Translations under genes and position numbers: made by a program
The notes under the pieces: model-generated
Seen by the model: the letters and a program-made list of their open reading frames with translations, nothing else
Databases searched by the model: none
Told to the model about the DNA's origin: nothing
From: an uncultured Phycisphaerae bacterium
Lineage (GTDB): Bacteria; Planctomycetota; Phycisphaerae; UBA1845; Fen-1342
DNA: 64,000 nt
Direction: 5' to 3'
NCBI GenBank assembly: GCA_937928595.1
Contig: CALGJV010000025.1
Location: forward strand, 1 to 64,000
Part shown: one piece after another, positions 1 through 64,000 of the stretch
Layout of the letters: every line of letters starts with the position of its first letter
How positions within the stretch are numbered: the stretch's first letter is position 1

Positions 1-2
1 GG

Positions 3-230
3 GCGGCGCATCGGTTGCTGCACGAGGTGATCAACAAGGAGCACGTGCGGCTGGGCGAGGTCCACGTCTCGCAAGCCAAGCTCCGCCTGACGTTCGCGCC
101 AGCCGACGGGCAGCGCCCGAGGACGCTGACGTTTGACGTGACGTACCCCGACCGCTGCACGCTCAAGGACGCTCCGTACGACCAGATCGCGAAGAAGTAC
201 CTGAAGGAGTGGGGCATTGCCTGCGCCTGA
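3..230 (+). CDS. 3' end of an unassigned gene (5' end outside window)
   Basis: The frame is open to the left edge, so only the last 75 or so residues are visible. They include a basic stretch followed by a beta-rich segment ending in a Lys/Tyr-rich helix (IAKKYLKEWGIACA). The last 14 bases overlap the TTG start of the next gene, so the two are probably translationally coupled. It lies inside the integrated element that ends at the tRNA scar at 1330. I do not recognise the family. A phage or integrative-element protein is the likeliest origin, judged from position only. Confidence 0.55.
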   Translation, partial: AAHRLLHEVINKEHVRLGEVHVSQAKLRLTFAPADGQRPRTLTFDVTYPDRCTLKDAPYDQIAKKYLKEWGIACA

Positions 231-1155
231 TCCGCTGCCCTCGATCCTGCGGCGCCTCGACTGGCTCGAAGACTCAGCCTATCCGTTCGACGAAGTGCAA
301 CGTTGGCCGCGCGGGGCACTGGACCGCCTGCTCGCCGCCAGCATCCTCCGCGAGACGAACCCCGCGCGGGAGGTCACCTGCGGCAACTGCACCGATGGCT
401 GCTGGATCACGCCCGACATCGTCGAGGACCCGCGGACCGGTCAGATAGTCTGCACCGGCTGGTGCCACGACCCGGAGGACGGCGGGCTCGTCACGTTCAG
501 CGTGGACCGGCTGCGGATGTGGGAACCGCACTTCGAGGGCCTGGCATCATTCGTGGCCCGCGAGCTCGACGCGAGAGGGAGCGTGACGGCTCTAATCCCG
601 GGCCGCGTCTGCATGATCGGGTCGCTGATCTCCGACGGCCGCTGCCAGGACGTGTTCGTAGCGCGGGGCCTGACGTGGCCCGATGCGGCCGGCGTTCTCG
701 CCCAAGCCGACCGGTTGAAGGCCTCGCCGTCGCCGGTCGTCCTGGTGCCCGACCAGATGCCGCCGGTCGATTTCTGGCGGACGCTCTGCCCCGCCGTGGC
801 GTCGCTTGCCGAAGCACTGGTCGAAGCCGACGGCCCGCCGCGCATCGACGCGGCCATGCTGCTCGCACGAATCGGGCGGGTCGCTCCGGCCCGACACCAG
901 GACAAACCGCGGGCGGAGGTGCCGGTCCTCACGCGGACAGAGCGCGACGTGCTGGAGGCACTCGCAGCCAGCCCGCACGAGTCGATGCTCCTGGTCGAGC
1001 TGATGGCGGCCGCAGGCTACGGGAGGCACGCGACGTCCCAAGCCCTTCAGCGCCTGCGCGCACTCGGCCTCGTCGCGAAGCCGTCCGGCAAGCAGCGGAA
1101 GGGAGACGCGATCACGCCGGCGGGGCGCGACCTCCTGGCACCGCAACGAGCATGA
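217..1155 (+). CDS. Unassigned protein with Cys-rich N-terminal part and C-terminal winged-helix domain
   Basis: A 312-residue product with a TTG start overlapping the preceding gene by 14 bases. Around residues 53-85 there is a Cys cluster (CGNCTDGCW, then ICTGWCHD) that could bind a metal. Residues about 235-305 read as a winged helix-turn-helix: 'LTRTERDVLEAL', then a helix pair and 'ALQRLRALGLV', then a basic wing (KPSGKQRKGD). That is the layout of MarR/PadR-like DNA-binding domains. The middle is unassigned. It is the last gene of the element that ends at the tRNA-Ala scar, so a regulatory or replication role for that element is possible but only inferred. Confidence 0.6.
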   Translation: MPAPDPLPSILRRLDWLEDSAYPFDEVQRWPRGALDRLLAASILRETNPAREVTCGNCTDGCWITPDIVEDPRTGQIVCTGWCHDPEDGGLVTFSVDRLRMWEPHFEGLASFVARELDARGSVTALIPGRVCMIGSLISDGRCQDVFVARGLTWPDAAGVLAQADRLKASPSPVVLVPDQMPPVDFWRTLCPAVASLAEALVEADGPPRIDAAMLLARIGRVAPARHQDKPRAEVPVLTRTERDVLEALAASPHESMLLVELMAAAGYGRHATSQALQRLRALGLVAKPSGKQRKGDAITPAGRDLLAPQRA

Positions 1156-1164
1156 CCCGTCGCG

Positions 1165-1179
1165 CGAGTAGTCTACTCG
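1165..1179. other. Perfect 15-base palindrome downstream of the element's last gene
   Basis: Arms CGAGTAG and CTACTCG pair perfectly around one central T. It lies 10 bases after the stop of the winged-helix gene and about 110 bases before the tRNA scar. It could be a short terminator, an operator or a recombinase arm-type site; the sequence does not decide between them. Confidence 0.4.
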
Positions 1180-1288
1180 AAATGCGGCGAAATCCGGCGG
1201 TTTGGCGTAAGCGACTTGCAATCCGACCGGGTTCGGAGGTAGCGTCGTGACAAAGGGTTACGGCGAGTCGCCGGTGCGTTGGCGGTCG

Positions 1289-1330
1289 ATGGCATGCAAG
1301 AGGTCGTGAGTTCGAATCTCATCGGCTCCA
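1289..1330 (+). other. Attachment-site scar: 3' half of tRNA-Ala(GGC)
   Basis: These bases read as an Ala(GGC) anticodon loop (ATGGCAT), the 3' anticodon-stem strand GCAAG, variable loop AGGTC, T arm GTGAG-TTCGAAT-CTCAT, acceptor strand CGGCTCC and discriminator A. The 5' partner of the anticodon stem (expected CTTGC) is replaced by GGTCG, and no 5' acceptor strand or D arm lies upstream, so this is not a whole tRNA gene. A copy that begins exactly at the anticodon loop is what tyrosine-recombinase integration into a tRNA leaves at the distal end of an element. The intact tRNA should lie left of this window. Confidence 0.85.
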
Positions 1331-1335
1331 TTTCG

Positions 1336-1370
1336 CGACCCGTTGGCAACGCTTGCCGGCGGGTCGTTTC
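1336..1370 (+). terminator. Rho-independent terminator following the tRNA-Ala scar
   Basis: CGACCCG (1336-1342) pairs with CGGGTCG (1360-1366) around an inner GGCAA/TTGCC stem, and TTTC follows. It starts five bases after the tRNA 3' end, so it is probably the native terminator of the tRNA-Ala gene. It marks the return to ancestral host sequence. Confidence 0.7.
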
Positions 1371-1546
1371 TGTCTGTCAGCGCAGCACTTACGGCAGCGC
1401 CCCTTCGCACGTCCGCGGTCGGGCGTGATTCACTCCGCTTGCCAGTATTAGCCTTACAAAGCCCTAAATTGCCCCCGCGGGGTGCAAAATTCAGTGCAAC
1501 CGAAGTCGCCCCGACCGCGACGGTTCGTGTGGCGATCCCATCGTCG

Positions 1547-1657
1547 GACGGCCCCGGCGCGGCTCCGCGAGAAGGTGGGAACTTGAGAGTGTGGGCACGG
1601 CGTCGCTCGCCGGGCTTCCCTCTTCCCCCTTCCCACTTCCCGGGCCAGATGCCCGCG
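1547..1657 (-). repeat. Dispersed intergenic repeat, copy A
   Basis: Read on the minus strand it starts GCGCGGGCATCTGGCCCGG, continues with iterated GTGGGAAG-type purine units, and ends near TCTCGCGGAGCCGCGCCGG. It is near-identical, apart from one roughly 14-base indel, to copy B at 3884-4009. It begins about 18 bases after the stop of the dipeptide epimerase, in the same relative orientation as copy B has to recO. The rest of the gap from 1371 to 1674 shows no gene. Confidence 0.8.
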
Positions 1658-1674
1658 CGGCCCCTCTGCTCGCG

Positions 1675-2694
1675 CTACCGCCCCCGCGGCCAGACGCCCA
1701 GTCCCGGCCGGTCGCTCAGCGTGATCACGCCGCCGTCGCGCGTGATGCCCTCGAACGGGTCCTCGGCCAGCAGCAGGGCCCCGTCGAGGTCGGCGTAATC
1801 GACCAGTGACGCGATCGTCAGCGCCGGAGCGATGGCCAGGCTGCTGGACACGAAGCACCCCAGCATGGTCAGCATCCCCAGCTCGCGCGCCAGGTACACC
1901 ATCCGCAGGGCCGGCCGGATGCCGCCGCACTTGTTGAACTTGATATTCACGCCGTCCACGTAGCCGTGCAACCGCACGACGTCGGCCGGCCGCTCGCAGC
2001 TCTCGTCGGCGAAGATCGGCGCGACGCCCAGGTCGCGCAGCCCCTTCATCTGCTGCCAGTCCTCGCGCCGCAGCGGCTGCTCGATGATCGTCGGCCGGTA
2101 CTGCGCCAGCGTCGGGATCTGCCGCCGGGCCTCCTCCGGCGTCCAGGCCGCGTTCGCGTCGAGGAACAGCGGCCCGTCGAACTTCGCGCGGACCAGCGCC
2201 AGCGTCTCATGGTCGCTTTCGACGCCGACCTTGATCTTCAGCGCGTCGAACCCGGCGGCCAGCGCCTCGTCGATCTTCACCCGCGTCAGATCGGGGTCGG
2301 CCACGCCGATCGTGAACGTCGTCCGCTTCCGCGGCTGATCGAGCCCCAGCAGCTTCCAGACCGGCACGCCGAGCTTCCGGCCGACCCAGTCGTGCAGCGC
2401 CGCGTCCAACCCGTCCAGCGCCGCCCGCTGGCTGTCGAACTCCCGACCCAGGCGCGTGAGGATCGACTCGAGCGCGAAGGGGTCGTCCCCCAGACGCGCG
2501 GCCATCTGGGCGAGCGTGGCCTCGCATGATTCGAGCGATTGCCCGTACAGCGACGACGGGACCGCCTCGCCCAGGCCGACTACGCCGTCGTGCTCGACCC
2601 GCACGATCAGCGTCTCCTTCTCATCGACGCCCCACTGCGAGGTCGAGAAGCGGTGCCGCGGACGGATGCGCTGCCGTTGCCAGGTCAGTTTCAT
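1675..2694 (-). CDS. Dipeptide epimerase (L-Ala-D/L-Glu epimerase type, enolase superfamily)
   Basis: A 339-residue protein with the full muconate-lactonizing subgroup active site. LKIKVG supplies the KxK catalytic Lys pair (K153/K155). The metal ligands are D179 (FLDAN), E205 (IIEQP) and D230 (ADES). The opposing Lys lies in NIKFNKCGG (near 252-255). The DLDG motif near 302-304 is the DxD that binds the substrate alpha-ammonium in dipeptide epimerases. The family epimerises dipeptides such as L-Ala-D-Glu from recycled murein. The exact dipeptide specificity cannot be read here. The intergenic repeat follows its stop. Confidence 0.87.
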   Translation of the reverse strand: MKLTWQRQRIRPRHRFSTSQWGVDEKETLIVRVEHDGVVGLGEAVPSSLYGQSLESCEATLAQMAARLGDDPFALESILTRLGREFDSQRAALDGLDAALHDWVGRKLGVPVWKLLGLDQPRKRTTFTIGVADPDLTRVKIDEALAAGFDALKIKVGVESDHETLALVRAKFDGPLFLDANAAWTPEEARRQIPTLAQYRPTIIEQPLRREDWQQMKGLRDLGVAPIFADESCERPADVVRLHGYVDGVNIKFNKCGGIRPALRMVYLARELGMLTMLGCFVSSSLAIAPALTIASLVDYADLDGALLLAEDPFEGITRDGGVITLSDRPGLGVWPRGR

Positions 2695-2735
2695 GACGGT
2701 TTCCGTGTGTGGGGCGGCCGCCCGCGGCGGCCGGT

Positions 2736-3074
2736 TCAGACCATCCAGCGGTCGGGGTCGCCGGTCGGCCCCTCCGCGATCACGTCGTCGAGCGCCGAGA
2801 GGCTCACTATCGCCGTCCGCTCGACGAAGACGCGGCGGCGGTTCATGGTGCGGGCCCCGCTGCGCTCGAGCAGGTACGCGTCGTTGATGTACTTCTCCTT
2901 CGTGCTGTGCCCCTCGTCGCGGTCGTGCACGTCGGCGTCGTCGAGCCAGTAGCCGCGCTCGTCGTACGCCACGAGCTGCCCGATGTAGAGCAGCGGCCCC
3001 TGCGTGTCGAGCACGACCCGCCGCTCGAGGTAGTCGTCGAGGGTCGGCTTGCGGCCGCCGTTCTTGTCGGGCAT
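2736..3074 (-). CDS. Conserved small protein of unknown function
   Basis: A 112-residue soluble protein, charged and rich in Asp, Arg and Tyr (VAYDERGYWLDDADVHDRDEG), with no signal peptide or membrane segment. The ATG at 3074 was chosen over the much longer upstream frame, which runs antisense to recO. A minus-strand TACAAT box lies 34 bases before this start at 3108-3113. It is divergent from recO with about 70 bases between them. I recognise no domain. The sequence looks like an ordinary well-conserved cytoplasmic protein. Confidence 0.7.
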   Translation of the reverse strand: MPDKNGGRKPTLDDYLERRVVLDTQGPLLYIGQLVAYDERGYWLDDADVHDRDEGHSTKEKYINDAYLLERSGARTMNRRRVFVERTAIVSLSALDDVIAEGPTGDPDRWMV

Positions 3075-3146
3075 CGCACGCTCCGCGTCGCCCCCCCGGG
3101 CCGCCGTATTGTAGAGGAGCCCGGCGAGCGGCAAAACTATCCGCGC

Positions 3147-3872
3147 ATGGCCGCCGAGCACGACGAAGGCATCGTCCTCCGCCTCACGGACTTCCGCGAA
3201 ACTTCCCAGATCGCGGCGCTCTTCACCGCCGCGCACGGACAGCTCCGACTGATCGCCAAGGGCGCCCGCCGCGGCACGAAGACGCGCATCGCCCCGGGGC
3301 TCGACCTGCTCGAGCGCGGCGAGCTCGCCTTCCTTCCGCCGCGGGGCGAGGCCGAGCTCGGCACGCTCACCGAGTGGGTCCAGCGCGACGCGTACGCCGG
3401 CCTGCGCCGCACGCCCGTGCGCCTCTACGCCGGTTTCTACGCGGCCGAGGCCACGCTGACGCTGACCGAGCCGGGCGACGCGACCGCGGCGCTCTACGCC
3501 GGACTGCGCGGGCTGTTGGAGAGCCTGGCCGGCGACGCGGCGGCGGGCGCCGCGCTGGTCGCGTTTCAGCGGACTCTGCTGCGGGCTGCGGGCTACGCGC
3601 CGCACCTGGAGTCGTGCGTCGAGTGCGGCCGGCCGCCGCGCCCCGGGGAGGCGGCGTACTTCGGGTCGGCGGCCGGGGGGCTGCTGTGCCGCGACTGCGA
3701 GGGGCACCATGTGGAGAAGCGGCGGATCGCGGACGCGTTGCGCGGCACGCGGCCGGAGGGCGGCGCGGCGGTCGAGTGGTTCGCGCTGCTCGACTACCAC
3801 CTCACGCAGGTGGCGGGCAAGCGCCTCCGGACGGCGGAGCCGCTGGAGCGTCTGCTGCGCGCGGAAGCGTAA
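3147..3872 (+). CDS. recO: DNA repair protein RecO
   Basis: A 241-residue protein of the expected RecO length. The N-terminal OB-fold region carries the typical opening 'EGIVLRLTDFRETSQIAALFTAAHGQLRLIAKGARR' in pieces such as LIAKGARRG. A helical region follows. A C-terminal zinc finger is formed by CVECGRPP and CRDCEG (CxxC pair, near residues 152-190). RecO with RecR loads RecA onto SSB-coated single-stranded DNA in the RecF pathway. The ATG at 3147 is the first start at which family similarity begins; longer in-frame starts lie in the neighbour's upstream region. Confidence 0.9.
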   Translation: MAAEHDEGIVLRLTDFRETSQIAALFTAAHGQLRLIAKGARRGTKTRIAPGLDLLERGELAFLPPRGEAELGTLTEWVQRDAYAGLRRTPVRLYAGFYAAEATLTLTEPGDATAALYAGLRGLLESLAGDAAAGAALVAFQRTLLRAAGYAPHLESCVECGRPPRPGEAAYFGSAAGGLLCRDCEGHHVEKRRIADALRGTRPEGGAAVEWFALLDYHLTQVAGKRLRTAEPLERLLRAEA

Positions 3873-3883
3873 GGGGGGAGCGC

Positions 3884-4009
3884 GGGCATCTGGCCCGGGA
3901 AGTGGGAAGGGGGAGGTGGGAAGTCGGAAGAGGGAAGCTCGGCGAGCGACCCCGCGCCCACGTTCTCACGTTCCTGTCTTCTCGCGGAGCCGCGCCGGCC
4001 CCGTCCGTG
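3884..4009 (+). repeat. Dispersed intergenic repeat, copy B
   Basis: Starts 12 bases after the recO stop with GCGCGGGCATCTGGCCCGG. It continues through GTGGGAAG/GTCGGAAG iterations and ends with TCTCGCGGAGCCGCGCCGG. It matches copy A at 1547-1657, which lies on the opposite strand. The rest of the gap to 4254 holds only the promoter-like boxes listed next. Confidence 0.8.
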
Positions 4010-4162
4010 CCGCTGCTCTTGAGCCGTGCGGGGCCCGGTCCGCGGCGCACCACGCAAACCGGCATCACCGCTCGCCGGCGCTCCGTGTTCGGGGACGGAG
4101 GCCCCGCGGCGGGTCGGGGTGCCGCCGGCCAACGCCCGGCGAAATCGCGCGGCGTTTTCCGA

Positions 4163-4191
4163 TTGGGCCCGCGGGCGTCCGGTGGTAAACT
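4163..4191 (+). promoter_or_regulatory. Sigma70-like promoter for the secreted dockerin protein
   Basis: TTGGGC (4163-4168), a 17-base spacer and TAAACT (4186-4191), ending 63 bases before the ATG at 4255. The spacing is canonical and both boxes are plausible in GC-rich DNA. Confidence 0.5.
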
Positions 4192-4254
4192 GCGTTCCAG
4201 TGGCCCACCGGCGCAGTGCAGGCGTTCTCCACGGGCCGCACGGAGGTCGAAAGC

Positions 4255-5382
4255 ATGCGAAACGGTCCTGTTTTTGCGCTTTTGTTGTGCTGTGCGTCGC
4301 TGGCCGCGGCCGAACTGCTCGTGACCGACCGGTACCGCGACAGCGTGCATCGCTTCAGTTCGTATGACGGGTCGCTGGTGCAGCTTGATTTCATCGTGGG
4401 CGCGGGGCCTGGTGTTTCGCTTGACTCCGCGATGGAGGCCCTGGTCGTCGGCGACCGGATCTGGTTGAGCGACCAGAACCTCGACTCCGTTTTCCGCTAC
4501 ACGCTGGACGGGCAGTTTGTGGACCGCTTTATCGGACCGGCGAACCAGATCGACAACATCCGCGGCTTCCACATCGCCGACGGGGTTCTCTACCTGACCA
4601 ACTTCGGCACTGCCAACGGGGCCCCCGGCCCCGCCATCCGGAAGTTCGACGTCGCCACCGCGGCGGACCTCGGCACGATCACCATGCCCGGCGGGCGCAG
4701 CCCGTGGGACGTGGTGGCGTTCGGTGCCGGCCTGCTGGCGAGCGATGACACGAACATCAGCACGAACCCGCTGCTCGACACGGCCATCATCTGGGACATC
4801 GCGCAGAGCCCGGTCGGCGTGTTCGCGTCGGGCTCCGCGGGCACCAACGGTTTGTCGTTGCCCAAGCAGATGACCGTGCTGTCCAACGGCCGCCTGCTGG
4901 TTGCCAACAACGGCACGCCCAGGGCGCTGCTCGAGCTGAACGCTGCGGGGCAGATCGTGGCGACGTACCCGCTTGGCACGCTCCGCCCGAACGGGCTGTA
5001 CGAGCTGGAGAACGGGCGGATCTTCATCGCCGGCGAGGACACGGGGGTGCTGGGAACGAACGGCCTCTACACGCTCGATCGCACGAGCGGAATGCTGACG
5101 CCCATCCTGCTGGGCAACCAGACCCCGGGCGGCCTGCTGCCGCATTACGTGAACTACTACGCACCGCCGCCGCCGGCCGTCTGCCCGGGCGACCTGAACT
5201 GCGACGGGGTGGTCAACTTCGATGACATCGACCTGTTCGTGGAAGCTCTCGGTTATCCGGACGGTGCGGGCTGGCCGTATCCGGGTTGCCCGTGGGTGAG
5301 CGGTGACTGCAACGCGGACGGCCAGGTCACGTTCGACGACATTGATCCGTTTGTGGCGCGGATCGGCAGCGACTGTCGCTGA
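4255..5382 (+). CDS. Secreted beta-propeller-like protein with C-terminal dockerin-like repeats
   Basis: A 375-residue protein. The ATG at 4255 has a GGAGG site eight bases upstream and opens a signal peptide (hydrophobic core FALLLCCASLAAA). Residues about 20-300 repeat short strand units typical of NHL or SMP-30-like propellers (GDRIWLSDQNLDSVFRY, NGRLLVANNGTPRALLEL). The tail has two EF-hand-like units, GDLNCDGVVNFDDIDLF and GDCNADGQVTFDDIDPF, the planctomycete dockerin-type calcium motif. The same tail occurs on the peptidase at 38837-40771. The role of the propeller is unknown. No cohesin partner is seen in this window. Confidence 0.8.
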   Translation: MRNGPVFALLLCCASLAAAELLVTDRYRDSVHRFSSYDGSLVQLDFIVGAGPGVSLDSAMEALVVGDRIWLSDQNLDSVFRYTLDGQFVDRFIGPANQIDNIRGFHIADGVLYLTNFGTANGAPGPAIRKFDVATAADLGTITMPGGRSPWDVVAFGAGLLASDDTNISTNPLLDTAIIWDIAQSPVGVFASGSAGTNGLSLPKQMTVLSNGRLLVANNGTPRALLELNAAGQIVATYPLGTLRPNGLYELENGRIFIAGEDTGVLGTNGLYTLDRTSGMLTPILLGNQTPGGLLPHYVNYYAPPPPAVCPGDLNCDGVVNFDDIDLFVEALGYPDGAGWPYPGCPWVSGDCNADGQVTFDDIDPFVARIGSDCR

Positions 5383-5463
5383 CCCGGGGCGGCGGGGCGG
5401 CGCGTGCGGGGCGGAGCGCCGGCCCGCTCCCGGCGGGGCGCGGGGGGCGATAGGATGCGTTGC

Positions 5464-7116
5464 ATGGACGCGCAACCGATCGTCCGCACGCGCTTCGCGC
5501 CGTCGCCGACCGGCTACCTGCACATCGGCGGGGCGCGGACGGCGCTGTTCAACTACCTGCTGGCCCGCCGCCTGGGCGGCAAGTTCGTCCTGCGCATCGA
5601 GGACACCGACCAGACCCGCAACATCGAGGAGGCCGACCGCAAGCTGATGGAGGACCTGCGCTGGCTGGGCCTTCAGTGGGACGAGGGGCCGGAGGTGGGC
5701 GGGCCCGGCGGTCCGTACCACCAGAGCGAGCGCCTGGAGCAGTACCACGCCCGTGCCCGGGAGCTGCTCGAGCGCGGCCTCGCATACTATGCCCTGGAAA
5801 CGCGCGAGGAGCTCGAGGCAATGCGGAAGGCCGCGCAGCAGCGCGGCGAGAAGGGCTTCCGCTATCCCCGGCCGACGCACTTTCCCTCGGAGGCCGAGGC
5901 CCGGCGGGCCCGCGATGCCGGCCGCCCGGTCGTCGTCCGGTTGAAGATGCCGGACCGCGACGTGACCGTGCACGACCGGATTCTCGGCGACGTGACCATC
6001 CGCGCCGAGGAGCTCAGCGACTTCGTGCTGCTGAAGGCCGACGGGTGGCCGACGTACCACTTCGCGGTCGTCGTCGACGACGCCGCGATGCGGATCACGC
6101 ACGTGCTCCGCGGGCAGGAGCACCTGATGAACACGCCCAACCACATCGCGCTTCAGGAGGCACTCGGTTACCCGACGCCCGAGTACGCGCACCTGCCCAT
6201 CATCTTCAACATGTCCGGCACCAAGATGAGCAAGCGCGAGAAGGACAAGGTCGTCCGCGACGCCGCCAAGGCCGGCGGGCTCGACGACGCGCGCCTGCTC
6301 CAGCTCGCCGGACTCGACGACCCCGCCCTGCCGGCGGCCTGGCGCAAGGGCGACACGCAGCTCCCCGGCGACGCCCTGCTGCGGCTGGCGCGGGCCCTGG
6401 CCGTGCACCTGCCCGAGATCGAGATCCACGACTTCCGCCGCAGCGGCTACCTGCCCGAGGTGCTCGTCAACTTCATCGCCCTGCTGGGCTGGTCGCCCGG
6501 TGAGGACCGCGAGAAGTTCACGCTGGCCGAGTTGTGCGAGCGTTTCAGCCTCGAGCGCGTCGGCCGCACGAACGCCCGCTTCGACCGCGAGAAGCTGCTC
6601 GCGTTCAATACGGCCGCGCTGGAAGCCGCCACGCCGGAACGGAAGCTGGCCGGGTTGAAGGACTGGCTGAGCGTGGCGGATCCCGGACCGCTGACGGGGC
6701 TGCCGGACGCGGTGCTGGCCCGGGTGATCGAATGCTGCCGCGGGTTCCGCCTGTTTCCCGACCTGGAGTACAAGTGCGGCGCCCTGTTCGTGCCGGACGA
6801 GCAGATCCGTTACGACGAGAAGGCGGTCCGCAAGGTGCTGCTGAGGGACGACGGGCAGGGCCGGCGGGTGCTGGAAGTGCTGCGGGCCCGGTTGGCGGCC
6901 GCGCCGCACTGGACGCCCGCGGCGCTGGACGAGCTGATCCGGGGGGTCGCGGAGGCGCAGGGCCTGGACCTGGGCAAGGTCGCCCAGCCGCTGCGCGTGG
7001 CGGTGACCGGCGCCACCGTCAGCCCGCAGATCTCCGACACGCTGGACCTGCTGGGCCGCGAGCGGACACTGGCCCGCATCGACCGGGCCTTGGCGCATTT
7101 GCAGACGCTACAATGA
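5464..7116 (+). CDS. gltX: Glutamyl-tRNA synthetase
   Basis: A class I aminoacyl-tRNA synthetase. The N-terminus reads VRTRFAPSPTGYLHIGGART (HIGH motif), and GTKMSKREKDK is the KMSKS loop near residue 250. At 550 residues it is longer than the usual 470-490. The extra length is mainly an insertion of about 60 residues directly after KMSKR and before the conserved 'GYLPEVLVNFIALLGWSPG' block. It charges tRNA-Glu, and possibly tRNA-Gln if the cell uses transamidation. ATG 5464 follows an AGGA site at 5452-5455; ATG 5455 is an alternative. Confidence 0.93.
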   Translation: MDAQPIVRTRFAPSPTGYLHIGGARTALFNYLLARRLGGKFVLRIEDTDQTRNIEEADRKLMEDLRWLGLQWDEGPEVGGPGGPYHQSERLEQYHARARELLERGLAYYALETREELEAMRKAAQQRGEKGFRYPRPTHFPSEAEARRARDAGRPVVVRLKMPDRDVTVHDRILGDVTIRAEELSDFVLLKADGWPTYHFAVVVDDAAMRITHVLRGQEHLMNTPNHIALQEALGYPTPEYAHLPIIFNMSGTKMSKREKDKVVRDAAKAGGLDDARLLQLAGLDDPALPAAWRKGDTQLPGDALLRLARALAVHLPEIEIHDFRRSGYLPEVLVNFIALLGWSPGEDREKFTLAELCERFSLERVGRTNARFDREKLLAFNTAALEAATPERKLAGLKDWLSVADPGPLTGLPDAVLARVIECCRGFRLFPDLEYKCGALFVPDEQIRYDEKAVRKVLLRDDGQGRRVLEVLRARLAAAPHWTPAALDELIRGVAEAQGLDLGKVAQPLRVAVTGATVSPQISDTLDLLGRERTLARIDRALAHLQTLQ

Positions 7117-7136
7117 CCGCCGTGGAGGGCCGCCGC

Positions 7137-7496
7137 ATGCGGGTTTCGCGACGCTGGATCATCGGACTGCTGACCGTCGTCGGGCTGCCGGCGGTGACGG
7201 GCTGTCAGACGGCGCTGACGGGCGACTGGTACATGGTGCAGGCCATCCCGAACCGCGACACGTTCGCGATCGACAACGCCACGTTCCGCGGCGACGGGAC
7301 GTACAGCGCGACGACCACGATCGAGGGCCTGACGCAGTCGGAAAAAGGGACGTACGACTTCATCGGCTACAAGCTGAAGCTCCGGCCGCAGGCGGGCGGC
7401 CAGCGGACGTACACCACGGTGCTCAAGCTGAACCGGCTGGAGATCATGGACGGCCCGCGGAAGGCGGTGCTCCAGAAGGGGCGGCGAGGCGGCTGA
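7137..7496 (+). CDS. Small lipoprotein
   Basis: A 119-residue product. The ATG at 7137 is preceded by GGAGGG at 7123-7128, which favours it over the in-frame ATG at 7113 that overlaps the gltX stop. An RRW-start signal with hydrophobic core ends in AVTGC, a lipobox, so the mature protein would be lipid-anchored at Cys. The mature part is short and beta-rich (GDWYMVQAIPNRDTF, KLKLRPQAGG), like lipocalin or META-type domains, but I cannot assign one. Probably cotranscribed with gltX and the acylphosphatase. Confidence 0.7.
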   Translation: MRVSRRWIIGLLTVVGLPAVTGCQTALTGDWYMVQAIPNRDTFAIDNATFRGDGTYSATTTIEGLTQSEKGTYDFIGYKLKLRPQAGGQRTYTTVLKLNRLEIMDGPRKAVLQKGRRGG

Positions 7497-7497
7497 G

Positions 7498-7785
7498 ATG
7501 GACCCCGCGCGCGAGATCGTGCGACAGCGCGTGCTGTACTCGGGGCACGTGCAGGGCGTGTGCTTCCGGGCCACGGCGGCGGACCTGGCGCGGCGCCGGC
7601 CGGTGGTCGGCTGGGTGCGCAACCGGCCGGACGGGACGGTGGAGCTGGAGGCGGAGGGCGCGGCGGGGGAGGTCACGGCGTTCCTGGACGACGTGGCGCG
7701 GCACTTCGCGCGGAACATTGCTGACGCGGCGCGGACGGCGTTGCCGCCGCGCGGGGATGAAACCGGGTTCGAGATCCGCTACTGA
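7498..7785 (+). CDS. Acylphosphatase
   Basis: A 95-residue protein of the usual family size. It has the signature YSGHVQGVCFR (G-x-VQGV-x-FR), whose Arg binds the phosphate, and GWVRNRPDGTVE, whose Asn positions the nucleophilic water. It hydrolyses acyl phosphates such as acetyl phosphate or carbamoyl phosphate in the cytoplasm. The ATG starts one base after the stop of the lipoprotein gene, so the two are one transcript. It ends six bases from the convergent SPFH/ABC operon. Confidence 0.9.
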   Translation: MDPAREIVRQRVLYSGHVQGVCFRATAADLARRRPVVGWVRNRPDGTVELEAEGAAGEVTAFLDDVARHFARNIADAARTALPPRGDETGFEIRY

Positions 7786-7791
7786 GCGGGG

Positions 7792-9972
7792 TCACGCCCC
7801 CGGCGGAGCGGGCGTCGTGCCCTCCGGCGTCGCCGGGTACAGCTCGGGGTGGCTGCGGCGGAACTCGTCCATGCCCGGCGGCTCGGGGAAGGCCTTGTTG
7901 ACATCCAGCGCGTAGTACTCGCATTCGGCCGCGAGCGCCGGGCGAATGAAGTCGTACACGCGCTGGCGCAGGTACAGCGGCGCCCGTTCCCAGAGCTGGA
8001 CCTTCTGGAGCGTGAGCAGCGGCGTGGGGACCGGCTCCGCCAGGAAGTTGCCGAAGGCGTCGGTCTGCATGTCGACGAAGGCCGGCAGCTTGAGCCGCGG
8101 CGTGTCTTCCTGGCGGCGGTTGTAGTCCTCGTGGAACTGCTGCGCCCGGCGGACGATCTGCACGAAGCGCGAGACGTTGCCGGCCGCCAGCTCGGTCATC
8201 GAGCTGCGGAACAGGCTGTCCAGCAGCAGAACCATCTCGCGCTGCCCGGGAAAGTCGGTGCTTTCGAAGAAGCTGTCCACGACGAACTCGTGCAGCGTCT
8301 TCTGGAAGGCGGGATTGGGCTGGCCGCTCGGGGTGCGCGGGTACGTGTCCTGGAGGAACCGGTAGTAGCGGGCCGCGTCGGCCTCCAGCCCGGCCAGGTA
8401 CAGGGAGCGGATCATCTCCGTGAGGAAGTTGACGTGGCCGGAGCGATACGTCGACAGCACCTCGCCCCGCTCCACGTTCGGGTCGAAGAGCTGGCCGTAG
8501 CGGATGAAAGCCTGGTGCATCGCCTCGGCAAAGGCCGGCTCGACGGTGCGGTTCAGGTACGAGAGGTGAATCCGCTCGGGCAGCGGCTCGAAGACGATCC
8601 GCCCGAAGAGGAACAGGTTCCGCAGGCTGAAGAAGAGGATGCGGGCCGTGTTGGTCTTGTCGTTCAGGTAGTCGTTGAGCGTCTCGCCGCCGGCGATCAG
8701 CCCGCGGCTCGTCCAGTACAGGGCCTGCGCATCCACCGCGCGCCAGTCGATCGGCCCGAACGTCCGGATGAGGTAGGCCATGTGCTCGGGGTCGAGCTTG
8801 TACACCTCGCGGAGCACCTTGCGCTGGAGGAACCGCACCAGCGCCTCGGTGGCCGGGGGGTTCGCCTGCACCTGGAGCGCGGCGTCCAGCGCCCTCCGCT
8901 GGGTTTCGGCGGCCGCGTCGGTCGGCCGCGGGCGCGCCGCCACGCGCGACAGCGTCGTGGCCGGCGCCCGCAGCTCCTGGTACGGTGCGAAGAACGTGAA
9001 CGCCAGGCCCTCGGGCCGCCAGTACACGTCCTCGTTCAGCTCATCGTCATTGATCGGGATGCCGAGCGCCCGCAGCCGGGCGACCAGGTCGCGCGTCTCC
9101 GGCACGCGTTCGTACAGCTCCGCCAGGGTGGCCGGCGCCTGGGTGATGGTGTCGAGGAACTGGAAGGCGGCGTCGCGGGCGATCTCGGCCGCGCTCAGCC
9201 CGGGGGCCAGCGGCTTGCCGGTGTCCGGGTCGATGCGGGCCGGGGGCTCGTACTTCAGGCCGCGGGCCTCGGCGGACTTGCGGCGGCGCTCCTCGTTCTG
9301 CCGGGCGGTGGCCTCGCCGGCCTGGGCCAGCAGATCGACGTCTGCGGCGGAGCGCATGCGGTCGGCGATCCGGGCCAGTTCCTCGGCCGACACCTCCGCC
9401 AGCGGGTTGGGCGGGGCGCCGAGCACGAGGTGCATCCGCCACGCCCAGTTGCACTTGTAGGCGTAGTGGTGGTCGTCGGTCGTCTCGCCCATCTTGTTGT
9501 TGAACGTCCAGGCGAGCTGCTTGTAGAGGTTGACGGCCCGCGGGTTGAGCGGAATGCCGCGGTCGCGCAGCAGCTTCACGCCGTTGTAGACCCAGTTCCA
9601 GCGCTCTTCCGGCGTGAACGTGGTGACGGAGATGTTCCAGGCCATGTTCCACGACGCGAATTCCCACACGCTCGGGAAGTGCGGCTGGAGCTGGCAGATC
9701 CAGCTCGCCAGCTGCATGGCGTCGTAGTAGCGGCCCTGCTCCTTGTACATCTCGGCCCGCACGAAGGCGATGTCGGTGATCAGCCCGCGGAACGCCCCCA
9801 GCACCTGCACGGCGAACGCGTATTCGGGCGGCGCGGCCTCCAGCGCCGACTCGGCCCCGCGCACGTTCAGCACGACGCGCTGCGCGTTGATCGCCGGCAT
9901 CCGCGTGGCCGCCAGGCCCAGCAGGCCGGCGGCGGCCGCGAGCGCCACGAGTTGAACCAGCCGCGGATGCAT
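7792..9972 (-). CDS. Large membrane-anchored protein of unknown function, last gene of the SPFH/ABC operon
   Basis: A 726-residue protein with one N-terminal hydrophobic segment (LVQLVALAAAAGLLGLAA) that acts as an uncleaved anchor or signal, then a large exported-looking helical body. Stretches such as QGRYYDAMQLASWICQLQP and VYNGVKLLRDRGIPLNPRAVNLY resemble TPR-type helix pairs. The C-terminus is Pro-rich. It starts 22 bases after the ABC permease stop, so it is probably coexpressed with the exporter. I recognise no catalytic motif. A substrate-handling or scaffold role for the exporter is inference from position. Confidence 0.72.
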   Translation of the reverse strand: MHPRLVQLVALAAAAGLLGLAATRMPAINAQRVVLNVRGAESALEAAPPEYAFAVQVLGAFRGLITDIAFVRAEMYKEQGRYYDAMQLASWICQLQPHFPSVWEFASWNMAWNISVTTFTPEERWNWVYNGVKLLRDRGIPLNPRAVNLYKQLAWTFNNKMGETTDDHHYAYKCNWAWRMHLVLGAPPNPLAEVSAEELARIADRMRSAADVDLLAQAGEATARQNEERRRKSAEARGLKYEPPARIDPDTGKPLAPGLSAAEIARDAAFQFLDTITQAPATLAELYERVPETRDLVARLRALGIPINDDELNEDVYWRPEGLAFTFFAPYQELRAPATTLSRVAARPRPTDAAAETQRRALDAALQVQANPPATEALVRFLQRKVLREVYKLDPEHMAYLIRTFGPIDWRAVDAQALYWTSRGLIAGGETLNDYLNDKTNTARILFFSLRNLFLFGRIVFEPLPERIHLSYLNRTVEPAFAEAMHQAFIRYGQLFDPNVERGEVLSTYRSGHVNFLTEMIRSLYLAGLEADAARYYRFLQDTYPRTPSGQPNPAFQKTLHEFVVDSFFESTDFPGQREMVLLLDSLFRSSMTELAAGNVSRFVQIVRRAQQFHEDYNRRQEDTPRLKLPAFVDMQTDAFGNFLAEPVPTPLLTLQKVQLWERAPLYLRQRVYDFIRPALAAECEYYALDVNKAFPEPPGMDEFRRSHPELYPATPEGTTPAPPGA

Positions 9973-9994
9973 GCGTCCGTCCGACTCCCGGGGA

Positions 9995-11380
9995 CTAGAC
10001 CGTGATCTCCGCCACCTCGCGCCGCCGGAACACGAGCCAGCCGGCCAGCACGAGCACCAGTCCGTAGCCCAGCGTGCGCACCACCGTCCAGAGCAGCAGC
10101 GGCGCGCCGATGTGCTCGCCGTCAATCAACGGTCCCACCCCGTCGTACTTCGAGAAGTTCGGGAACACCGCCAGCAGCAGCCGCACCAGAACGGCCCGCA
10201 CGGCCGGCCCGAGGCGGCCGTAGGGATCATCCTTGGCCGAGAGGAACTGCTGCCCTTCGCCGATGGCCTCGAGCCAGAACGGCAGCCCCAGGCAGATCAG
10301 GTAGAACGCGCTGACACACAGGCAGGCGACGGGGAACGACACGAACACGCTGAAGCACACGCCCACGGCCGACAGCAGCGCGAGCCGCAGCACGATGATC
10401 AGCAGGGCCCGCACGTAGTTGCCTTCGAAGCTGCCGACCTTGTAGAGCAACTGGAGGCTGTCGGGGCCCTCGAACAGCAGCGTGATGGGCATGTCCGGCG
10501 GGTACGCGTTGATGACGCCCAGCAGGGCCCGCCCCTCGGCGAGGACCGGCGCCGCCGTCACCAGGAACTCGTGCGTCTGCCCGGCCCGTTCCTCGGCGAA
10601 CACCGGCTCATGGAGCCACTGCTTCGAGTCCGGGTCGCAGAACACCCAGCCGACGCGCACGATCTCGTTCGCCGTGGAGGGCGTGGCCCGCAGCTTGTAC
10701 CGCACCTGGATCTTCGTGTCGGCCTGCTCGGGCGGCGTGAGGTTCGTGAACTCGTACAGCGCCAGCACGCCGGGCGGCACGCTGCGCCAGCGGTTCAGGA
10801 TCTGCTCGAACTGCTCCCGCTCGGCCGCGGCCTGCTGGGCCGCGCTGAGCGCACCGGAGCGGATCTTCTCGGCGACTTCGCGGCGGGCCAGCTCGCCGAT
10901 GTCCGGCGGTACGACCGGCGTCGCGGCGTAGCGGGCCGTCCAGACCACGTCGCGCACCTTGAACCGGTCGCGCTCGAACTCGACCGGCAGCGAGCGGATG
11001 AACGCCGCGAAGCCGAAGATCACCGCCCCGCCCACCGCGATGATCACGACGTTCAGCGCGTTCACGCCCAGCCACTTGCCCAGCAGGATCTCGAAACGCG
11101 TGACCGGCTTGGTCACCAGCAGGTGCAGCGAGCGCTCGCGGAACTCGGTCGTGAGCGTCGCGCACGAGAAGAAGATCGTCGTCAGGCTCAGGAGAAAACT
11201 GAGCGCGCCCAACGAGTACGCCAGGAAGTTCTGCAGTCGCCCCGCCAGCGTCTCGTCCCCCCGCAGCGTGAACGGCAGGTACAGCAGCAGCAGCACCAGC
11301 ACGATCAGGAACGCCAGCACGATCCGCAGGCGGATCCCTTCGTGAAACGTGAGCTTCGCGATGGCCAGCGTGCGTCTCAT
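9995..11380 (-). CDS. ABC-2 type transporter permease
   Basis: A 461-residue protein. The N-terminus has two hydrophobic spans (IVLAFLIVLVLLLLYLPF, then LGALSFLLSLTTIFF) and the ABC-2 coupling motif TEFRERSLHLLVTKPVTRFEILLGKW. A large extracytoplasmic domain of about 200 residues follows, then several C-terminal membrane spans. This NosY/GldF-like layout belongs to exporters whose ATPase is a separate polypeptide. Its ATG overlaps the stop of the ATPase gene by four bases (ATGA), so the two are translationally coupled. Substrate unknown. Confidence 0.85.
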   Translation of the reverse strand: MRRTLAIAKLTFHEGIRLRIVLAFLIVLVLLLLYLPFTLRGDETLAGRLQNFLAYSLGALSFLLSLTTIFFSCATLTTEFRERSLHLLVTKPVTRFEILLGKWLGVNALNVVIIAVGGAVIFGFAAFIRSLPVEFERDRFKVRDVVWTARYAATPVVPPDIGELARREVAEKIRSGALSAAQQAAAEREQFEQILNRWRSVPPGVLALYEFTNLTPPEQADTKIQVRYKLRATPSTANEIVRVGWVFCDPDSKQWLHEPVFAEERAGQTHEFLVTAAPVLAEGRALLGVINAYPPDMPITLLFEGPDSLQLLYKVGSFEGNYVRALLIIVLRLALLSAVGVCFSVFVSFPVACLCVSAFYLICLGLPFWLEAIGEGQQFLSAKDDPYGRLGPAVRAVLVRLLLAVFPNFSKYDGVGPLIDGEHIGAPLLLWTVVRTLGYGLVLVLAGWLVFRRREVAEITV

Positions 11381-12531
11381 GCCCCGTCCCGCCGCGGAGG
11401 CTCGCCGGTCAGCTCGTCCAGCACGCCGCGATCCACTTCGCCCGCCGTCGTCCGCGGCGGGGCGGGCGGCGCCCCCGCGTCGGTCGCCGCTTGCGCCTGC
11501 ACCAGGTCCACCAGCGCCGCCCGGTCCACGGCCGGCGCGGCGGGCGGCGGCGCGGCCGGCGCGGCCACGGGCTCGGTGCGGACGAGCGCGTCCAGCACGG
11601 CCCGGCCCTCGGCCGTACCGCCGAGGAACTCGGCGATCGCCCCGGCCGGCGCGCTGCCGGAGGTCTCGACGCGTTCCTGCTGGGCCCGCTGCACGATCCG
11701 CAGGAACAGGGCCTCGAGGCGGTCGCGCGGCACGCTGATCGCGACGTCCTTGCCCTCGCGCTGCGCGATGAGCTCGCGGATGGCCGCCAGCGTCTCCGGC
11801 GCGAGCGCCTCGCAGGTGAGCTGGACCTGGTCGCGCCGGCTCAGGATGTCGTCGAGGGGGCCCTTTTCCTGCACGCGTCCGCCGTACAGGATCGTGACAC
11901 GGTCGCAGACCTCCTCCACGTCGGCCAGCAGGTGGCTCGACAGCACGATCGTCTTGCGATAGACCCGACCCAGCCGCAGGATGATGTCCTTGACGAGCTT
12001 CGTGCCGATCGGGTCGAGGCCGCTGGTCGGTTCGTCCAGGATCAGCAGGTCGGGATCGTTGATCAGCGCCTGCGCCAGACCGATCCGCCGGGCCATGCCC
12101 TTGCTGTACTCGCCCACCGGCCGCCGCGCGGCGGAGCGCAGCCCGACCATCTCGAGCAGCTCGTCCGTACGCCGCCGGCGGTCGCGCCGCGGCAGCCGGA
12201 ACAGCGTCCCGTAGTAGTCGAGCGTCTCGCGCGCGTTCAGGAACCGGTAGAGGTACGACTCCTCCGGCAGATAGCCGATGCGGGCCTTGATCCGCACGTC
12301 CTCCGGCGGGCGGCCGAAGATCGCCACGCGCCCGCGGGTGGGGTGCAGCAGGCCGAGCAGCATCTTGATGGTGGTGCTCTTGCCCGAGCCGTTGGGCCCA
12401 AGCAGGCCGAAGACCTCGCCGGGCTGCACCTCGAGGTCCAGGTCGCTCACGGCGCGGACCCGCGCGCGGCGCCAGAAGTCCTTGAACACCTTGGTCAGGC
12501 CGGCGGCCTGAATGACGGGCGGCGTGGTCAC
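11377..12531 (-). CDS. ABC transporter ATP-binding protein with long C-terminal extension
   Basis: A 384-residue protein. Walker A GPNGSGKST, the signature YSKGMARRIGLAQAL (a variant of LSGGQ), Walker B LLILDEPTSGLD and an H-loop Ser-Ser-His (VLSSHL) are all present in the first 220 residues. The last 160 residues are an Ala/Pro-rich extension without a known domain. The GTG at 12531 has GGAGG seven bases upstream and is preferred to longer in-frame starts. It drives the permease encoded immediately downstream and sits just after three SPFH genes on the same strand. Confidence 0.88.
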   Translation of the reverse strand: MTTPPVIQAAGLTKVFKDFWRRARVRAVSDLDLEVQPGEVFGLLGPNGSGKSTTIKMLLGLLHPTRGRVAIFGRPPEDVRIKARIGYLPEESYLYRFLNARETLDYYGTLFRLPRRDRRRRTDELLEMVGLRSAARRPVGEYSKGMARRIGLAQALINDPDLLILDEPTSGLDPIGTKLVKDIILRLGRVYRKTIVLSSHLLADVEEVCDRVTILYGGRVQEKGPLDDILSRRDQVQLTCEALAPETLAAIRELIAQREGKDVAISVPRDRLEALFLRIVQRAQQERVETSGSAPAGAIAEFLGGTAEGRAVLDALVRTEPVAAPAAPPPAAPAVDRAALVDLVQAQAATDAGAPPAPPRTTAGEVDRGVLDELTGEPPRRDGA

Positions 12532-12554
12532 GGGCGGTCCTCCGGGTCGCGCGC

Positions 12555-13874
12555 TCAGCGGGGCGGTTCTCCCCGCTGCCGGCGCAGCGACGCCTCGGTC
12601 TCGCGCTCGATCGCCCGCTGCGGATCGCGGTTGATCAGGATCTCGATCTCGTTCGTGTGCGGCACGAAGAACACTTCGTTGTTCCGGTTCCCCAGGACCT
12701 CCTGCCGCATGGCCACCCACAGGCCCAGCACGGCGATCCGCGGCTGCACCTTCCGCAGCTCCACATATTGCCGGTACTGCTCGTACTCGCGCCGCAGCCC
12801 CTGGTTGATCGCGCTGGCGACCCCCCGGGCGGCACTGAGCCGCACGGCCACCTCGCCCTTGCCGCGCTCCTCCAGCGCCGCCAGCGCCGCGTCAATCGCC
12901 GCTTTCTGGGCGCGCAGTTCCTCGGCCGGCGCACCCCGCAGCTGGGCCGCGCCGTACTCGTCGATCTGCGCCAGCAGCCGCCGCGCGCTCTCGCGGTCGC
13001 CCGCCGCGGCACTGAGCGCCTCGGTGGCCTTCTCCTCCGCTTCGTCCCGCAGCCGCTGCGATTCGCTCACGGCACGGGTCACGTCCAGAAACGCGTCGCG
13101 CACCGGGCCCGGCTCGATCGTCTCGGCCACGACCTGCTTCAGCTCGACCCCCGTCTCGAGCCGGTCGAGGGCCGCCTGGAGCCGCCGCTGGACCCCGCTC
13201 CGCACATCCTCCAGCGCCTCGCGCGTCACCTGCTCGATCGTCCGCCCCGCGACCTCGCGCACCACCGCCGTCTCCAGCAGCCGCTCCAGCAGCGGGTTGA
13301 ACTGCTCCGGCCGCTCGCCCACACGCCGCACGAACGCGGCCGCGTCGCGGATCTGGTACTCGACCGTCCAGCGCCCGTGCGACAGGTTCCGGTCGCCGGT
13401 CAGCATCGCGCCGTCCTGGCCGGGGTTGAGCTCGGCCGTCGGGCCGACCAGCTCGGCCAGCGACTTGGTCGCCGCGTTCTTGTCCTGGCCGGGCAGGAAG
13501 CGGGTGCTGACCAGCGTCTGCGTCGTGCCGGTCACGCGGATCTTGCGGTCGAACGGGTCGGGCAGCGACCAATGCAACCCGGGCGCGAAGACGGGGGTTT
13601 CACCGCGCTCGGTCGTCGTCGTCCGCAGCACGCCCAGGCGGGCGATCAGCCCCTGCTCGCCCGGCGCCACGCGGAACCAGCCCGACAGCAGGTACAGCAC
13701 GACGAGCACGATCATCAGCACGCGCAGGATGTTAAAGCTGGCGTGCAGCGCGCTCACCAGGGCCTGCTGCGCCGGGTCGGACGCGACCGGCGCCAGCGCC
13801 GCCGGCGCGGGGTGGTCGTGATCATGCCCGTGCGCGTGATCGTGGTCGTGGTCGTGGTCGTGTGGCAGCGCCAT
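12555..13874 (-). CDS. SPFH/band-7 protein with His/Asp-repeat N-terminus
   Basis: A 439-residue protein. Before its single membrane span (LRVLMIVLVVLYLLSGW) the N-terminus carries an alternating His-Asp tract (about 14 His within residues 4-22), a likely metal-binding tail. A band-7 domain follows (VAPGEQGLIARLGVL ... PGLHWSLPDPFDR), then a coiled coil rich in Glu, Arg and Ala. The prefix 'PGEQG...RLG...PGLHW..P' is HflK-like. It starts nine bases after the HflC-like gene, so the pair may form a hetero-oligomeric ring at the membrane as HflK/HflC do. Confidence 0.8.
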   Translation of the reverse strand: MALPHDHDHDHDHAHGHDHDHPAPAALAPVASDPAQQALVSALHASFNILRVLMIVLVVLYLLSGWFRVAPGEQGLIARLGVLRTTTTERGETPVFAPGLHWSLPDPFDRKIRVTGTTQTLVSTRFLPGQDKNAATKSLAELVGPTAELNPGQDGAMLTGDRNLSHGRWTVEYQIRDAAAFVRRVGERPEQFNPLLERLLETAVVREVAGRTIEQVTREALEDVRSGVQRRLQAALDRLETGVELKQVVAETIEPGPVRDAFLDVTRAVSESQRLRDEAEEKATEALSAAAGDRESARRLLAQIDEYGAAQLRGAPAEELRAQKAAIDAALAALEERGKGEVAVRLSAARGVASAINQGLRREYEQYRQYVELRKVQPRIAVLGLWVAMRQEVLGNRNNEVFFVPHTNEIEILINRDPQRAIERETEASLRRQRGEPPR

Positions 13875-13883
13875 GACCGCTCC

Positions 13884-14813
13884 TTAGTGCGCCCCGGCGG
13901 CCGTGGCCGCCCCGGCCGCCGGCGGCACCGCCGGCGGATTGACAAACGGACCGAACAGCGGGGAGTTCTGGTCGAGGAAAATCGTGGTCTTCTGCGCCAG
14001 CGACGCCTTCAGCGCGTCGAGCCAGCGGAGCCACTCGAAGAACTCCGCGTCCTCGGCCGCGATCTGCTCGTAGATGCGGGTGCTGGCCTGCACGCCCGCC
14101 GACTTGATCTCCTGGGCCTTGCTGCTGGCGAACTCGAGGATCTGCTTGGCCTCGCTGTTGGCGCGGGCCTTGATCCCCTCGGCCTGCGACTTGCCCTCCT
14201 CGCGGAAGCGGGCCGCCAGCTTGTTCCGCTCGGCCCGCATGCTGTTGAACACCTCCTGCGTCGTCTCGCGCGGCAGCGAGATCCGTCGCAGCCCCAGCTC
14301 GGCCACGTGGATGCCGTAGTCCGCCCGCAGGCCCGGCGCCACGGTTTCCCGCATCCGCTCCAACAGCGCGTCGTACTTCTGCTCCACGAGCGCCGCGTCC
14401 AGGTTCACGAAGTCCGACAGATTGCTCTGGCCGATCACCGCCGCCTGCGCCTGGCTGATGCGCGAGCGCATCTGCTTCTCGGCCTCGTCCACCGTCCGCA
14501 CCCGCCGGTAGAACTGGAGCGGGTCCTCGATCGTCCACAGCGCGTACGCCCCGACGATCACGTTCTTGCCGTCGATCGTCTTGATCTCCGTCTCCGGCGT
14601 GTCGAGCGTCTGGAGCCGCTGGTCGTAGTGCTGCACGTGCTCGATCGGCCACGGCCATTTCAGACGCAGCCCGGGCTCGCGGATCACCTCGCCCTCGTCG
14701 AACCGCACCTTCACCGCCACCTGGTTGAACGCGACCTGGTACGTCGAGGCCGCCAGCAGCAGGATCAGCACCACCGGCAGCGCCACGATCAGCGTCGTCT
14801 GGGACCACTTCAT
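13884..14813 (-). CDS. HflC-like SPFH protein
   Basis: A 309-residue protein, the usual HflC length. One N-terminal span (LIVALPVVLILLLAAST) precedes the band-7 domain (VAVKVRFDEGEVIREPGLRLKWPWPIEHV). The central coiled coil has the HflC signature of an REEG-x-AEGIKARANSEAKQI type region. HflC partners HflK around FtsH and in membrane microdomains. ATG 14813 has an AGGAG site nine bases upstream. It lies between a giant HflK-like gene and a third SPFH gene on one transcript. Confidence 0.85.
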   Translation of the reverse strand: MKWSQTTLIVALPVVLILLLAASTYQVAFNQVAVKVRFDEGEVIREPGLRLKWPWPIEHVQHYDQRLQTLDTPETEIKTIDGKNVIVGAYALWTIEDPLQFYRRVRTVDEAEKQMRSRISQAQAAVIGQSNLSDFVNLDAALVEQKYDALLERMRETVAPGLRADYGIHVAELGLRRISLPRETTQEVFNSMRAERNKLAARFREEGKSQAEGIKARANSEAKQILEFASSKAQEIKSAGVQASTRIYEQIAAEDAEFFEWLRWLDALKASLAQKTTIFLDQNSPLFGPFVNPPAVPPAAGAATAAGAH

Positions 14814-14879
14814 CGCTCGAGACTCCTCGCCGCCCGGGCCGCTCACGGCGCCGCCCGGCCGCGGCCGATTGTCCACCGG

Positions 14880-17381
14880 CTACGGCTGCGCGCCGCCCGG
14901 ACGCAGGTTGATGATGTCCGTGCTGGCCTGGTCTTCCGCGACGAACCGCACGCGCACCCGGCGGTCGCCCGGGTCGAAGGCCAGGAAGAACTTGCGGGCG
15001 TCCTTCAGCCCCTCCGTCAGCACCTCCATGAGCCGCCGGCTCTTGTACACCTGCGGCGCCGCCCGGAACGCCGCCCGCTCGTTCCGCGCCACCGCCAGGT
15101 CGGCTTCCGCCGCCAGCTCGATCTGCCACCGCTCCGCGGCCGCCGCCGCCAGCGCCGCCGCCGCCTCGCCGCCCAGACGCGCGGGCGTGAACTCCCGGTC
15201 CAGGGCCTCGCGCCAGAGCGTCTGCTCGACCCGGGCCGTCACGTGCGCAACCAGCGTCTCCGCTACCCGCGCGCCCACCCGCTCGTGCAGCGCGGCCCGG
15301 CGCGGCGCGAGCGCGGCCTCCAGCGTAGCGACCGCCGCCTGCTCGTCCGCCTGGGCCTGCGCCGCGGCCGCGGCCGCCCGCTGCTGGTCCGCCCACGTCT
15401 GCCCGAGGCCGTACTCGAAGTCGAGCCGCGCCTGGAGCAGCCGCTCCTCCGCCAGCTCGCGGCGGCCGCCCGCCTCCACGCGGGCCCGGAACAACGCCTC
15501 CAGCGTCAGCAATTCATCCGTCAGGGTTCGCAGCGTCGCCGCGTCCACTTCGGCCAGCGCGGCCTCGGTGCGGCCGACCTGCTCGCTCGCGCGCCGCGCC
15601 CGCTCGACCATCCGCGCCAGACGCCGAGCCAGTTGCTCGTTGCCCGCGGCCGCGGAGAGCTTCTGGTTGCCCGTCACCAGCGCTTCGCGAATCGCCGCGA
15701 CCTTCTGCTGTTCCGCCTTGACCACGTTGCGGTAGGCTTCGGCCACGGTCTTTTCGGGGTGCACGTTCATCACCGCGACGTGCACGACCTCGAGCCCGAT
15801 CTGCCGCGCGCGGCGATTCAGCAGGCCCCGCAGGACGTCGCCGAGCTGCCCCAATTCCGTGTTCATGAGCTGCTCGACCGTCCGGCTGGCGCTGTGACGG
15901 CTCAGCACCTCCCAGGCGTAGTCCCGCATGCTGCGATCGGGGTCCCGCATCGTCCGCGTGTACAGGTGCAATTCGTCCGGGCGGATGCGGTACTGCACCG
16001 CCACGTCCATCCGGATCAGGTGCACCGGCTGCTGGTCGACGCGCTCCTCCTCGTCGCTCGGGCGCGGCACGGCCGGCTCGGCCGGCCCCGCCTGGCTGGG
16101 ACACACGATCAGGTCGAAGTGCTCTTGCCCGAAGTGCGTCGCGTCGGTCCACAAGAGCGTGGGCTGGACCTCCGGCCCCCCGTCCCGCCGCCGCGCGGGC
16201 GTCGGGGCGGTCGCGTGCGGATCGGCGTCAAACTGCCGGTAGCCCACGGTGATCTGCTTGAGCTGACCGGTGTTGTACAGGCTTGCCGTCTCGATCGGCC
16301 ACGGCCACTTGAAGTACAGGCCCGGCCCCCACGGCTGCGGCGCGTCCGGACCGCCGGGGTTGATCTGCCGCCCCAGCCGCTCCAGCACCGCGTGCTCGTA
16401 CGGCTGCACCACGACGAGGCACGTCAGCGCCCACAGCGACAACGCGCCCGCCGCCGTCAGCGGCAGGAACGCCCGCACCAGCAGTTTGAAAAACCAGGTC
16501 TGCGACACCTGGAAGCCGAACTGGTAGTTCAGCGCCTCGCTGATCGTGGCCGCGATCCCGCCCGGCTCGGCCACCAGACCGATCAGGCGGCTGTCGAACG
16601 CGGCCCGCGGCTCGACGCCCTCGGCCCGCGGCCGGTAGATGTCGAGGATGAAGTTGATGAGCGTCTCGGCGCCGAGGACGACCATCAGCGCCGCGAGGGC
16701 GTAGGCAAGGCCCTGCTCCCAGCCCGGAGCGCGGCCCTCGGTGTACTGGTACACGCCCAGCGCGACGAGCGCCGCGATCGCGGCGAGCGCGTTGCCCAGC
16801 ATGAAGGAACCGCAGGCCCGCAGCAGTTGCCAGCCGGACACCCGCCCCATGCCCGAGGCGTAGCGGGCCAGCAGGAACGTCGCCAGCAGCACGATCGCCA
16901 GCGCGACCATGAGCACCGGCGCGTTCTGCACCGGGGGCCAGGTCGGCGCCCCGAGCGCGCCCGTCGCCCGCAGGCCCTGCCAGCGGAACAGGCCCATCGC
17001 GACGAGGTAGACGCCGGAGACGATGCTCAACGCCGGGACCAGCCAGCGTTGCATCCACTGGAGCCGCGCCTCGGCGACCTTGAACGCCAGCCCCGCCCCG
17101 CCGCCTTCGCCGAACAGCGCCTCGGCGCCGGCCGTGGCCTGCTTCTCGCGGCGCAGCTCCTCGAGATCCAGCGCCTCCAGCGCCGCGAGTTCCCGCTGGC
17201 GGAACACGAGCAGCGCCGCGAACCAGATCGGCACGCCGCCCAGCGCCAGCCAGGCCAGGTTCTGCACGGCGTGCGACTGGTACGCCAGCCCGAGCAGCAA
17301 CAGCGCACCGAACACGAGCACCTGGAGCACCAGCCCGCCCAGGCTGACGCCGCGGCTGCGAGTATGGAGCGTTTCCGTCAC
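14880..17381 (-). CDS. Giant polytopic SPFH (HflK-like) protein
   Basis: About 833 residues, twice the size of HflK. The first 330 residues hold six or seven predicted membrane spans (for example VLVFGALLLLGLAYQ, LMVALAIVLLATFLLARY, GYQYTEG-flanking helices). The band-7 domain follows (VVVQPYEHAVLERLGR ... GPGLYFKWPWPIE), then a long Ala/Glu/Arg coiled coil. GTG 17381 is chosen because AGAGG lies six bases upstream; ATG 17474 is in frame but has no ribosome site and overlaps promoter boxes for the divergent gene. It is the first gene of the leftward operon. Confidence 0.78.
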   Translation of the reverse strand: MTETLHTRSRGVSLGGLVLQVLVFGALLLLGLAYQSHAVQNLAWLALGGVPIWFAALLVFRQRELAALEALDLEELRREKQATAGAEALFGEGGGAGLAFKVAEARLQWMQRWLVPALSIVSGVYLVAMGLFRWQGLRATGALGAPTWPPVQNAPVLMVALAIVLLATFLLARYASGMGRVSGWQLLRACGSFMLGNALAAIAALVALGVYQYTEGRAPGWEQGLAYALAALMVVLGAETLINFILDIYRPRAEGVEPRAAFDSRLIGLVAEPGGIAATISEALNYQFGFQVSQTWFFKLLVRAFLPLTAAGALSLWALTCLVVVQPYEHAVLERLGRQINPGGPDAPQPWGPGLYFKWPWPIETASLYNTGQLKQITVGYRQFDADPHATAPTPARRRDGGPEVQPTLLWTDATHFGQEHFDLIVCPSQAGPAEPAVPRPSDEEERVDQQPVHLIRMDVAVQYRIRPDELHLYTRTMRDPDRSMRDYAWEVLSRHSASRTVEQLMNTELGQLGDVLRGLLNRRARQIGLEVVHVAVMNVHPEKTVAEAYRNVVKAEQQKVAAIREALVTGNQKLSAAAGNEQLARRLARMVERARRASEQVGRTEAALAEVDAATLRTLTDELLTLEALFRARVEAGGRRELAEERLLQARLDFEYGLGQTWADQQRAAAAAAQAQADEQAAVATLEAALAPRRAALHERVGARVAETLVAHVTARVEQTLWREALDREFTPARLGGEAAAALAAAAAERWQIELAAEADLAVARNERAAFRAAPQVYKSRRLMEVLTEGLKDARKFFLAFDPGDRRVRVRFVAEDQASTDIINLRPGGAQP

Positions 17382-17448
17382 GGCCTGCCTCTGCGATCGC
17401 CGCGGCAAAGCGGCCGCGAACCGGCCCGCCCGCCCGACGTACGTTTCC

Positions 17449-17477
17449 TTGTCCCCCGGACCGCGCGGGGCCATAAT
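17449..17477 (+). promoter_or_regulatory. Sigma70-like promoter for the divergent ABC-2 permease
   Basis: TTGTCC (17449-17454), a 17-base spacer and CATAAT (17472-17477), about 60 bases before the ATG at 17537. Its position in the gap supports a later start for the leftward SPFH gene. Confidence 0.5.
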
Positions 17478-17536
17478 GCGACCCGCGCCGGGCGCCGCCG
17501 AAGCGGCGCCGCCGCCCGCACCGAGCCCGGTCCACG

Positions 17537-18517
17537 ATGTTCGGAAAGCTGCTCTCGATCGCCCGCAACACCCTGATCGAGACCCTGCGGCAGCCGATCT
17601 TCGGCGTGCTGCTCTGGGTCACGGCCGGCGCGCTGGCTCTGAACCCGAGCCTGGCGGCGTTCTCGCTCGAGTCCGGCGGCGACGTCAAGATCGCCAAGGA
17701 CGTCGGCCTGGCCACGCTGCTGCTGTACGGCCTGCTGGCCAGCGTGTTCAGCGCCGCGGGCGTGATCACCCGTGAGATCGAGGCCCACACCGTCCTGACC
17801 GTCGTCTCCAAGCCGGTCCACCGCACGACCTTCCTGCTGGGCAAGTACCTGGGCGTGTGCGGCGCGGTGCTGATCGGCTACTACATCCTGTCGCTCGTCC
17901 TGTTCATGACCGTCCGGCACGGCACCATGGAGACCGCCGCCGACCGGTACGACCTCCCCGTGCTGATCTTCTCCGGACTGGCGCTGCTGATCAGCCTCGC
18001 GGCCGCGACGTTCGGCAACTACGTCTACGGCTGGCACTTCTCGATGAGCCTGACGGCCTGGGTCGTGCCCCTCGGCAGCGTCGCCATGCTGCTCGTGCTG
18101 CTGATCTCGCCCAAGTGGCAGTTCCAGTCGCCAGGCACCGATTTCGGCAATCTCCAGCTCGTGTACGCCGTGCTGCTGTGCTTCTGCGGGGTGCTGGTGC
18201 TCACGGCCTTCGCCGTCGCGCTGGCCACCCGCTTCAGCCAGGTCGTCACGCTCCTGCTGTGCGCGGGCGTCTACGTGCTCGGCCTGTTGTCGAACTACCT
18301 GCTCGGCCGGCCGGCCGAAAGCGGCGGCCCGCAGCTCTACCGCGTCCTGTACGCGCTCGTGCCCAACTTCCAGTTCTTCTGGGCCGGCGACGCCCTGACG
18401 CAGGAGCAGAGCATTCCGTTGTCGCTCGTCGCCCACGTCGCCGCCTACGCCACCGCCTACGCGCTGGCCGTGCTCGCGGTGGGCGTGGCGCTCTTCCAGA
18501 CGCGCGAAGTGAGCTGA
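17537..18517 (+). CDS. ABC-2 type permease subunit (NosY-like)
   Basis: A 326-residue protein with about six membrane spans. The coupling motif GVITREIEAHTVLTVVSKPVHRTTFLLGKYLG is the classic ABC-2 element after the second span. Unlike the permease at 9995-11380 it lacks a large extracytoplasmic domain. No ATPase gene is next to it on this strand, so it either uses the ATPase encoded divergently (11377-12531) or one elsewhere. It is transcribed away from the SPFH operon from its own promoter-like boxes. Confidence 0.8.
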   Translation: MFGKLLSIARNTLIETLRQPIFGVLLWVTAGALALNPSLAAFSLESGGDVKIAKDVGLATLLLYGLLASVFSAAGVITREIEAHTVLTVVSKPVHRTTFLLGKYLGVCGAVLIGYYILSLVLFMTVRHGTMETAADRYDLPVLIFSGLALLISLAAATFGNYVYGWHFSMSLTAWVVPLGSVAMLLVLLISPKWQFQSPGTDFGNLQLVYAVLLCFCGVLVLTAFAVALATRFSQVVTLLLCAGVYVLGLLSNYLLGRPAESGGPQLYRVLYALVPNFQFFWAGDALTQEQSIPLSLVAHVAAYATAYALAVLAVGVALFQTREVS

Positions 18518-18597
18518 GCCGGCCCGGCGGCCGGCGGTACCGCGGCGGCGAACTGGCGGGGCAACACGCGCCATCTTCCCGGCGTCTTCCTCGCTTG

Positions 18598-20574
18598 TCA
18601 GACCGGCTGCAACGCCACGCGCCCCGCCACCGGCGACTGCGCCACCGTGCGCGGTGCGGGCACGTGCGAGGCGATGTGCTCCCCGAACCGCACCATCCGC
18701 GCGCTGTTGAACACGACAATCGCCGACGACACCGTGTGCAACAGCGCCGCCAGCATCGGCGGCACGGCGCCGAACACGATCGCCACCTCGACCGTGATGA
18801 TGAACGCCACGCCGAAGATCAGGTTCTGCCAGATCACCTTGGTCGTGGCCCGCGACAGACTCACCAGGAACGGCAACCGCCGCAGATCCTCGCTCATCAG
18901 CGCCACGCTCGCGCTGTTCATCGCCACGTCGCTGCCGGCCGCCCCCATCGCGATGCCCAGGTTCCCGGCCGCCAGCGCCGGCGCGTCGTTCACGCCGTCG
19001 CCCACCACCGCGACCGTGTGCCCCTTGGCCTTCAGCGCGTCCACCAGCGCCAGCTTGTCCTGCGGCAGCACCTCCGCCTGCAGGTCCGAGCAGCCCATCT
19101 CGCGCGCCACGCGCCGCGCCACCGACCAGCGGTCGCCGGTCACCATGATCAGGTCCCGCACGCCCAGGCGCCGCAACTCGTCCATGGCCTGCCGGGCCTC
19201 CGGCCGCGTGCGGTCCTCCAGCCCGATCCAGCCCAGGCAGCGCCCGCCCTTCGCGACGTACAGCGTGCTGAGTCCCTCCGGCTCGGCGAACGCCTCGCCG
19301 GCCAGCGGACCGAGATCCACGCCGCACTCCTGCACCCACGTGCGGCGGCCGATCTGCACCACCTGCCCGCCGACCTTCGCCTTCACGCCCTTGCCCGGCA
19401 CCTCCTCGAACCCTTCCGCCTCGTCGAGCGGCACCCGCGCGCGGTCCGCGACGGCCATGACCGCCCGGGCCACCGGGTGCCGGCTCATCCGCTCCACCGC
19501 TGCCGCGGTCCGCAGCAGCTCGGCTGCGTCCACGCCCGGCGCCGGCATGAGACGCGTCACGGCCAGCTCACCCGTCGTCAGCGTGCCGGTCTTGTCGAAC
19601 ACGACCGCCGTGAGTTTGCGCGCCCACTCGAGGTTGCCGACATCCTTGATGTAGATACCCAGCCGGGCGGCCGCCGACAGCGCCGCCACCATCGCCGTCG
19701 GCGTTGCCAGGATCAGCGCGCACGGACACGCGATGACCAGCAGCGCGATCGCCCGCTGCACATCCATCGTGAAGAACCAGACCACGCCCGCGATCATGAG
19801 CGTGACCGGCGTGTACCACGAGGCGTACTGGTCGATAAGACGCATCAGCGGAATCCGCGTCCGCTCGGCCTGGAGGATGAGATCCTGCACGCGCCCCAGC
19901 GTCGTGTCGTGCCCGACCTTCGTCACCCGGACCACCAGGGCCCCGGTCACGTTGCTCGTGCCGCCGAACACCTCGTCGCCCCGCCCCTTCTCCACCGGCA
20001 GCGACTCGCCCGTGATGTTCGCCTCGTTGATCGTGGACTGGCCGTCGATGATCTCGCCGTCGGCCGGCACGTTGTCGCCCGGCAGCACGATCACCGTGTC
20101 GCCCGGCTTCAGCGCGTGCGCCTCGACCGTCTCTTCCCGACCGTCCGCCAGCCGACGCCGCGCCTTCGTCGGCGTCAGACGGATCAACCCCGCGATCGCC
20201 GCCCGCGCCCCCAGCGCCGTCCGCGTCTCGATCAGGTTGCTCAGCAGCAGAAAGAACGCCACCACCCCGGCCGTCTGGTAGTCGCCCGTGGCCATCGCCG
20301 CCAGGATCGCCAGCGCCACCAGCTCATCCATGTGCATGTGGCCGGTCGCCAACCCCTTCAGCGCGTGTGCCCACAGCGGCACCGCCAGCAGCAGCGCCCC
20401 CACCGCCGCCATCAGGTCGCGGTACATGTTCACCGAGTCGTCCGCGGCCGTGCCGCTGAACAGCGGTTTCACCAGGAACGAGGCCGCGACCAACACGCCG
20501 CCCAGCATCGTGGCGATCAGCTTCGCCGCCGCGCGCCCCGTCTCCTGTTTCACCGTCAAGTGGCCGTGCGTCAT
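18598..20574 (-). CDS. P1B-type heavy-metal-translocating ATPase without N-terminal metal-binding domain
   Basis: A 658-residue protein with TGES in the actuator domain, the metal-site motif ACPCALILATP, the phosphorylation site DKTGT, the His-Pro locus SRHPVA and the hinge GDGVNDAPA. The cytoplasmic HMA/CxxC domain found in many CopA/ZntA proteins is missing. The last span reads HTVSSAIVVFNSARM, which is not the Asp-containing pattern of ZntA. The metal is therefore left open. ATG 20574 follows GGAGAG directly and is preferred to the in-frame ATG at 20643. It exports a metal ion using ATP. Confidence 0.88.
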   Translation of the reverse strand: MTHGHLTVKQETGRAAAKLIATMLGGVLVAASFLVKPLFSGTAADDSVNMYRDLMAAVGALLLAVPLWAHALKGLATGHMHMDELVALAILAAMATGDYQTAGVVAFFLLLSNLIETRTALGARAAIAGLIRLTPTKARRRLADGREETVEAHALKPGDTVIVLPGDNVPADGEIIDGQSTINEANITGESLPVEKGRGDEVFGGTSNVTGALVVRVTKVGHDTTLGRVQDLILQAERTRIPLMRLIDQYASWYTPVTLMIAGVVWFFTMDVQRAIALLVIACPCALILATPTAMVAALSAAARLGIYIKDVGNLEWARKLTAVVFDKTGTLTTGELAVTRLMPAPGVDAAELLRTAAAVERMSRHPVARAVMAVADRARVPLDEAEGFEEVPGKGVKAKVGGQVVQIGRRTWVQECGVDLGPLAGEAFAEPEGLSTLYVAKGGRCLGWIGLEDRTRPEARQAMDELRRLGVRDLIMVTGDRWSVARRVAREMGCSDLQAEVLPQDKLALVDALKAKGHTVAVVGDGVNDAPALAAGNLGIAMGAAGSDVAMNSASVALMSEDLRRLPFLVSLSRATTKVIWQNLIFGVAFIITVEVAIVFGAVPPMLAALLHTVSSAIVVFNSARMVRFGEHIASHVPAPRTVAQSPVAGRVALQPV

Positions 20575-20815
20575 AGCTCTCCGCCGCGTCCGAGACCGCC
20601 TCGCCGGCGTCGGACGCATCACATGATCGGGGTTATCAGACATCCGAATCTACGCGCTCGGCAGCCGATGTCAAATGCCGCGGGGAGTCCCGACCGCGAC
20701 CCGCCGCCGATCCCGCGGCACACCGCCCCTCCCGCCGCTCGCCGAGACGTAGTACGCGAGGCCGCGTCATCCGGTTCGCCGCCCCGACCGGTTTCCGCAG
20801 GGCCGCCAGACAGCG

Positions 20816-20855
20816 ACAGCGTTCGGAGACGTGGGCCCACGTCCCGGAACGCTGT
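20816..20855. terminator. 40-base imperfect palindrome downstream of the small basic protein gene
   Basis: ACAGCGTTC (20816-20824) pairs with GAACGCTGT (20847-20855), and GACGTGGG pairs with CCCACGTC inside it, separated by a three-base internal mismatch. It lies 35 bases after the small basic protein's stop. No T tract follows on either strand, so it may be an RNA 3'-end stabiliser rather than a classic terminator. The rest of the 20575-20889 gap shows nothing else. Confidence 0.5.
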
Positions 20856-20889
20856 CCGCGCACGTCGCGGCTCACGTTCGCGCCGGGTC

Positions 20890-21135
20890 TCAAGCCTTCG
20901 GCGCCGCCGCAGCGGCCGCACCCTCGGCCGGCGCGCCTTCGGCGGCTTCGGTCTTGGCGGCTTTCTTCTTGCCGGCCTTGGGCTTGCGATGGGCCACCTT
21001 TGGCAGCCCGATCGGCGAACTGTTCTCCCGCCAGAGCTCCCGCTCCATGAGGAGCGCGACCCGCTCGGCTCGGGTAAGCACGTTACGGTGCCGCTCAAGC
21101 GAGCTCTTGCGGCGCAGGGACCGGTCGATCGACAT
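20890..21135 (-). CDS. PVC-superphylum small basic protein
   Basis: An 81-residue protein opening MSIDRSLRRKSSLERHRNVL and continuing TRAERVALLMERELW, then GLPKV. This is the hallmark of the small basic protein family restricted to Chlamydiae, Verrucomicrobia and Planctomycetes, thought to be ribosome-associated. The tail is an Ala/Lys-rich extension (KAGKKKAAK and a run of Ala). It is a strong taxonomic marker for this window. It has its own good promoter at 21169-21197, a GGGAG site before the ATG and a large hairpin after the stop, as expected for a highly expressed single-gene transcript. Confidence 0.85.
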   Translation of the reverse strand: MSIDRSLRRKSSLERHRNVLTRAERVALLMERELWRENSSPIGLPKVAHRKPKAGKKKAAKTEAAEGAPAEGAAAAAAPKA

Positions 21136-21168
21136 CGCACACTCTCCCAAATCGGGACTAGCCCCGCT

Positions 21169-21197
21169 AGTGTAGCGAGCCGCCAACCCGGTGGCAA
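21169..21197 (-). promoter_or_regulatory. Promoter of the small basic protein gene
   Basis: On the minus strand TTGCCA (21192-21197), a 17-base spacer and TACACT (21169-21174), 33 bases before the start codon. It is among the best-formed promoters in the window. Confidence 0.65.
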
Positions 21198-21334
21198 CCG
21201 CCGACACCGTTGCCCGTGGACCGGCCGATTACGACTTCAGCCACCTTCGTGCGCCTTTCACTCCGGCACCCCTTGCCGATACACTACCATCCGGTTGCGA
21301 CGCGTCGCCCTGTCGCATGGAGGCGAGGGACGTG

Positions 21335-22372
21335 ATGCCTGCTGTCGCCCGCCGTCGTCGAGCCCCGGCCGATCGACCCCAGTGCAGCCCCCAATTTCTC
21401 CAATGGCTGGCCGCGTTCCGTGTTTATCAGACCGTCGAGCTGGGCCTGTCCGCCAACACGGTGGCCGCCTACCGCCGGGACCTCGAGCAGTGCGGCGACT
21501 TCTTCCGTCGCCGCGGCGTCGACGATTGGAACACCCTCACCCCGCAAGTCCTTCAGGATCTGCTGATCGAGCTGAGCGACCGCGGCCTCAAGGAAACCAC
21601 GCTCGCCCGCAAGGTGGTCGCGCTGCGCATGTGGCTCCGCTGGCTCCACGAAACCCGGGTCGTCGACCGCGACCTGACCACGCTGCTGGAACTGCCGAAG
21701 AAGTGGCAGCGGCTGCCGGCCACGCTCAACCTCGACCGCACCGCCGAACTGGTCACCTCACCCGATCCGGAGCGGCCGCTCGCCTTGCGGGACCGCGCGA
21801 TCCTCGAGCTTTTCTACGCCTGCGGCCTGCGCGTCAGCGAATTGTGCGGGCTGCGAGAGGGCGACCTCAACCGCGCGGCCGGCTACGTGCGATGCATGGG
21901 CAAGGGCCGCAAGGAGCGGGTCGTCCCGGTCGGAAGGTGCGCCCTCGATGCGGTCGCGGCGTACGTCGAACACCTGCGGCCCCGCCTGGTTGAGGAAGGC
22001 GGGCGGCGCGGCCGATGGAAACTGCCGTTGACGCGGGCCGCGGCAGCGGGTCTGCCGCTGTTTCTGTCGCGGACGGGCGGGCCGCTGGACCGCGTAGCGG
22101 TGTGGGACCTGGTGCGGCGGGAAGCGACCCGCCGGGGCATCGCGGGCAAGGTGAGTCCGCACACGCTGCGGCACAGTTTCGCCACCCACCTGCTCGAGGG
22201 CGGCGCCGACCTGCGCGTCGTGCAGGAGCTGCTCGGGCACGCAAGTATAGCAACAACAGAGATTTATACGCACGTGCAAACGCGACGCCTCCAGGAAATC
22301 CACGCCCGCTGCCACCCGCGGGGTGCGGACGCAATGCGGAAGAAGCGGCCCGGACGCGAAACCGGTGCGTAG
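21335..22372 (+). CDS. Tyrosine recombinase XerC/XerD
   Basis: A 345-residue protein. The N-terminal SAM-like core-binding domain (LGLSANTVAAYRRDL) precedes a catalytic domain with the complete R-K-H-R-H-Y set: Arg in ACGLRVSEL, Lys in GKGRKERVVP, HTLRHSFATHLL (His and Arg), LLGHASIATT (His) and Tyr in EIYTHV. The layout without extra domains and the host context fit the chromosome-dimer resolvase rather than an element integrase. The start is ATG 21335 with a GAGGG site; ATG 21317 is an in-frame alternative. Slightly long because of a Gly/Arg-rich insert near residue 225 (EEGGRRGRWKLPL). Confidence 0.88.
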   Translation: MPAVARRRRAPADRPQCSPQFLQWLAAFRVYQTVELGLSANTVAAYRRDLEQCGDFFRRRGVDDWNTLTPQVLQDLLIELSDRGLKETTLARKVVALRMWLRWLHETRVVDRDLTTLLELPKKWQRLPATLNLDRTAELVTSPDPERPLALRDRAILELFYACGLRVSELCGLREGDLNRAAGYVRCMGKGRKERVVPVGRCALDAVAAYVEHLRPRLVEEGGRRGRWKLPLTRAAAAGLPLFLSRTGGPLDRVAVWDLVRREATRRGIAGKVSPHTLRHSFATHLLEGGADLRVVQELLGHASIATTEIYTHVQTRRLQEIHARCHPRGADAMRKKRPGRETGA

Positions 22373-22457
22373 CCGGCCCGTTGGGTCGTGTGTATACTGC
22401 CTCGGGCGGTGACGCGTGCCGGTCGAGCCCGTGTGGCAACCGGTTCAGGAGCCTGCG

Positions 22458-22691
22458 ATGCGGAGCCTGTGGCGCCGAACGAACTGGCGGCTCGCGGTCC
22501 TCGCGAGCGGATCGCTTTTCTTCATGGGAAGCTGTGATCCGACGGTACGAACCACCGTCGAGAACGGCCTCATCACAACCTCAACGAGCCTCTTCGGCGC
22601 GATCCTGCGAGCGATGCTCGAACTCGCCGTCGAGCAGCAAACCAGTACCGCGAAAGCAGTTATCGACGTCGTCCAGACTTGGGTGGCCTGA
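22458..22691 (+). CDS. Small lipoprotein, unknown function
   Basis: A 77-residue product whose ATG follows AGGAG at 22447-22451. A basic N-terminus (RRTNWR) and hydrophobic core end in FFMGSC, a lipobox-like site. The remaining 50 residues form an amphipathic helix-rich segment with no motif I recognise. A TATACT box at 22393-22398 may serve it. Confidence 0.6.
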   Translation: MRSLWRRTNWRLAVLASGSLFFMGSCDPTVRTTVENGLITTSTSLFGAILRAMLELAVEQQTSTAKAVIDVVQTWVA

Positions 22692-22809
22692 CCGGCGGCC
22701 CCTGCCAGTTTCCGCGCCTTTCGTCCCCCGGCCGCGGCTGATCAAGCCAAACGTGGTTCGCGCGTCCGCGTGTATGCGTGCGCAGTTGCCCCACGCTGTG
22801 AGGAATCGA

Positions 22810-23040
22810 TCAAACGGTGGGCGGGCCGTCCCACTCGTCCAGCCGACGATAATGGACGCCGGAACCGCTCCCTAAACCTCCCAGAACGAAGCCCACCCCG
22901 ACCGCCACCAGCAGGCCCGCTAGCGTCCACGCGAGCAACTGCGGCCAGACGAACAGCATGACCCCCAGCAGAATCAGGAACACGCCCAGAAGTACTCCGG
23001 CGCTCCCGAAACCACCGCCACCCGACCAGAAGATCCGCAC
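22810..23040 (-). CDS. Small Gly-rich membrane protein
   Basis: A 76-residue protein with a GTG start and GGAG six bases upstream. A Gly-rich head precedes two tightly spaced hydrophobic spans (VLLGVFLILLGVMLFVW and LLAWTLAGLLVAVGVGFVL). A short polar tail ends at DEWDGPPTV. It resembles small DUF3096-type or glycine-zipper membrane proteins, but I cannot assign it. Confidence 0.6.
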   Translation of the reverse strand: MRIFWSGGGGFGSAGVLLGVFLILLGVMLFVWPQLLAWTLAGLLVAVGVGFVLGGLGSGSGVHYRRLDEWDGPPTV

Positions 23041-23145
23041 GCGTCACTCCGTGCCCCCGGCGGCCGTCAGCCTACCCCGCTGCGTCCGGGATGTCACCCG
23101 GCCCAGCCGTTGAGGCGGCCGGCCGGCGACGACCGCGCAAATTGT

Positions 23146-23199
23146 CGCAGGCGACGAAGGACGGCTGTCTCGCGGAGAGCCGTCCCCCAATCGCCTGCG
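23146..23199. other. Nested double hairpin in the gap before the thioredoxin-like gene
   Basis: CGCAGGCGA (23146-23154) pairs perfectly with TCGCCTGCG (23191-23199). Inside it GGACGGCT (23159-23166) pairs with AGCCGTCC (23178-23185). It sits between two minus-strand genes, 67 bases after the stop of the thioredoxin-like gene. It could be a terminator, a REP-type element or a small structured RNA. Confidence 0.5.
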
Positions 23200-23265
23200 T
23201 CACGGGAGGGAGACGAAGCACGGTAGTTCGTCGCCGGTCACAACTCTGTACGTTTCTGACTCCGG

Positions 23266-23853
23266 TCAGTTCGCTCGCTTCGCCTTCAGGCACCGCTCGA
23301 TCGTTGAAGCCAGCCGCTTGCTTGCGAGCTCCTCGCCGCTGGCCACGATCCGGCCCGTGTCCGCATCAACCAGCACGGCCCACGGGATCGCGTTCACGCC
23401 GTACTGCTTCGCGATGCCGGACGCGTCGCCGTAAACCTGCTCCCAGGGCATCTTCTGGTCGCGGATGAACTCCTGCACCTTGCCGGCGGGTACGCCCGGG
23501 CCATCGAGCGTCACGCCCAGCACGACCAGGCCGTCCGACCCGAAACGCTCGTGCGCCGCGACCACCGCCGGGATCTCCTGGCGGCACGGCCCGCACCACG
23601 TCGCCCAGAAGTCCAGCAGCACCAGCCGACCCGCGAAATCCTGCGGGAACCGGACCGTCCGACTCGACAACGTCTCGGCCGTGAACGTCGGGGCGACCAT
23701 GCCTGCGACGAGCGCCGCGCCGGCAACCGCGGGGGCGTCCGAACCGGACGCCAGGCGCGCAATCCCTCACTGTCCGCCGCGCATCTGCAACTGGATCAGC
23801 GCCAGGGCCCCGAGGGCCACGACCGCCGCCACCAGCCAGCCGCCGTTCTTCAT
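23266..23853 (-). CDS. Membrane-anchored TlpA-like thioredoxin with one in-frame TGA (candidate selenoprotein)
   Basis: ATG 23853 follows a strong GGAGG site and opens a short anchor (WLVAAVVALGALALIQLQ). The frame meets TGA at codon 29 (23767-23769) and then stays open for 167 more codons through a Ser/Ala/Pro-rich linker into a complete thioredoxin fold with FWATWCGPC near residue 87, LGVTLDGP and the cis-Pro segment NAIPWAVLVD. TlpA proteins reduce disulfides outside the cytoplasmic membrane and need such an anchor. If the TGA is a true stop, only ATG 23700 remains, giving 144 residues with no export signal. A hairpin at 23734-23752 fits bacterial SECIS geometry. Selenocysteine, mutation or sequence error all remain possible. 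Confidence 0.7.
23734..23752 (-). promoter_or_regulatory. SECIS-like hairpin after the in-frame TGA
   Basis: On the minus strand GGCGTCC and GGACGCC pair perfectly around loop GGTTC. The stem begins 15 bases after the TGA, and the loop, starting with G, begins at base 22. A CGCG/CGCG lower stem can extend it across a small internal loop. Published bacterial SECIS rules call for an apical loop 16-37 bases after UGA with G in its first two positions, which this meets. Hairpins are common at this GC content, so this is suggestive only. Confidence 0.45.
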
Positions 23854-23892
23854 CTCGCATTCCTCCGCCGGGCCGCCGCGGCCCGCGTACGG

Positions 23893-23898
23893 AGTATA
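23893..23898 (-). promoter_or_regulatory. -10 box for the thioredoxin-like gene
   Basis: TATACT on the minus strand, 40 bases before ATG 23853. No convincing -35 box is seen. Its presence supports transcription from upstream of the longer reading frame. Confidence 0.4.
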
Positions 23899-23932
23899 GA
23901 ACACCGCGACCGGCACGACCGTTCCCGCTCAC

Positions 23933-23938
23933 TACAAT
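23933..23938 (+). promoter_or_regulatory. -10 box for mqnE
   Basis: TACAAT on the plus strand, 86 bases before ATG 24024 and divergent from the TATACT at 23893. The -35 region is weak. Confidence 0.35.
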
Positions 23939-24023
23939 TCCCGACAACGCCGCGAGCCGCGGCCGTCGTGATCTTGTACCCTGCCCGGCCCCGGCGGTTG
24001 CGGCCGGGCGGCCGAGGAATGCG

Positions 24024-25295
24024 ATGACGACCGAACTGGCGTCGGTGACCGACTCCGCCCTGGAGCCGATCCGCGCGAAAGTGCTCGCGGGCGCGCGGCT
24101 GACGCTCGAAGACGGCCTGACGCTGTACCGCACGCGCGACCTGTTCACGCTGGGCGAGCTGGCCAACCACGTCCGCGAGCGCCTGCACGGCCGGCGGGCC
24201 TACTACAACATCAACCGCCACATCAACTACACGAACTACTGCGTGCTCCGCTGCAAGTTCTGCTCGTTCTACCGGCCCTACGAGGCGTCGCGCGCGGGCG
24301 CGGCGGCCGGCGCCGCCTCGGCCGCGGCGGGTCCGACCGGCACGACGTTACCGCTGCTGCATGGGGCGGCCCCCGCCGCGACCGCGAGCGGCGCGCCGGC
24401 GAAGGGCGACGCGTACGAGTACTCGGTGGACGAGGTGGTGGCGCTGGCGGCGGAGGCCGCCGCTCGCGGCGCGACCGAGGTCCACATCGTCGGCGGGCTG
24501 CATCCGCGGCTGCCGTTCTCGTACTACACCGACCTCTGCCGAGCGATCAAAACGCGCTGCCCGACGCTGCACATCAAGGCGTTCACCGCGATCGAGATCG
24601 TCCACTTCACGCGCATCGCCCGGCCGCGGCGGACGATCCACGAGGTGCTGACGGAGTTGCGGGACGCGGGGCTCGACAGCCTGCCCGGCGGCGGGGCGGA
24701 GATCTTCGACGACCGCGTGCACGACGAAGCGTTCAAGAACAAGGTGGGCGAGAAGCACTGGTTCGACGTGCACACGGCCGCGCACGAGCTCGGCATCCCA
24801 TCGAACGCGACGATGCTCTACGGCCATGTGGAGACGATCACGGAACGCTTGCAACACATGCTCAAGCTGCGGGCGCACCAGGACGTTTCGCTCCGCGAGC
24901 GCCGCGCGGCGTTCCAGTGCTTCGTGCCGCTCTCGTTCATCCCGGACGGCAGCGCCCTGGCGCACCTGCCCGGCCCGACGGGCCTGGACGACCTGCGGAC
25001 GCTGGCCGTCGCGCGGCTGATGCTGGACAACATTCCGCACCTCAAAGGGTTCTGGATCATGCAGTCGCCCAAGCTGTCGCAGGTCGCGCTGAACTGGGGC
25101 GTGGACGACTTCGACGGCACCGTCGTGTGGTACGACATCACCCGCCGCGAGGGGCAGGGCACCAACCGCCAGGAGCTGTCGGTGGACCAGATCCGCCGCC
25201 TGCTGCGGGAAGCCGGCTGCGAGCCGGTCGAGCGCGACACGCTCTACCGCCCGGTGTGCCGGACGACGCCGGCCGCGTCGGAGCTCCGGCAGTAG
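24024..25295 (+). CDS. mqnE: Aminodeoxyfutalosine synthase
   Basis: A 423-residue radical-SAM enzyme. The cluster motif is CVLRCKFC (C73, C77, C80). Family signatures include NINRHINYTNYC, EVHIVGGLHP, HIKAFTAIEI, GLDSLPGGGAEIF, SNATMLYGH and QCFVPLSF. It adds an S-adenosylmethionine-derived adenosyl radical to 1-[(1-carboxyvinyl)oxy]benzoate in the futalosine route to menaquinone. Between the cluster and GDAYEYSVDEVV there is an Ala/Gly-rich insert of about 40 residues (88-128) not usual in the family. The route implies mqnA, mqnC and mqnD elsewhere; a possible later step lies at 32804-34902. Confidence 0.92.
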   Translation: MTTELASVTDSALEPIRAKVLAGARLTLEDGLTLYRTRDLFTLGELANHVRERLHGRRAYYNINRHINYTNYCVLRCKFCSFYRPYEASRAGAAAGAASAAAGPTGTTLPLLHGAAPAATASGAPAKGDAYEYSVDEVVALAAEAAARGATEVHIVGGLHPRLPFSYYTDLCRAIKTRCPTLHIKAFTAIEIVHFTRIARPRRTIHEVLTELRDAGLDSLPGGGAEIFDDRVHDEAFKNKVGEKHWFDVHTAAHELGIPSNATMLYGHVETITERLQHMLKLRAHQDVSLRERRAAFQCFVPLSFIPDGSALAHLPGPTGLDDLRTLAVARLMLDNIPHLKGFWIMQSPKLSQVALNWGVDDFDGTVVWYDITRREGQGTNRQELSVDQIRRLLREAGCEPVERDTLYRPVCRTTPAASELRQ

Positions 25296-25692
25296 CGCCG
25301 GAACCGAGGACGTAGTCTCCCGTCCCCGCCCGAGCGGAAGCGAGGTGTCCGGCGCGAGGGCAAAGGCACAGGGGCACGAAGTCACGAGGTAACAAAGGCG
25401 TTGTGGCCGACGCCGCGCCCACAGCGGCCGACCCCCGGGGTGGCCGTTCGTGCAAGGCCGAGTGGGAGTCCGGCCAGGGCGCAGTAACAAAGTCACAAGG
25501 TGACAAGATATCCGCCCCCCCCATCCGAAAGCGCAGCGCGAGCGAGCGCTCGGGCCGGTCCGCGCACCTGCGGCGTCGGTAGCGGTCTCCCAAGACCCCT
25601 CCACCCGTTCATCCCTCAGTCCCCGCCCGCCTGCGGGACGACCCGCCGTCCCCCCGCTTCCCGCCCCAACGCGCGTCGGCTATCGTGCCGTC
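25296..25692. repeat. Gene-free gap with an imperfect 19-base direct repeat
   Basis: AAGTCACGAGGTAACAAAG at 25379-25397 recurs as AAGTCACAAGGTGACAAGA at 25490-25508, same strand. The surrounding bases are AT-richer than neighbouring genes. I see no gene, tRNA or clear promoter here. The repeat could be a dispersed intergenic element or a protein-binding pair near mutS. Confidence 0.5.
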
Positions 25693-28370
<2,678 letters not shown>

Positions 28371-28374
<4 letters not shown>

Positions 28375-29726
28375 ATCTCCGCGCTCTGCTGTTGCGGCTC
28401 GGCCGCGCCGAGCTCTGGCTGCCCGCGGGGCTTGTGCTCGTGGCGCTGCTCGGCGGCCGCCTGCTCCAGGATCCGCGGCTGATCGCCCTCGGTGAACGCG
28501 ACCGTCAGGCGTTCGGCCGTCTGCCGGAGTGGCGGGCGCGGTTCGACGCGCTCAGCGCGACGTGTGGCGCCGGCCTGCTGACCAACCGGCTTCGCGACTA
28601 CACGCCCGCCGGCCGCTGGACGCTGGTCGGGCTCGGCGCCGCGGGCGCGGTGCTGTACCTCGCGGCCGCGCGGCAGGTCGTCGGCCGGCTCGCGGGGCTG
28701 GCGCTGCCGAGCCTGCCGATGATCCTCGGGGCGTTGGGAGTGGTCCTCATGCTGGCGACGGCCGCGATGGTGGTGGCGGACCGTTGGAGCGGCGCGGTGC
28801 TCGGAGCCGAGCGGGCCGCGTGGCTGGGCCTCAGCGCGGCCCTGTCGCTCGGTTTCAGCACGCCGCCGGTGGAAGGCCCGGCGCTGCGCTGGACGCTGGC
28901 CGCGGTCTCGCTCGTCACAGCTCTGGGGTGGAGCGTCTGGCTGGTCGTGCCGCTGCGACGCGCCGGCTGGCGGCTGCGCGGTCTCATCCTGAGCGTGGCC
29001 GCATATGTGCTGCTCCTGGTCGGAGCGGCGGGGTTGATGACCTTGTTCGAGGCACCCCGGACGATCAGTGCTGCGGTCGCGGAGCGGGGGCGGACGGCCC
29101 GTCCCGCGCCAGCCGCCCGGTTCGCCCAGTGTCTTTCGGCGGCGGCCGCGGCCGGGGGTAGCGGCATCGCCCTTGATGCACTGGGCGACCGGCGCGTCAC
29201 CGAGGGAACAAAGCTCACACTGGCCGGACTGGTGACGCTCGGCGGCCTCGGCGGAAGCATGGCCGGGGGAATCAAGTTGACGGGCGTCTTGTCGCTAATC
29301 CTCTTTCTAACAAGCGCTTGTGTTCGCTGTGACCCGTCGGGCGATATGTCCGTCGGGCGGCCTGTCGTGGCGGCGGCCGGGGGGCTGGCAGCGGTGCTCG
29401 GCCTGACGCTGGTGGTCGCGGTCGGGCTGCTGGCGATCGAGTCCGGGATCGGTTCCGCTTACGACGCTCCGCCGACGGTGGGCGACGCCTTGTTGGACGC
29501 GGCCTCGGCGGTCAGTGGGGCGGGGCTGACCGGGGGATTGGTCGAGTCGCTGACCAGCGAGCGGCTCTCCAGCGGGATTCAGCAGACGGTCGATGAGTAC
29601 CAATACGGCATGGTTTGGCTCATAGCGGCGATGCTGCTGGGGCGGGTCGTGCCGCTGGTGGTCGTCGGCCGGCTGGCGGGAGTCCCTTCCGCAGCTCCCG
29701 CGCCGCGCTGGCCCGTCGTGATCTGA
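28371..29726 (+). CDS. TrkH/KtrB-like membrane protein (divergent)
   Basis: A 451-residue polytopic protein with about ten spans. Three segments recall TrkH/KtrB pore repeats: SATCGAGLLTNRLRDYTPAGR, LGGSMAGGIKLTGV (compare GGSTGSTAGGIK of TrkH) and SAVSGAGLTGG. The first membrane-pore unit is poorly conserved. A potassium-uptake role is possible but the filter residues are too degenerate to be sure. It overlaps the mutS stop by four bases, so it is translationally coupled to a repair gene it has no known link with. Confidence 0.6.
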
Positions 29727-29799
29727 CGGCAGCGCCGACCGGCCCGACGGAAACGGCGGACGGAAGCCGGCCGCAGCACCGGTGTCAGGAGGACACGGC

Positions 29800-30465
29800 G
29801 TGAACGTGATCGGGGTCATCCCCGCGCGGGCCGGCTCGCGACGCCTGCCCGGCAAGAACCTGTGCCGGCTGGGCGGCCGGCCGCTGGTCGCGTGGACGTG
29901 TGAAGCGGCCCGCGCCAGCGGCGTTCTCGACGCGCTCTACATCAACACCGACAGCCCCGAGATCGCCGCCGTCGCCCGGGCCTGCGGCGCGCAGTGTCCG
30001 ACGCTGCGGCCGGCGCACCTCGCGGCCGACGACACGCCGACGCGCGACGCGAACCTGTTCCTGCTGGACCTGCTGGCGCGGCGGGGCGCGCGGGCCGACG
30101 CGGTCATGATCCTCCAGCCCACGTCGCCGCTGCGCACCGCGGACGACATCCGCGCGGCCTGGGCGCTGTACGAGGAGCACGCGCCCTGCGCCGTCGTGTC
30201 GGTGGCGCCGGTGGCGCCGGAAGCGTGGCTCGGCCGCATCGCCCGCAACGGCGAGTTCGAGCGCAGCGCCGGCGACGAGCTGATGTACCGCCTCAACGGC
30301 GCGATCTACATCCACGGCTGGGACGACTACGTGACGAACCACGCGGCCCGCCGAACGATGGCCTACGTCATGCCCGCGAGCCGCGCCATCGACATCGACA
30401 CGGCCGAAGACCTCGAGCATGTGCGCTCGATCGTGGAGTGTGCGGCCGGGGCGGCGCCCGCGTAG
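29800..30465 (+). CDS. neuA: Acylneuraminate (nonulosonate) cytidylyltransferase
   Basis: A 221-residue nucleotidyltransferase. The N-terminus VIGVIPARAGSRRLPGKNL is the CTP-binding signature of NeuA/KdsB-type enzymes. MILQPTSPLRTADDI and the C-terminal IDIDTAEDLEH are NeuA-specific. It activates a nine-carbon sugar acid as its CMP derivative for transfer to glycans. GTG 29800 has a full AGGAGG seven bases upstream and is preferred to the in-frame ATG at 29782. First gene of a neuA-neuB-neuC run with short gaps. Confidence 0.88.
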   Translation: MNVIGVIPARAGSRRLPGKNLCRLGGRPLVAWTCEAARASGVLDALYINTDSPEIAAVARACGAQCPTLRPAHLAADDTPTRDANLFLLDLLARRGARADAVMILQPTSPLRTADDIRAAWALYEEHAPCAVVSVAPVAPEAWLGRIARNGEFERSAGDELMYRLNGAIYIHGWDDYVTNHAARRTMAYVMPASRAIDIDTAEDLEHVRSIVECAAGAAPA

Positions 30466-30489
30466 GCCGGCCGCGAGGACGGAGGCGCC

Positions 30490-31554
30490 ATGTCGGCCGC
30501 CCAGGCGCAGCGCGTGGTGCGAATCGCGGGCCGACCGGTCGGCGACGGGTATCCCGCGCTGCTGATCGCCGAGGCGGGGGTCAATCACGACGGGCGCGTC
30601 GCGGACGCCCTGCGGCTGGTGGACGTGGCCGCGGCGGCCGGCGCCGACGTCGTCAAGTTCCAGATGTTCCGGGCGGCGGAGCTGGTCACGGCCGATGCGG
30701 CGACGGCGGCGTACCAGCGCAGCGGCGGCGAAACGTCGCAGCACGCGCTGCTGCGGCGGCTGGAACTGTCGGACGACGACTTCGCGCGCGTGGCGGAACG
30801 CTGCCGACGGCGGGGCATCCTGTTCCTGGCGACGCCGTTCAGCCCGCCCGACGTTGAGCGCCTCGTGCGGCTGGACGTGCCGGCCCTGAAGCTGGCCTCG
30901 ACCGATCTCAACAACGTGCCGCTGCTCCGCCGCGCCGCCGCCACCGGGTTGCCGCTGATCGTCTCTACCGGGGCAGCCACGGCGGACGAGATCGCGGCGG
31001 CCGTCGCGCGGCTGCGGGGGCTGGGCCTGAGCGACCGGCTGATCCTGCTGCACTGCGTGAGCGGCTACCCGACGCCGCTCGAGGCCGCCAATCTGCGGGC
31101 CGTGGCGACCCTGCGGGTCCTGAGCGGCGTGCCGTGCGGCTTCAGCGACCACACGACCTCCACGGCCATCGCGGGCTGGGCGGTCGCGGCGGGAGCGTGC
31201 GTGCTCGAAAAGCACTTCACGCTGGACCGGCGGCGGCCGGGGCCCGACCATGCGTTCTCGCTCGAGCCGGACGCGCTGGCGGAGTACGTGCGGGCGGCCC
31301 GCGACGCCGAGCGGGCGCTGGGCCGCGGCACGCTCGGGATGACCGCGCTGGAGCGCGACGTGCGCCGCGTGGCCCGCAAGAGCGTCGTCACGGCGACGGC
31401 GATTCGCGCCGGGACGCCGCTGACGGCCGAACTGCTCACCGTGAAACGCCCCGGCGGCGGCATCCCGCCGGACGAGTTCGAGGCGGTGCTCGGCCGGCGC
31501 GCGGCGAACGATCTCGCGCCGGACACCGTCCTGACGTGGGAGATGCTCGAGTAG
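30490..31554 (+). CDS. neuB: N-acetylneuraminate/legionaminate-type synthase
   Basis: A 354-residue two-domain protein. The TIM-barrel part has LIAEAGVNHDGRV, ADVVKFQMF, FLATPFS, LKLASTDLNNVPLL and LHCVSGYPTP. The Mn ligand His lies in GFSDHTTS, and LEKHFTLDR follows. The last 65 residues form the SAF (antifreeze-like) domain (RKSVVTATAIRAGTPLTAELLTVKRPGGGI). It condenses phosphoenolpyruvate with an N-acetylated hexose. Which acid is made (sialic, legionaminic or pseudaminic) cannot be read from motifs alone. The neighbouring neuC favours sialic or legionaminic acid. Confidence 0.88.
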   Translation: MSAAQAQRVVRIAGRPVGDGYPALLIAEAGVNHDGRVADALRLVDVAAAAGADVVKFQMFRAAELVTADAATAAYQRSGGETSQHALLRRLELSDDDFARVAERCRRRGILFLATPFSPPDVERLVRLDVPALKLASTDLNNVPLLRRAAATGLPLIVSTGAATADEIAAAVARLRGLGLSDRLILLHCVSGYPTPLEAANLRAVATLRVLSGVPCGFSDHTTSTAIAGWAVAAGACVLEKHFTLDRRRPGPDHAFSLEPDALAEYVRAARDAERALGRGTLGMTALERDVRRVARKSVVTATAIRAGTPLTAELLTVKRPGGGIPPDEFEAVLGRRAANDLAPDTVLTWEMLE

Positions 31555-31557
31555 CGC

Positions 31558-32778
31558 ATGCCGCGTCGGATCGCCGTCATCACGGGCACGCGGGCTGAAT
31601 ACGGCCTGCTGGTTTCACCGCTGCGGGCCATCGCGGCCGACGCGCGGCTCGAGCTCCAGCTCGTCGTGACCGGGATGCACCTGCTGCCCGCGTTCGGCCG
31701 GACGATCGACCAGATCCGAGCGGACGGGTGCCGCATCGCGGCCCGCGTCCCGATGCAACGCGGCGATGATCGGCCGGGCGATCAGGCCGCGGGCCTCGCG
31801 CGCGGCGTCGCGGGCATGGCCCGCTATTTCGAGCGGGCCCGCAGCGACATCGTCGTCGTCCTGGGCGACCGCATCGAGGCCATGGCCGGGGCGCTGGCGG
31901 CGGTGACGACCGGGCGGGTGCTGGCCCACATCCACGGCGGCGACGTCGCCCCGGGCGACTTCGACGACAGCCTGCGGCACGCGATCACGAAGCTCGCCCA
32001 CGTGCATTTCGCGGCCACGCGCGGGGCGGCCCGCCGCATCCGGCGCCTGGGCGAGGACCCGCGCCGCATCCACGTGGTCGGCGCGGTCGGACTGGACCGC
32101 CTGCGGGCGATCCTGGCGCAGCGCGCCTGTCGGCGCTGCTACCCGCGTCGCCCGCCCACGCCGCAGCAACGCGCCCGCTGCACGCACTGTCCGCGGCACG
32201 GGCCCCTGCCGCCCAACCCCGTGAGCGTCCCCCGGCCGTACGCGCTGGTCGTGTACCACGCGTGGGGCCGGCCGGCCGCCGTCGAGCAGCGGACGATGGA
32301 CACGCTTCTGGGGGCGGTCGCGGCGGCGGGGCTGCGACGCGTGATCCTCTATCCGAACACCGACCGCGGCAACCGGGGCGTGATCGCCGCGCTCGAGCGG
32401 CACGCCCGCCGCAGCCCGCGGGGCGACGTGCAGGTCGTGCGGTCGCTGCCACGCGACGCCTACCTTCAGGCGCTGTGCGACGCGGCCGTGCTGATCGGGA
32501 ACTCGTCCAGCGGCGTGATCGAGGCGCCGCTGGCGGGCACGCCGTCGGTAAGCGTCGGGCCGCGGCAGGCCGGGCGCGAGCCGGGCGGCCCGACAGTGAT
32601 CGAATGCGGCGAGACGGCCGCAGCCGTGCGGGCGGCCCTGGCCCGCGCGCTGCGGATGCCCCGCCGGCCGGGCCGGCGGAGCGTGTACGGCGACGGGCGC
32701 GCCGGACCGCGGATCGCGCGCGTGCTGGCCGAGCTGCCGCTGACGGCCGAGACCACGCGCAAGGTCATCACGTACTGA
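31558..32778 (+). CDS. neuC: UDP-N-acetylglucosamine 2-epimerase (hydrolysing) with Cys-rich insert
   Basis: A 406-residue GT-B fold protein with TGTRAEYGLL, VVLGDRIEAMAGA, HIHGGD, the C-terminal IGNSSSGVIEAP nucleotide-binding motif and TPSVSVGPRQAGRE. NeuC releases UDP and forms ManNAc (or a diamino analogue) for NeuB. Between the two domains lies an unusual insertion with CRRC (191-194) and CTHC (208-211), a zinc-ribbon-like pair of CxxC motifs in an Arg/Pro-rich stretch. It starts three bases after neuB. Confidence 0.87.
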   Translation: MPRRIAVITGTRAEYGLLVSPLRAIAADARLELQLVVTGMHLLPAFGRTIDQIRADGCRIAARVPMQRGDDRPGDQAAGLARGVAGMARYFERARSDIVVVLGDRIEAMAGALAAVTTGRVLAHIHGGDVAPGDFDDSLRHAITKLAHVHFAATRGAARRIRRLGEDPRRIHVVGAVGLDRLRAILAQRACRRCYPRRPPTPQQRARCTHCPRHGPLPPNPVSVPRPYALVVYHAWGRPAAVEQRTMDTLLGAVAAAGLRRVILYPNTDRGNRGVIAALERHARRSPRGDVQVVRSLPRDAYLQALCDAAVLIGNSSSGVIEAPLAGTPSVSVGPRQAGREPGGPTVIECGETAAAVRAALARALRMPRRPGRRSVYGDGRAGPRIARVLAELPLTAETTRKVITY

Positions 32779-32803
32779 CCGGGGCCGCCCGCGGCGGAGA
32801 AGC

Positions 32804-34057
32804 TCAGATGACGCGGGTGCCGGCGACCCACACGCCCAGCGGCGCCGGCGCGGTCCGGACGAGGTCGGCCACCGGGTCGGGTGACGCCGGGTCGCACGGA
32901 AAGGCCGCCAGGTCGGCCCACTTGCCCGGCTCAAGCGACCCGATGGTCGCGCCCAGCTCCAGCGCGTGGGCCGCGTCGAGCGTGATCATGCGCAGCAGCG
33001 CCGCCGGCGGGGGCGGGTCCGGGGTCTGGGTCAGGACGAACTGCGCCTCGGCCAACAGTCGCAGGTCGTGGTTGCTGGCCGCGCTGTCGGTGCCGAGCGC
33101 GACCCGCACGCCGGCGCGCTGCATCGCCCGGAACGGGTGCGGCGGGTGCCCGAAGTACTGGTGCGCCCGCGGGCAGTACACGACCGTGTGGCCCGCCGCG
33201 GCCAGCCGTTCGGCCTCGCCGGCCTCGGCGTAGTTGAAGTGCGCCAGCAGGCCCGGCCGCACGTCGGCTGCGCAGCGCTCGAGCAGCTCGATCGCCGACA
33301 GGCCGGGCGAGCGCAGTCCGCACTGCGCCAGCAGGTCGCGCAGGAACGGCGGCAGCGCGGCCGTCTCGCCGAGGAGGAAAGCCCGCTCGGCGCGGGTCTC
33401 GGCCCAGTGCGTGCACCACGGCCGGCCGCGCTCGTGCGCCAGGCGCAGGGCCGCCCGCAGCTGGTCCGCGGGCACGGAGTACGGCGCGTGCGGCGTGAAG
33501 CCGACCGTCAGCCGGTCGTCCTCGACGACCTCGTCGGCCGCCGCGCGGAGCTCGTCGACGTTGCGGGGCGGGTCGTCGGCCAGCGCAAGCAGCTCGACGT
33601 AGCAGACCTTGCGGATCGGTCTGCGGCGCAGCACGCGCCAGTGCAGGTTGAGGCGCGAGATGTCGCCGACGCACGTCACGCCCGCCGCCAGCGACTGCGC
33701 CGCGCCGCGCGCGACGGCCGCGGTCTCGCGCTCCGCCTGGCCCGGCGCGCGGCGCAGCACGACCAGCCGCGGCAGCCATTCCCACAGCGACCCGGGCGGA
33801 ATACGGCCGGCGTAGTCGGTCAGCTCGAGGTGCGTGTGCGGGTTGACCAGGCCCGGCGTCAGCAGGGCGGCGCCGAGGTCATCGACGCGGTCACCGGGCC
33901 GGATGATCCCGGCCGCGGGGCCGACGGCCGTGATCCGCCCGTCCGCGATCCGCACACCGCCGCTCGGCAGCGGGGGGGCGGCGACGGGCGCGACCCACGC
34001 GGCGGTCAGAACCCGCGGCGTTCCGAGCTCGGCGGTTGGGGATTCGACTCGAACCAT
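32804..34057 (-). CDS. Amidohydrolase family deaminase (possible aminofutalosine or MTA/SAH deaminase)
   Basis: About 417 residues of the ATZ/TRZ-like amidohydrolase group. It has the metal motif NPHTHLEL, later ligands in GFTPHAPYS, CTHWAE and GTDSAASN, and the short N- and C-terminal beta-sandwich (ADGRITAVGP ... LEPGKWADLAAF). This group removes amino groups from purine and pterin rings. The start (ATG 34057, or TTG 34066) lies inside the 3' end of the phosphorylase gene, so the two are coupled. With mqnE nearby, deaminating aminofutalosine to futalosine is a reasonable but untested guess. Confidence 0.78.
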   Translation of the reverse strand: MVRVESPTAELGTPRVLTAAWVAPVAAPPLPSGGVRIADGRITAVGPAAGIIRPGDRVDDLGAALLTPGLVNPHTHLELTDYAGRIPPGSLWEWLPRLVVLRRAPGQAERETAAVARGAAQSLAAGVTCVGDISRLNLHWRVLRRRPIRKVCYVELLALADDPPRNVDELRAAADEVVEDDRLTVGFTPHAPYSVPADQLRAALRLAHERGRPWCTHWAETRAERAFLLGETAALPPFLRDLLAQCGLRSPGLSAIELLERCAADVRPGLLAHFNYAEAGEAERLAAAGHTVVYCPRAHQYFGHPPHPFRAMQRAGVRVALGTDSAASNHDLRLLAEAQFVLTQTPDPPPPAALLRMITLDAAHALELGATIGSLEPGKWADLAAFPCDPASPDPVADLVRTAPAPLGVWVAGTRVI

Positions 34058-34902
34058 GTGCGCCAATCGAGATCGATGCCCTCGGCCAGGTGCGGGGTCA
34101 TCGAGGACTCACAATCGCAGATGCCCGGCGTGGCCGGGAGCACCTCGGAGAAGCGCTCCAGCAGGCGCGGCATGCGCTCGACCGCGGACATGGCCCGTTG
34201 GCGCTCGACGCGTTCGTCGAGGGCGCGGCCGTCCTCGAACGGGCGGTAGTTGGTGCCGTCCTCGGCGTAGCGGCCGACGTAGCACAGGCTCGCGTAGCAC
34301 ATCTGAAGCTCTTTGACGAGGAAGACCTCGGGCGCGAGGGCCTGACCCAGCAGCTCGCCGCCGTAGCTGGCATACTTGCGGGCCTCGGCGGGCGTCTCGT
34401 GCCGCGGGCCCTCAACGCAGACGTACACGCCGCGCTCGGCGAACTCGCAGTTCTCGAGGGTGAGGGTGCGGGCCAGCGCGGCCCGTAGGCTGGGGCAGAA
34501 GACGGGCCATTGGCGGATGTGGCCGAGCCCCTTGTGCTCGAAGAAGGTCTGCGGGCGGGAGACGGTCTCGTCCACGAGGTCGTCGACGATGACGTACTGG
34601 CCGATCTTGAAGTTGTGGCTCAGGGCGCGGGTCTCGCTCCAGGAGAGGATGGACCGGACGCCGAGGTCCTTCAGGGCGTAGACGTTGGCGCGGTAGTTGA
34701 TGAAGCTCGGCGTGCAGTCGTAGCCGTGCTCGCCGTGCCGCGAGAGAAAGTAGAAGCTGCCGGAGCGCGACTCGCAGCGGAAGATCGGCTGCGAGTCGCC
34801 GAACGGCGTCGGGCGCGGGCCGAGCCGTTCGGCCACGAGCGCCCCCTGCTGGAGCAGGTTGTAAGCCGCCCGACCGCCGATACATGCCAGCGTGATCGCC
34901 AT
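34006..34902 (-). CDS. S-methyl-5'-thioadenosine phosphorylase-like nucleoside phosphorylase
   Basis: A 298-residue trimeric-type purine nucleoside phosphorylase. Evidence: FLSRHGEHGYDCTPSFINYRAN (phosphate and ribose binding), ALKDLGVRSILSWSETRAL, CVEGPRHETPAEAR, and a Met-rich base pocket (ELQMCYASLCYV). MTAP cleaves methylthioadenosine to adenine and the sugar phosphate. The usual catalytic Asp region near the C-terminus is replaced here by an insert with DGTNYRPFEDG, so substrate preference is open. Its 3' end overlaps the amidohydrolase start by about 50 bases. Confidence 0.8.
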   Translation of the reverse strand: MAITLACIGGRAAYNLLQQGALVAERLGPRPTPFGDSQPIFRCESRSGSFYFLSRHGEHGYDCTPSFINYRANVYALKDLGVRSILSWSETRALSHNFKIGQYVIVDDLVDETVSRPQTFFEHKGLGHIRQWPVFCPSLRAALARTLTLENCEFAERGVYVCVEGPRHETPAEARKYASYGGELLGQALAPEVFLVKELQMCYASLCYVGRYAEDGTNYRPFEDGRALDERVERQRAMSAVERMPRLLERFSEVLPATPGICDCESSMTPHLAEGIDLDWRTWFESNPQPPSSERRGF

Positions 34903-34952
34903 GACGTGCTCCCGCGGCGCCGGACGCCGACCCCGCCGACGCCGCGGACAGC

Positions 34953-34982
34953 AGTATATTGCCGCCCGGCGGCGGCCGCCAA
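34953..34982 (-). promoter_or_regulatory. Promoter of the phosphorylase/amidohydrolase pair
   Basis: On the minus strand TTGGCG (34977-34982), an 18-base spacer and TATACT (34953-34958), 50 bases before ATG 34902. Confidence 0.5.
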
Positions 34983-35011
34983 CGCGGGAGGCTCCGGCCG
35001 GGCCGCCACGC

Positions 35012-35677
35012 CTACGGCCGGGCCGGTGTCGCCAGCGCCTGCTCGATCGCCGCGACCACGTCCGCCGCGTCGGGCTTCGTCCGCGGCTCGAAGCGCGCCA
35101 CGACGCGCCCGTCGCGCCCGATCAGGAACTTCGTGAAGTTCCACTGGATGTCGCCCCCGAACCGGCCGTTCTTCTCGGGCGACGTGAGGAACCTGTACAG
35201 CTCATGCTGATCCCGACCCCGCACGGAGATCTTGCTGAACAGGTCGAACCGCACGCGGTAGCGGTCGGTGCAGAACCGCCGGATCTCCGCGTTCGTCCCC
35301 GGCTCCTGCCCGCCGAAGTTGTTGGCAGGGAACGCGAGGATGCGCAGCCCCCGCTCCGCGTACCGCTCGTGCAGCGTCTGAAGCTGCTCGTACTGCGGTG
35401 TCAGTCCGCACTGCGAGGCCACGTTCACGATCAGCACCACCTGCCCGCGGTAGCGCGCCAGCGGCACTTCGCGCCCCTCGATGTCGAGCACCGTGAAATC
35501 CAACGGGCTCGCGGCCGTCGCGGCCGTCACCGGCGCGCCGGCCGGGCGATTGGCGGCCGCTTCCGCGGGACGCGAAGCGGGCTGGGACGTGGGAGCGGTC
35601 GGTTGGGGCGGGCCCTGCTGGGCCGCGGCCCGGACGGACGCGAAGGCGGCAACGAGAAGCAGCATCAGACGAGTCAT
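35012..35677 (-). CDS. Exported glutathione peroxidase (Cys type)
   Basis: A 221-residue protein whose first 20 residues are a signal peptide (LMLLLVAAFASVRAAAQ), followed by an Ala/Pro/Thr linker to about residue 55. The GPx fold then has NVASQCGLTPQY, with Cys where animal enzymes have selenocysteine, FPANNFGGQEPG (Gln) and WNFTKF (Trp, Asn), which complete the catalytic tetrad. Such enzymes usually reduce peroxides with thioredoxin. ATG 35677 is the start that begins the signal peptide. Use of Cys here contrasts with the possible selenocysteine at 23767. Confidence 0.88.
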   Translation of the reverse strand: MTRLMLLLVAAFASVRAAAQQGPPQPTAPTSQPASRPAEAAANRPAGAPVTAATAASPLDFTVLDIEGREVPLARYRGQVVLIVNVASQCGLTPQYEQLQTLHERYAERGLRILAFPANNFGGQEPGTNAEIRRFCTDRYRVRFDLFSKISVRGRDQHELYRFLTSPEKNGRFGGDIQWNFTKFLIGRDGRVVARFEPRTKPDAADVVAAIEQALATPARP

Positions 35678-35778
35678 GGCGGTTGGTTCCTTGCAGAGTG
35701 AGCGGGCGGCGCGGCGACCCGTGCGGCCGCGACCGACCTGCGTCCTGGATGATAGGCGTGCGACGCCGCGGCGGGCGG

Positions 35779-36690
35779 CTACTGCGCCTGGAGGAACGAC
35801 TCGAGGTCGCGCTCGTTGACCGCGGGCTCGCCGGGGCTGACGTGGTCGAGCCGGCCGGCGTGCAGCCAGCGCTCGAGCTCGTCGACCTGCGCGTAGAGGT
35901 GGTCGAACGAGTCGACGACGAAGAGCAGCGGCTGGTAGTGGTCGATTTCGAAGTACTGGTTGATGACCCACTCGAGCTGGAAAGGAAAACGCTGCACGGC
36001 GGGCGATTCGAGACAATGGGCCAGCTCGCCGTACGAGCTGAGCAGGCCGCTGCCGTACGCCCGCAGCCCGTCGCCGACCCGCATCAGTCCGAACTCGATC
36101 GTGAACCAGAAGAAGCGGGCCAGGGCCTTGATGTTGCTCTCGACGCGCCGCACGCGGGCGTGCGCGTCGGAGACGGCGCGGGCCCGCTCGGCCGCGTGCC
36201 GCGCGACCGCGCCGAAGCGCACCAGCACGTCGGCGAAGGTCCGGTCGGTGTGCATGGGCACGTGGCCCGCGACGTCGTGGAAGATGTCGGGCTCGGGCAG
36301 GTAGTCGAGCGTGGCGCCGTCGCGGATGGTGATGGTCGTCGGGAAGGCCCGCTGCCGCAGGCAGTCGAAGAACTGGTACGCGGGCACGTAGCCGCTGACG
36401 GCCCGGGCCGAGAAGCCCGAGAGCGGCTCGAGGAAGCGGTTGATGTCTTCTAGCCGCGGGATCTGCTGCGGGTCGAGCGCGAGGTTGGCGACGCCCTCGA
36501 GGAACTTCGGATGGGCGTACTGCTCCCAGCGCGGGCGGATGCGGGCGTACAGCCGCCGCCACGTCTCCTGGTTGTCGGGGCTGTACAGCTCGTACGGCTG
36601 ACGGATGAAGAACTCGCCCGCGGCCCGGGCCTGCTCGATGAACGGCGCCCGCGTCGTCGTGAGTCCCGGGGATGTGGTCGTGGCGGTCAT
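35779..36690 (-). CDS. phhA: Phenylalanine 4-monooxygenase
   Basis: A 303-residue bacterial aromatic amino acid hydroxylase without the regulatory ACT domain of animal enzymes. Iron ligands are the two His in PDIFHDVAGHVPM and the Glu in FFWFTIEFGL. The pterin-site region FEPLSGF-like segment (EPLSGFSARAVSGYVPAYQFF) is present. It converts Phe to Tyr using tetrahydropterin and O2, so the cell meets oxygen. A pterin-4a-carbinolamine dehydratase is not next to it. A minus-strand TACAAT box at 36769-36774 lies upstream. Confidence 0.92.
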   Translation of the reverse strand: MTATTTSPGLTTTRAPFIEQARAAGEFFIRQPYELYSPDNQETWRRLYARIRPRWEQYAHPKFLEGVANLALDPQQIPRLEDINRFLEPLSGFSARAVSGYVPAYQFFDCLRQRAFPTTITIRDGATLDYLPEPDIFHDVAGHVPMHTDRTFADVLVRFGAVARHAAERARAVSDAHARVRRVESNIKALARFFWFTIEFGLMRVGDGLRAYGSGLLSSYGELAHCLESPAVQRFPFQLEWVINQYFEIDHYQPLLFVVDSFDHLYAQVDELERWLHAGRLDHVSPGEPAVNERDLESFLQAQ

Positions 36691-36799
36691 CGGTCGGTCC
36701 TTGAAAGGGGGCGGCCCGGATGACCTGCGGGGCCGCCGCTGCGGCCCCGTGCGCCGCCCGCCGCCTCATTGTATCCGCCCGAGCCGCCGGGCGCGCCGG

Positions 36800-37351
36800 T
36801 CATTTCCGCTTCAGCACGCCGCGCCAGCCGGTATCCTCGCCGAGCGGCTCCCGGGCCGAGGATGCCGCCCGGATGTCGTCGATGATGTAATAGCACAGCG
36901 GGTCCAGGGTCCGGGCCTCCGCCACCACCCGCCGCACCTCGCGCCGTCCGAGCTCGATGAAGAGCTCCTGCACCGGCCCATCGCGCCCCAGGCCGTCGAA
37001 CTGGGTCACACGCAATCCCTGGTCGCGGAAAGCCTGCGCCAGTTCCATGCCGCGGCGGGTCATGATCCGCACGACCTGCCGGCCCAACGCGATCTGCTGC
37101 TCGATCGTCATGCCGATGTAGTTGCCCAGGGCAAAGCCCAGCGCGTACGCCACCACGTACAGCGGCTGCGCGCGGACCTGGCCGATCACGCCCGACACGA
37201 CCGTCACCCAGATGGCCACCTCGAAAAACGCCAGGATGAATGACAGCCCGCGCCGCCCCTGCACGACCATGATCGTGCGGATCGTGCCGATCGACACGTC
37301 GGCGATGCGGGCCGCGATGATGAGCAGGCAGTGCAGCAGGACGGTCAGCAT
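36800..37351 (-). CDS. DUF2179/UPF0316-type membrane protein
   Basis: A 183-residue protein with three N-terminal spans (LLHCLLIIAARIADV, FILAFFEVAIWVTVVSGVIG, LYVVAYALGFALGNYIGM), then a cytoplasmic domain (VVRIMTRRGMELAQAFRDQGLRVTQFDGLGRDGPV and the following beta strands). This matches the UPF0316 (YebE-like) arrangement of DUF5698 followed by DUF2179. The function of the family is not established. ATG 37351 has GGAGG six bases upstream. Confidence 0.8.
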   Translation of the reverse strand: MLTVLLHCLLIIAARIADVSIGTIRTIMVVQGRRGLSFILAFFEVAIWVTVVSGVIGQVRAQPLYVVAYALGFALGNYIGMTIEQQIALGRQVVRIMTRRGMELAQAFRDQGLRVTQFDGLGRDGPVQELFIELGRREVRRVVAEARTLDPLCYYIIDDIRAASSAREPLGEDTGWRGVLKRK

Positions 37352-37423
37352 CCGACACCTCCGGGCGCGCGTCCGGTACGGGCGGCGGCCGCCGGACGGC
37401 ACGTTCGTCCCCCGGTTGGACCT

Positions 37424-37987
37424 CTAGCCGAGCTGGCTCTTGGCCCGACGGGCGAGGTCGGCCATGAAACGGTCCACCGACGCATGCACCTCGGCGCTGG
37501 CTGCGCTGGCGTGGTCCCAGCCCTCGATCTCGGTCGTGACGCCCTCGAGCTGCTTGTAGGTGGCGAAGAAGTGCTCCACTTCGCGCAGGTAGTGCTTCGG
37601 CACGTCGTCCAGGTCCGTGAACTCGGCGAACAGCGGATCCGTGCTCGGCACCGCCAGCACCTTGTAGTCGTGGAGCCCGCGGTCCGTCATCTTGAACAAC
37701 CCGATCACGCGGGCCTGGATCAGGCAGCCGCAGAACGTCGGCTCGTTGACCATCACGAGGATGTCGAGGTTGTCGCCGTCCTCCGCCAGCGTCTGCGGAA
37801 TGAAGCCGTAGTCCCCCGGGTAGTGGCTCGACGAATACAGGTACCGGTCCAGCCGCATCAGCCCGGTGTCCTTGTCCACCTCGAACTTGCTGCGGCGCCC
37901 TTTGGGAATCTCGACGATCGCGTTGACGGCCGACGGCAGGTGCGTACCCGCCGGGACATTCGCGTAAATGCTGCGGCTGCTCATCAT
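37424..37987 (-). CDS. ppa: Inorganic pyrophosphatase (family I)
   Basis: A 187-residue soluble PPase. Active-site parts are EIPKGRRSKFEVDKDTG (Lys, Arg, Glu), YPGDYGFIPQTLAEDGDNLDILV and DRGLHDYKVLAVPSTDP. The metal-binding signature, usually D-G-D-P-L-D, reads D-G-D-N-L-D here; all three Asp are kept and the Pro is replaced by Asn. It hydrolyses PPi to drive biosynthesis. ATG 37987 follows GGAGGACC. The upstream 100 bases contain no gene. Confidence 0.92.
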   Translation of the reverse strand: MMSSRSIYANVPAGTHLPSAVNAIVEIPKGRRSKFEVDKDTGLMRLDRYLYSSSHYPGDYGFIPQTLAEDGDNLDILVMVNEPTFCGCLIQARVIGLFKMTDRGLHDYKVLAVPSTDPLFAEFTDLDDVPKHYLREVEHFFATYKQLEGVTTEIEGWDHASAASAEVHASVDRFMADLARRAKSQLG

Positions 37988-38213
37988 GGGGCGGTCCTCC
38001 TGGGCCGGGCCCGGCCGGCGCGGGCCGGCCGAAAAGGTCCATTTTCGCGGCCGGGCGCGGCGTGTCAAACGCCCCCCGCGGGCCGCGGTCCGCCGCTCCT
38101 CCGGACCGCCGGGACAACCGCGAAGACCCCGGGCGATTCCGAGCACGGCCGTGCCGGCCATCTCGAGTCCGGCGGGCAATCTCGCCGGCACAGGCGGCCG
38201 ACCCCCGCGCGGG

Positions 38214-38219
38214 TATACT
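38214..38219 (+). promoter_or_regulatory. -10 box upstream of efp
   Basis: TATACT 39 bases before ATG 38258, with no clear -35 hexamer at the expected distance. Confidence 0.35.
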
Positions 38220-38257
38220 GGCATCATCCGAACACGTCGCCCCTTTCGGAGCCGGCC

Positions 38258-38815
38258 ATGAACATTCCCATCAAGCGCGGCATGATCATCCGCCACCAGA
38301 ACCACATCTACACGATCGCGGACTTCCAGGAACGGCACACCGGCAAGCAGCGCCCGACCGTCCACGTGCTGCTGCGCGACCTGCGCGACGGCCGCCAGGT
38401 GGACCGCACGCTCGACGAGCTCGAGCCGATCCAGGAGGTGCAGCACGCGCTGCGCGCGATGCAGTACCTTTACGCCAAGGGCGACGCGCATGTGTTCATG
38501 GACAGCGCCACCTTCGAGGAGTTCGATCTCGCGGCGCCGCAGCTCCACGGCTGCGAGCCGTTCCTCAAGGAGGGCGAGGAATACCGCGTGCTGTTCGTGG
38601 ACGGCACGCCGCTGTCGCTCGAAATGCCGGAAATCGTGCGGCTCCAGGTCCGCGAGACCGCGGCGCCGTCGCACGCGGTCGGCCACGCGGCCAGCGTGCT
38701 CAAGGAGGCGACCCTCGAGAACGACCTGCTCGTCCGCGTGCCGCTGTTCATCAAGATGGGCGACACGATCCGTGTCGACACGCGCACCCGCGCGTACGTC
38801 GGGAAGGAGACGTAG
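38258..38815 (+). CDS. efp: Translation elongation factor P
   Basis: A 185-residue three-domain EF-P. The N-terminal KOW-like domain has the modification loop RHTGKQRPTVHV, with Lys in the position that is beta-lysylated, hydroxylated or otherwise modified in other bacteria. The S1/OB part carries EEYRVLFVDGTPLSLEMP, and the C-terminal signature is ATLENDLLVRVPLFIKMGDTIRVDTRT. It relieves ribosome stalling at polyproline. Which modification system is used is not shown in this window. Confidence 0.92.
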   Translation: MNIPIKRGMIIRHQNHIYTIADFQERHTGKQRPTVHVLLRDLRDGRQVDRTLDELEPIQEVQHALRAMQYLYAKGDAHVFMDSATFEEFDLAAPQLHGCEPFLKEGEEYRVLFVDGTPLSLEMPEIVRLQVRETAAPSHAVGHAASVLKEATLENDLLVRVPLFIKMGDTIRVDTRTRAYVGKET

Positions 38816-38836
38816 CCCGCGGCCGCTTTCCGGGGG

Positions 38837-40771
38837 TTACCCGCCCAGCAGGGCCACGAACGGGTCGATGTCGTCGAAGTTCACCGCGCCGTCGGCGTTG
38901 CAATCCGCGCTGGCGTACTCGCAGTCCGGGTAGACCGCGTGATACGCGACTTCGCCCGCGAGCGCGAGGATGAACGGGTCGATGTCATCGAAGTCGACGA
39001 CGCCGTCGCAGTTCGTGTCTCCCGCGGTCAGCGGGGGCGTGCAATCCAGCGCCGTCACGGCGATGTCGTCGATGTTCCATCCGCAGTACTTCCAGCCGCT
39101 GTCCGTCGGGCCCATCGTCCAGCGGAGGTAGACCGCCGGCTGGTTGTCGGCCACCGCCGCGATATCCAGGTCCATGGACTGCCAGGCGGAGTCCGTAATC
39201 TCCAGCGTGTTCTGCCACACCGTGGTCCAGGCCGTGCCGTTGCGGCTCACGCGCACGGACGCGTGGTCGTACGTGGGCGACTCGACGCCCAGCCAGCGCC
39301 AGAACGTCAGCCGCGTCCCGCTCAGCCCGGTGCAGTCGATCGCCGCGCTGGTCAGGTGCCGCTCGGGCAAGTTGTTCGGGTAGTCGCCGGCCAGGTTGTA
39401 ACCGTACACCTTCGAGCCGGTGTAGCCGCCGGTCGGGTCCGGAAAGCCGTACTCGCCGCCGCCGCCGGTCGGCGTGCCCCAGGCCCACTGCCCCTCCACC
39501 GCCCAGCCGGGGTTCGTGTCGAGGTTCGTCTGAAACGCATGGACGCGTCCGTACGCCGCCGTCGCCGTGAAAACCGCGGCCGGTGCGCCCGGCGGGTCCG
39601 CGTACGTCGCGCCGCTGAGGCCCTGCACCGTAAAGTAGTACGCGACCGTGCCGCCGCACGTGGCGCCCGGCAGGCGGGCCCGGTACGACGTATCCGCGAG
39701 CGCCTCCATCGGCGCCGTCGTCCAGCTCGTCCCCACCCGGTAGTGCAACAGGCCGGTCCCGGGCGCCGGGGTCTCGGCGCCGACGCCGGACACGTCGACC
39801 CGGACGGTCGTCGTGCCGCTCGGAGAGGCAAACTCCGGTCGCCCGGCAGGGTAGCTGAACGCGACGCCGTCGACCACGACCTGCACGCCCGCGGCATCGA
39901 CCAGCCAGCCGACGACCGTGCGGGTCATCTCGCCGGCGTACACGAAGTTGAGGTAGCCGGCCGTGTCGTAGCAGTCCTGGAGCGTGTGGTAATACGGGTT
40001 GTTCCAGACCTCGCCCTCGATGAGCAGGCACGCCTGGTAGCCGGCCGCCTCGAACGGCGCGTGGTCGCTCTGCGGCACGTCGCCGCCGACGGTCACGCTC
40101 AGGTTGCTGTATTCCGCCAGGGCCGCGGCCAGCGCGGTCTTGATCGGGTTCGACGCCGTGCGGCCGTAGATCAGCGCGTGGTTGGTGCCGGGGTCGTAGG
40201 CCACCATGTCCAGCGAGACCATGCCGCGGATGTCCTCCCCGGGGTGGGCACTGACGTAGCGGCTGCTGCCGATCAGCCCGGCTTCCTCGCGGTCGAAGGC
40301 GATGTACTTGATCGTGGCGTCGGAGGGGTACCGGCTGAGGATCCGCGCGGCCTCGAGCACCGCCGCGACGCCGCTGGCGTTGTCGTCGGCGCCGGGGTTG
40401 TTCACCGAGTCGTAGTGGGCCCCGATGATGTACACGCGCGACGGGTACACCGTGCCCGTCTGCGTCGCGACCACGTTGTACCACGTCCCCGAGTTGTACG
40501 TGAACGGCTCGAGCTGCGTGGTCAGGCCGTAGCCCTGAAACAGCGCCACGATGTTGTCCCGCGCCAGGTCGTGGTGGGCGCCCCCCGGCCCGCGGTTGTG
40601 CCCCGTCCGCGTGTACAGCCAGTCCCGCAGAAAGCCCTGATAGCCGGCGACGCTAACCTGGTCGGCTGCGGCCTGCCCGGGCAGTGAGGCCTGCACCGCC
40701 GGCGCGCCCAGCGCGGCCGCACCCAAACTGAAAGCCCACACCAGCCGCCAAAACGTGTTGCGGGGCGTCAC
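38837..40771 (-). CDS. Secreted M28 family zinc aminopeptidase with dockerin-like tail
   Basis: A 644-residue exported protein. GTG 40771 has a perfect AAGGAGG five bases upstream and opens a signal peptide. Residues about 60-300 are an M28 peptidase with zinc ligands in IIGAHYDS (His), GADDNASG (Asp), FDREEAGLIGS (Glu pair), LDMVAYD (Asp) and the C-terminal YYHTLQDC (His). A beta-rich middle follows, with a carbohydrate-binding or MAM-like domain. The tail has two calcium units, GDTNCDGVVDFDDIDPF and ADCNADGAVNFDDIDPF. It would degrade extracellular peptides, possibly held in a surface assembly by the tail. Confidence 0.87.
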   Translation of the reverse strand: MTPRNTFWRLVWAFSLGAAALGAPAVQASLPGQAAADQVSVAGYQGFLRDWLYTRTGHNRGPGGAHHDLARDNIVALFQGYGLTTQLEPFTYNSGTWYNVVATQTGTVYPSRVYIIGAHYDSVNNPGADDNASGVAAVLEAARILSRYPSDATIKYIAFDREEAGLIGSSRYVSAHPGEDIRGMVSLDMVAYDPGTNHALIYGRTASNPIKTALAAALAEYSNLSVTVGGDVPQSDHAPFEAAGYQACLLIEGEVWNNPYYHTLQDCYDTAGYLNFVYAGEMTRTVVGWLVDAAGVQVVVDGVAFSYPAGRPEFASPSGTTTVRVDVSGVGAETPAPGTGLLHYRVGTSWTTAPMEALADTSYRARLPGATCGGTVAYYFTVQGLSGATYADPPGAPAAVFTATAAYGRVHAFQTNLDTNPGWAVEGQWAWGTPTGGGGEYGFPDPTGGYTGSKVYGYNLAGDYPNNLPERHLTSAAIDCTGLSGTRLTFWRWLGVESPTYDHASVRVSRNGTAWTTVWQNTLEITDSAWQSMDLDIAAVADNQPAVYLRWTMGPTDSGWKYCGWNIDDIAVTALDCTPPLTAGDTNCDGVVDFDDIDPFILALAGEVAYHAVYPDCEYASADCNADGAVNFDDIDPFVALLGG

Positions 40772-41199
40772 GCGAACCTCCTTGGGGCGCGCAGGCCGGC
40801 GGCGCTGCGCACGGTCAAGACGAAATGGTCCGGTCGGATGCCTGATCTCCGGTCGGCCAGCGCTGCCGCACCGGACGCGGATGCAGAGGCCACTTGCGTA
40901 CCTCCATGGGCAGTTTACCGGCCGCGAGGCCGCCGGTGCAATGCGGACCAGCGTCGCATAACTGCGCGGTCGGTGCGGCAGCGCTCGGAACCGGGCCCCG
41001 ATCGGGACCGGGCACAGGTCGACGTTCCGGGTGCCCGACGTGCGGCGGCCGGCGCGGCGTTCGCCGTCCGGTCGGGCTGGCCGGGCCCCGCGGAAGGGCG
41101 TATGCTAGTGACGCCTGAGACCCGTGCCGCCCGGCGCGCTTCCGGCCGACCCGGCCGCATTCTTGGCGCCTGCCCGCGGCCACCCGGAGCAACACGTCC
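40772..41199. other. Gene-free 428-base gap between divergent genes
   Basis: It separates the leftward M28 peptidase from rightward iorA. It must hold both promoters. A TATGCT box at 41101-41106 is a weak candidate for iorA. I see no RNA gene, repeat or convincing small reading frame. Confidence 0.5.
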
Positions 41200-42825
41200 A
41201 TGAAGCACGAACTCCTGCTGGGTGACGAGGCCGTCGCCGTCGCCGCGCTGCATGCGGGCATCGGCGGCGCCTTCTCGTACCCGGGCACCCCCGCCACCGA
41301 GATCTTCGAGTACCTGAGCGAGCACGCCGCGGCCGCGCACATCTCGGCGCGGTGGTCGGCCAACGAGAAGGTCGCGTACGAGGAAGCGCTCGGCATGTCG
41401 TACGCCGGGCGTCGGGCGATCGTCTCGATGAAACACGTGGGGCTGAACGTCGCGGCCGACCCGTTCATCAACTCGGCGCTGACCGGCGTGAACGGCGGGC
41501 TGGTGCTGGTCGTGGCCGACGACCCCGGCATGCACTCGTCGCAGAACGAGCAGGACAGCCGCTTCTACGGCGAGTTCGCGCAGGTTCCGGTGCTCGAGCC
41601 CGGCAACCAGCAGGAGGCCTACGATCTCACGCGGGCCGCCTTCGACTGGTCCGAGCAGTTCAACCTGCCGGTGGTCGTGCGGATCACGACGCGACTGGCG
41701 CACAGCCGGGCCAACGTGCGGGTGGACCCGCCGGCGGCCGACGCCTTGCCGCCGCAGCACGAGCTGCCCGACCCGAACGACTGGACGCTGGTCCCGAGCA
41801 TCGCCCGGCGCCGCTTCCGGCGGCTGCTCAAGCTCCAGGACAAGCTGCGCGAGTGGTCGGAGAAACACCCCGCCAACGAGCTCGTGCTGGCCGGGCGACG
41901 GGGCGTGATCGCGGCCGGCATCGGCTACAACTACGTGCGCGAGGCGCTGGGGGGGCACAGCGAGTTCTCGCTGCTGAAGATCGCGACCTACCCGCTGCCG
42001 GTGGAGCGGATCCGGGCGCTGGTCGATCACTGCGACGAGATCACGGTCATCGAGGAGGGCTACCCGTTCATCGAGCGGCGGCTGGGGGGCGTGCTCGGCC
42101 TGCCGGGCAAGGCCATCCGCGGCAAGCTGACGGGCGCGCTGCCGCTGGACGGCGAGCTGACGCCCGATCTCGTCGCGGCGGCGCTGGGGCAAACAACCGC
42201 CGCCAGGCTGCACGCCGTCGACGACCTGACGGCCCGCCCGCCGGCCCTGTGCCGCGGCTGCCCGCACGCCGACACGTTCAAGGCCATCATCGAGGCCACG
42301 GCCGCTTTTCCGCACGCGCTGCTGTTCAGCGACATCGGCTGCTACACGCTCGGTGTGCTGCCGCCCTACCGCGCGGTGCATTCGTGCGTCGACATGGGCG
42401 CATCGATCGCCATGGCCCACGGCGCGGCGCAGGCCGGCGCCTATCCCGTCCTCTGCACGATCGGCGATTCGACCTTCACGCACTCCGGCATGACGCCGCT
42501 GCTCGGCGCGATTCGCGCCAACGCGGACATGACCGTGTTCATTCTCGACAACGCCATCGTGGCGATGACCGGCGGCCAGGAGACGATGGCCGCCGGCGAG
42601 ACCCTGCTCCGGCTTCTGCGCGGTCTGGGCGCGCCGCCGGAGCACCTGCACGTGATCGAGCCCCTGGGCAAGAACCATGCGGCCAACGTCGAGCTGATCG
42701 GCCGGGCCGTGCGGCACCGCGGGCTGTCGATCGTCGTCGCGCAGCGCGAGTGCATCCACAACCGGCGCAAGGCCGCCGACCCCCGCCCGGCGGCGACGGC
42801 CGCGTGCGAGGCGTGCGGCAACTGA
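41200..42825 (+). CDS. iorA: Indolepyruvate ferredoxin oxidoreductase alpha-type subunit lacking the ferredoxin domain
   Basis: A 541-residue thiamine-diphosphate enzyme. The N-terminal pyrimidine-binding part reads LLGDEAVAVAALHAG and FSYPGTPATEIFEYL. The TPP domain has CRGCPHADTF, DIGCYTLG, VDMGASIAMAHGA and the GDSTFTHSG metal motif. IorA proteins normally end in two [4Fe-4S] clusters; this one stops after ACEACGN, with only a remnant CxxC and no continuation in any frame. It would oxidise aryl pyruvates from aromatic amino acids to aryl-acetyl-CoA together with the beta domain encoded next. Confidence 0.82.
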   Translation: MKHELLLGDEAVAVAALHAGIGGAFSYPGTPATEIFEYLSEHAAAAHISARWSANEKVAYEEALGMSYAGRRAIVSMKHVGLNVAADPFINSALTGVNGGLVLVVADDPGMHSSQNEQDSRFYGEFAQVPVLEPGNQQEAYDLTRAAFDWSEQFNLPVVVRITTRLAHSRANVRVDPPAADALPPQHELPDPNDWTLVPSIARRRFRRLLKLQDKLREWSEKHPANELVLAGRRGVIAAGIGYNYVREALGGHSEFSLLKIATYPLPVERIRALVDHCDEITVIEEGYPFIERRLGGVLGLPGKAIRGKLTGALPLDGELTPDLVAAALGQTTAARLHAVDDLTARPPALCRGCPHADTFKAIIEATAAFPHALLFSDIGCYTLGVLPPYRAVHSCVDMGASIAMAHGAAQAGAYPVLCTIGDSTFTHSGMTPLLGAIRANADMTVFILDNAIVAMTGGQETMAAGETLLRLLRGLGAPPEHLHVIEPLGKNHAANVELIGRAVRHRGLSIVVAQRECIHNRRKAADPRPAATAACEACGN

Positions 42826-42925
42826 GGCGGCGGGGTGCGCCGCCCGGCCTGCGGCGCGCCACCCCGGGGCGGTGCGGGCCCGGCCGCGACGGGCGGACCG
42901 GGCGGCTTTTTCGGGAAGGACGACC

Positions 42926-45900
42926 GTGGAACAGAACCTGATCTTGGCGGGTGTCGGCGGGCAGGGCATCCTGACGATCGCGCAGGTGATCTCGATCGCG
43001 GCGCTGCGGCGCAACCTGCACCTGCGGCAGGCCGAGGTGCACGGCATGTCGCAGCGCGGGGGGGCGGTGCAGTCGCACCTGCGCATCGCCGACCACGAGC
43101 TGTACAGCGACCTGATCCCGACCGGGCGGGCCGACCTGATCTTCGCGGTCGAGCCGCTCGAGGCGTTGCGCTACGTGCAGTACCTGCACGAGGACGGCGT
43201 CATCGTCGCCAGCACCAACGCGTTCGTGAATATCGAGAACTACCCGGCGATCGAGCAGGTGCTCGACCGCATCGCCGCGCTGCCCCGGCACGTGCTCATC
43301 GACGCCGACGGCCTGGCGCAGGCCGCCGGCTCGGTCCGCGCGGCCAACATCGTCACGCTCGGCGCCGGCTCGCTGTTTCTCGAGCTCGACCCGGCCGACC
43401 TCGAGGAGGCCGTGGCCGAAATGTTCCGCGCCAAGGGCGACAAGATCGTCGCTACGAACCGCCGGGCTTTCCTCCTCGGCCGCAACGCCGCCGCGGCCTA
43501 CCGCGACGGCCTCCAGCGCGGCGGCACGTCGCGCGCCGTGCGGAGCTGGATCGACGGCCTGGCGCCCGACGAACTGCTGAAGCCCGAGCCGCCGACGCCC
43601 CCGTCGTTCGACGCCGCCGACCTGGTCGAGGCCCGCCTGACCGGCGCCGAGGCCACCGCGTTCGAGCGCACCCTGCTGCGGGCCTACGAGGAGAACCGTC
43701 GCCCCCTGTACGAGCACGAGGTTTACATGCTGGTCGAGCTGGTCGGCGCGATCTCGCCGCCCCGCTACGTGTTCGTGCCGCGCGACGGCCTGTTGGCCCG
43801 CGAGGCGCTCGAGCAGTTCCCCGGCGACCGGGTCGTGCTCAAGCTCGTCTCGCAGGACGTGATCCACAAGACCGACGCCGACGGCCTCGTCTTCGTCCCC
43901 AAGGACTACGAGACCGTGCGCCGCGAAACCGAGCGCCTGCTCGCCCGGCACGCCGGGGCGCGCGTGGAGGGCGTCCTGGTCGTCGAGTACGTCGAACGCA
44001 CGCAGCCGGGCTTCGGCAACGAGCTCTTCGTCGGCGTCCGCGCCACGCGCGAATTCGGCCCGGTCATCGCGGCCGGCCTCGGCGGCATCGATACCGAGTA
44101 CCTCGCGACCAAGATGAAGCCCGGCCTGGCCGTCGCCAAGGCCTGCGCCATGGACACCACCGCGGAGGAATTCCTGGAGCTCTTCCGCCGGACGGCCGCG
44201 TACGAAATCCTCGCCGGGCAGGCCCGCGGGCACCGCCGCATCGTGTCCGACGGCGAGCTGCTGCGCTGCTTCCGCGCGTTCATCTCCATCGCGCGGCACT
44301 TCTGCGTCGACCGCGGCGCCGAGGGCCCCGACGTGGCCGAGCTCGAGGTCAACCCGTTCGCCTTCCGCCAGCAGCGCATGGTGCCGCTCGACGGCCGCGG
44401 CCGGCTGGGGCCCGCGGCCAAGCGCCCGCCGGCCCGCCCGCTGGACAAGGTGCGGCGTCTGCTGGAGCCGCGCGCGATCGCGGTGCTGGGCGTCTCGAGT
44501 ACGGCGCAGAACTTCGGGCGAATCATTCTCAACAACATCCGCCAGTGCGGCTTCCCCGCCGACCATCTCTACGTGGTGAAGGACAAGGAGCGCACGATCG
44601 ACGGCGTCCGCTGCGTGCCGACGATCGCCGCCCTGCCCGAGCCGGTCGACATGCTCGTGATCGCCGCGCCCGCGACCAGCATCCCCGAGATCGTCGAAGA
44701 CGTGCTCGGCAGCGGCAAGGTCGGCGCGGCCATCATGATTCCCGGCGGCATGGGCGAAACCGAGGGCACGGCCGAGATCGAGAAGAAGATCCGGCTGGCA
44801 ATCGGCCTGGGACGCGAGCAGGTGGGCGGCGGGCCGGTGTTCCTCGGACCCAACTGCATGGGCATCCAGTCGCGGCCGGGTCGCTACGACACGTTCTTCA
44901 TCCCGGCGGCCAAGCTCGACACGCGCTGGGGTGCGCCGCCGCGGCGCGTCGCGCTGGTTTCGCAGAGCGGCGCGTTCATCGTCAGCCGCCTGAGCAACCT
45001 CGAGACGCTCGACCCGGCGCTGAGCGTGTCGCTCGGCAACCAGATCGACCTGACGATCGCGGACCTGGTCGAAGCCGTCGGCGAGCGACCGGACATCGAC
45101 GTGCTGGGCGTCTACGCCGAGGGCTTCACGAATCTGGACGGACTCGATTTCGTGCGGGCGGTGCGCACCGTGACCGCGGCCGGCAAGACCGTGGTGTTCT
45201 ACAAGGCCGGGCGGACGGCCTCGGGCCGGACGGCGGCGGCGGGGCACACCGCGAGCGTGGCGGGCGACTACGATGTGTGCCTGGCGGCGGCGGCCAACGC
45301 CGGCGCGCTGGTCGTCGAGACGTTCAAGGAGTTCGAGCAGCTCCTCGAGGTTGCGACGGCGCTGCATTCCAAGCAGCTCGGCGGGCTGCGGATCGGCGCG
45401 CTGAGCAACGCGGGCTTCGAAACGGTCGGCATGGCCGACTGCACGGTCGGGGCCGATTACCAGGTCACGATGGCCAGCCTGTCGGACGAGTCGCGGGCGC
45501 GCCTCACGGCCGCGCTCCGGAAGCACAGGCTCGACGCGCTCGTGAACGCGCGCAACCCGCTGGACGTGACGCCGATGGCCGGCGACGCGGCCTACGAGGA
45601 CTGCGTGCGCGTGCTGTTGGAGTCGCCGGAGATCGACGCGGTGATCGCGTCGCTCGTGCCGCTCACACCGGCCATGCTGACGACGCCCGATGAAATCGCG
45701 CGGCCGGGCTCGCTGGTCGAGCGCTTGCCGAAGCTGCTGGCGGCGACGCCCAAGCCGGTCGTGGTGAGCATCGACTCGGGCGGGTTGTACGACGCGATGG
45801 CGCGGGCGCTCCGGGCGGCGGGTGTGCCGGTGTTCCGGTCCTGCGATCAGGCGATGCGGGCGCTCGGGCGCTACCTATGCCACCGCACCGCGCGGGCCGC

Positions 45901-45961
45901 GGCGCGGGCCGGCGCGGGCGCCGCGCGCCCGCGGGATGCCTCGGCGCCTGTGGGGGTGTAG
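42926..45961 (+). CDS. Fusion: indolepyruvate oxidoreductase beta (IorB) plus ADP-forming acyl-CoA synthetase (beta-alpha)
   Basis: A 1011-residue three-part protein. Residues 1-190 are the IorB/gamma-type domain (LAGVGGQGILTIAQV, HGMSQRGGAVQSHLR). About 220-480 is the ATP-grasp of the acyl-CoA synthetase beta part (VVLKLVSQDVIHKTDADG, ELFVGVRATREFGPV, ELEVNPFAF). About 510-1000 is the CoA-ligase alpha part (LGPNCMGIQS, VSQSGAFIVSRL, and the phospho-His in AAGHTASVAGDYD near 774). Indolepyruvate oxidation yields aryl-acetyl-CoA, and the synthetase cleaves it to the acid and ATP. GTG 42926 follows AAGGA. A single frame spans all three parts. Confidence 0.87.
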   Translation: MEQNLILAGVGGQGILTIAQVISIAALRRNLHLRQAEVHGMSQRGGAVQSHLRIADHELYSDLIPTGRADLIFAVEPLEALRYVQYLHEDGVIVASTNAFVNIENYPAIEQVLDRIAALPRHVLIDADGLAQAAGSVRAANIVTLGAGSLFLELDPADLEEAVAEMFRAKGDKIVATNRRAFLLGRNAAAAYRDGLQRGGTSRAVRSWIDGLAPDELLKPEPPTPPSFDAADLVEARLTGAEATAFERTLLRAYEENRRPLYEHEVYMLVELVGAISPPRYVFVPRDGLLAREALEQFPGDRVVLKLVSQDVIHKTDADGLVFVPKDYETVRRETERLLARHAGARVEGVLVVEYVERTQPGFGNELFVGVRATREFGPVIAAGLGGIDTEYLATKMKPGLAVAKACAMDTTAEEFLELFRRTAAYEILAGQARGHRRIVSDGELLRCFRAFISIARHFCVDRGAEGPDVAELEVNPFAFRQQRMVPLDGRGRLGPAAKRPPARPLDKVRRLLEPRAIAVLGVSSTAQNFGRIILNNIRQCGFPADHLYVVKDKERTIDGVRCVPTIAALPEPVDMLVIAAPATSIPEIVEDVLGSGKVGAAIMIPGGMGETEGTAEIEKKIRLAIGLGREQVGGGPVFLGPNCMGIQSRPGRYDTFFIPAAKLDTRWGAPPRRVALVSQSGAFIVSRLSNLETLDPALSVSLGNQIDLTIADLVEAVGERPDIDVLGVYAEGFTNLDGLDFVRAVRTVTAAGKTVVFYKAGRTASGRTAAAGHTASVAGDYDVCLAAAANAGALVVETFKEFEQLLEVATALHSKQLGGLRIGALSNAGFETVGMADCTVGADYQVTMASLSDESRARLTAALRKHRLDALVNARNPLDVTPMAGDAAYEDCVRVLLESPEIDAVIASLVPLTPAMLTTPDEIARPGSLVERLPKLLAATPKPVVVSIDSGGLYDAMARALRAAGVPVFRSCDQAMRALGRYLCHRTARAAARAGAGAARPRDASAPVGV

Positions 45962-46034
45962 GCCCGGCGGCGAGCAGAGGGCGCCGGAATCCGCCAGCAG
46001 GCGTGCGACGCGCGCGGGCGGCCGCGCCCGCGTC

Positions 46035-46063
46035 TGGACGCCCCGCTGAAGTTAGGGTAAAGT
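46035..46063 (+). promoter_or_regulatory. Promoter-like boxes before the phage head cassette
   Basis: TGGACG (46035-46040), a 17-base spacer and TAAAGT (46058-46063), 46 bases before the portal start. It suggests the cassette has its own promoter and is not read through only from the upstream metabolic genes. Confidence 0.4.
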
Positions 46064-46109
46064 TTGGTCGTCATGCGGCCCCGTCCGGGCCGCCGGGGAG
46101 GTCCGCCCA

Positions 46110-47504
46110 GTGCTTGGCATCACCACGCGCTCCGTCGCCGTGTTCCGCACGCTCGGCTCCCTGCTCCGCCGCCGGCGCGCCGCGCCCGCCGCGGGTCGGA
46201 TCGTCCGCCCGTGGCGGGCCGACGCCGAGCGGCAATACCCCGGTGTGGGCCTGACGCCGGCGCGCCTCCGCGCGTTTCTTCAGGCCGCCGACGCCGGCCT
46301 GCCGCAGATGCAGTACGAGTTGTTCAGCGAGATGCTCGAGAAATGGCCGCGGCTGGCGGCGGTCGAAGCCACGCGGCGGCTGGCACTGACCGGTCTGGAC
46401 TGGGAGATCGTGCCGGCGACGGAGCCCGGCCCGGGGCCGGCGACCGGCGCCGGCGAGCCGGACGACTTGCCTGCCGGCGCGACCCCCGGGGCATCCGTGG
46501 CCCCGTCCGACGGCTCGTCCGGGGCCCGCGCGCTCGCGCGACGCGCCGACCATGCCCGCCGGGCCGCGGACCTCTGTCGCGCGACGCTCGCCGGCCTGCC
46601 CGCCTTCCGCGACGTCCTCACGCACCTCGCCACCGCGATCGGCCACGGCCTGGCCGTCGCCGAGATCGTCTGGGAGCGCGGGCAACTGGTCGAACTGGTA
46701 CCCGTCCCCCACACGCGTCTGCGCACCGACCCGCACCAGCCGTGGCGGCTGCGGGTGCTGACGGCCGAAGACCCCGCGCGCGGCGTGCCGCTGGACGCGC
46801 AGCCGCACAAGTGGATCGTGCATCGGCCGCGGGCGGTGCCGGGGCGTCCGCTCGCGGGCGGCCTGTTGCGGGCGACGGCGCTGCTGTATCTCGCGCAGCA
46901 CCTGAGCTTCAAGGACTGGCTCATCTATTCGCAGATTGCGGGGATGCCGCTGCGGGTCGCGCAGTTCGAGCCGGGCACGCCGGAGGACGACCAGCGGCTG
47001 CTGCTGCGGGTGCTGGAGGGGCTCGGCACCGAGGCGGTGGCGGTGCTGAGCAAGAACGTGGACCTGAAGTTCGTCGAGGCGGCCGCGGCGGGGCACAAGC
47101 CGTACGGCCCGCTCCAGGACTACTGCAACACCGAGGTCACGATCCTGTGGCTGGGGCAGCACCTGACGACGGATCTGCGAAGCCACGGCTCGCGGGCGGC
47201 GGCGGAGATTCACGACCGCGTGCGCGAGGACCTGTTGGTGGACGACATCGCCGACGAGGGGCAAACGCTGCGACGGGACGTGCTCACGCCGCTGGTGCGG
47301 GCGCAGTGTCCGCCGGGAACGCCGGTGCCGCTGTTTCGCCGGGCGCTGGTGCAGGCGGTGGACACGCAGGTGCTGGCGCGGACGCTGGCGGTGGCGGTGA
47401 ACGAGCTGGGGCTGAAGGTGCCGCGCGCGTGGGTGTACCGCGCGTTGGGGATTCCCGAGCCGCAGGGCGACGAGCCGGTGCTGACCGGACGGGGGCAGCG
47501 ATGA
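46110..47504 (+). CDS. Mu gp29-like portal protein (DUF935)
   Basis: A 464-residue protein, a little shorter than Mu gp29 (about 510). The DUF935 core shows YELFSEMLEKWPRLAAVEATRRLALTGLDWEIVP, then HKWIVHRPRAVPGRPLAGGLLR and WLIYSQIAGMPLRVAQF, then YCNTEVTILWLGQHLTTD. An Ala/Gly/Pro-rich stretch near residues 110-135 looks like a local insertion. A portal is the dodecameric ring at one capsid vertex through which DNA enters. GTG 46110 has GGGGAGG eight bases upstream. The stop overlaps the GNAT start. Confidence 0.85.
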   Translation: MLGITTRSVAVFRTLGSLLRRRRAAPAAGRIVRPWRADAERQYPGVGLTPARLRAFLQAADAGLPQMQYELFSEMLEKWPRLAAVEATRRLALTGLDWEIVPATEPGPGPATGAGEPDDLPAGATPGASVAPSDGSSGARALARRADHARRAADLCRATLAGLPAFRDVLTHLATAIGHGLAVAEIVWERGQLVELVPVPHTRLRTDPHQPWRLRVLTAEDPARGVPLDAQPHKWIVHRPRAVPGRPLAGGLLRATALLYLAQHLSFKDWLIYSQIAGMPLRVAQFEPGTPEDDQRLLLRVLEGLGTEAVAVLSKNVDLKFVEAAAAGHKPYGPLQDYCNTEVTILWLGQHLTTDLRSHGSRAAAEIHDRVREDLLVDDIADEGQTLRRDVLTPLVRAQCPPGTPVPLFRRALVQAVDTQVLARTLAVAVNELGLKVPRAWVYRALGIPEPQGDEPVLTGRGQR

Positions 47505-48010
47505 AAACAAGCGAGACGGGCCCGGTCAGCGGCGCGGCCGCAGCGCCGGTCCGCACGGCGCCGTGCGCCGAATACCCGGTGGCGCTGACGGTGCGACTGG
47601 CGGAGCCGGGCGACGCCGTGCCGCTGGGGTTCTTCGTCGATACGGCGCTGCGGCGGGACTACTTCCTGCGGCGCGGGCAGCTCGAGGAGATGCTCCGCGG
47701 CCCGCGGCACCGCGTGTGGGTCGCGGAGATCGACGGCGTGCTGGTGGGCCCGGCGATCACGACGCGCGGCACCCGGCTGGTCAACGCGCTGGTGCATCCG
47801 GCGTACCGCGGGCTGGGCATCGGACGGGCGCTGGTCGAGCGGACCGGCGCCGTCGAGGCCCGTGTCAAGTGCGACATGCACACCGGCGACCCGCGCGGTT
47901 TCTACCGCCGACTCGGGTTCGAGCCGGGCCCGCGCGTCGGTCGCCGCGGGCAGATCGAGCTCATGCGCCGCGCGGCGCACAACACGACCACAACGGAGGG
48001 CCACCCATGA
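47501..48010 (+). CDS. GNAT-family N-acetyltransferase inside the head cassette
   Basis: A 169-residue protein. Motif A is VHPAYRGLGIGRALVERTG (acetyl-CoA pyrophosphate loop R-G-x-G-I/G). Motif B is FYRRLGFEPGP. The first 30 residues are a low-complexity leader. It overlaps both neighbours by four bases (ATGA at each end), so it is translationally coupled between portal and protease, a place normally held by head morphogenesis genes. The substrate is unknown: a capsid protein, a host protein or an antibiotic-like small molecule are all possible. Confidence 0.8.
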   Translation: MKTSETGPVSGAAAAPVRTAPCAEYPVALTVRLAEPGDAVPLGFFVDTALRRDYFLRRGQLEEMLRGPRHRVWVAEIDGVLVGPAITTRGTRLVNALVHPAYRGLGIGRALVERTGAVEARVKCDMHTGDPRGFYRRLGFEPGPRVGRRGQIELMRRAAHNTTTTEGHP

Positions 48011-49203
48011 GGAAGAAGCACACCGAGACGCCGGCGCGGCCGAAGCTGCCGGTGGGGACGTTCGCACGACGGCAGCTCGTGGATCGTCTGACGCAGGCCG
48101 TCGCGCTGGCACGGGAGGCGGGTGTCGCGCGCCTCGGTTCGCTGCGCGACATGCTCGAAGACGCCCTGGCGCGCGTGGCCGCGCTCGAGCTGACGACGCC
48201 GCCCGAATCCGAGGAAGGCGCGGCGCAGCCGGCGCCGCCGCCGGCGCAGGTGACGGCCGACACGGAGGGTGCCGCGGAAGCGGGCGTCGCAGAGCCGGCG
48301 TGCGACGCAACGCCGGCGCTGGTGGCCTCGCATCTGCCGGGGACGCTGCTCGCGACCTCGCACGGGGAGCCGGTGGACGCCTTCCTGCTCATTCCGTTCG
48401 GCACCGTGACCGTCGAGCGGCCCGTGGCGGGCGGGAGCTTCCGTTTCTCGCGGGCCGACGCGGAGGCGCTGTGCGCCTGGTTCGCTCGGCTCGGCCGCAA
48501 GCTGGCCATCGACTACGAGCACCAGAGCTTTGACCGGCTGAACACGCGGGCCGACGGGCTGCGGCCGGCGGCGGGGTGGATCGGCGGGCTGGAGGTGCGG
48601 GACGACGGGCTGTGGGCGGTGGACGTGGTGTGGACGGAGCGGGCCCGCGCGCTGCTGCGCAGCGGCGAGTACCGCTACTTCTCGCCGGTGGTGTACTGGG
48701 CCGACGAGGAGCGCAGCGCGATCGCCGCGCTCGGTCCGGTCGCGCTCACCAACGACCCGGCGATGCACGGCGTGCGGCCGCTGGCGGCCCGGCGGTCGGA
48801 GGGGCTCGCCGGCGCCGCGGCGGACGCCCCGGCGACCCCGGAAGACGCGGCCGTGCTGCGGCGGGCGCTGGCGGCGTCGGAAGCGGAGGTCGCGCGGCTG
48901 CGGCGAGACCTGGCGGAGCACGCCGCCGAGGCGTTCGTGGAGCGCGGCCTGCGGCTGGGCAAGATCGTGGCGGCGACGCGGGGCGACTGGCGGGCGGACT
49001 ACCTGCGCGACCCGCAGGCGGCCGAGGCGCGGCTCGGGCGGGCGCCGGTGCTGCTGCCGCCGGGGCGTCTCACGACGCCGGAGGAGGGCGGCGGGGCCCT
49101 AGCGGGCGACATCGCGCCGCGGCCCTGGACGACCGAACCGGATGACCTGGCGGCGTACGGGCGCGCGGCCGCGGCGGGGCGCGTGGTCGCGCCGCACGCC
49201 TGA
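48007..49203 (+). CDS. Mu I-like prohead protease with scaffold tail
   Basis: A 398-residue protein. An Ala/Glu/Pro-rich region (residues 1-110) precedes the Mu-like prophage I domain with FGTVTVERPVAGGSFRFSR, KLAIDYEHQSF, WTERARALLRSGEYRYFSPVVYW and the conserved ALTNDPAMHG. The C-terminal coiled coil (LRRALAASEAEVARLRRDLAEH) fits the internal scaffold part. In Mu the full product is a protease and the C-terminal portion acts as scaffold. Length and motifs argue it is functional. ATG 48007 follows GGAGGG. Confidence 0.85.
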   Translation: MRKKHTETPARPKLPVGTFARRQLVDRLTQAVALAREAGVARLGSLRDMLEDALARVAALELTTPPESEEGAAQPAPPPAQVTADTEGAAEAGVAEPACDATPALVASHLPGTLLATSHGEPVDAFLLIPFGTVTVERPVAGGSFRFSRADAEALCAWFARLGRKLAIDYEHQSFDRLNTRADGLRPAAGWIGGLEVRDDGLWAVDVVWTERARALLRSGEYRYFSPVVYWADEERSAIAALGPVALTNDPAMHGVRPLAARRSEGLAGAAADAPATPEDAAVLRRALAASEAEVARLRRDLAEHAAEAFVERGLRLGKIVAATRGDWRADYLRDPQAAEARLGRAPVLLPPGRLTTPEEGGGALAGDIAPRPWTTEPDDLAAYGRAAAAGRVVAPHA

Positions 49204-49235
49204 TTTCACGGAAGCGGAAAGGAGGATGCGCGCAG

Positions 49236-49973
49236 ATGGCACTCACGGCCGATCGCAATCTCGATTTCTACGCATCGCAGGAGCTCATCGAACTGCCGGT
49301 CGATGACAACGTCCGCATCTACAAGGGCGCACTGGTGGGGCGCAACCGGAGCACGGGCTACGTGCGGCCGCTGGTCGCGCGGGACGAGTTCGTCGGCGTG
49401 GCGTACGGGCGGGCGGACAACACGGGCCCCGGGCACACGGCGGGGGGCGTGCGGGTACGCCTGCACCAGCACGTGGACATCGTGCATCCGCTGGCCGGCG
49501 TGACGCACGCGGACGTGGGCAAGGACGTGTACGCCGGCACCGACGACACGCTGACGCTCACGCCGGCGGACGCCAGCCGCGTGGGGCGGATCGTGGCGGT
49601 GGAGGGGACGGGGCTCGCGCGGGTCCGCTGTCAGCCGGTGGCGGCGCTGAGCGGCGTGCTCGAGGGGCTGCCGGTGCTGGTACTGCCCGACGCGAGCGCG
49701 ACGCTCACGCTGGACCATCTCAACCGGACGCTGCTGATGGCCAACACGGCGGTCCGGACGCTGACGCTGCCGCCCGTGGCGACGGCGCGGGCCGGCGCGT
49801 GGCTGCGGGTGGTGAAGACGTCGGCCGCGGCCGCGGCGATCGTGCTCGACCCGAACGGGACGGAGACGATCGACGGGGCGGCGACGCTGGGGACCGTGGA
49901 CGCCCAGTACGACACGGTGCTCGTGCTGTGCACGGGGAGCGAGTGGATCGTGCTGAGCCGGGATATCGCCTGA
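49236..49973 (+). CDS. DUF2190-type capsid decoration/head protein
   Basis: A 245-residue protein. Residues 1-135 have the DUF2190 layout (YKGALVGRN-STGYVRPL, FVGVAYGRADN, VRLHQHVDIVHPLAGVTHADVGKDVYA). These proteins decorate or precede the capsid subunit gene in many Mu-like phages. The last 100 residues are an added beta-rich domain (LTLPPVATARAGAWLRVVKTS, ETIDGAATLG), similar to phage tail-fibre or head-fibre modules. It stands 71 bases before the capsid gene. Confidence 0.78.
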   Translation: MALTADRNLDFYASQELIELPVDDNVRIYKGALVGRNRSTGYVRPLVARDEFVGVAYGRADNTGPGHTAGGVRVRLHQHVDIVHPLAGVTHADVGKDVYAGTDDTLTLTPADASRVGRIVAVEGTGLARVRCQPVAALSGVLEGLPVLVLPDASATLTLDHLNRTLLMANTAVRTLTLPPVATARAGAWLRVVKTSAAAAAIVLDPNGTETIDGAATLGTVDAQYDTVLVLCTGSEWIVLSRDIA

Positions 49974-50043
49974 ACGGCCGGCCGCGGCGCCGCGGTCGGA
50001 ACGCGCGGAGCAAGACAAGACTGGACAAGACAAGGAGAGGCCG

Positions 50044-50973
50044 ATGAGCGTGGTACTCGACACGGGCTTGACTTCGCGGGCGATCGTCGGGCGGTTCTAC
50101 CGCCGGCTGGAGGACTACGCCCGCAGCGCGTGGTGGACGCGTCTGGCGATGCACTTCGCGAGCAGCCAGGAGTCGGAGACCTACCGCTGGCTCGGCATGG
50201 TGCCGCAGGTCCGCGAGTGGGTCGGCGGACGGCGCGTGCGGCCGCTGCGCAGCCAGGGGCTGACGATCGTCAACAAGGTGTGGGAGGCGACCATCCGCGT
50301 GGATGCGGACGAGGCCCGGCGCGACAAGACCGGGCAGATCCTGATCCGCGTGAGCGAACTGGCGCGGCGGGTCGCGACGCACCCGAACCGCCTGCTGACG
50401 ACGCTCGTCAACGGCGGAGCCAGCACGCCCTGCTACGACGGGCAGTACTTCTTCGACACCGACCACAGCGAGGGCGACTCGGGCACCCAGAGCAACCGCC
50501 TGACGGCCGACGCGGCCATGCCCGGCAGCCCGTCCGACCAGGAGATGTACCGCGCGATCGTGCGGGCGATCGGCCAGATCCTCACATTCAAGGACGACCA
50601 GGGCGAACCGATGAACGAAAGCGCCCGCGAGTTTCTCGTGATGGTGCCGCCGGCCCTGATCGCGCCGACGCTGGTCGCGCTCGGCAGCCACACCATTGGC
50701 GGCACCGTCAACCCGCTCCGCGGCGGCGAGCCGTTCCGGGTGACGTGGGTCGCCAACCCGCGCCTCACGTGGACCGACAAGTTCGCGGTCTTCCGGACCG
50801 ACGGCACGACGCGGCCGTTCATCTTCCAGGAGGAGCTCCCCGTGCAGGTGCAGGTGCTGGCCGAGGGCAGCGAGCTGGAGATCAACGAGAACCAGCACCA
50901 GTACGGGGTGAAGGCGGTTCATGCGGCCGGTTACGGGTACTGGCAGGACGCGTGCCTGGTGACGTTCGCGTAG
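50044..50973 (+). CDS. Mu gpT-like major head (capsid) subunit
   Basis: A 309-residue protein, close to Mu gpT (305). The family patterns are YRWLGMVPQVREWVGGRRV, QGLTIVNKVWEATIRVDADEARRDKTGQI, YDGQYFFDTDHSEGDSG, QGEPMNESAREFLVMVPPAL and the C-terminal HQYGVKAVHAAGYGYWQDACLVTF. It forms the HK97-fold shell of Mu-like heads. A clean AAGGAG site precedes ATG 50044. It is the best evidence that the cassette could still build a shell. Confidence 0.9.
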   Translation: MSVVLDTGLTSRAIVGRFYRRLEDYARSAWWTRLAMHFASSQESETYRWLGMVPQVREWVGGRRVRPLRSQGLTIVNKVWEATIRVDADEARRDKTGQILIRVSELARRVATHPNRLLTTLVNGGASTPCYDGQYFFDTDHSEGDSGTQSNRLTADAAMPGSPSDQEMYRAIVRAIGQILTFKDDQGEPMNESAREFLVMVPPALIAPTLVALGSHTIGGTVNPLRGGEPFRVTWVANPRLTWTDKFAVFRTDGTTRPFIFQEELPVQVQVLAEGSELEINENQHQYGVKAVHAAGYGYWQDACLVTFA

Positions 50974-51031
50974 CCCGGCCGGCGGCGGACGGGCGGCCGC
51001 GGGGTTGCGGGGCGCGGTCGGAGGGGCGGAC

Positions 51032-51484
51032 ATGGCGTATGTCAGCGTGGCGGATCTGAGCGCGCGGCTGGGTGCGCCGCTGTATGCACGGCTCACGGAC
51101 CGGGCCGGCGGGGCGAGCGCCGACGACACCGTCGGTCAGCGCATCGTCGACGAGGCGGAGGCCGAGGTCGATGCGCTGCTCGCGCCGCGTTACCGCACGC
51201 CGCTGGATCTCGCGGCCCATCCCGAGCTGGCCCCGCTGCTGCGGGCGCGGGCGCTGGACCTCGCCGAGTACATCGCGTGGAAGAGCTCGCCGTTCGTCAG
51301 CGACCCGCCGCAACGCGTGAAGGAGGTTTACGCGGCCGCGCGCGGCTGGCTGGCGGCCGTGGCGGCCGGCGCGGCGGCGCTGCCCGCGCAGGACACGCCC
51401 GCGGGTCCGGCCCGTGACGACGGCACGCCGCGGGCGAGTTCGCAGCCGCGGGTGTTCACCGCCGCGGAGCTGGACGGGTTGTGA
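51032..51484 (+). CDS. DUF1320 / Mu gp36-like protein
   Basis: A 150-residue protein with the DUF1320 pattern AYVSVADLSARLG at the N-terminus and VGQRIVDEAEAEVDALLAPRYRTPL, then LRARALDLAEYIAWKS. In Mu-like phages the gene sits just after the capsid gene and is taken to encode a head-tail connector or head completion protein. Here no tail genes follow. Followed by a 360-base gap that contains a REP-type repeat. Confidence 0.85.
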   Translation: MAYVSVADLSARLGAPLYARLTDRAGGASADDTVGQRIVDEAEAEVDALLAPRYRTPLDLAAHPELAPLLRARALDLAEYIAWKSSPFVSDPPQRVKEVYAAARGWLAAVAAGAAALPAQDTPAGPARDDGTPRASSQPRVFTAAELDGL

Positions 51485-51701
51485 CGCGCGGTGCCGCGCA
51501 GGGCCAGTGCCCGAAGCGGCGGCACGCACGCGCAGAGATCAAGCGAGCGAGAATCCGAGAGAACAAGAGCCGCCGCCGCGTCCGAACTCGAAGCGCCGGC
51601 GAGCGCGGGTGCCAGTCGACGGAACCGGGGGCTGACGGCTTGAGGGACTGGGGGATCGAGATTGCGCAGCACAGTGGAGATTGCGCACGCGGCCGCCGGC
51701 C

Positions 51702-51777
51702 GGGCCCCGGCTGCCAAGCCGGGGCCCGCTGCCGGCCGCGGCGGAGGGAACTTGGAACCTGGAGCTTGCGCTCCAGG
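51702..51777 (+). repeat. Two-palindrome REP-like element, copy 1
   Basis: GGGCCCCGGCT (51702-51712) pairs with AGCCGGGGCCC (51717-51727), and CCTGGAGC (51758-51765) pairs with GCTCCAGG (51770-51777). The same pair in the opposite order lies at 60918-60974. It lies within the gene-free gap 51485-51844 of the phage cassette, which shows no other feature. Confidence 0.8.
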
Positions 51778-51844
51778 CTCGGATGCGGCGGCACACGACG
51801 GCACGAACGCCAGACGCGACGGGCCGACGAAGGAGGGACGCAGG

Positions 51845-52144
51845 ATGTCCGATCTGCTGGCGGAGTTGCCGTCGCTCGGGATCGCCGGTCTGTTGTTCGT
51901 CATGTGGTGGCTGGAGCGCCAGGATCGCGCGCGGGGCACGGCCGACCTGCGCAGCACCCTCGAACACGCCGGCCGCATCGCCGAGGTCAACCAGAGCCTG
52001 CTGGACGTGATCCGCGCGAACACCGAGGCCCTGGCCGCCCTGCGCGAGGAGCTCCGCGCCCACCGCGGCAACGAGACCGAGTGGCTCGCGCGGCTGACGC
52101 AACAACTGGCCGAACTGGCGCGGCGCCCGGCGCAGGCGGCCTAG
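51845..52144 (+). CDS. Holin-like small membrane protein (BhlA-type)
   Basis: A 99-residue protein with one N-terminal span (LGIAGLLFVMWWLERQD) then a long amphipathic helix of Arg, Glu, Asp and Leu (HAGRIAEVNQSLLDVIRANT). One span followed by a charged coiled coil is the layout of BhlA/UviB-type phage holins. ATG 51845 has AGGAGG upstream. The assignment rests on topology and position, not on a specific motif. Confidence 0.6.
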   Translation: MSDLLAELPSLGIAGLLFVMWWLERQDRARGTADLRSTLEHAGRIAEVNQSLLDVIRANTEALAALREELRAHRGNETEWLARLTQQLAELARRPAQAA

Positions 52145-52328
52145 CCGTGGATGAACGCGAGCGGGCTGCCCCGCGCGGCGCGCGGGGTTTCGTCCGACGC
52201 GCGGGCGGACGCGAGAAAAGACGTCCGACACGGGGGGCGGACGCGACGGGGAGCGGATGCGGCGCGCGGCCCGGAGCGACCGGCGGGCCGCGCGGCGAAC
52301 TTCAGCCGGGTCGCAACGGAGGGATCTC

Positions 52329-52634
52329 ATGGACTGGTCCACACTGGTGCGCGCCATCAACGCCGACACCGCGCGGGCGTTCGTCACGGCCGCGCGGCAC
52401 GTCATCGACGCGCTGCTGATCGAAGGCGAGCGCGTCCGTCGGATGCACACGCCCGGCCCGCGCGACTACGCCCGGGCCGACCTGCCGCGCGATACGCCCG
52501 CCGGCGGCTGGCTGGACGACGCGGAGCTGCGCGACGTCACGCGGCGCTTGTCCGAGGCTCTGGCCGCCGAGCGCTGGACCGACGGCCTGCTGTGCGCGAT
52601 CCGGGTCTTCGCGCTGATCGGAGGTGGCCTGTGA
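52329..52634 (+). CDS. Unassigned 101-residue protein of the head cassette
   Basis: GGAGG six bases before ATG 52329. The protein is helix-rich with no signal or membrane segment (WSTLVRAINADTARAFVTAARHVIDALL). Its last codons overlap the start of the following lipoprotein gene (TGATG). I recognise no family. Position suggests a head-completion, lysis-control or moron gene. Confidence 0.5.
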   Translation: MDWSTLVRAINADTARAFVTAARHVIDALLIEGERVRRMHTPGPRDYARADLPRDTPAGGWLDDAELRDVTRRLSEALAAERWTDGLLCAIRVFALIGGGL

Positions 52635-53194
52635 TGCGGCGGTGCGTCGGTTTCGGGAACCCGGGCGAGCGGCGGTGCGGCGCCGGCGCGGCGCTGGCCC
52701 TCGCGGCTCTGGCGGCGGCGCTCGCGGCCGGCTGCACGCGCGAGTCGGTGCGCGTCGCGCTGGATGCGCAGCGGCGGGCGGACGACGTGCAACAGGCGGT
52801 CTTCGACCGCCAGCACGCCGCACTGTGCGTGCTGCTGTACCGCGACCTCGTTCGCCGGCTGGAGGAGGATGGTCTCCCGCTGACCGACGCGCAGCGTGCG
52901 GCCGTCGGCGCGGCGTGGAACGACCGCGACCTGATCGAGTTCTGGCAGGTCCAGCACGAGCGGGCCAAGGCGCTGCGCCGGGCGGGCGTGGACGCCCAGC
53001 TCTGGGGGTCGCAGGCGGCGCTCGACTTGCTCATCAAGGCCGCCGAGGCGCGGCTGGATCGCGCGCGGACCGGTCTGGCCGCGCATGCCGGGGCGGCCCT
53101 GTTGGACGACGCCGGACGGGTTCGCGAGAGCGACGACACGGGCGAGCGCGGGGCAACGCCCGCCGTGCCGTGGAGCGAGGGAGGTGGCTCATGA
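52634..53194 (+). CDS. Lipoprotein in the head cassette
   Basis: A 186-residue protein. The N-terminus has a long Ala/Leu core ending in LAAGC, a lipobox, so the mature protein starts at Cys. The body is charged and helical (QRRADDVQQAVFDRQHAALCVLLYRDLVRRLEED). In phage lysis modules small lipoproteins act as spanins (Rz1-like), and it is followed at once by a holin-like gene. At 186 residues it is larger than typical Rz1, so the assignment is tentative. Confidence 0.55.
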   Translation: MRRCVGFGNPGERRCGAGAALALAALAAALAAGCTRESVRVALDAQRRADDVQQAVFDRQHAALCVLLYRDLVRRLEEDGLPLTDAQRAAVGAAWNDRDLIEFWQVQHERAKALRRAGVDAQLWGSQAALDLLIKAAEARLDRARTGLAAHAGAALLDDAGRVRESDDTGERGATPAVPWSEGGGS

Positions 53195-53403
53195 GACCCG
53201 ACGAGGGCGGCTGGCGTCGCTGGCTTTGGCCGTTGCGGAGCCGCAAGGTGCAGGTCGCCGTGGCGACGGTGCTGACGGCCTGGGCGGCCCAGGCGGGGTT
53301 CGCGCTACGCGAGGAGACGGTGCTGACCGTGCTCGGCGTCGGGGTTGCGCTGATTCTTGGCATCGCCCACGAGGATGCCGGGCGGGGCCGGTCGAGTCTG
53401 TAG
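53191..53403 (+). CDS. Small holin-like membrane protein
   Basis: A 70-residue protein with a basic N-terminus (RRWLWPLRSRK) and two hydrophobic spans (VAVATVLTAWAAQAGF and TVLTVLGVGVALILGIA), ending in a charged tail. Size and topology match phage holins. The ATG overlaps the lipoprotein stop by four bases. No endolysin gene is visible next to it. Confidence 0.6.
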   Translation: MRPDEGGWRRWLWPLRSRKVQVAVATVLTAWAAQAGFALREETVLTVLGVGVALILGIAHEDAGRGRSSL

Positions 53404-53453
53404 GGGCGCGGCCGCGCCGCGGCCTCTTGCCGGCGCCGCGGTGGCCGTCGATC

Positions 53454-54083
53454 ATGCTCCGCATGACGTTGCCTCCGAGCGTGGCCCGCGCTGCTGCGGG
53501 GCTGCTGGTTCTCGCCGCCGCGGCGACGCTGTGCGGCTGTGCCCAGCTCGATTACGACCGGCTCAGAGTCGGACGCGAGCTGCGCGAGGTCGGTCGGGCG
53601 CTGCCCGCGGACTACGCCGCGCGCAGCGACCTGGGCCTCTGCTTCCAGAAGACGAGCGCGCTGGGGCGCACCGACGTGATCGTCGTGCTGCTGACGCGCG
53701 ATCGCCGGATCGCCGCGAAGTTCCACGCCGTGCACAACGAGCGGCACTACGGCCTGGGACGCGACCCGGCGTACCAGTTGGCGGGCGAGCTCGATCCGAC
53801 GCTCCTGGGCCTGACCGACGTCGGGCCGCGCGACCGCCTGCGGGCGCTGGCCGCCGACCTCACGGAGCCCCAGGCCGACCCGTTCGTCCGCGAGGCCCAC
53901 GCCTGGGTCGCCGCGGGCCTGGTCCGCATCGTCCAGTTGGACGCGCCCGCGGACGAGGACGAGCCGCTCGCGGAGCGACTGGTCGAGATGCTCGAGCGCG
54001 TGCCCGCGGGCGGGCGGGCCGCGACCACGCCGGGGCCGGGCCCCGTGGTGCGCATCGCGTACCGCTTCGGACGGACCTGGTAG
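53454..54083 (+). CDS. Lipoprotein of unknown function
   Basis: A 209-residue protein with a signal ending in ATLCGC (lipobox). The mature part is helical with a pattern of Asp, Arg and Leu (DYDRLRVGRELREVGRALP) and a short Pro-rich end. It lies 50 bases after the phage cassette and before the sensor kinase. It may be a host gene or the last gene of the cassette. The 54084-54342 gap after it shows no feature. Confidence 0.6.
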   Translation: MLRMTLPPSVARAAAGLLVLAAAATLCGCAQLDYDRLRVGRELREVGRALPADYAARSDLGLCFQKTSALGRTDVIVVLLTRDRRIAAKFHAVHNERHYGLGRDPAYQLAGELDPTLLGLTDVGPRDRLRALAADLTEPQADPFVREAHAWVAAGLVRIVQLDAPADEDEPLAERLVEMLERVPAGGRAATTPGPGPVVRIAYRFGRTW

Positions 54084-54342
54084 GCGGGCCGGCGCACCGC
54101 AACTCGGACGCGCCGCGCGGCGTCCCGCGCCGACTGCCGATAAAACCCACGGGCACCGGCCGGCCCGGCACCGACGGTCTGCGCGCGCCGTCACAGCCAA
54201 GGCACGTCACCCCGCCGCGCGGCCGGGTCGATACTACTCCTGTCCGGTCCGGGCGGATGCGACGGCACTGGCTGCCGCGGTGCGCTCCGGGCGCGTCACG
54301 ACGGCGCGTCGCCTTGCCGGGTCAGTTGTGGGCCACGACGCG

Positions 54343-56781
54343 ATGGTGCGGCGAGTCCTGCCACGCAGCTACACCCTGGTGCGCGACCTGGCGGCTCGGC
54401 CTCTGCCGGTCGCGCTGGTCGCGGCGGGGCTGCTGATGCTCACGGCGGGGGTGAGCCTGGCGGCGCTGTACGACCGCGCGGTCCGCACGTACGCGCGGGG
54501 CGTGCGGGAGGGGCTGGAGCGGCATGCCGAGGCGCTGGCGGCGCTGGTGGACGGCGACCTGCACAAGACGCTGGTCCGGCCCGAGCAGGAAGCGAGCGAA
54601 ACGTACGAGCGGCTCGTCGAACCGCTGCGGCGGGTGCGCGAGGCCGTGCCCGACCTCGTGTACGTGTACACGCTCATCGAGCGCGACGGAGCGGTGTATA
54701 TCGGCCTCGATACCGCGCCCGTCGGCGACGCGGACCATGACGGCGTCGAGGACCACTCGCGTCTTCTGGAGCGGTACGACGAAGCGAGCGAGTCCGCGCG
54801 GGCCACCTTGCGCGACGGGGTCACGCGCTCCACGCCCGAGCCGTACACGGACCGCTGGGGCGAGTTCCTCGGCGCTTTCGCACCGATTCGCGACTCCGCA
54901 GGTGCCATGGTAGCGGTCGTCGGCGTCGACGTGACCGCCGCCACGTACCGCCAGCGCATCGCCGCCATGCGGCGCGCCTGCCTCTGGAGCTTCGTGCCGG
55001 CCGTCGTTGTGGGGCCGATCGTCGGAATCGGCGCGTACACCATCCGCCGGGCGCAGCTCCACCGAGCCGCCGAGCGCAAAGCGGCCGCGGCGGCCACCGA
55101 GATCGAGCGGCGGAAACTGCTTGCGATTCTGGACGCGACGGACGCGCCCGTTTACATCACCGACCCGCAACCGCACAGCGTGGTCTATGCGAACGCGGCC
55201 GCGGTGAGTCAATGGGGGGATTTCAGCGGCCGGCCATGCTACGTGTGGCTGTGCGGCGCGCCGGCGCCGTGTGCCGACTGCACGGGCGCGGACGTGCTGC
55301 GGGCCGCGGATGGCCGCACCCGGGTCCGCGAGCGGCAGAACCCGCGCAACGGGCGGTGGTACCGCTGCGCCGACAAGCTGATTCACTGGCCGGACGGGCG
55401 CCGGCTGCGGTACACGTTCGCCGTGGACATCACGGAGCGCCGCAACCTGGAGATGCGGTTGCGTGGGCAGACCCACGCACTGCAGTTGGCCAACGCGGAG
55501 CTCGAGGCTCAGAAGCAGTCGCTTCAGGAGCAGCAGGCGGCGCTCCGGGCGATCAATGAGGAACTCAACGCGGCCCGCGCTGCGGCCGAGGCGGCCGCCC
55601 GGAGCAAGGGCGCGTTCCTGGCCAACGTCAGCCACGAGTTGCGGACGCCGATGACCGCCGTGCTGGGGTTCACGGAGCTGCTGGCCGACCCGGACCTCGG
55701 CGCCGCGGAGCGGTCCGAGTACCTGGCCACGATCCGCCGCAACGGCGAGCACCTGCTCGCACTGATCAATGACCTGCTGGACCTCTCGAAAATCGAGGCC
55801 GACAAACTCGTGGTGGAGCGCGTGCCCTGCGCGCCGCGCGTGCTGGTAGAGGAAGTCATCTCGCTGGTGCGCGTGCGGGCCCGCACCAAGGGCCTCGACC
55901 TGACGGCCGAGTACGTCTGGCCTCTGCCGGAGCGTGTGACGACGGACCCGGTTCGGCTGCGGCAGGTTCTCGTCAACCTGGTCGGCAACGCGGTGAAGTT
56001 CACCGAGCGGGGCCACGTGCGGCTCGTGATGCGCATGGTTGAGCCGACCGACAACGAACCGGCCGCACTGGCCTTCGATGTGATCGACACCGGGATCGGG
56101 CTGACGGCCGAGCAGCTCCAGCGCATCTTCGATCCCTTCGCGCAGGCGGACACGTCCACCACCCGCCGCTTCGGCGGCACCGGGCTGGGTCTGGCGATCA
56201 GCAAGCGCCTGGCCGAGGCGCTGGGCGGCCGGTTGACCGCCCGGAGCACCCCCGGGTGCGGCAGCACCTTCACCGTGACGATCGACCCCGGGCCGCTCGA
56301 CGGGGTGCGCTGGCTCGCGGGTCCCGAGGACGTGCCGCACCGGCAGACGGCCACGCCGACCGCGCTCTCCGACGGCCCGGCCAACGGCCGCGTGCTGCTG
56401 GCCGAGGACGGGCCGGACAACCAGCGGCTGATCACCCTCCTGCTCCGCAAGGCGGGCCTCGACGTAACCGTGGTCGAGGACGGCGCCGCGGCCGTGCGTG
56501 CGGCCCAGGACGCGGTCGCGGCGGGGACGCCGTTCGATGTCATCCTGATGGACATCCAGATGCCGGTCATGGACGGTTACGCCGCGACGCGGGAGCTGCG
56601 GCGGGCGGGCTACCGCGGCGTGATTGTCGCGCTGACCGCCCACGCCATGGCGCAGGACCGCGACCGCTGTCTGGCGTGCGGCTGCAACGATTTCGCCAGC
56701 AAGCCCATTGATCGGGCGGCGCTGCTCGACGTCGTGCGGCGCTACATCCCCGGGGCCCGCCCCGCCGTGACGCCGGTCTGA
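54343..56781 (+). CDS. Hybrid sensor histidine kinase/response regulator
   Basis: An 812-residue protein. Two membrane spans (VALVAAGLLMLTAGVSLAALY and FVPAVVVGPIVGIGAY) bracket a periplasmic sensing domain with an Asp-rich loop (GDADHDGVEDHS, calcium-like). A PAS domain follows with the Cys pattern CYVWLCGAPAPCADC, then a coiled coil. The HisKA box FLANVSHELRTPMTAV holds the phospho-His. HATPase boxes LVGNAVKFTERG, DTGIGLT and GTGLGLAISKRL follow. A C-terminal receiver has phosphoacceptor Asp in ILMDIQMPVMDG. The signal and target are unknown. Confidence 0.9.
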   Translation: MVRRVLPRSYTLVRDLAARPLPVALVAAGLLMLTAGVSLAALYDRAVRTYARGVREGLERHAEALAALVDGDLHKTLVRPEQEASETYERLVEPLRRVREAVPDLVYVYTLIERDGAVYIGLDTAPVGDADHDGVEDHSRLLERYDEASESARATLRDGVTRSTPEPYTDRWGEFLGAFAPIRDSAGAMVAVVGVDVTAATYRQRIAAMRRACLWSFVPAVVVGPIVGIGAYTIRRAQLHRAAERKAAAAATEIERRKLLAILDATDAPVYITDPQPHSVVYANAAAVSQWGDFSGRPCYVWLCGAPAPCADCTGADVLRAADGRTRVRERQNPRNGRWYRCADKLIHWPDGRRLRYTFAVDITERRNLEMRLRGQTHALQLANAELEAQKQSLQEQQAALRAINEELNAARAAAEAAARSKGAFLANVSHELRTPMTAVLGFTELLADPDLGAAERSEYLATIRRNGEHLLALINDLLDLSKIEADKLVVERVPCAPRVLVEEVISLVRVRARTKGLDLTAEYVWPLPERVTTDPVRLRQVLVNLVGNAVKFTERGHVRLVMRMVEPTDNEPAALAFDVIDTGIGLTAEQLQRIFDPFAQADTSTTRRFGGTGLGLAISKRLAEALGGRLTARSTPGCGSTFTVTIDPGPLDGVRWLAGPEDVPHRQTATPTALSDGPANGRVLLAEDGPDNQRLITLLLRKAGLDVTVVEDGAAAVRAAQDAVAAGTPFDVILMDIQMPVMDGYAATRELRRAGYRGVIVALTAHAMAQDRDRCLACGCNDFASKPIDRAALLDVVRRYIPGARPAVTPV

Positions 56782-56882
56782 GGCCGGCGGGAGCGTCAAC
56801 GCGGTTGCGCCGGGCGGCGCACCGTTCGCGTGCGGGGCCGCGATCGCCGGCGCGGCGTGTAGCGCGGCCCCGCCCCGCGTGC

Positions 56883-56888
56883 TACAAT
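56883..56888 (+). promoter_or_regulatory. -10 box upstream of the ABC exporter pair
   Basis: TACAAT about 80 bases before ATG 56968, with no clear -35 box. Confidence 0.35.
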
Positions 56889-56967
56889 CCCCGCGTTGGG
56901 GCCGCGCGGTCCGCGCCGCACCGCGGTGTCGGACCCTGCGGCCTGGAGGCGCTCGCCCGCGACGTCG

Positions 56968-58923
56968 ATGCCCGACCCCCCCCTGATTCCTGCCGCGCGG
57001 CCGGCGGACCTCAACGACCGGTACCTGCTCCGCTGGATGTTCCGCTTCCTGCGGCCGGTGATCGGTGTCGCCGTGTCCGCGTGCGTCAGCCTGGTCCTGT
57101 GGATCGGAGCCGAGATCCTGACCGTCCGCCAGACGGCCGTCGCGGTCAACACGATCGAGCGGGTGCGCGTCCGGCACGTGGTGCAGCCGCCGAACTTCTG
57201 GGCCTGGCTGTGGAGCGACGCGGCCGAGGCCGTCGGGCTCGAACGCGTCGTGCTCGTGCTGGCGGGGCTGAGTCTGGCGATGGCGGTCCTCACGTACCTG
57301 CGCGAGGTCGTCAACACCAAGCTCAGCATGTACAAGGTCTTCTACATCCGCGAGGCCGTGTACGACCAGCTCCAGCGCGTCGGGCTGCGGTTCCACGACC
57401 AGATCTCGACCGGCGAGCTGATCAACCGCGCGCTGTCCGACCTCCAGAACGTCCGCGCGTTCATCAACACGGCCGTGCTGACGACGCTCGAGATCGTCCT
57501 GATCGTCGGCGGCTACATCGTGCTGCTGCTGACGCGCACGCCCTGGGCGGCGCTGCTGGCCCTGGCCCCGCTGCCGGTCTGGCTGTGGTACACCGTGCGC
57601 TTCAGCCGCCGCATCCGCCCCGCGCAGGAGGCGGTCATGCGCGTCGGCGACCGGAACATCTCGCTGATCACCGAGAACATCGCCGGCGTGCACGTCGTCA
57701 AGGCGTTCGCCGCCGAGCCGCACGAGATCGCCCGCTACAGCCGCAACTGCGACCGCTTCCTCCGCCGCGTGCTGCAGCGCATTCGCATGTTCGCCAACTA
57801 CCTGCCGGTCGTGCGGGGCATCTCCATGGCCGCGCACCTCGCCCTGTTCATGCTGGCCGGCGTCCTGATCATCAAACGCGTCCTCCAGCCCGGCGACATC
57901 CTCATGCTCGGCGCGGCGATGGGCGCGATCCTCGGCCGCCTCCAGCAGGTCGCCGGCATCAACGAGCAGTACCAGAACGCGATCGTCTCCGCCCGCCGGC
58001 TGCACGAGGTGCTGGCAGCGCGCCCGACGGTGCCCGTGGCCCCCGACGCCCGTCCGCTCCCGCCCGGCCCCGGCGCCGTGCGCTTCGAGCACGTCACCTT
58101 CGGCTACGACCCCGCGCGACCCGTGCTGCACGACATCACCTTCGAGGTTCCCGGCGGCCGCACCGTCGCGCTGGTCGGTCCGACCGGGGCCGGCAAGACC
58201 ACGCTGGTGCAGCTCCTGGCGCGGTTCTACGACCCCCAGGCGGGACGCATCCTGGTGGACGGCACCGACATCCGCAGCGTCACCCTCGACAGCCTGCGCA
58301 CGCAGATCGCGTTCGTCTTTCAGGAGACCTACCTGTTCAGCGACTCGGTGGCCGCGAACATCGCCTACGGCCGGCCGGGCGCGACGCCGGCCGACGTCGA
58401 GTTCGCGTCGCGGACGGCCCAGGCCCACGAGTTCGTCGCCGAGCTGCCCAAGGGCTACGAGACGGTGCTGGGCGAGCGCGGCGCGTCGCTCTCCGGCGGC
58501 CAGCGGCAGCGCCTGGCGATCGCCCGGGCCCTGTTCGCCCGGCCGCGGATCCTGGTGCTCGACGATGCGACCGCCGCGGTCGACCCGGAGACGGAGGAGC
58601 GCATCCACGGCGGCCTGCGCGCCGCCCTGCGCGACGTCACCGTCTTCGTCATCGCCCACCGCCTGAACACGGTGAAGCGCGCCGATCTCGTACTGGTGCT
58701 CGAGAGCGGCCGCCTGGTGCAGGCCGGCACGCACGACGAGCTGATGCAGGCCGACGGGCACTACCGCGACATCGCCGCCGTGCAGCTCTACGGCGACGAG
58801 CAGTTCGACGCCGAGGGCGAGTTCGCTTCACATTACAAGCGGCTGCGAGACCCGCGCACGCTGGCCGCCGCCCGCGCCGGGGCCGCAGCCGCCGCCGACA
58901 CCCGCCCGGAGGCTCAGCCGTGA
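56968..58923 (+). CDS. ABC exporter half-transporter A (type IV, MsbA-like)
   Basis: A 651-residue protein with a six-span transmembrane domain (residues about 25-350) and a nucleotide-binding domain. Walker A is GPTGAGKTT, the signature LSGGQRQRLAIARAL, and the post-signature Walker B LVLDDATAAVD. In Walker B the residue after Asp is Asp rather than the catalytic Glu, as in the degenerate site of heterodimeric exporters. The second gene starts at a GTGA overlap and has a normal Glu, so the two probably form a heterodimer. Substrate unknown; lipid or drug export are common. Confidence 0.88.
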   Translation: MPDPPLIPAARPADLNDRYLLRWMFRFLRPVIGVAVSACVSLVLWIGAEILTVRQTAVAVNTIERVRVRHVVQPPNFWAWLWSDAAEAVGLERVVLVLAGLSLAMAVLTYLREVVNTKLSMYKVFYIREAVYDQLQRVGLRFHDQISTGELINRALSDLQNVRAFINTAVLTTLEIVLIVGGYIVLLLTRTPWAALLALAPLPVWLWYTVRFSRRIRPAQEAVMRVGDRNISLITENIAGVHVVKAFAAEPHEIARYSRNCDRFLRRVLQRIRMFANYLPVVRGISMAAHLALFMLAGVLIIKRVLQPGDILMLGAAMGAILGRLQQVAGINEQYQNAIVSARRLHEVLAARPTVPVAPDARPLPPGPGAVRFEHVTFGYDPARPVLHDITFEVPGGRTVALVGPTGAGKTTLVQLLARFYDPQAGRILVDGTDIRSVTLDSLRTQIAFVFQETYLFSDSVAANIAYGRPGATPADVEFASRTAQAHEFVAELPKGYETVLGERGASLSGGQRQRLAIARALFARPRILVLDDATAAVDPETEERIHGGLRAALRDVTVFVIAHRLNTVKRADLVLVLESGRLVQAGTHDELMQADGHYRDIAAVQLYGDEQFDAEGEFASHYKRLRDPRTLAAARAGAAAAADTRPEAQP

Positions 58924-60830
58924 CTCTCCTCGCCCGGCTGCGCCGCCGGCTGGGCCGCGCCGGCCCGCGCCCCCTGGGCCGGCCGCTCGAGCTCGTTCCC
59001 ACCGACGACGAGCCGCAGTACCGGCCGATCGACCGCGCCCTGCTGCGGCGGATGCTCCGCTGGCTGCGGCCGTACGCGCGGCAGTACTTCCTCGGCATCG
59101 CCCTCGGCGTCGTCATGATCGTGCTCGAGATGCAGTCGCCGCAGTTCATGCGCGCGATCATCAACATCACGACCGCGTTCGTGGCCGCCCCGGCGCCGGA
59201 CGATCCGGCCGCCGCGGCCGCCGCCGAGCACGCGGCCATCCGCCGGGTGGCGGGGCTGATCGGGCTGTGGGCGGTCGTGCTGACGACGGCCGTTCTCCTC
59301 CAGCGCTGGGCCATCATCGTGATGACGCGGGCCGGCGAATGCGTGCAGTTCGACCTGCGGCGGGCGCTGTTCGCGCAGCTCCAGCGCCTGTCGATGAGCT
59401 ACTACGACCGGACGAAGCTCGGCCGGATCATCAGCCGCTGCACGAGCGATGTGAACGCCCTGCGCGACATCAACGTGTGGGGCATCGACACGATCATCAA
59501 GAACGTGCTGATCATGCTGGTGGCCGGGGCGATGCTGCTGAAAACCGAGGCGCGGCTGTTCCTGGCGGTGGTCGGCCTGGCGCCGCTGCTGTTCGCGGCC
59601 AACGTCTACTTCCGCCGGCGGATCAGCGTCGCCTGGCAGGTGGCCCGCGAGGGCTGGACGCGCGTCTCGACCAATCTGGCCGAGAACATCACCGGCGTGC
59701 GGGTCGTCACCGCATTCAACCGCCAGAACTGGAACCTCGAGGTCTTCAACCGGCTCCAGGGCATGAACACGGCGAACTGCGTGCGGGCCGCGCGGCTCAA
59801 CGGCGTGTACCAGCCGACGCTCCAGCTCATCGGCTTCGCCGGCCGGGCCGTCATCCTGCTCTACGGCGGCTACCTCGCCACGACCGGCGCGGTCGCGGGG
59901 GTCGGCGCGGTCGTGGCCGCGTTCCTGTACTGGGACCTCTTCATGGGGCCGATTCTCACGTTCGGGAACTTCCACAACCAGCTCATGATGGCCATGGCCG
60001 GCGCGGAGCGCGTCTACGACCTGCTCGACCTGGAGCCCGAGGTGCGCGACGCCCCCGACGCCCGCCCGCTCCCGCCGATCGCGGGCCACGTCCGCTTCGA
60101 GCACGTGACCTTCGGCTACCAGCCCGACCGCCCGGTGCTGCACGACATCGATTTCACGGCCGAGCCGGGCCAGACGATCGCGCTGGTCGGCGCGACCGGC
60201 AGCGGCAAGAGCAGCGTCATCGCGCTGATCGCGCGCTTCTACCAGCCGCAGCGGGGCCGCATCCTCGTCGACGGTCACGACATCCGCGGCGTGACCGGCG
60301 AGTCGCTGCACCGCCAGATGGGGCTCGTGCTCCAGACGAACTTCCTGTTCACCGGGACCGTGCTGGACAACATCCGCTACGCCCGCCCGACGGCGACGCC
60401 CGCCGAGGTGGAGCAGGCGGCCCGCGCGCTGGGCTCGTGGGACGCGATCGCGGCGCTGCCGCGGGGCCTGCTCACCGAGGTCGGCGAGCGCGGCGCGAAC
60501 ATGTCGCTCGGCCAGCGCCAGCTGATCTGTTTCACGCGGGCGTTCCTGGCCGATCCGCGGATCTTCCTGCTGGACGAGGCCACCAGCGCGGTGGACTCGG
60601 TCACCGAGCAGCTCGTGCAGCGCTCGCTGACGCGCCTGGTCCAGGGGCGCACGACGTTCGTGGTCGCGCACCGGCTGAGCACGATCGTCGGGGCGGACTG
60701 CATCCTCGTGCTCGACCAGGGCCGGATCATCGAGCGCGGCACGCACGCGGAGCTGCTGGCCCACGGCGGGCGCTACGCGGCGCTGTACCGCCGGTTCGTG
60801 TTCCACACCGGGGCCGCGCCGGCGGACTGA
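58920..60830 (+). CDS. ABC exporter half-transporter B (type IV, MsbA-like)
   Basis: A 636-residue protein of the same six-span plus ATPase layout. Walker A GATGSGKSS, Walker B LLDEATSAVDS with catalytic Glu, and H-loop VVAHRLSTI are standard. The signature is MSLGQRQLICFTRAF instead of LSGGQ, so the composite sites of the heterodimer are asymmetric. GTG 58920 overlaps the stop of half A by four bases, with GGAGG upstream. The N-terminal 50 residues are Arg/Pro-rich and cytoplasmic. Confidence 0.88.
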   Translation: MTLLARLRRRLGRAGPRPLGRPLELVPTDDEPQYRPIDRALLRRMLRWLRPYARQYFLGIALGVVMIVLEMQSPQFMRAIINITTAFVAAPAPDDPAAAAAAEHAAIRRVAGLIGLWAVVLTTAVLLQRWAIIVMTRAGECVQFDLRRALFAQLQRLSMSYYDRTKLGRIISRCTSDVNALRDINVWGIDTIIKNVLIMLVAGAMLLKTEARLFLAVVGLAPLLFAANVYFRRRISVAWQVAREGWTRVSTNLAENITGVRVVTAFNRQNWNLEVFNRLQGMNTANCVRAARLNGVYQPTLQLIGFAGRAVILLYGGYLATTGAVAGVGAVVAAFLYWDLFMGPILTFGNFHNQLMMAMAGAERVYDLLDLEPEVRDAPDARPLPPIAGHVRFEHVTFGYQPDRPVLHDIDFTAEPGQTIALVGATGSGKSSVIALIARFYQPQRGRILVDGHDIRGVTGESLHRQMGLVLQTNFLFTGTVLDNIRYARPTATPAEVEQAARALGSWDAIAALPRGLLTEVGERGANMSLGQRQLICFTRAFLADPRIFLLDEATSAVDSVTEQLVQRSLTRLVQGRTTFVVAHRLSTIVGADCILVLDQGRIIERGTHAELLAHGGRYAALYRRFVFHTGAAPAD

Positions 60831-60917
60831 GCGCGCAACGTCCGCGCGACGGACTGCCGCGCCGGCCCGGCATCCGGGCACGGCATCCGTACCGGGCGTC
60901 CGAACCGGGTGTCCGAG

Positions 60918-60974
60918 CCTGGAGCGCAAGCTCCAGGTTCGTTGGCCAACAGGCCCCGGCTTCGCAGCCGGGGC
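60918..60974 (-). repeat. Two-palindrome REP-like element, copy 2
   Basis: CCTGGAGC (60918-60925) pairs with GCTCCAGG (60930-60937), and GCCCCGGCT (60953-60961) pairs with AGCCGGGGC (60966-60974). It is the reverse orientation of the element at 51702-51777. It sits between the convergent ABC exporter and rny genes. Confidence 0.8.
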
Positions 60975-61018
60975 TCGGACGGCAACCGGCTCGGAGGACG
61001 GCGGGCCGCGGTGCAGCG

Positions 61019-62683
61019 CTACTCGGACGCCGCCGGCTCCGGGTCGGCCAGATCGAACGTGCTGCGCTCGCCGTTGCCGCGGTGCCGACCGCTGATCGCG
61101 TACTCGGTCGCCCGCACCTCGCGCAGCACCGTCACCTTGATTTCGCCCGGGAACGTGCCGACCTCCGACTCGATCTTGTGGGCGATGTCGCGGGCGAGCT
61201 TCAGCGACGACCGGTCGTTGATGCGCTCCGCGTCGACGATCACGCGGACCTCGCGCCCCGCCTCGATCGCGTACGCCTGCTGCACGCCCTCGAACGAGGT
61301 CGCGATCGCCTCGAGCTCTTCCAGGCGCTTGATGTACCGCTCGATCGACTCGCGACGGCTGCCGGGCCGGGCCGCGCTGATCGCGTCGGCCGCGCTGACC
61401 AGCGGCGTGTAGGGGTGCGTGGCCGCGACGTCGCCGTGGTGCCCGAGGATCGCGTTGAGCACGGCCGCCGGCTCGTTGTAGCGCCGCGCGAAGTCATGGC
61501 CGACCTTCGTGTGGCTGCCTTCGGCCTCGTGGTCCAGGGCCTTGCCCAGGTCGTGCAGCAGACCGCAGCGCCGGGCCAGCGCGCCGTCCAGCCCCAGCTC
61601 GTCGGCCATCAGCCCGCACAGGTACGCGACCTCGATGCTGTGCTTGAGCACGTTCTGGCCGTAGCTCGTGCGGTACTGGAGCCGCCCGAGCACGTCGAGG
61701 ATCTTCTTGTTCACGCCGCTCACGTTCGCGGCGGCGGCGGCGTCGCGCCCCGCCTCCACGACCTTCTGCTCCACGTCCTTCGTGACGGCCGCGACCACCT
61801 CCTCGATCCGCGTCGGGTGGATGCGCCCGTCGCGGATGAGCTGATCCAGCGCCTGCCGGGCGATTTCCTTGCGGACCGGGTCGAAGCACGAGACCTGTAC
61901 GATCCCCGGCGTGTCGTCCACGATGACCGTCACGCCGGTGGCCTTCTCGAACGCGCGGATGTTGCGGCCTTCGCGCCCGATCACGCGGCCCTTCATCTCG
62001 TCGTTCGGCACGTCGATCGTGGCCACGGTCGTCTCGCAGGTGTGCTCGGCCGCGTAGCGCTGGATGGCCGAGATCACGATGTAGCGGGCTTTCTCGCGGG
62101 CGTTGGTCTCGGCCCCGGTCAGGATGCGCTCGACGAGCTCCCCCGCTTCCTTCTCGACCTCAGTCTCGATCTGGCGCAAACAGGCCGCGCGGGCCTGTTC
62201 CGGCGTCATGCGCGCCACCCGCAGCAGCTCCGCCCGCTGCTGGGCCAGCGTCTCGTCCACCTTGGCCAGCTTGGCCGCCAACTGCTTGTCGCGCTCGGCG
62301 AGCTGCTGCTCGGCCGCCTCGACCTTCTTCTCTTTCGTGATGAGGACGTCGAGTTTCTTCTCGAGCGCCTCCTCGCGTTTCTCGAGGCGTCGCTCGGCGG
62401 CTTTCAACTCGTTGCGCGTCTCGGCCGATTCGCGCTCGAAGCGCTCCTTGGCCTCGAGCACGGTTTTCTGGGCCTCGACCTCGGCCAGCCGCATCCGCTC
62501 GGCGGCGCGGTTCTCGGCCTCCGTGATCAGGCGAGCGGCGGCCGCCGCGTGCGTCGCGGCGGTCTGCCGATCCCGAAAGAGACGGTACGCCCACATGGCG
62601 GCTGCTCCGGCGAGCGCCGCCACGATCGCCCACGCCCACGGGTTGCCCGCGGCGTCGGCCAGGACAAGTTGTGTCGCCAGCAT
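61019..62683 (-). CDS. rny: Ribonuclease Y
   Basis: A 554-residue membrane-bound endoribonuclease. A single N-terminal span (AWAIVAALAGAAAMWAY) precedes a long Glu/Arg/Ala coiled coil (residues about 40-200), a KH domain (KGRVIGREGRNIRAFEKATG), and an HD domain with metal ligands in VLKHSIEVAYLCGLMA and CGLLHDLGKALDHE. RNase Y starts bulk mRNA decay in many bacteria without RNase E. ATG 62683 begins the membrane anchor. A well-formed -10 box lies far upstream, implying a long leader. Confidence 0.92.
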   Translation of the reverse strand: MLATQLVLADAAGNPWAWAIVAALAGAAAMWAYRLFRDRQTAATHAAAAARLITEAENRAAERMRLAEVEAQKTVLEAKERFERESAETRNELKAAERRLEKREEALEKKLDVLITKEKKVEAAEQQLAERDKQLAAKLAKVDETLAQQRAELLRVARMTPEQARAACLRQIETEVEKEAGELVERILTGAETNAREKARYIVISAIQRYAAEHTCETTVATIDVPNDEMKGRVIGREGRNIRAFEKATGVTVIVDDTPGIVQVSCFDPVRKEIARQALDQLIRDGRIHPTRIEEVVAAVTKDVEQKVVEAGRDAAAAANVSGVNKKILDVLGRLQYRTSYGQNVLKHSIEVAYLCGLMADELGLDGALARRCGLLHDLGKALDHEAEGSHTKVGHDFARRYNEPAAVLNAILGHHGDVAATHPYTPLVSAADAISAARPGSRRESIERYIKRLEELEAIATSFEGVQQAYAIEAGREVRVIVDAERINDRSSLKLARDIAHKIESEVGTFPGEIKVTVLREVRATEYAISGRHRGNGERSTFDLADPEPAASE

Positions 62684-62974
62684 GGGTTCATCCGACGATT
62701 GCACCGGGATGTTGTAAAAGCGCGCGAGCGGCCGCTCGCCGCGCACGGTCGGGCCCGATGGCCTGCGGATGTGGCGAGTCAGCGCGACTGCGCAGGCAGC
62801 CGCGCGGCAGGTGTACCCAAGAACCGGAGACCGGCAGGATCCTCAGGCGGACCGCTGAAGAGAGTATGATTCGGATGAAGATCGGGTCCGCATCTTGTAA
62901 ATTCCGCACGTTCACACGGACGCTCGTCGCGACCGCCTGACCGCCTCCAGTGTTACGCCTATGCTGCTCGCCGC

Positions 62975-62999
62975 GGGCGCCGGTCCCTCGCCGGCGCCC
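62975..62999. other. Strong hairpin in the long leader of rny
   Basis: GGGCGCCGG (62975-62983) pairs with CCGGCGCCC (62991-62999) around loop TCCCTCG. No T tract follows on either strand. The 62684-63161 gap shows no gene I can support. Confidence 0.5.
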
Positions 63000-63041
63000 C
63001 GGTTTAAGCGCGCAACCATCGGTGCCCCAGAAACCTACGTT

Positions 63042-63047
63042 ATTATA
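63042..63047 (-). promoter_or_regulatory. Perfect TATAAT box upstream of rny
   Basis: TATAAT on the minus strand, 359 bases before the rny start. A TTGACG is present but only 10 bases away; at 17 bases stands TGGCGG. If used, it gives rny a leader of about 350 bases, or it may serve a small RNA. Confidence 0.4.
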
Positions 63048-63161
63048 CGGACACATGCGTCAATCCGCCAGGGGTGGCGCGCGGAAAACTCCGCAATGAT
63101 GAAACCAAAGCCCCCCCGCGACGCCGACGCACGCTCCGCGCCACCCCCAATCCGAACTCTG

Positions 63162-64000
63162 CTACCGATCGCTTCCCGGCCGGGCCGGTTCCGTCGTCGG
63201 CCGCCCCCCTCGATCCCGCGGGCCCATCCGCCCGGGGGCCCGGCTTTCGCGGCGACCACCCTCCCGGAAGCGCTCCAACCGCTCGTCGACTTCCGCCGCC
63301 CCTCGCTCCCGCATCTCCGCGGCCCGCTCCCCCGCCGCCGCGATCTCTGCCTCGACCTGCCCCTCGATCCCGGCCCGCAGCTCGGCGGTGGCCGCCGCGC
63401 GCTCGGACTCCGCCGTTCCCGCGGCTCGCAATCGCCCGACCAGTTGCCGCACCCACTCGGGCTCGGCGGTCAGGTCCGCGGCCGGGTCCTGCAAGTACCG
63501 CATCCGGGCTTCGATCCGAGCCCCGCGGTGCCGGTCGAGCAGGCTCCGCAGCAGTTCCAGAGCATCAATCTCGAGCTGGACGTTCTCGGCGACCAGGGGC
63601 CGCGCCTCCTGAACGATCTGTTCGGCCGTGGCTTCCGAGCCGGGTCGCAGGCGGAGCCGCCGGGCCAGCCGCTGGAGCTCGAACTGGTTCTCCGAGTACT
63701 TCCGGATGAGCTGTCCGAGCTCGGGACTCGCCTGGAAGACGCGCCGCAGGTGCCGCAGGCGGGGGGCGTTCTCCCCCAGCTTCCGCTGGAAAAGCTGCGG
63801 GTTGGCGGTCCGCAGGGCCGCCAACGCCTCGTGCAGCCGGGGCATGTGTTCCTGTGCGAACGCCAGCAGCTCGGCGTCTTCGCCTGGCTCAAGCGGACCG
63901 CGATCCTCGGCTGCCGGCCGGAACCAGCGGGTCACGAACTCCCGACCCCAGCCGGGGCCCCCGTGCCGCCGGACCTCGCCGGGCGGAACTCCGTCATCAT
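63162..64000 (-). CDS. Glu/Arg-rich helical protein, 5' end outside window
   Basis: The frame is open to the right edge, so only the last 279 or so residues are seen. The visible part is almost wholly charged helix (LLAFAQEHMPRLHEALAALR, LRHLRRVFQASPELGQLIRKY, AEIAAAGERAAEMRERGAAE) and ends in an Arg/Pro/Gly-rich tail. The upstream part DDGVPPGEVRRHGGPGWGREF precedes it. No catalytic motif or membrane span is visible. A coiled-coil structural or regulatory role is possible; I cannot assign a family. Confidence 0.65.
   Translation of the reverse strand, partial: DDGVPPGEVRRHGGPGWGREFVTRWFRPAAEDRGPLEPGEDAELLAFAQEHMPRLHEALAALRTANPQLFQRKLGENAPRLRHLRRVFQASPELGQLIRKYSENQFELQRLARRLRLRPGSEATAEQIVQEARPLVAENVQLEIDALELLRSLLDRHRGARIEARMRYLQDPAADLTAEPEWVRQLVGRLRAAGTAESERAAATAELRAGIEGQVEAEIAAAGERAAEMRERGAAEVDERLERFREGGRRESRAPGRMGPRDRGGRPTTEPARPGSDR

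Follow-up and report, generated by a model that had tools for sequence, protein, structure and literature searches.

A TlpA-type thioredoxin-fold gene of the Phycisphaerae with an in-frame UGA beside its membrane anchor: apparently an undescribed selenoprotein subfamily

In an uncultured bacterium of the Phycisphaerae, a gene for a TlpA-type thiol-disulfide oxidoreductase contains a single in-frame TGA between its membrane anchor and its enzyme domain. Comparison with related sequences makes it very probable that this is a genuine selenoprotein gene, in which the UGA at codon 29 is read as selenocysteine (Sec); this confidence concerns the decoding and leaves aside the step with the redox partners. 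The gene is located in the window, that is, the whole stretch of 64,000 nucleotides that was analysed, and its parts and the divergent neighbour are as follows.

23266-23853, minus strand: whole predicted selenoprotein gene from ATG to TGA stop, 195 residues, Sec at 29 (translation; nine orthologues aligned)
23861-23866, minus strand: Shine-Dalgarno-like GGAGGA, 7 bases 5' of the ATG (sequence)
23770-23853, minus strand: N-terminal anchor module, residues 1-28 (MKN, transmembrane helix at about 5-25, polar RGGQ; hydropathy, AlphaFold, and a module profile that matches nine genomes)
23767-23769, minus strand: in-frame TGA, codon 29, very probably read as selenocysteine (TGA in 7/9 and TGT for Cys in 2/9 orthologues; Sec/Cys column invariant)
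23734-23752, minus strand: bSECIS-like hairpin of 7-8 bp, loop GGUUC starting 21 nt past the UGA, apical 5 nt at 23741-23745 (position kept in seven UGA orthologues; five pairs with compensatory change; -14.0 kcal/mol)
23269-23706, minus strand: TlpA/ResA-type thioredoxin-fold domain with CGPC (Cys87, Cys90) and conserved Pro157 (Pfam, AlphaFold; ResA as best solved relatives)
24024-25295, plus strand: mqnE-like radical SAM gene of the menaquinone pathway (Radical_SAM and CofH_C; synteny by tblastn)

The minus-strand translation of 23266-23853 reads MKNGGWLVAAVVALGALALIQLQMRGGQ*GIARLASG...DFWATWCGPCRQE...KAKRAN*, with only one internal TGA. As the sequence-only reading had it, this one codon splits an anchor preceded by a ribosome site from a complete TlpA fold in the same frame, and the CGPC is intact. 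The mechanical ORF caller gives the gene as 23266-23700 with its start at Met52. A product begun there would have no export signal, in line with the earlier claim that the enzyme lacks one unless the UGA is read through, and no Shine-Dalgarno-like site was seen 5' of Met52 (judged by eye). The terminal stop of the gene is also TGA, so genome-wide reassignment of UGA could be ruled out.

Sixty relatives were searched, and the N-terminal module (42 residues) was run as a profile over 27 species of the same family (Planctomycetota, Phycisphaerae), in which G000 denotes the window's own genome. The profile found the protein with anchor and TlpA domain in nine of the 27 species. Seven of them carry TGA exactly at the site (G000, G016, G026, G013, G010, G021 and G001), in the context (R/Q/T)-U-G, while TGT (Cys) occupies it in the other two (G006, SRCGL; G002, GRNCAVV). 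The comparison of homologues at codon 29 that had been proposed thus yielded UGA seven times, Cys twice and no other residue. Only three columns of the N-terminal module are invariant, M1, K2 and Sec/Cys, where the first codon of G001, GTG or another start, is aligned as M. Such an exchange of UGA and Cys at an invariant site is the classic selenocysteine signature, and the conserved UGA with a Cys alternative that marks a bacterial selenoprotein is found here. The orthologues share 41-55% identity overall with the window protein, so that the UGA is not one recent mutation passed on by near-copies, and its occurrence in seven separate genomes speaks against a base error. In the closely related G016 and G026, the anchor codons differ by three synonymous changes and by none that alters an amino acid; small as these numbers are, they suggest that the protein sequence encoded 5' of the UGA is under constraint. 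The sequence-only reading had regarded non-Cys sense codons in close relatives as evidence against it; the nine anchor-module orthologues have Sec or Cys throughout, but more distant TlpA proteins of the family do not have the Sec site. Several of these have an N-terminal hydrophobic segment and no Sec/Cys site, and at least one of them, in G004, adjoins mqnE, indicating that the Sec site is inessential to the fold. The TlpA-domain tree is poorly resolved between a single origin of the module and several losses.

The 7-bp stem with a G-first loop 22 bases past the UGA, described earlier from the letters, is present in the window gene (8 bp when G25-C29 is counted; the first loop base is the 22nd after the UGA). 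The published rule for the bSECIS demands a spacing of 16-37 nt, a G in the first two loop bases, a stem of at least 4 bp and an MFE of -7.5 or lower (PMC13188914). The window hairpin complies with it, as do six of the seven UGA genes overall, the window gene included; the exception is G001, whose hairpin is short (4 bp and a closing pair) and failed both hairpin tests. The earlier statement that the bacterial SECIS rules are satisfied therefore stands, but it is a weak argument alone, because 216 of the 1149 TGAs in the window (19%) comply in this GC-rich DNA, and the generic rule was rejected as proof. A stricter rule (an NG[G/U] 5-nt loop at exactly +21 and a stem of at least 5 bp) leaves 2 of the 1149 TGAs, one of them presumably the codon-29 site. 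What raises the site above chance is its conservation, since seven species share the position of the TGA.

The loop NGU(C/U)C is found at exactly +21, ungapped, in all seven UGA genes, and the stem varies from 4 to 8 bp with a poorly conserved lower part. In these two features the element differs from the fdhF-type bSECIS of E. coli, with which it shares a short hairpin 3' of the UGA, the G and U of the apical loop and the published spacing (PMC13188914). Across eight sequences (the seven UGA genes and G006), five of eight pairs have both-sided changes that keep the pairing, and the covariation score was matched by 1 of 500 shuffles and was highest at zero slide. The window gene encodes ASGSDA where the relatives mostly have RPG(P/S)G, and the fact that its residues have drifted while the hairpin persists points to selection on the RNA. 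Wherever a UGA genome has Gly in the loop (six genomes), it is encoded by GGT, although this codon is rare: it makes up 6 of 148 Gly codons in a set of three genes of the window and 9 of 164 in the mqnE genes of the relatives. When the codons were recoded synonymously, the strict hairpin arose in 0-7% of the trials. The folding energy of such recodings in the hairpin region did not differ from that of the natural sequence, so at the RNA level the case is made by the identity of the loop, its position and the covariation. As for the Cys forms, the hairpin is absent from G002 (-1.6 kcal/mol) and has been kept in G006 (-13.4 kcal/mol), as if that gene had recently changed from Sec.

The machinery for Sec, for which a search had been suggested, is encoded in the window's genome: a tRNA-Sec with UCA anticodon (65.1 bits), SelA (510 bits), SelB (293 bits) and SelD (379 bits), all above their curated cut-offs. 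The SelD gene (L049, G000:C22:130752-131675) has an in-frame TGA itself, in SCAGUAGK, and a hairpin with a GGUGC loop starting about 32 nt past it. SelD of this genome is thus probably a selenoprotein, and UGA is probably read as Sec elsewhere in the genome too. Among the 27 genomes of the family, 23 have SelA and 19 have tRNA-Sec. Both are found in five of the seven UGA genomes and at least one in each of the seven; the searches gave no SelA in G021 and no tRNA-Sec in G026, both of them draft assemblies. Both Cys genomes, G006 and G002, possess tRNA-Sec, so a lost Sec system does not account for their Cys forms.

These data bear on other readings of the codon. If the UGA were an ordinary stop, the locus would be a pseudogene or a base error, or it would encode a small anchor peptide and, downstream, a soluble TlpA with a start of its own such as Met52; the choice of the ORF caller agrees with the last of these. 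That reading is nearly refuted, since the UGA is common to seven species, the frame is unbroken in two others that have Cys there, the Met52 product has neither a visible ribosome site nor an export signal, and the genome has the Sec machinery. Low-level readthrough of UGA is common, and a regulated form of it by another tRNA (e.g. a near-cognate one such as that for Trp), in place of Sec decoding, is a further reading. Against this stand the relatives, which substitute Cys and not Trp or Arg, the presence of a SECIS-like loop and a full Sec system, and the TGA stop of the gene, by which UGA is not reassigned; we consider such readthrough highly improbable. Of the checks proposed from the letters, each one that was run favours decoding of UGA-29 as selenocysteine, and this is the reading retained in what follows.

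With regard to the protein, hydropathy places the best transmembrane segment at residues 6-22, and the AlphaFold model has a helix at 5-25, a low-confidence linker at 28-43 and a confident thioredoxin fold from about residue 50, with pLDDT of about 95 or more across the TlpA domain. The domain matches AhpC-TSA (PF00578, 2e-19) and Redoxin (PF08534) of Pfam, both above cut-off, and the best solved structural relatives are ResA (4nmu and 1st9), with TlpA represented by 1jfu. C87, C90 and P157 are invariant in the alignment (Sec entered as C), and the thioredoxin fold, CxxC and conserved Pro of the TlpA/ResA type are all found. The score against NCBIfam ResA proper (NF002854) is 66.3 bits, below the cut-off of 170, which places the protein outside ResA proper. 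Its thioredoxin motif, WATWCGPC, is all-Cys, and the Sec is 58 residues N-terminal of it; over the nine orthologues the first Cys of the CxxC is 49-58 residues C-terminal of the Sec/Cys site. Oxidoreductases of the ResA, TlpA and DsbE type have the same thioredoxin fold, WCxPC, conserved cis-Pro position and membrane anchor, but known members are not described with Sec or Cys between anchor and domain. A lipoprotein reading of the Sec/Cys was rejected, because a lipobox has a small residue (Gly, Ala or Ser) at -1 of the Cys, and the preceding residue is Q, R, T or N in 9/9.

Many known bacterial thioredoxin-fold selenoproteins have their Sec in the thioredoxin motif. An inventory of 2026 comprises 119 prokaryotic selenoprotein families or subfamilies, counts proteins of the same domain with different Sec positions as distinct subfamilies, and has TlpA-type entries with Sec inside the thioredoxin motif, as UxxC or UGC; a membrane-proximal Sec together with an intact TlpA CxxC is a design that it does not describe (PMC13188914). 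As we read it, the UGC kind corresponds to NCBIfam NF041054 (WAxxUGC). The ResA-like WAxxUGC proteins of NF041054 and the UxxC TlpA/thiol-disulfide isomerase-like selenoproteins also combine a TlpA-type domain with Sec, but in these the Sec is within the motif, and the window protein scores 48.2 bits against the NF041054 cut-off of 300. One family member, G015, has a TlpA candidate of such known design, with TGA inside the motif (WATWUPPC; L025, G015:C5:243-689). A planctomycete genome study with a list of selenoproteins (PMC4807772) leaves TlpA unmentioned in its main text, and a search of mostly open-access literature for selenocysteine and TlpA turned up nothing on this form by title or abstract. 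The earlier remark that no family of this form had been described holds against the 2026 inventory; by the inventory's Sec-position rule a TlpA protein with Sec29 counts as a new subfamily, and the protein with anchor, Sec and TlpA domain is apparently a real, undescribed one. The eukaryotic selenoproteins K and S also have a single transmembrane anchor and a Sec outside any thioredoxin motif, in a flexible segment. This is an analogy only: they are unrelated, their Sec is near the C-terminus and on the cytosolic side, and they have no TlpA domain.

In seven of the nine genomes mqnE is the divergent neighbour of the TlpA gene (in the window by its own sequence, in six by tblastn), which supports orthology and hints at a link with menaquinone. 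By tblastn, mqnE was not found near the TlpA gene in G021, and the contig of G006, counted outside the seven, is too short to show this neighbour. Outside the family, nothing convincing for the module was found in 114 genomes of the order, 397 of the class and 392 of the phylum, overlapping samples of about 800 planctomycete genomes; the search of the order used a full-length profile and gave no match covering the anchor columns. Two weak matches in the phylum (L172 and L173) looked like chance, the latter being in an apparent MraY/FtsW/MurG region. A second convincing carrier of the anchor module was not found in the window's own genome, and a scan of genome contigs with a pattern common to all TlpA proteins gave ordinary relatives only. 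In G021, two TlpA-like genes stand in tandem (L180, G021:C175, 3940-5087), of which only one has the Sec module. Between the TlpA gene and xerD, the window has a 76-residue ORF with hydrophobic stretches at 22810-23040 on the minus strand (VRIFWSGGGGFGSAGVLLGVFLILLGVMLF...), possibly a small membrane protein.

Very probably, UGA-29 is decoded as selenocysteine by SelB and tRNA-Sec, which the hairpin starting 21 nt past the codon would guide. The product would be an inner-membrane protein whose N-terminal helix holds the ResA/TlpA thiol-disulfide domain in the periplasm, and Sec29 would then be at the outer surface of the membrane, between anchor and enzyme. There it may react with a substrate on the membrane side, which could be a peroxide, a disulfide or a donor linked to quinone. 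The oxidised Sec could then be resolved by the CxxC, either within one molecule or from a partner, in a peroxidase or reductase relay fed with electrons by a DsbD/CcdA-type protein. Two DsbD_TM-type proteins are encoded on the window's contig, beyond the end of the window (G000:C25:72922-73542 and 100864-101493). That the Sec is a second redox centre cooperating with the CxxC and a DsbD/CcdA-type reductant has, in our judgement, close to an even chance. We propose somewhat more tentatively that the membrane-proximal Sec forms a second redox centre of its own on the chain that also carries a complete TlpA CxxC, serving a selenium-dependent relay or peroxidase that its neighbourhood links to menaquinone synthesis. 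When selenium is short, termination at the UGA would leave the bare anchor peptide only, so the output may track the selenium supply. The main rival for the role of the Sec is a structural one, in which a diselenide or disulfide joins two anchors and gives a dimer of TlpA domains at the membrane surface. A single Sec or Cys just outside the transmembrane helix in 9/9, with no conserved Cys nearby, is in line with such a bond, and the linker past it, of low confidence in the model, is perhaps flexible. In the same chain, however, a CxxC thioredoxin fold is within reach, and selenocysteine is, to our knowledge, seldom retained where its bond is purely structural; a structural dimer thus seems unlikely.

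As regards a redox role, Sec has been retained on its own next to the membrane and outside the fold, with the enzyme's CxxC left as cysteine, and this suggests that the chemistry at the membrane surface is a distinct one. Standard annotation would start genes of this kind at Met52 or treat them as broken, and so miss both the anchor and the dependence on selenium. Since natural Sec and Cys versions exist in close relatives, the role of selenium in this protein is directly testable.
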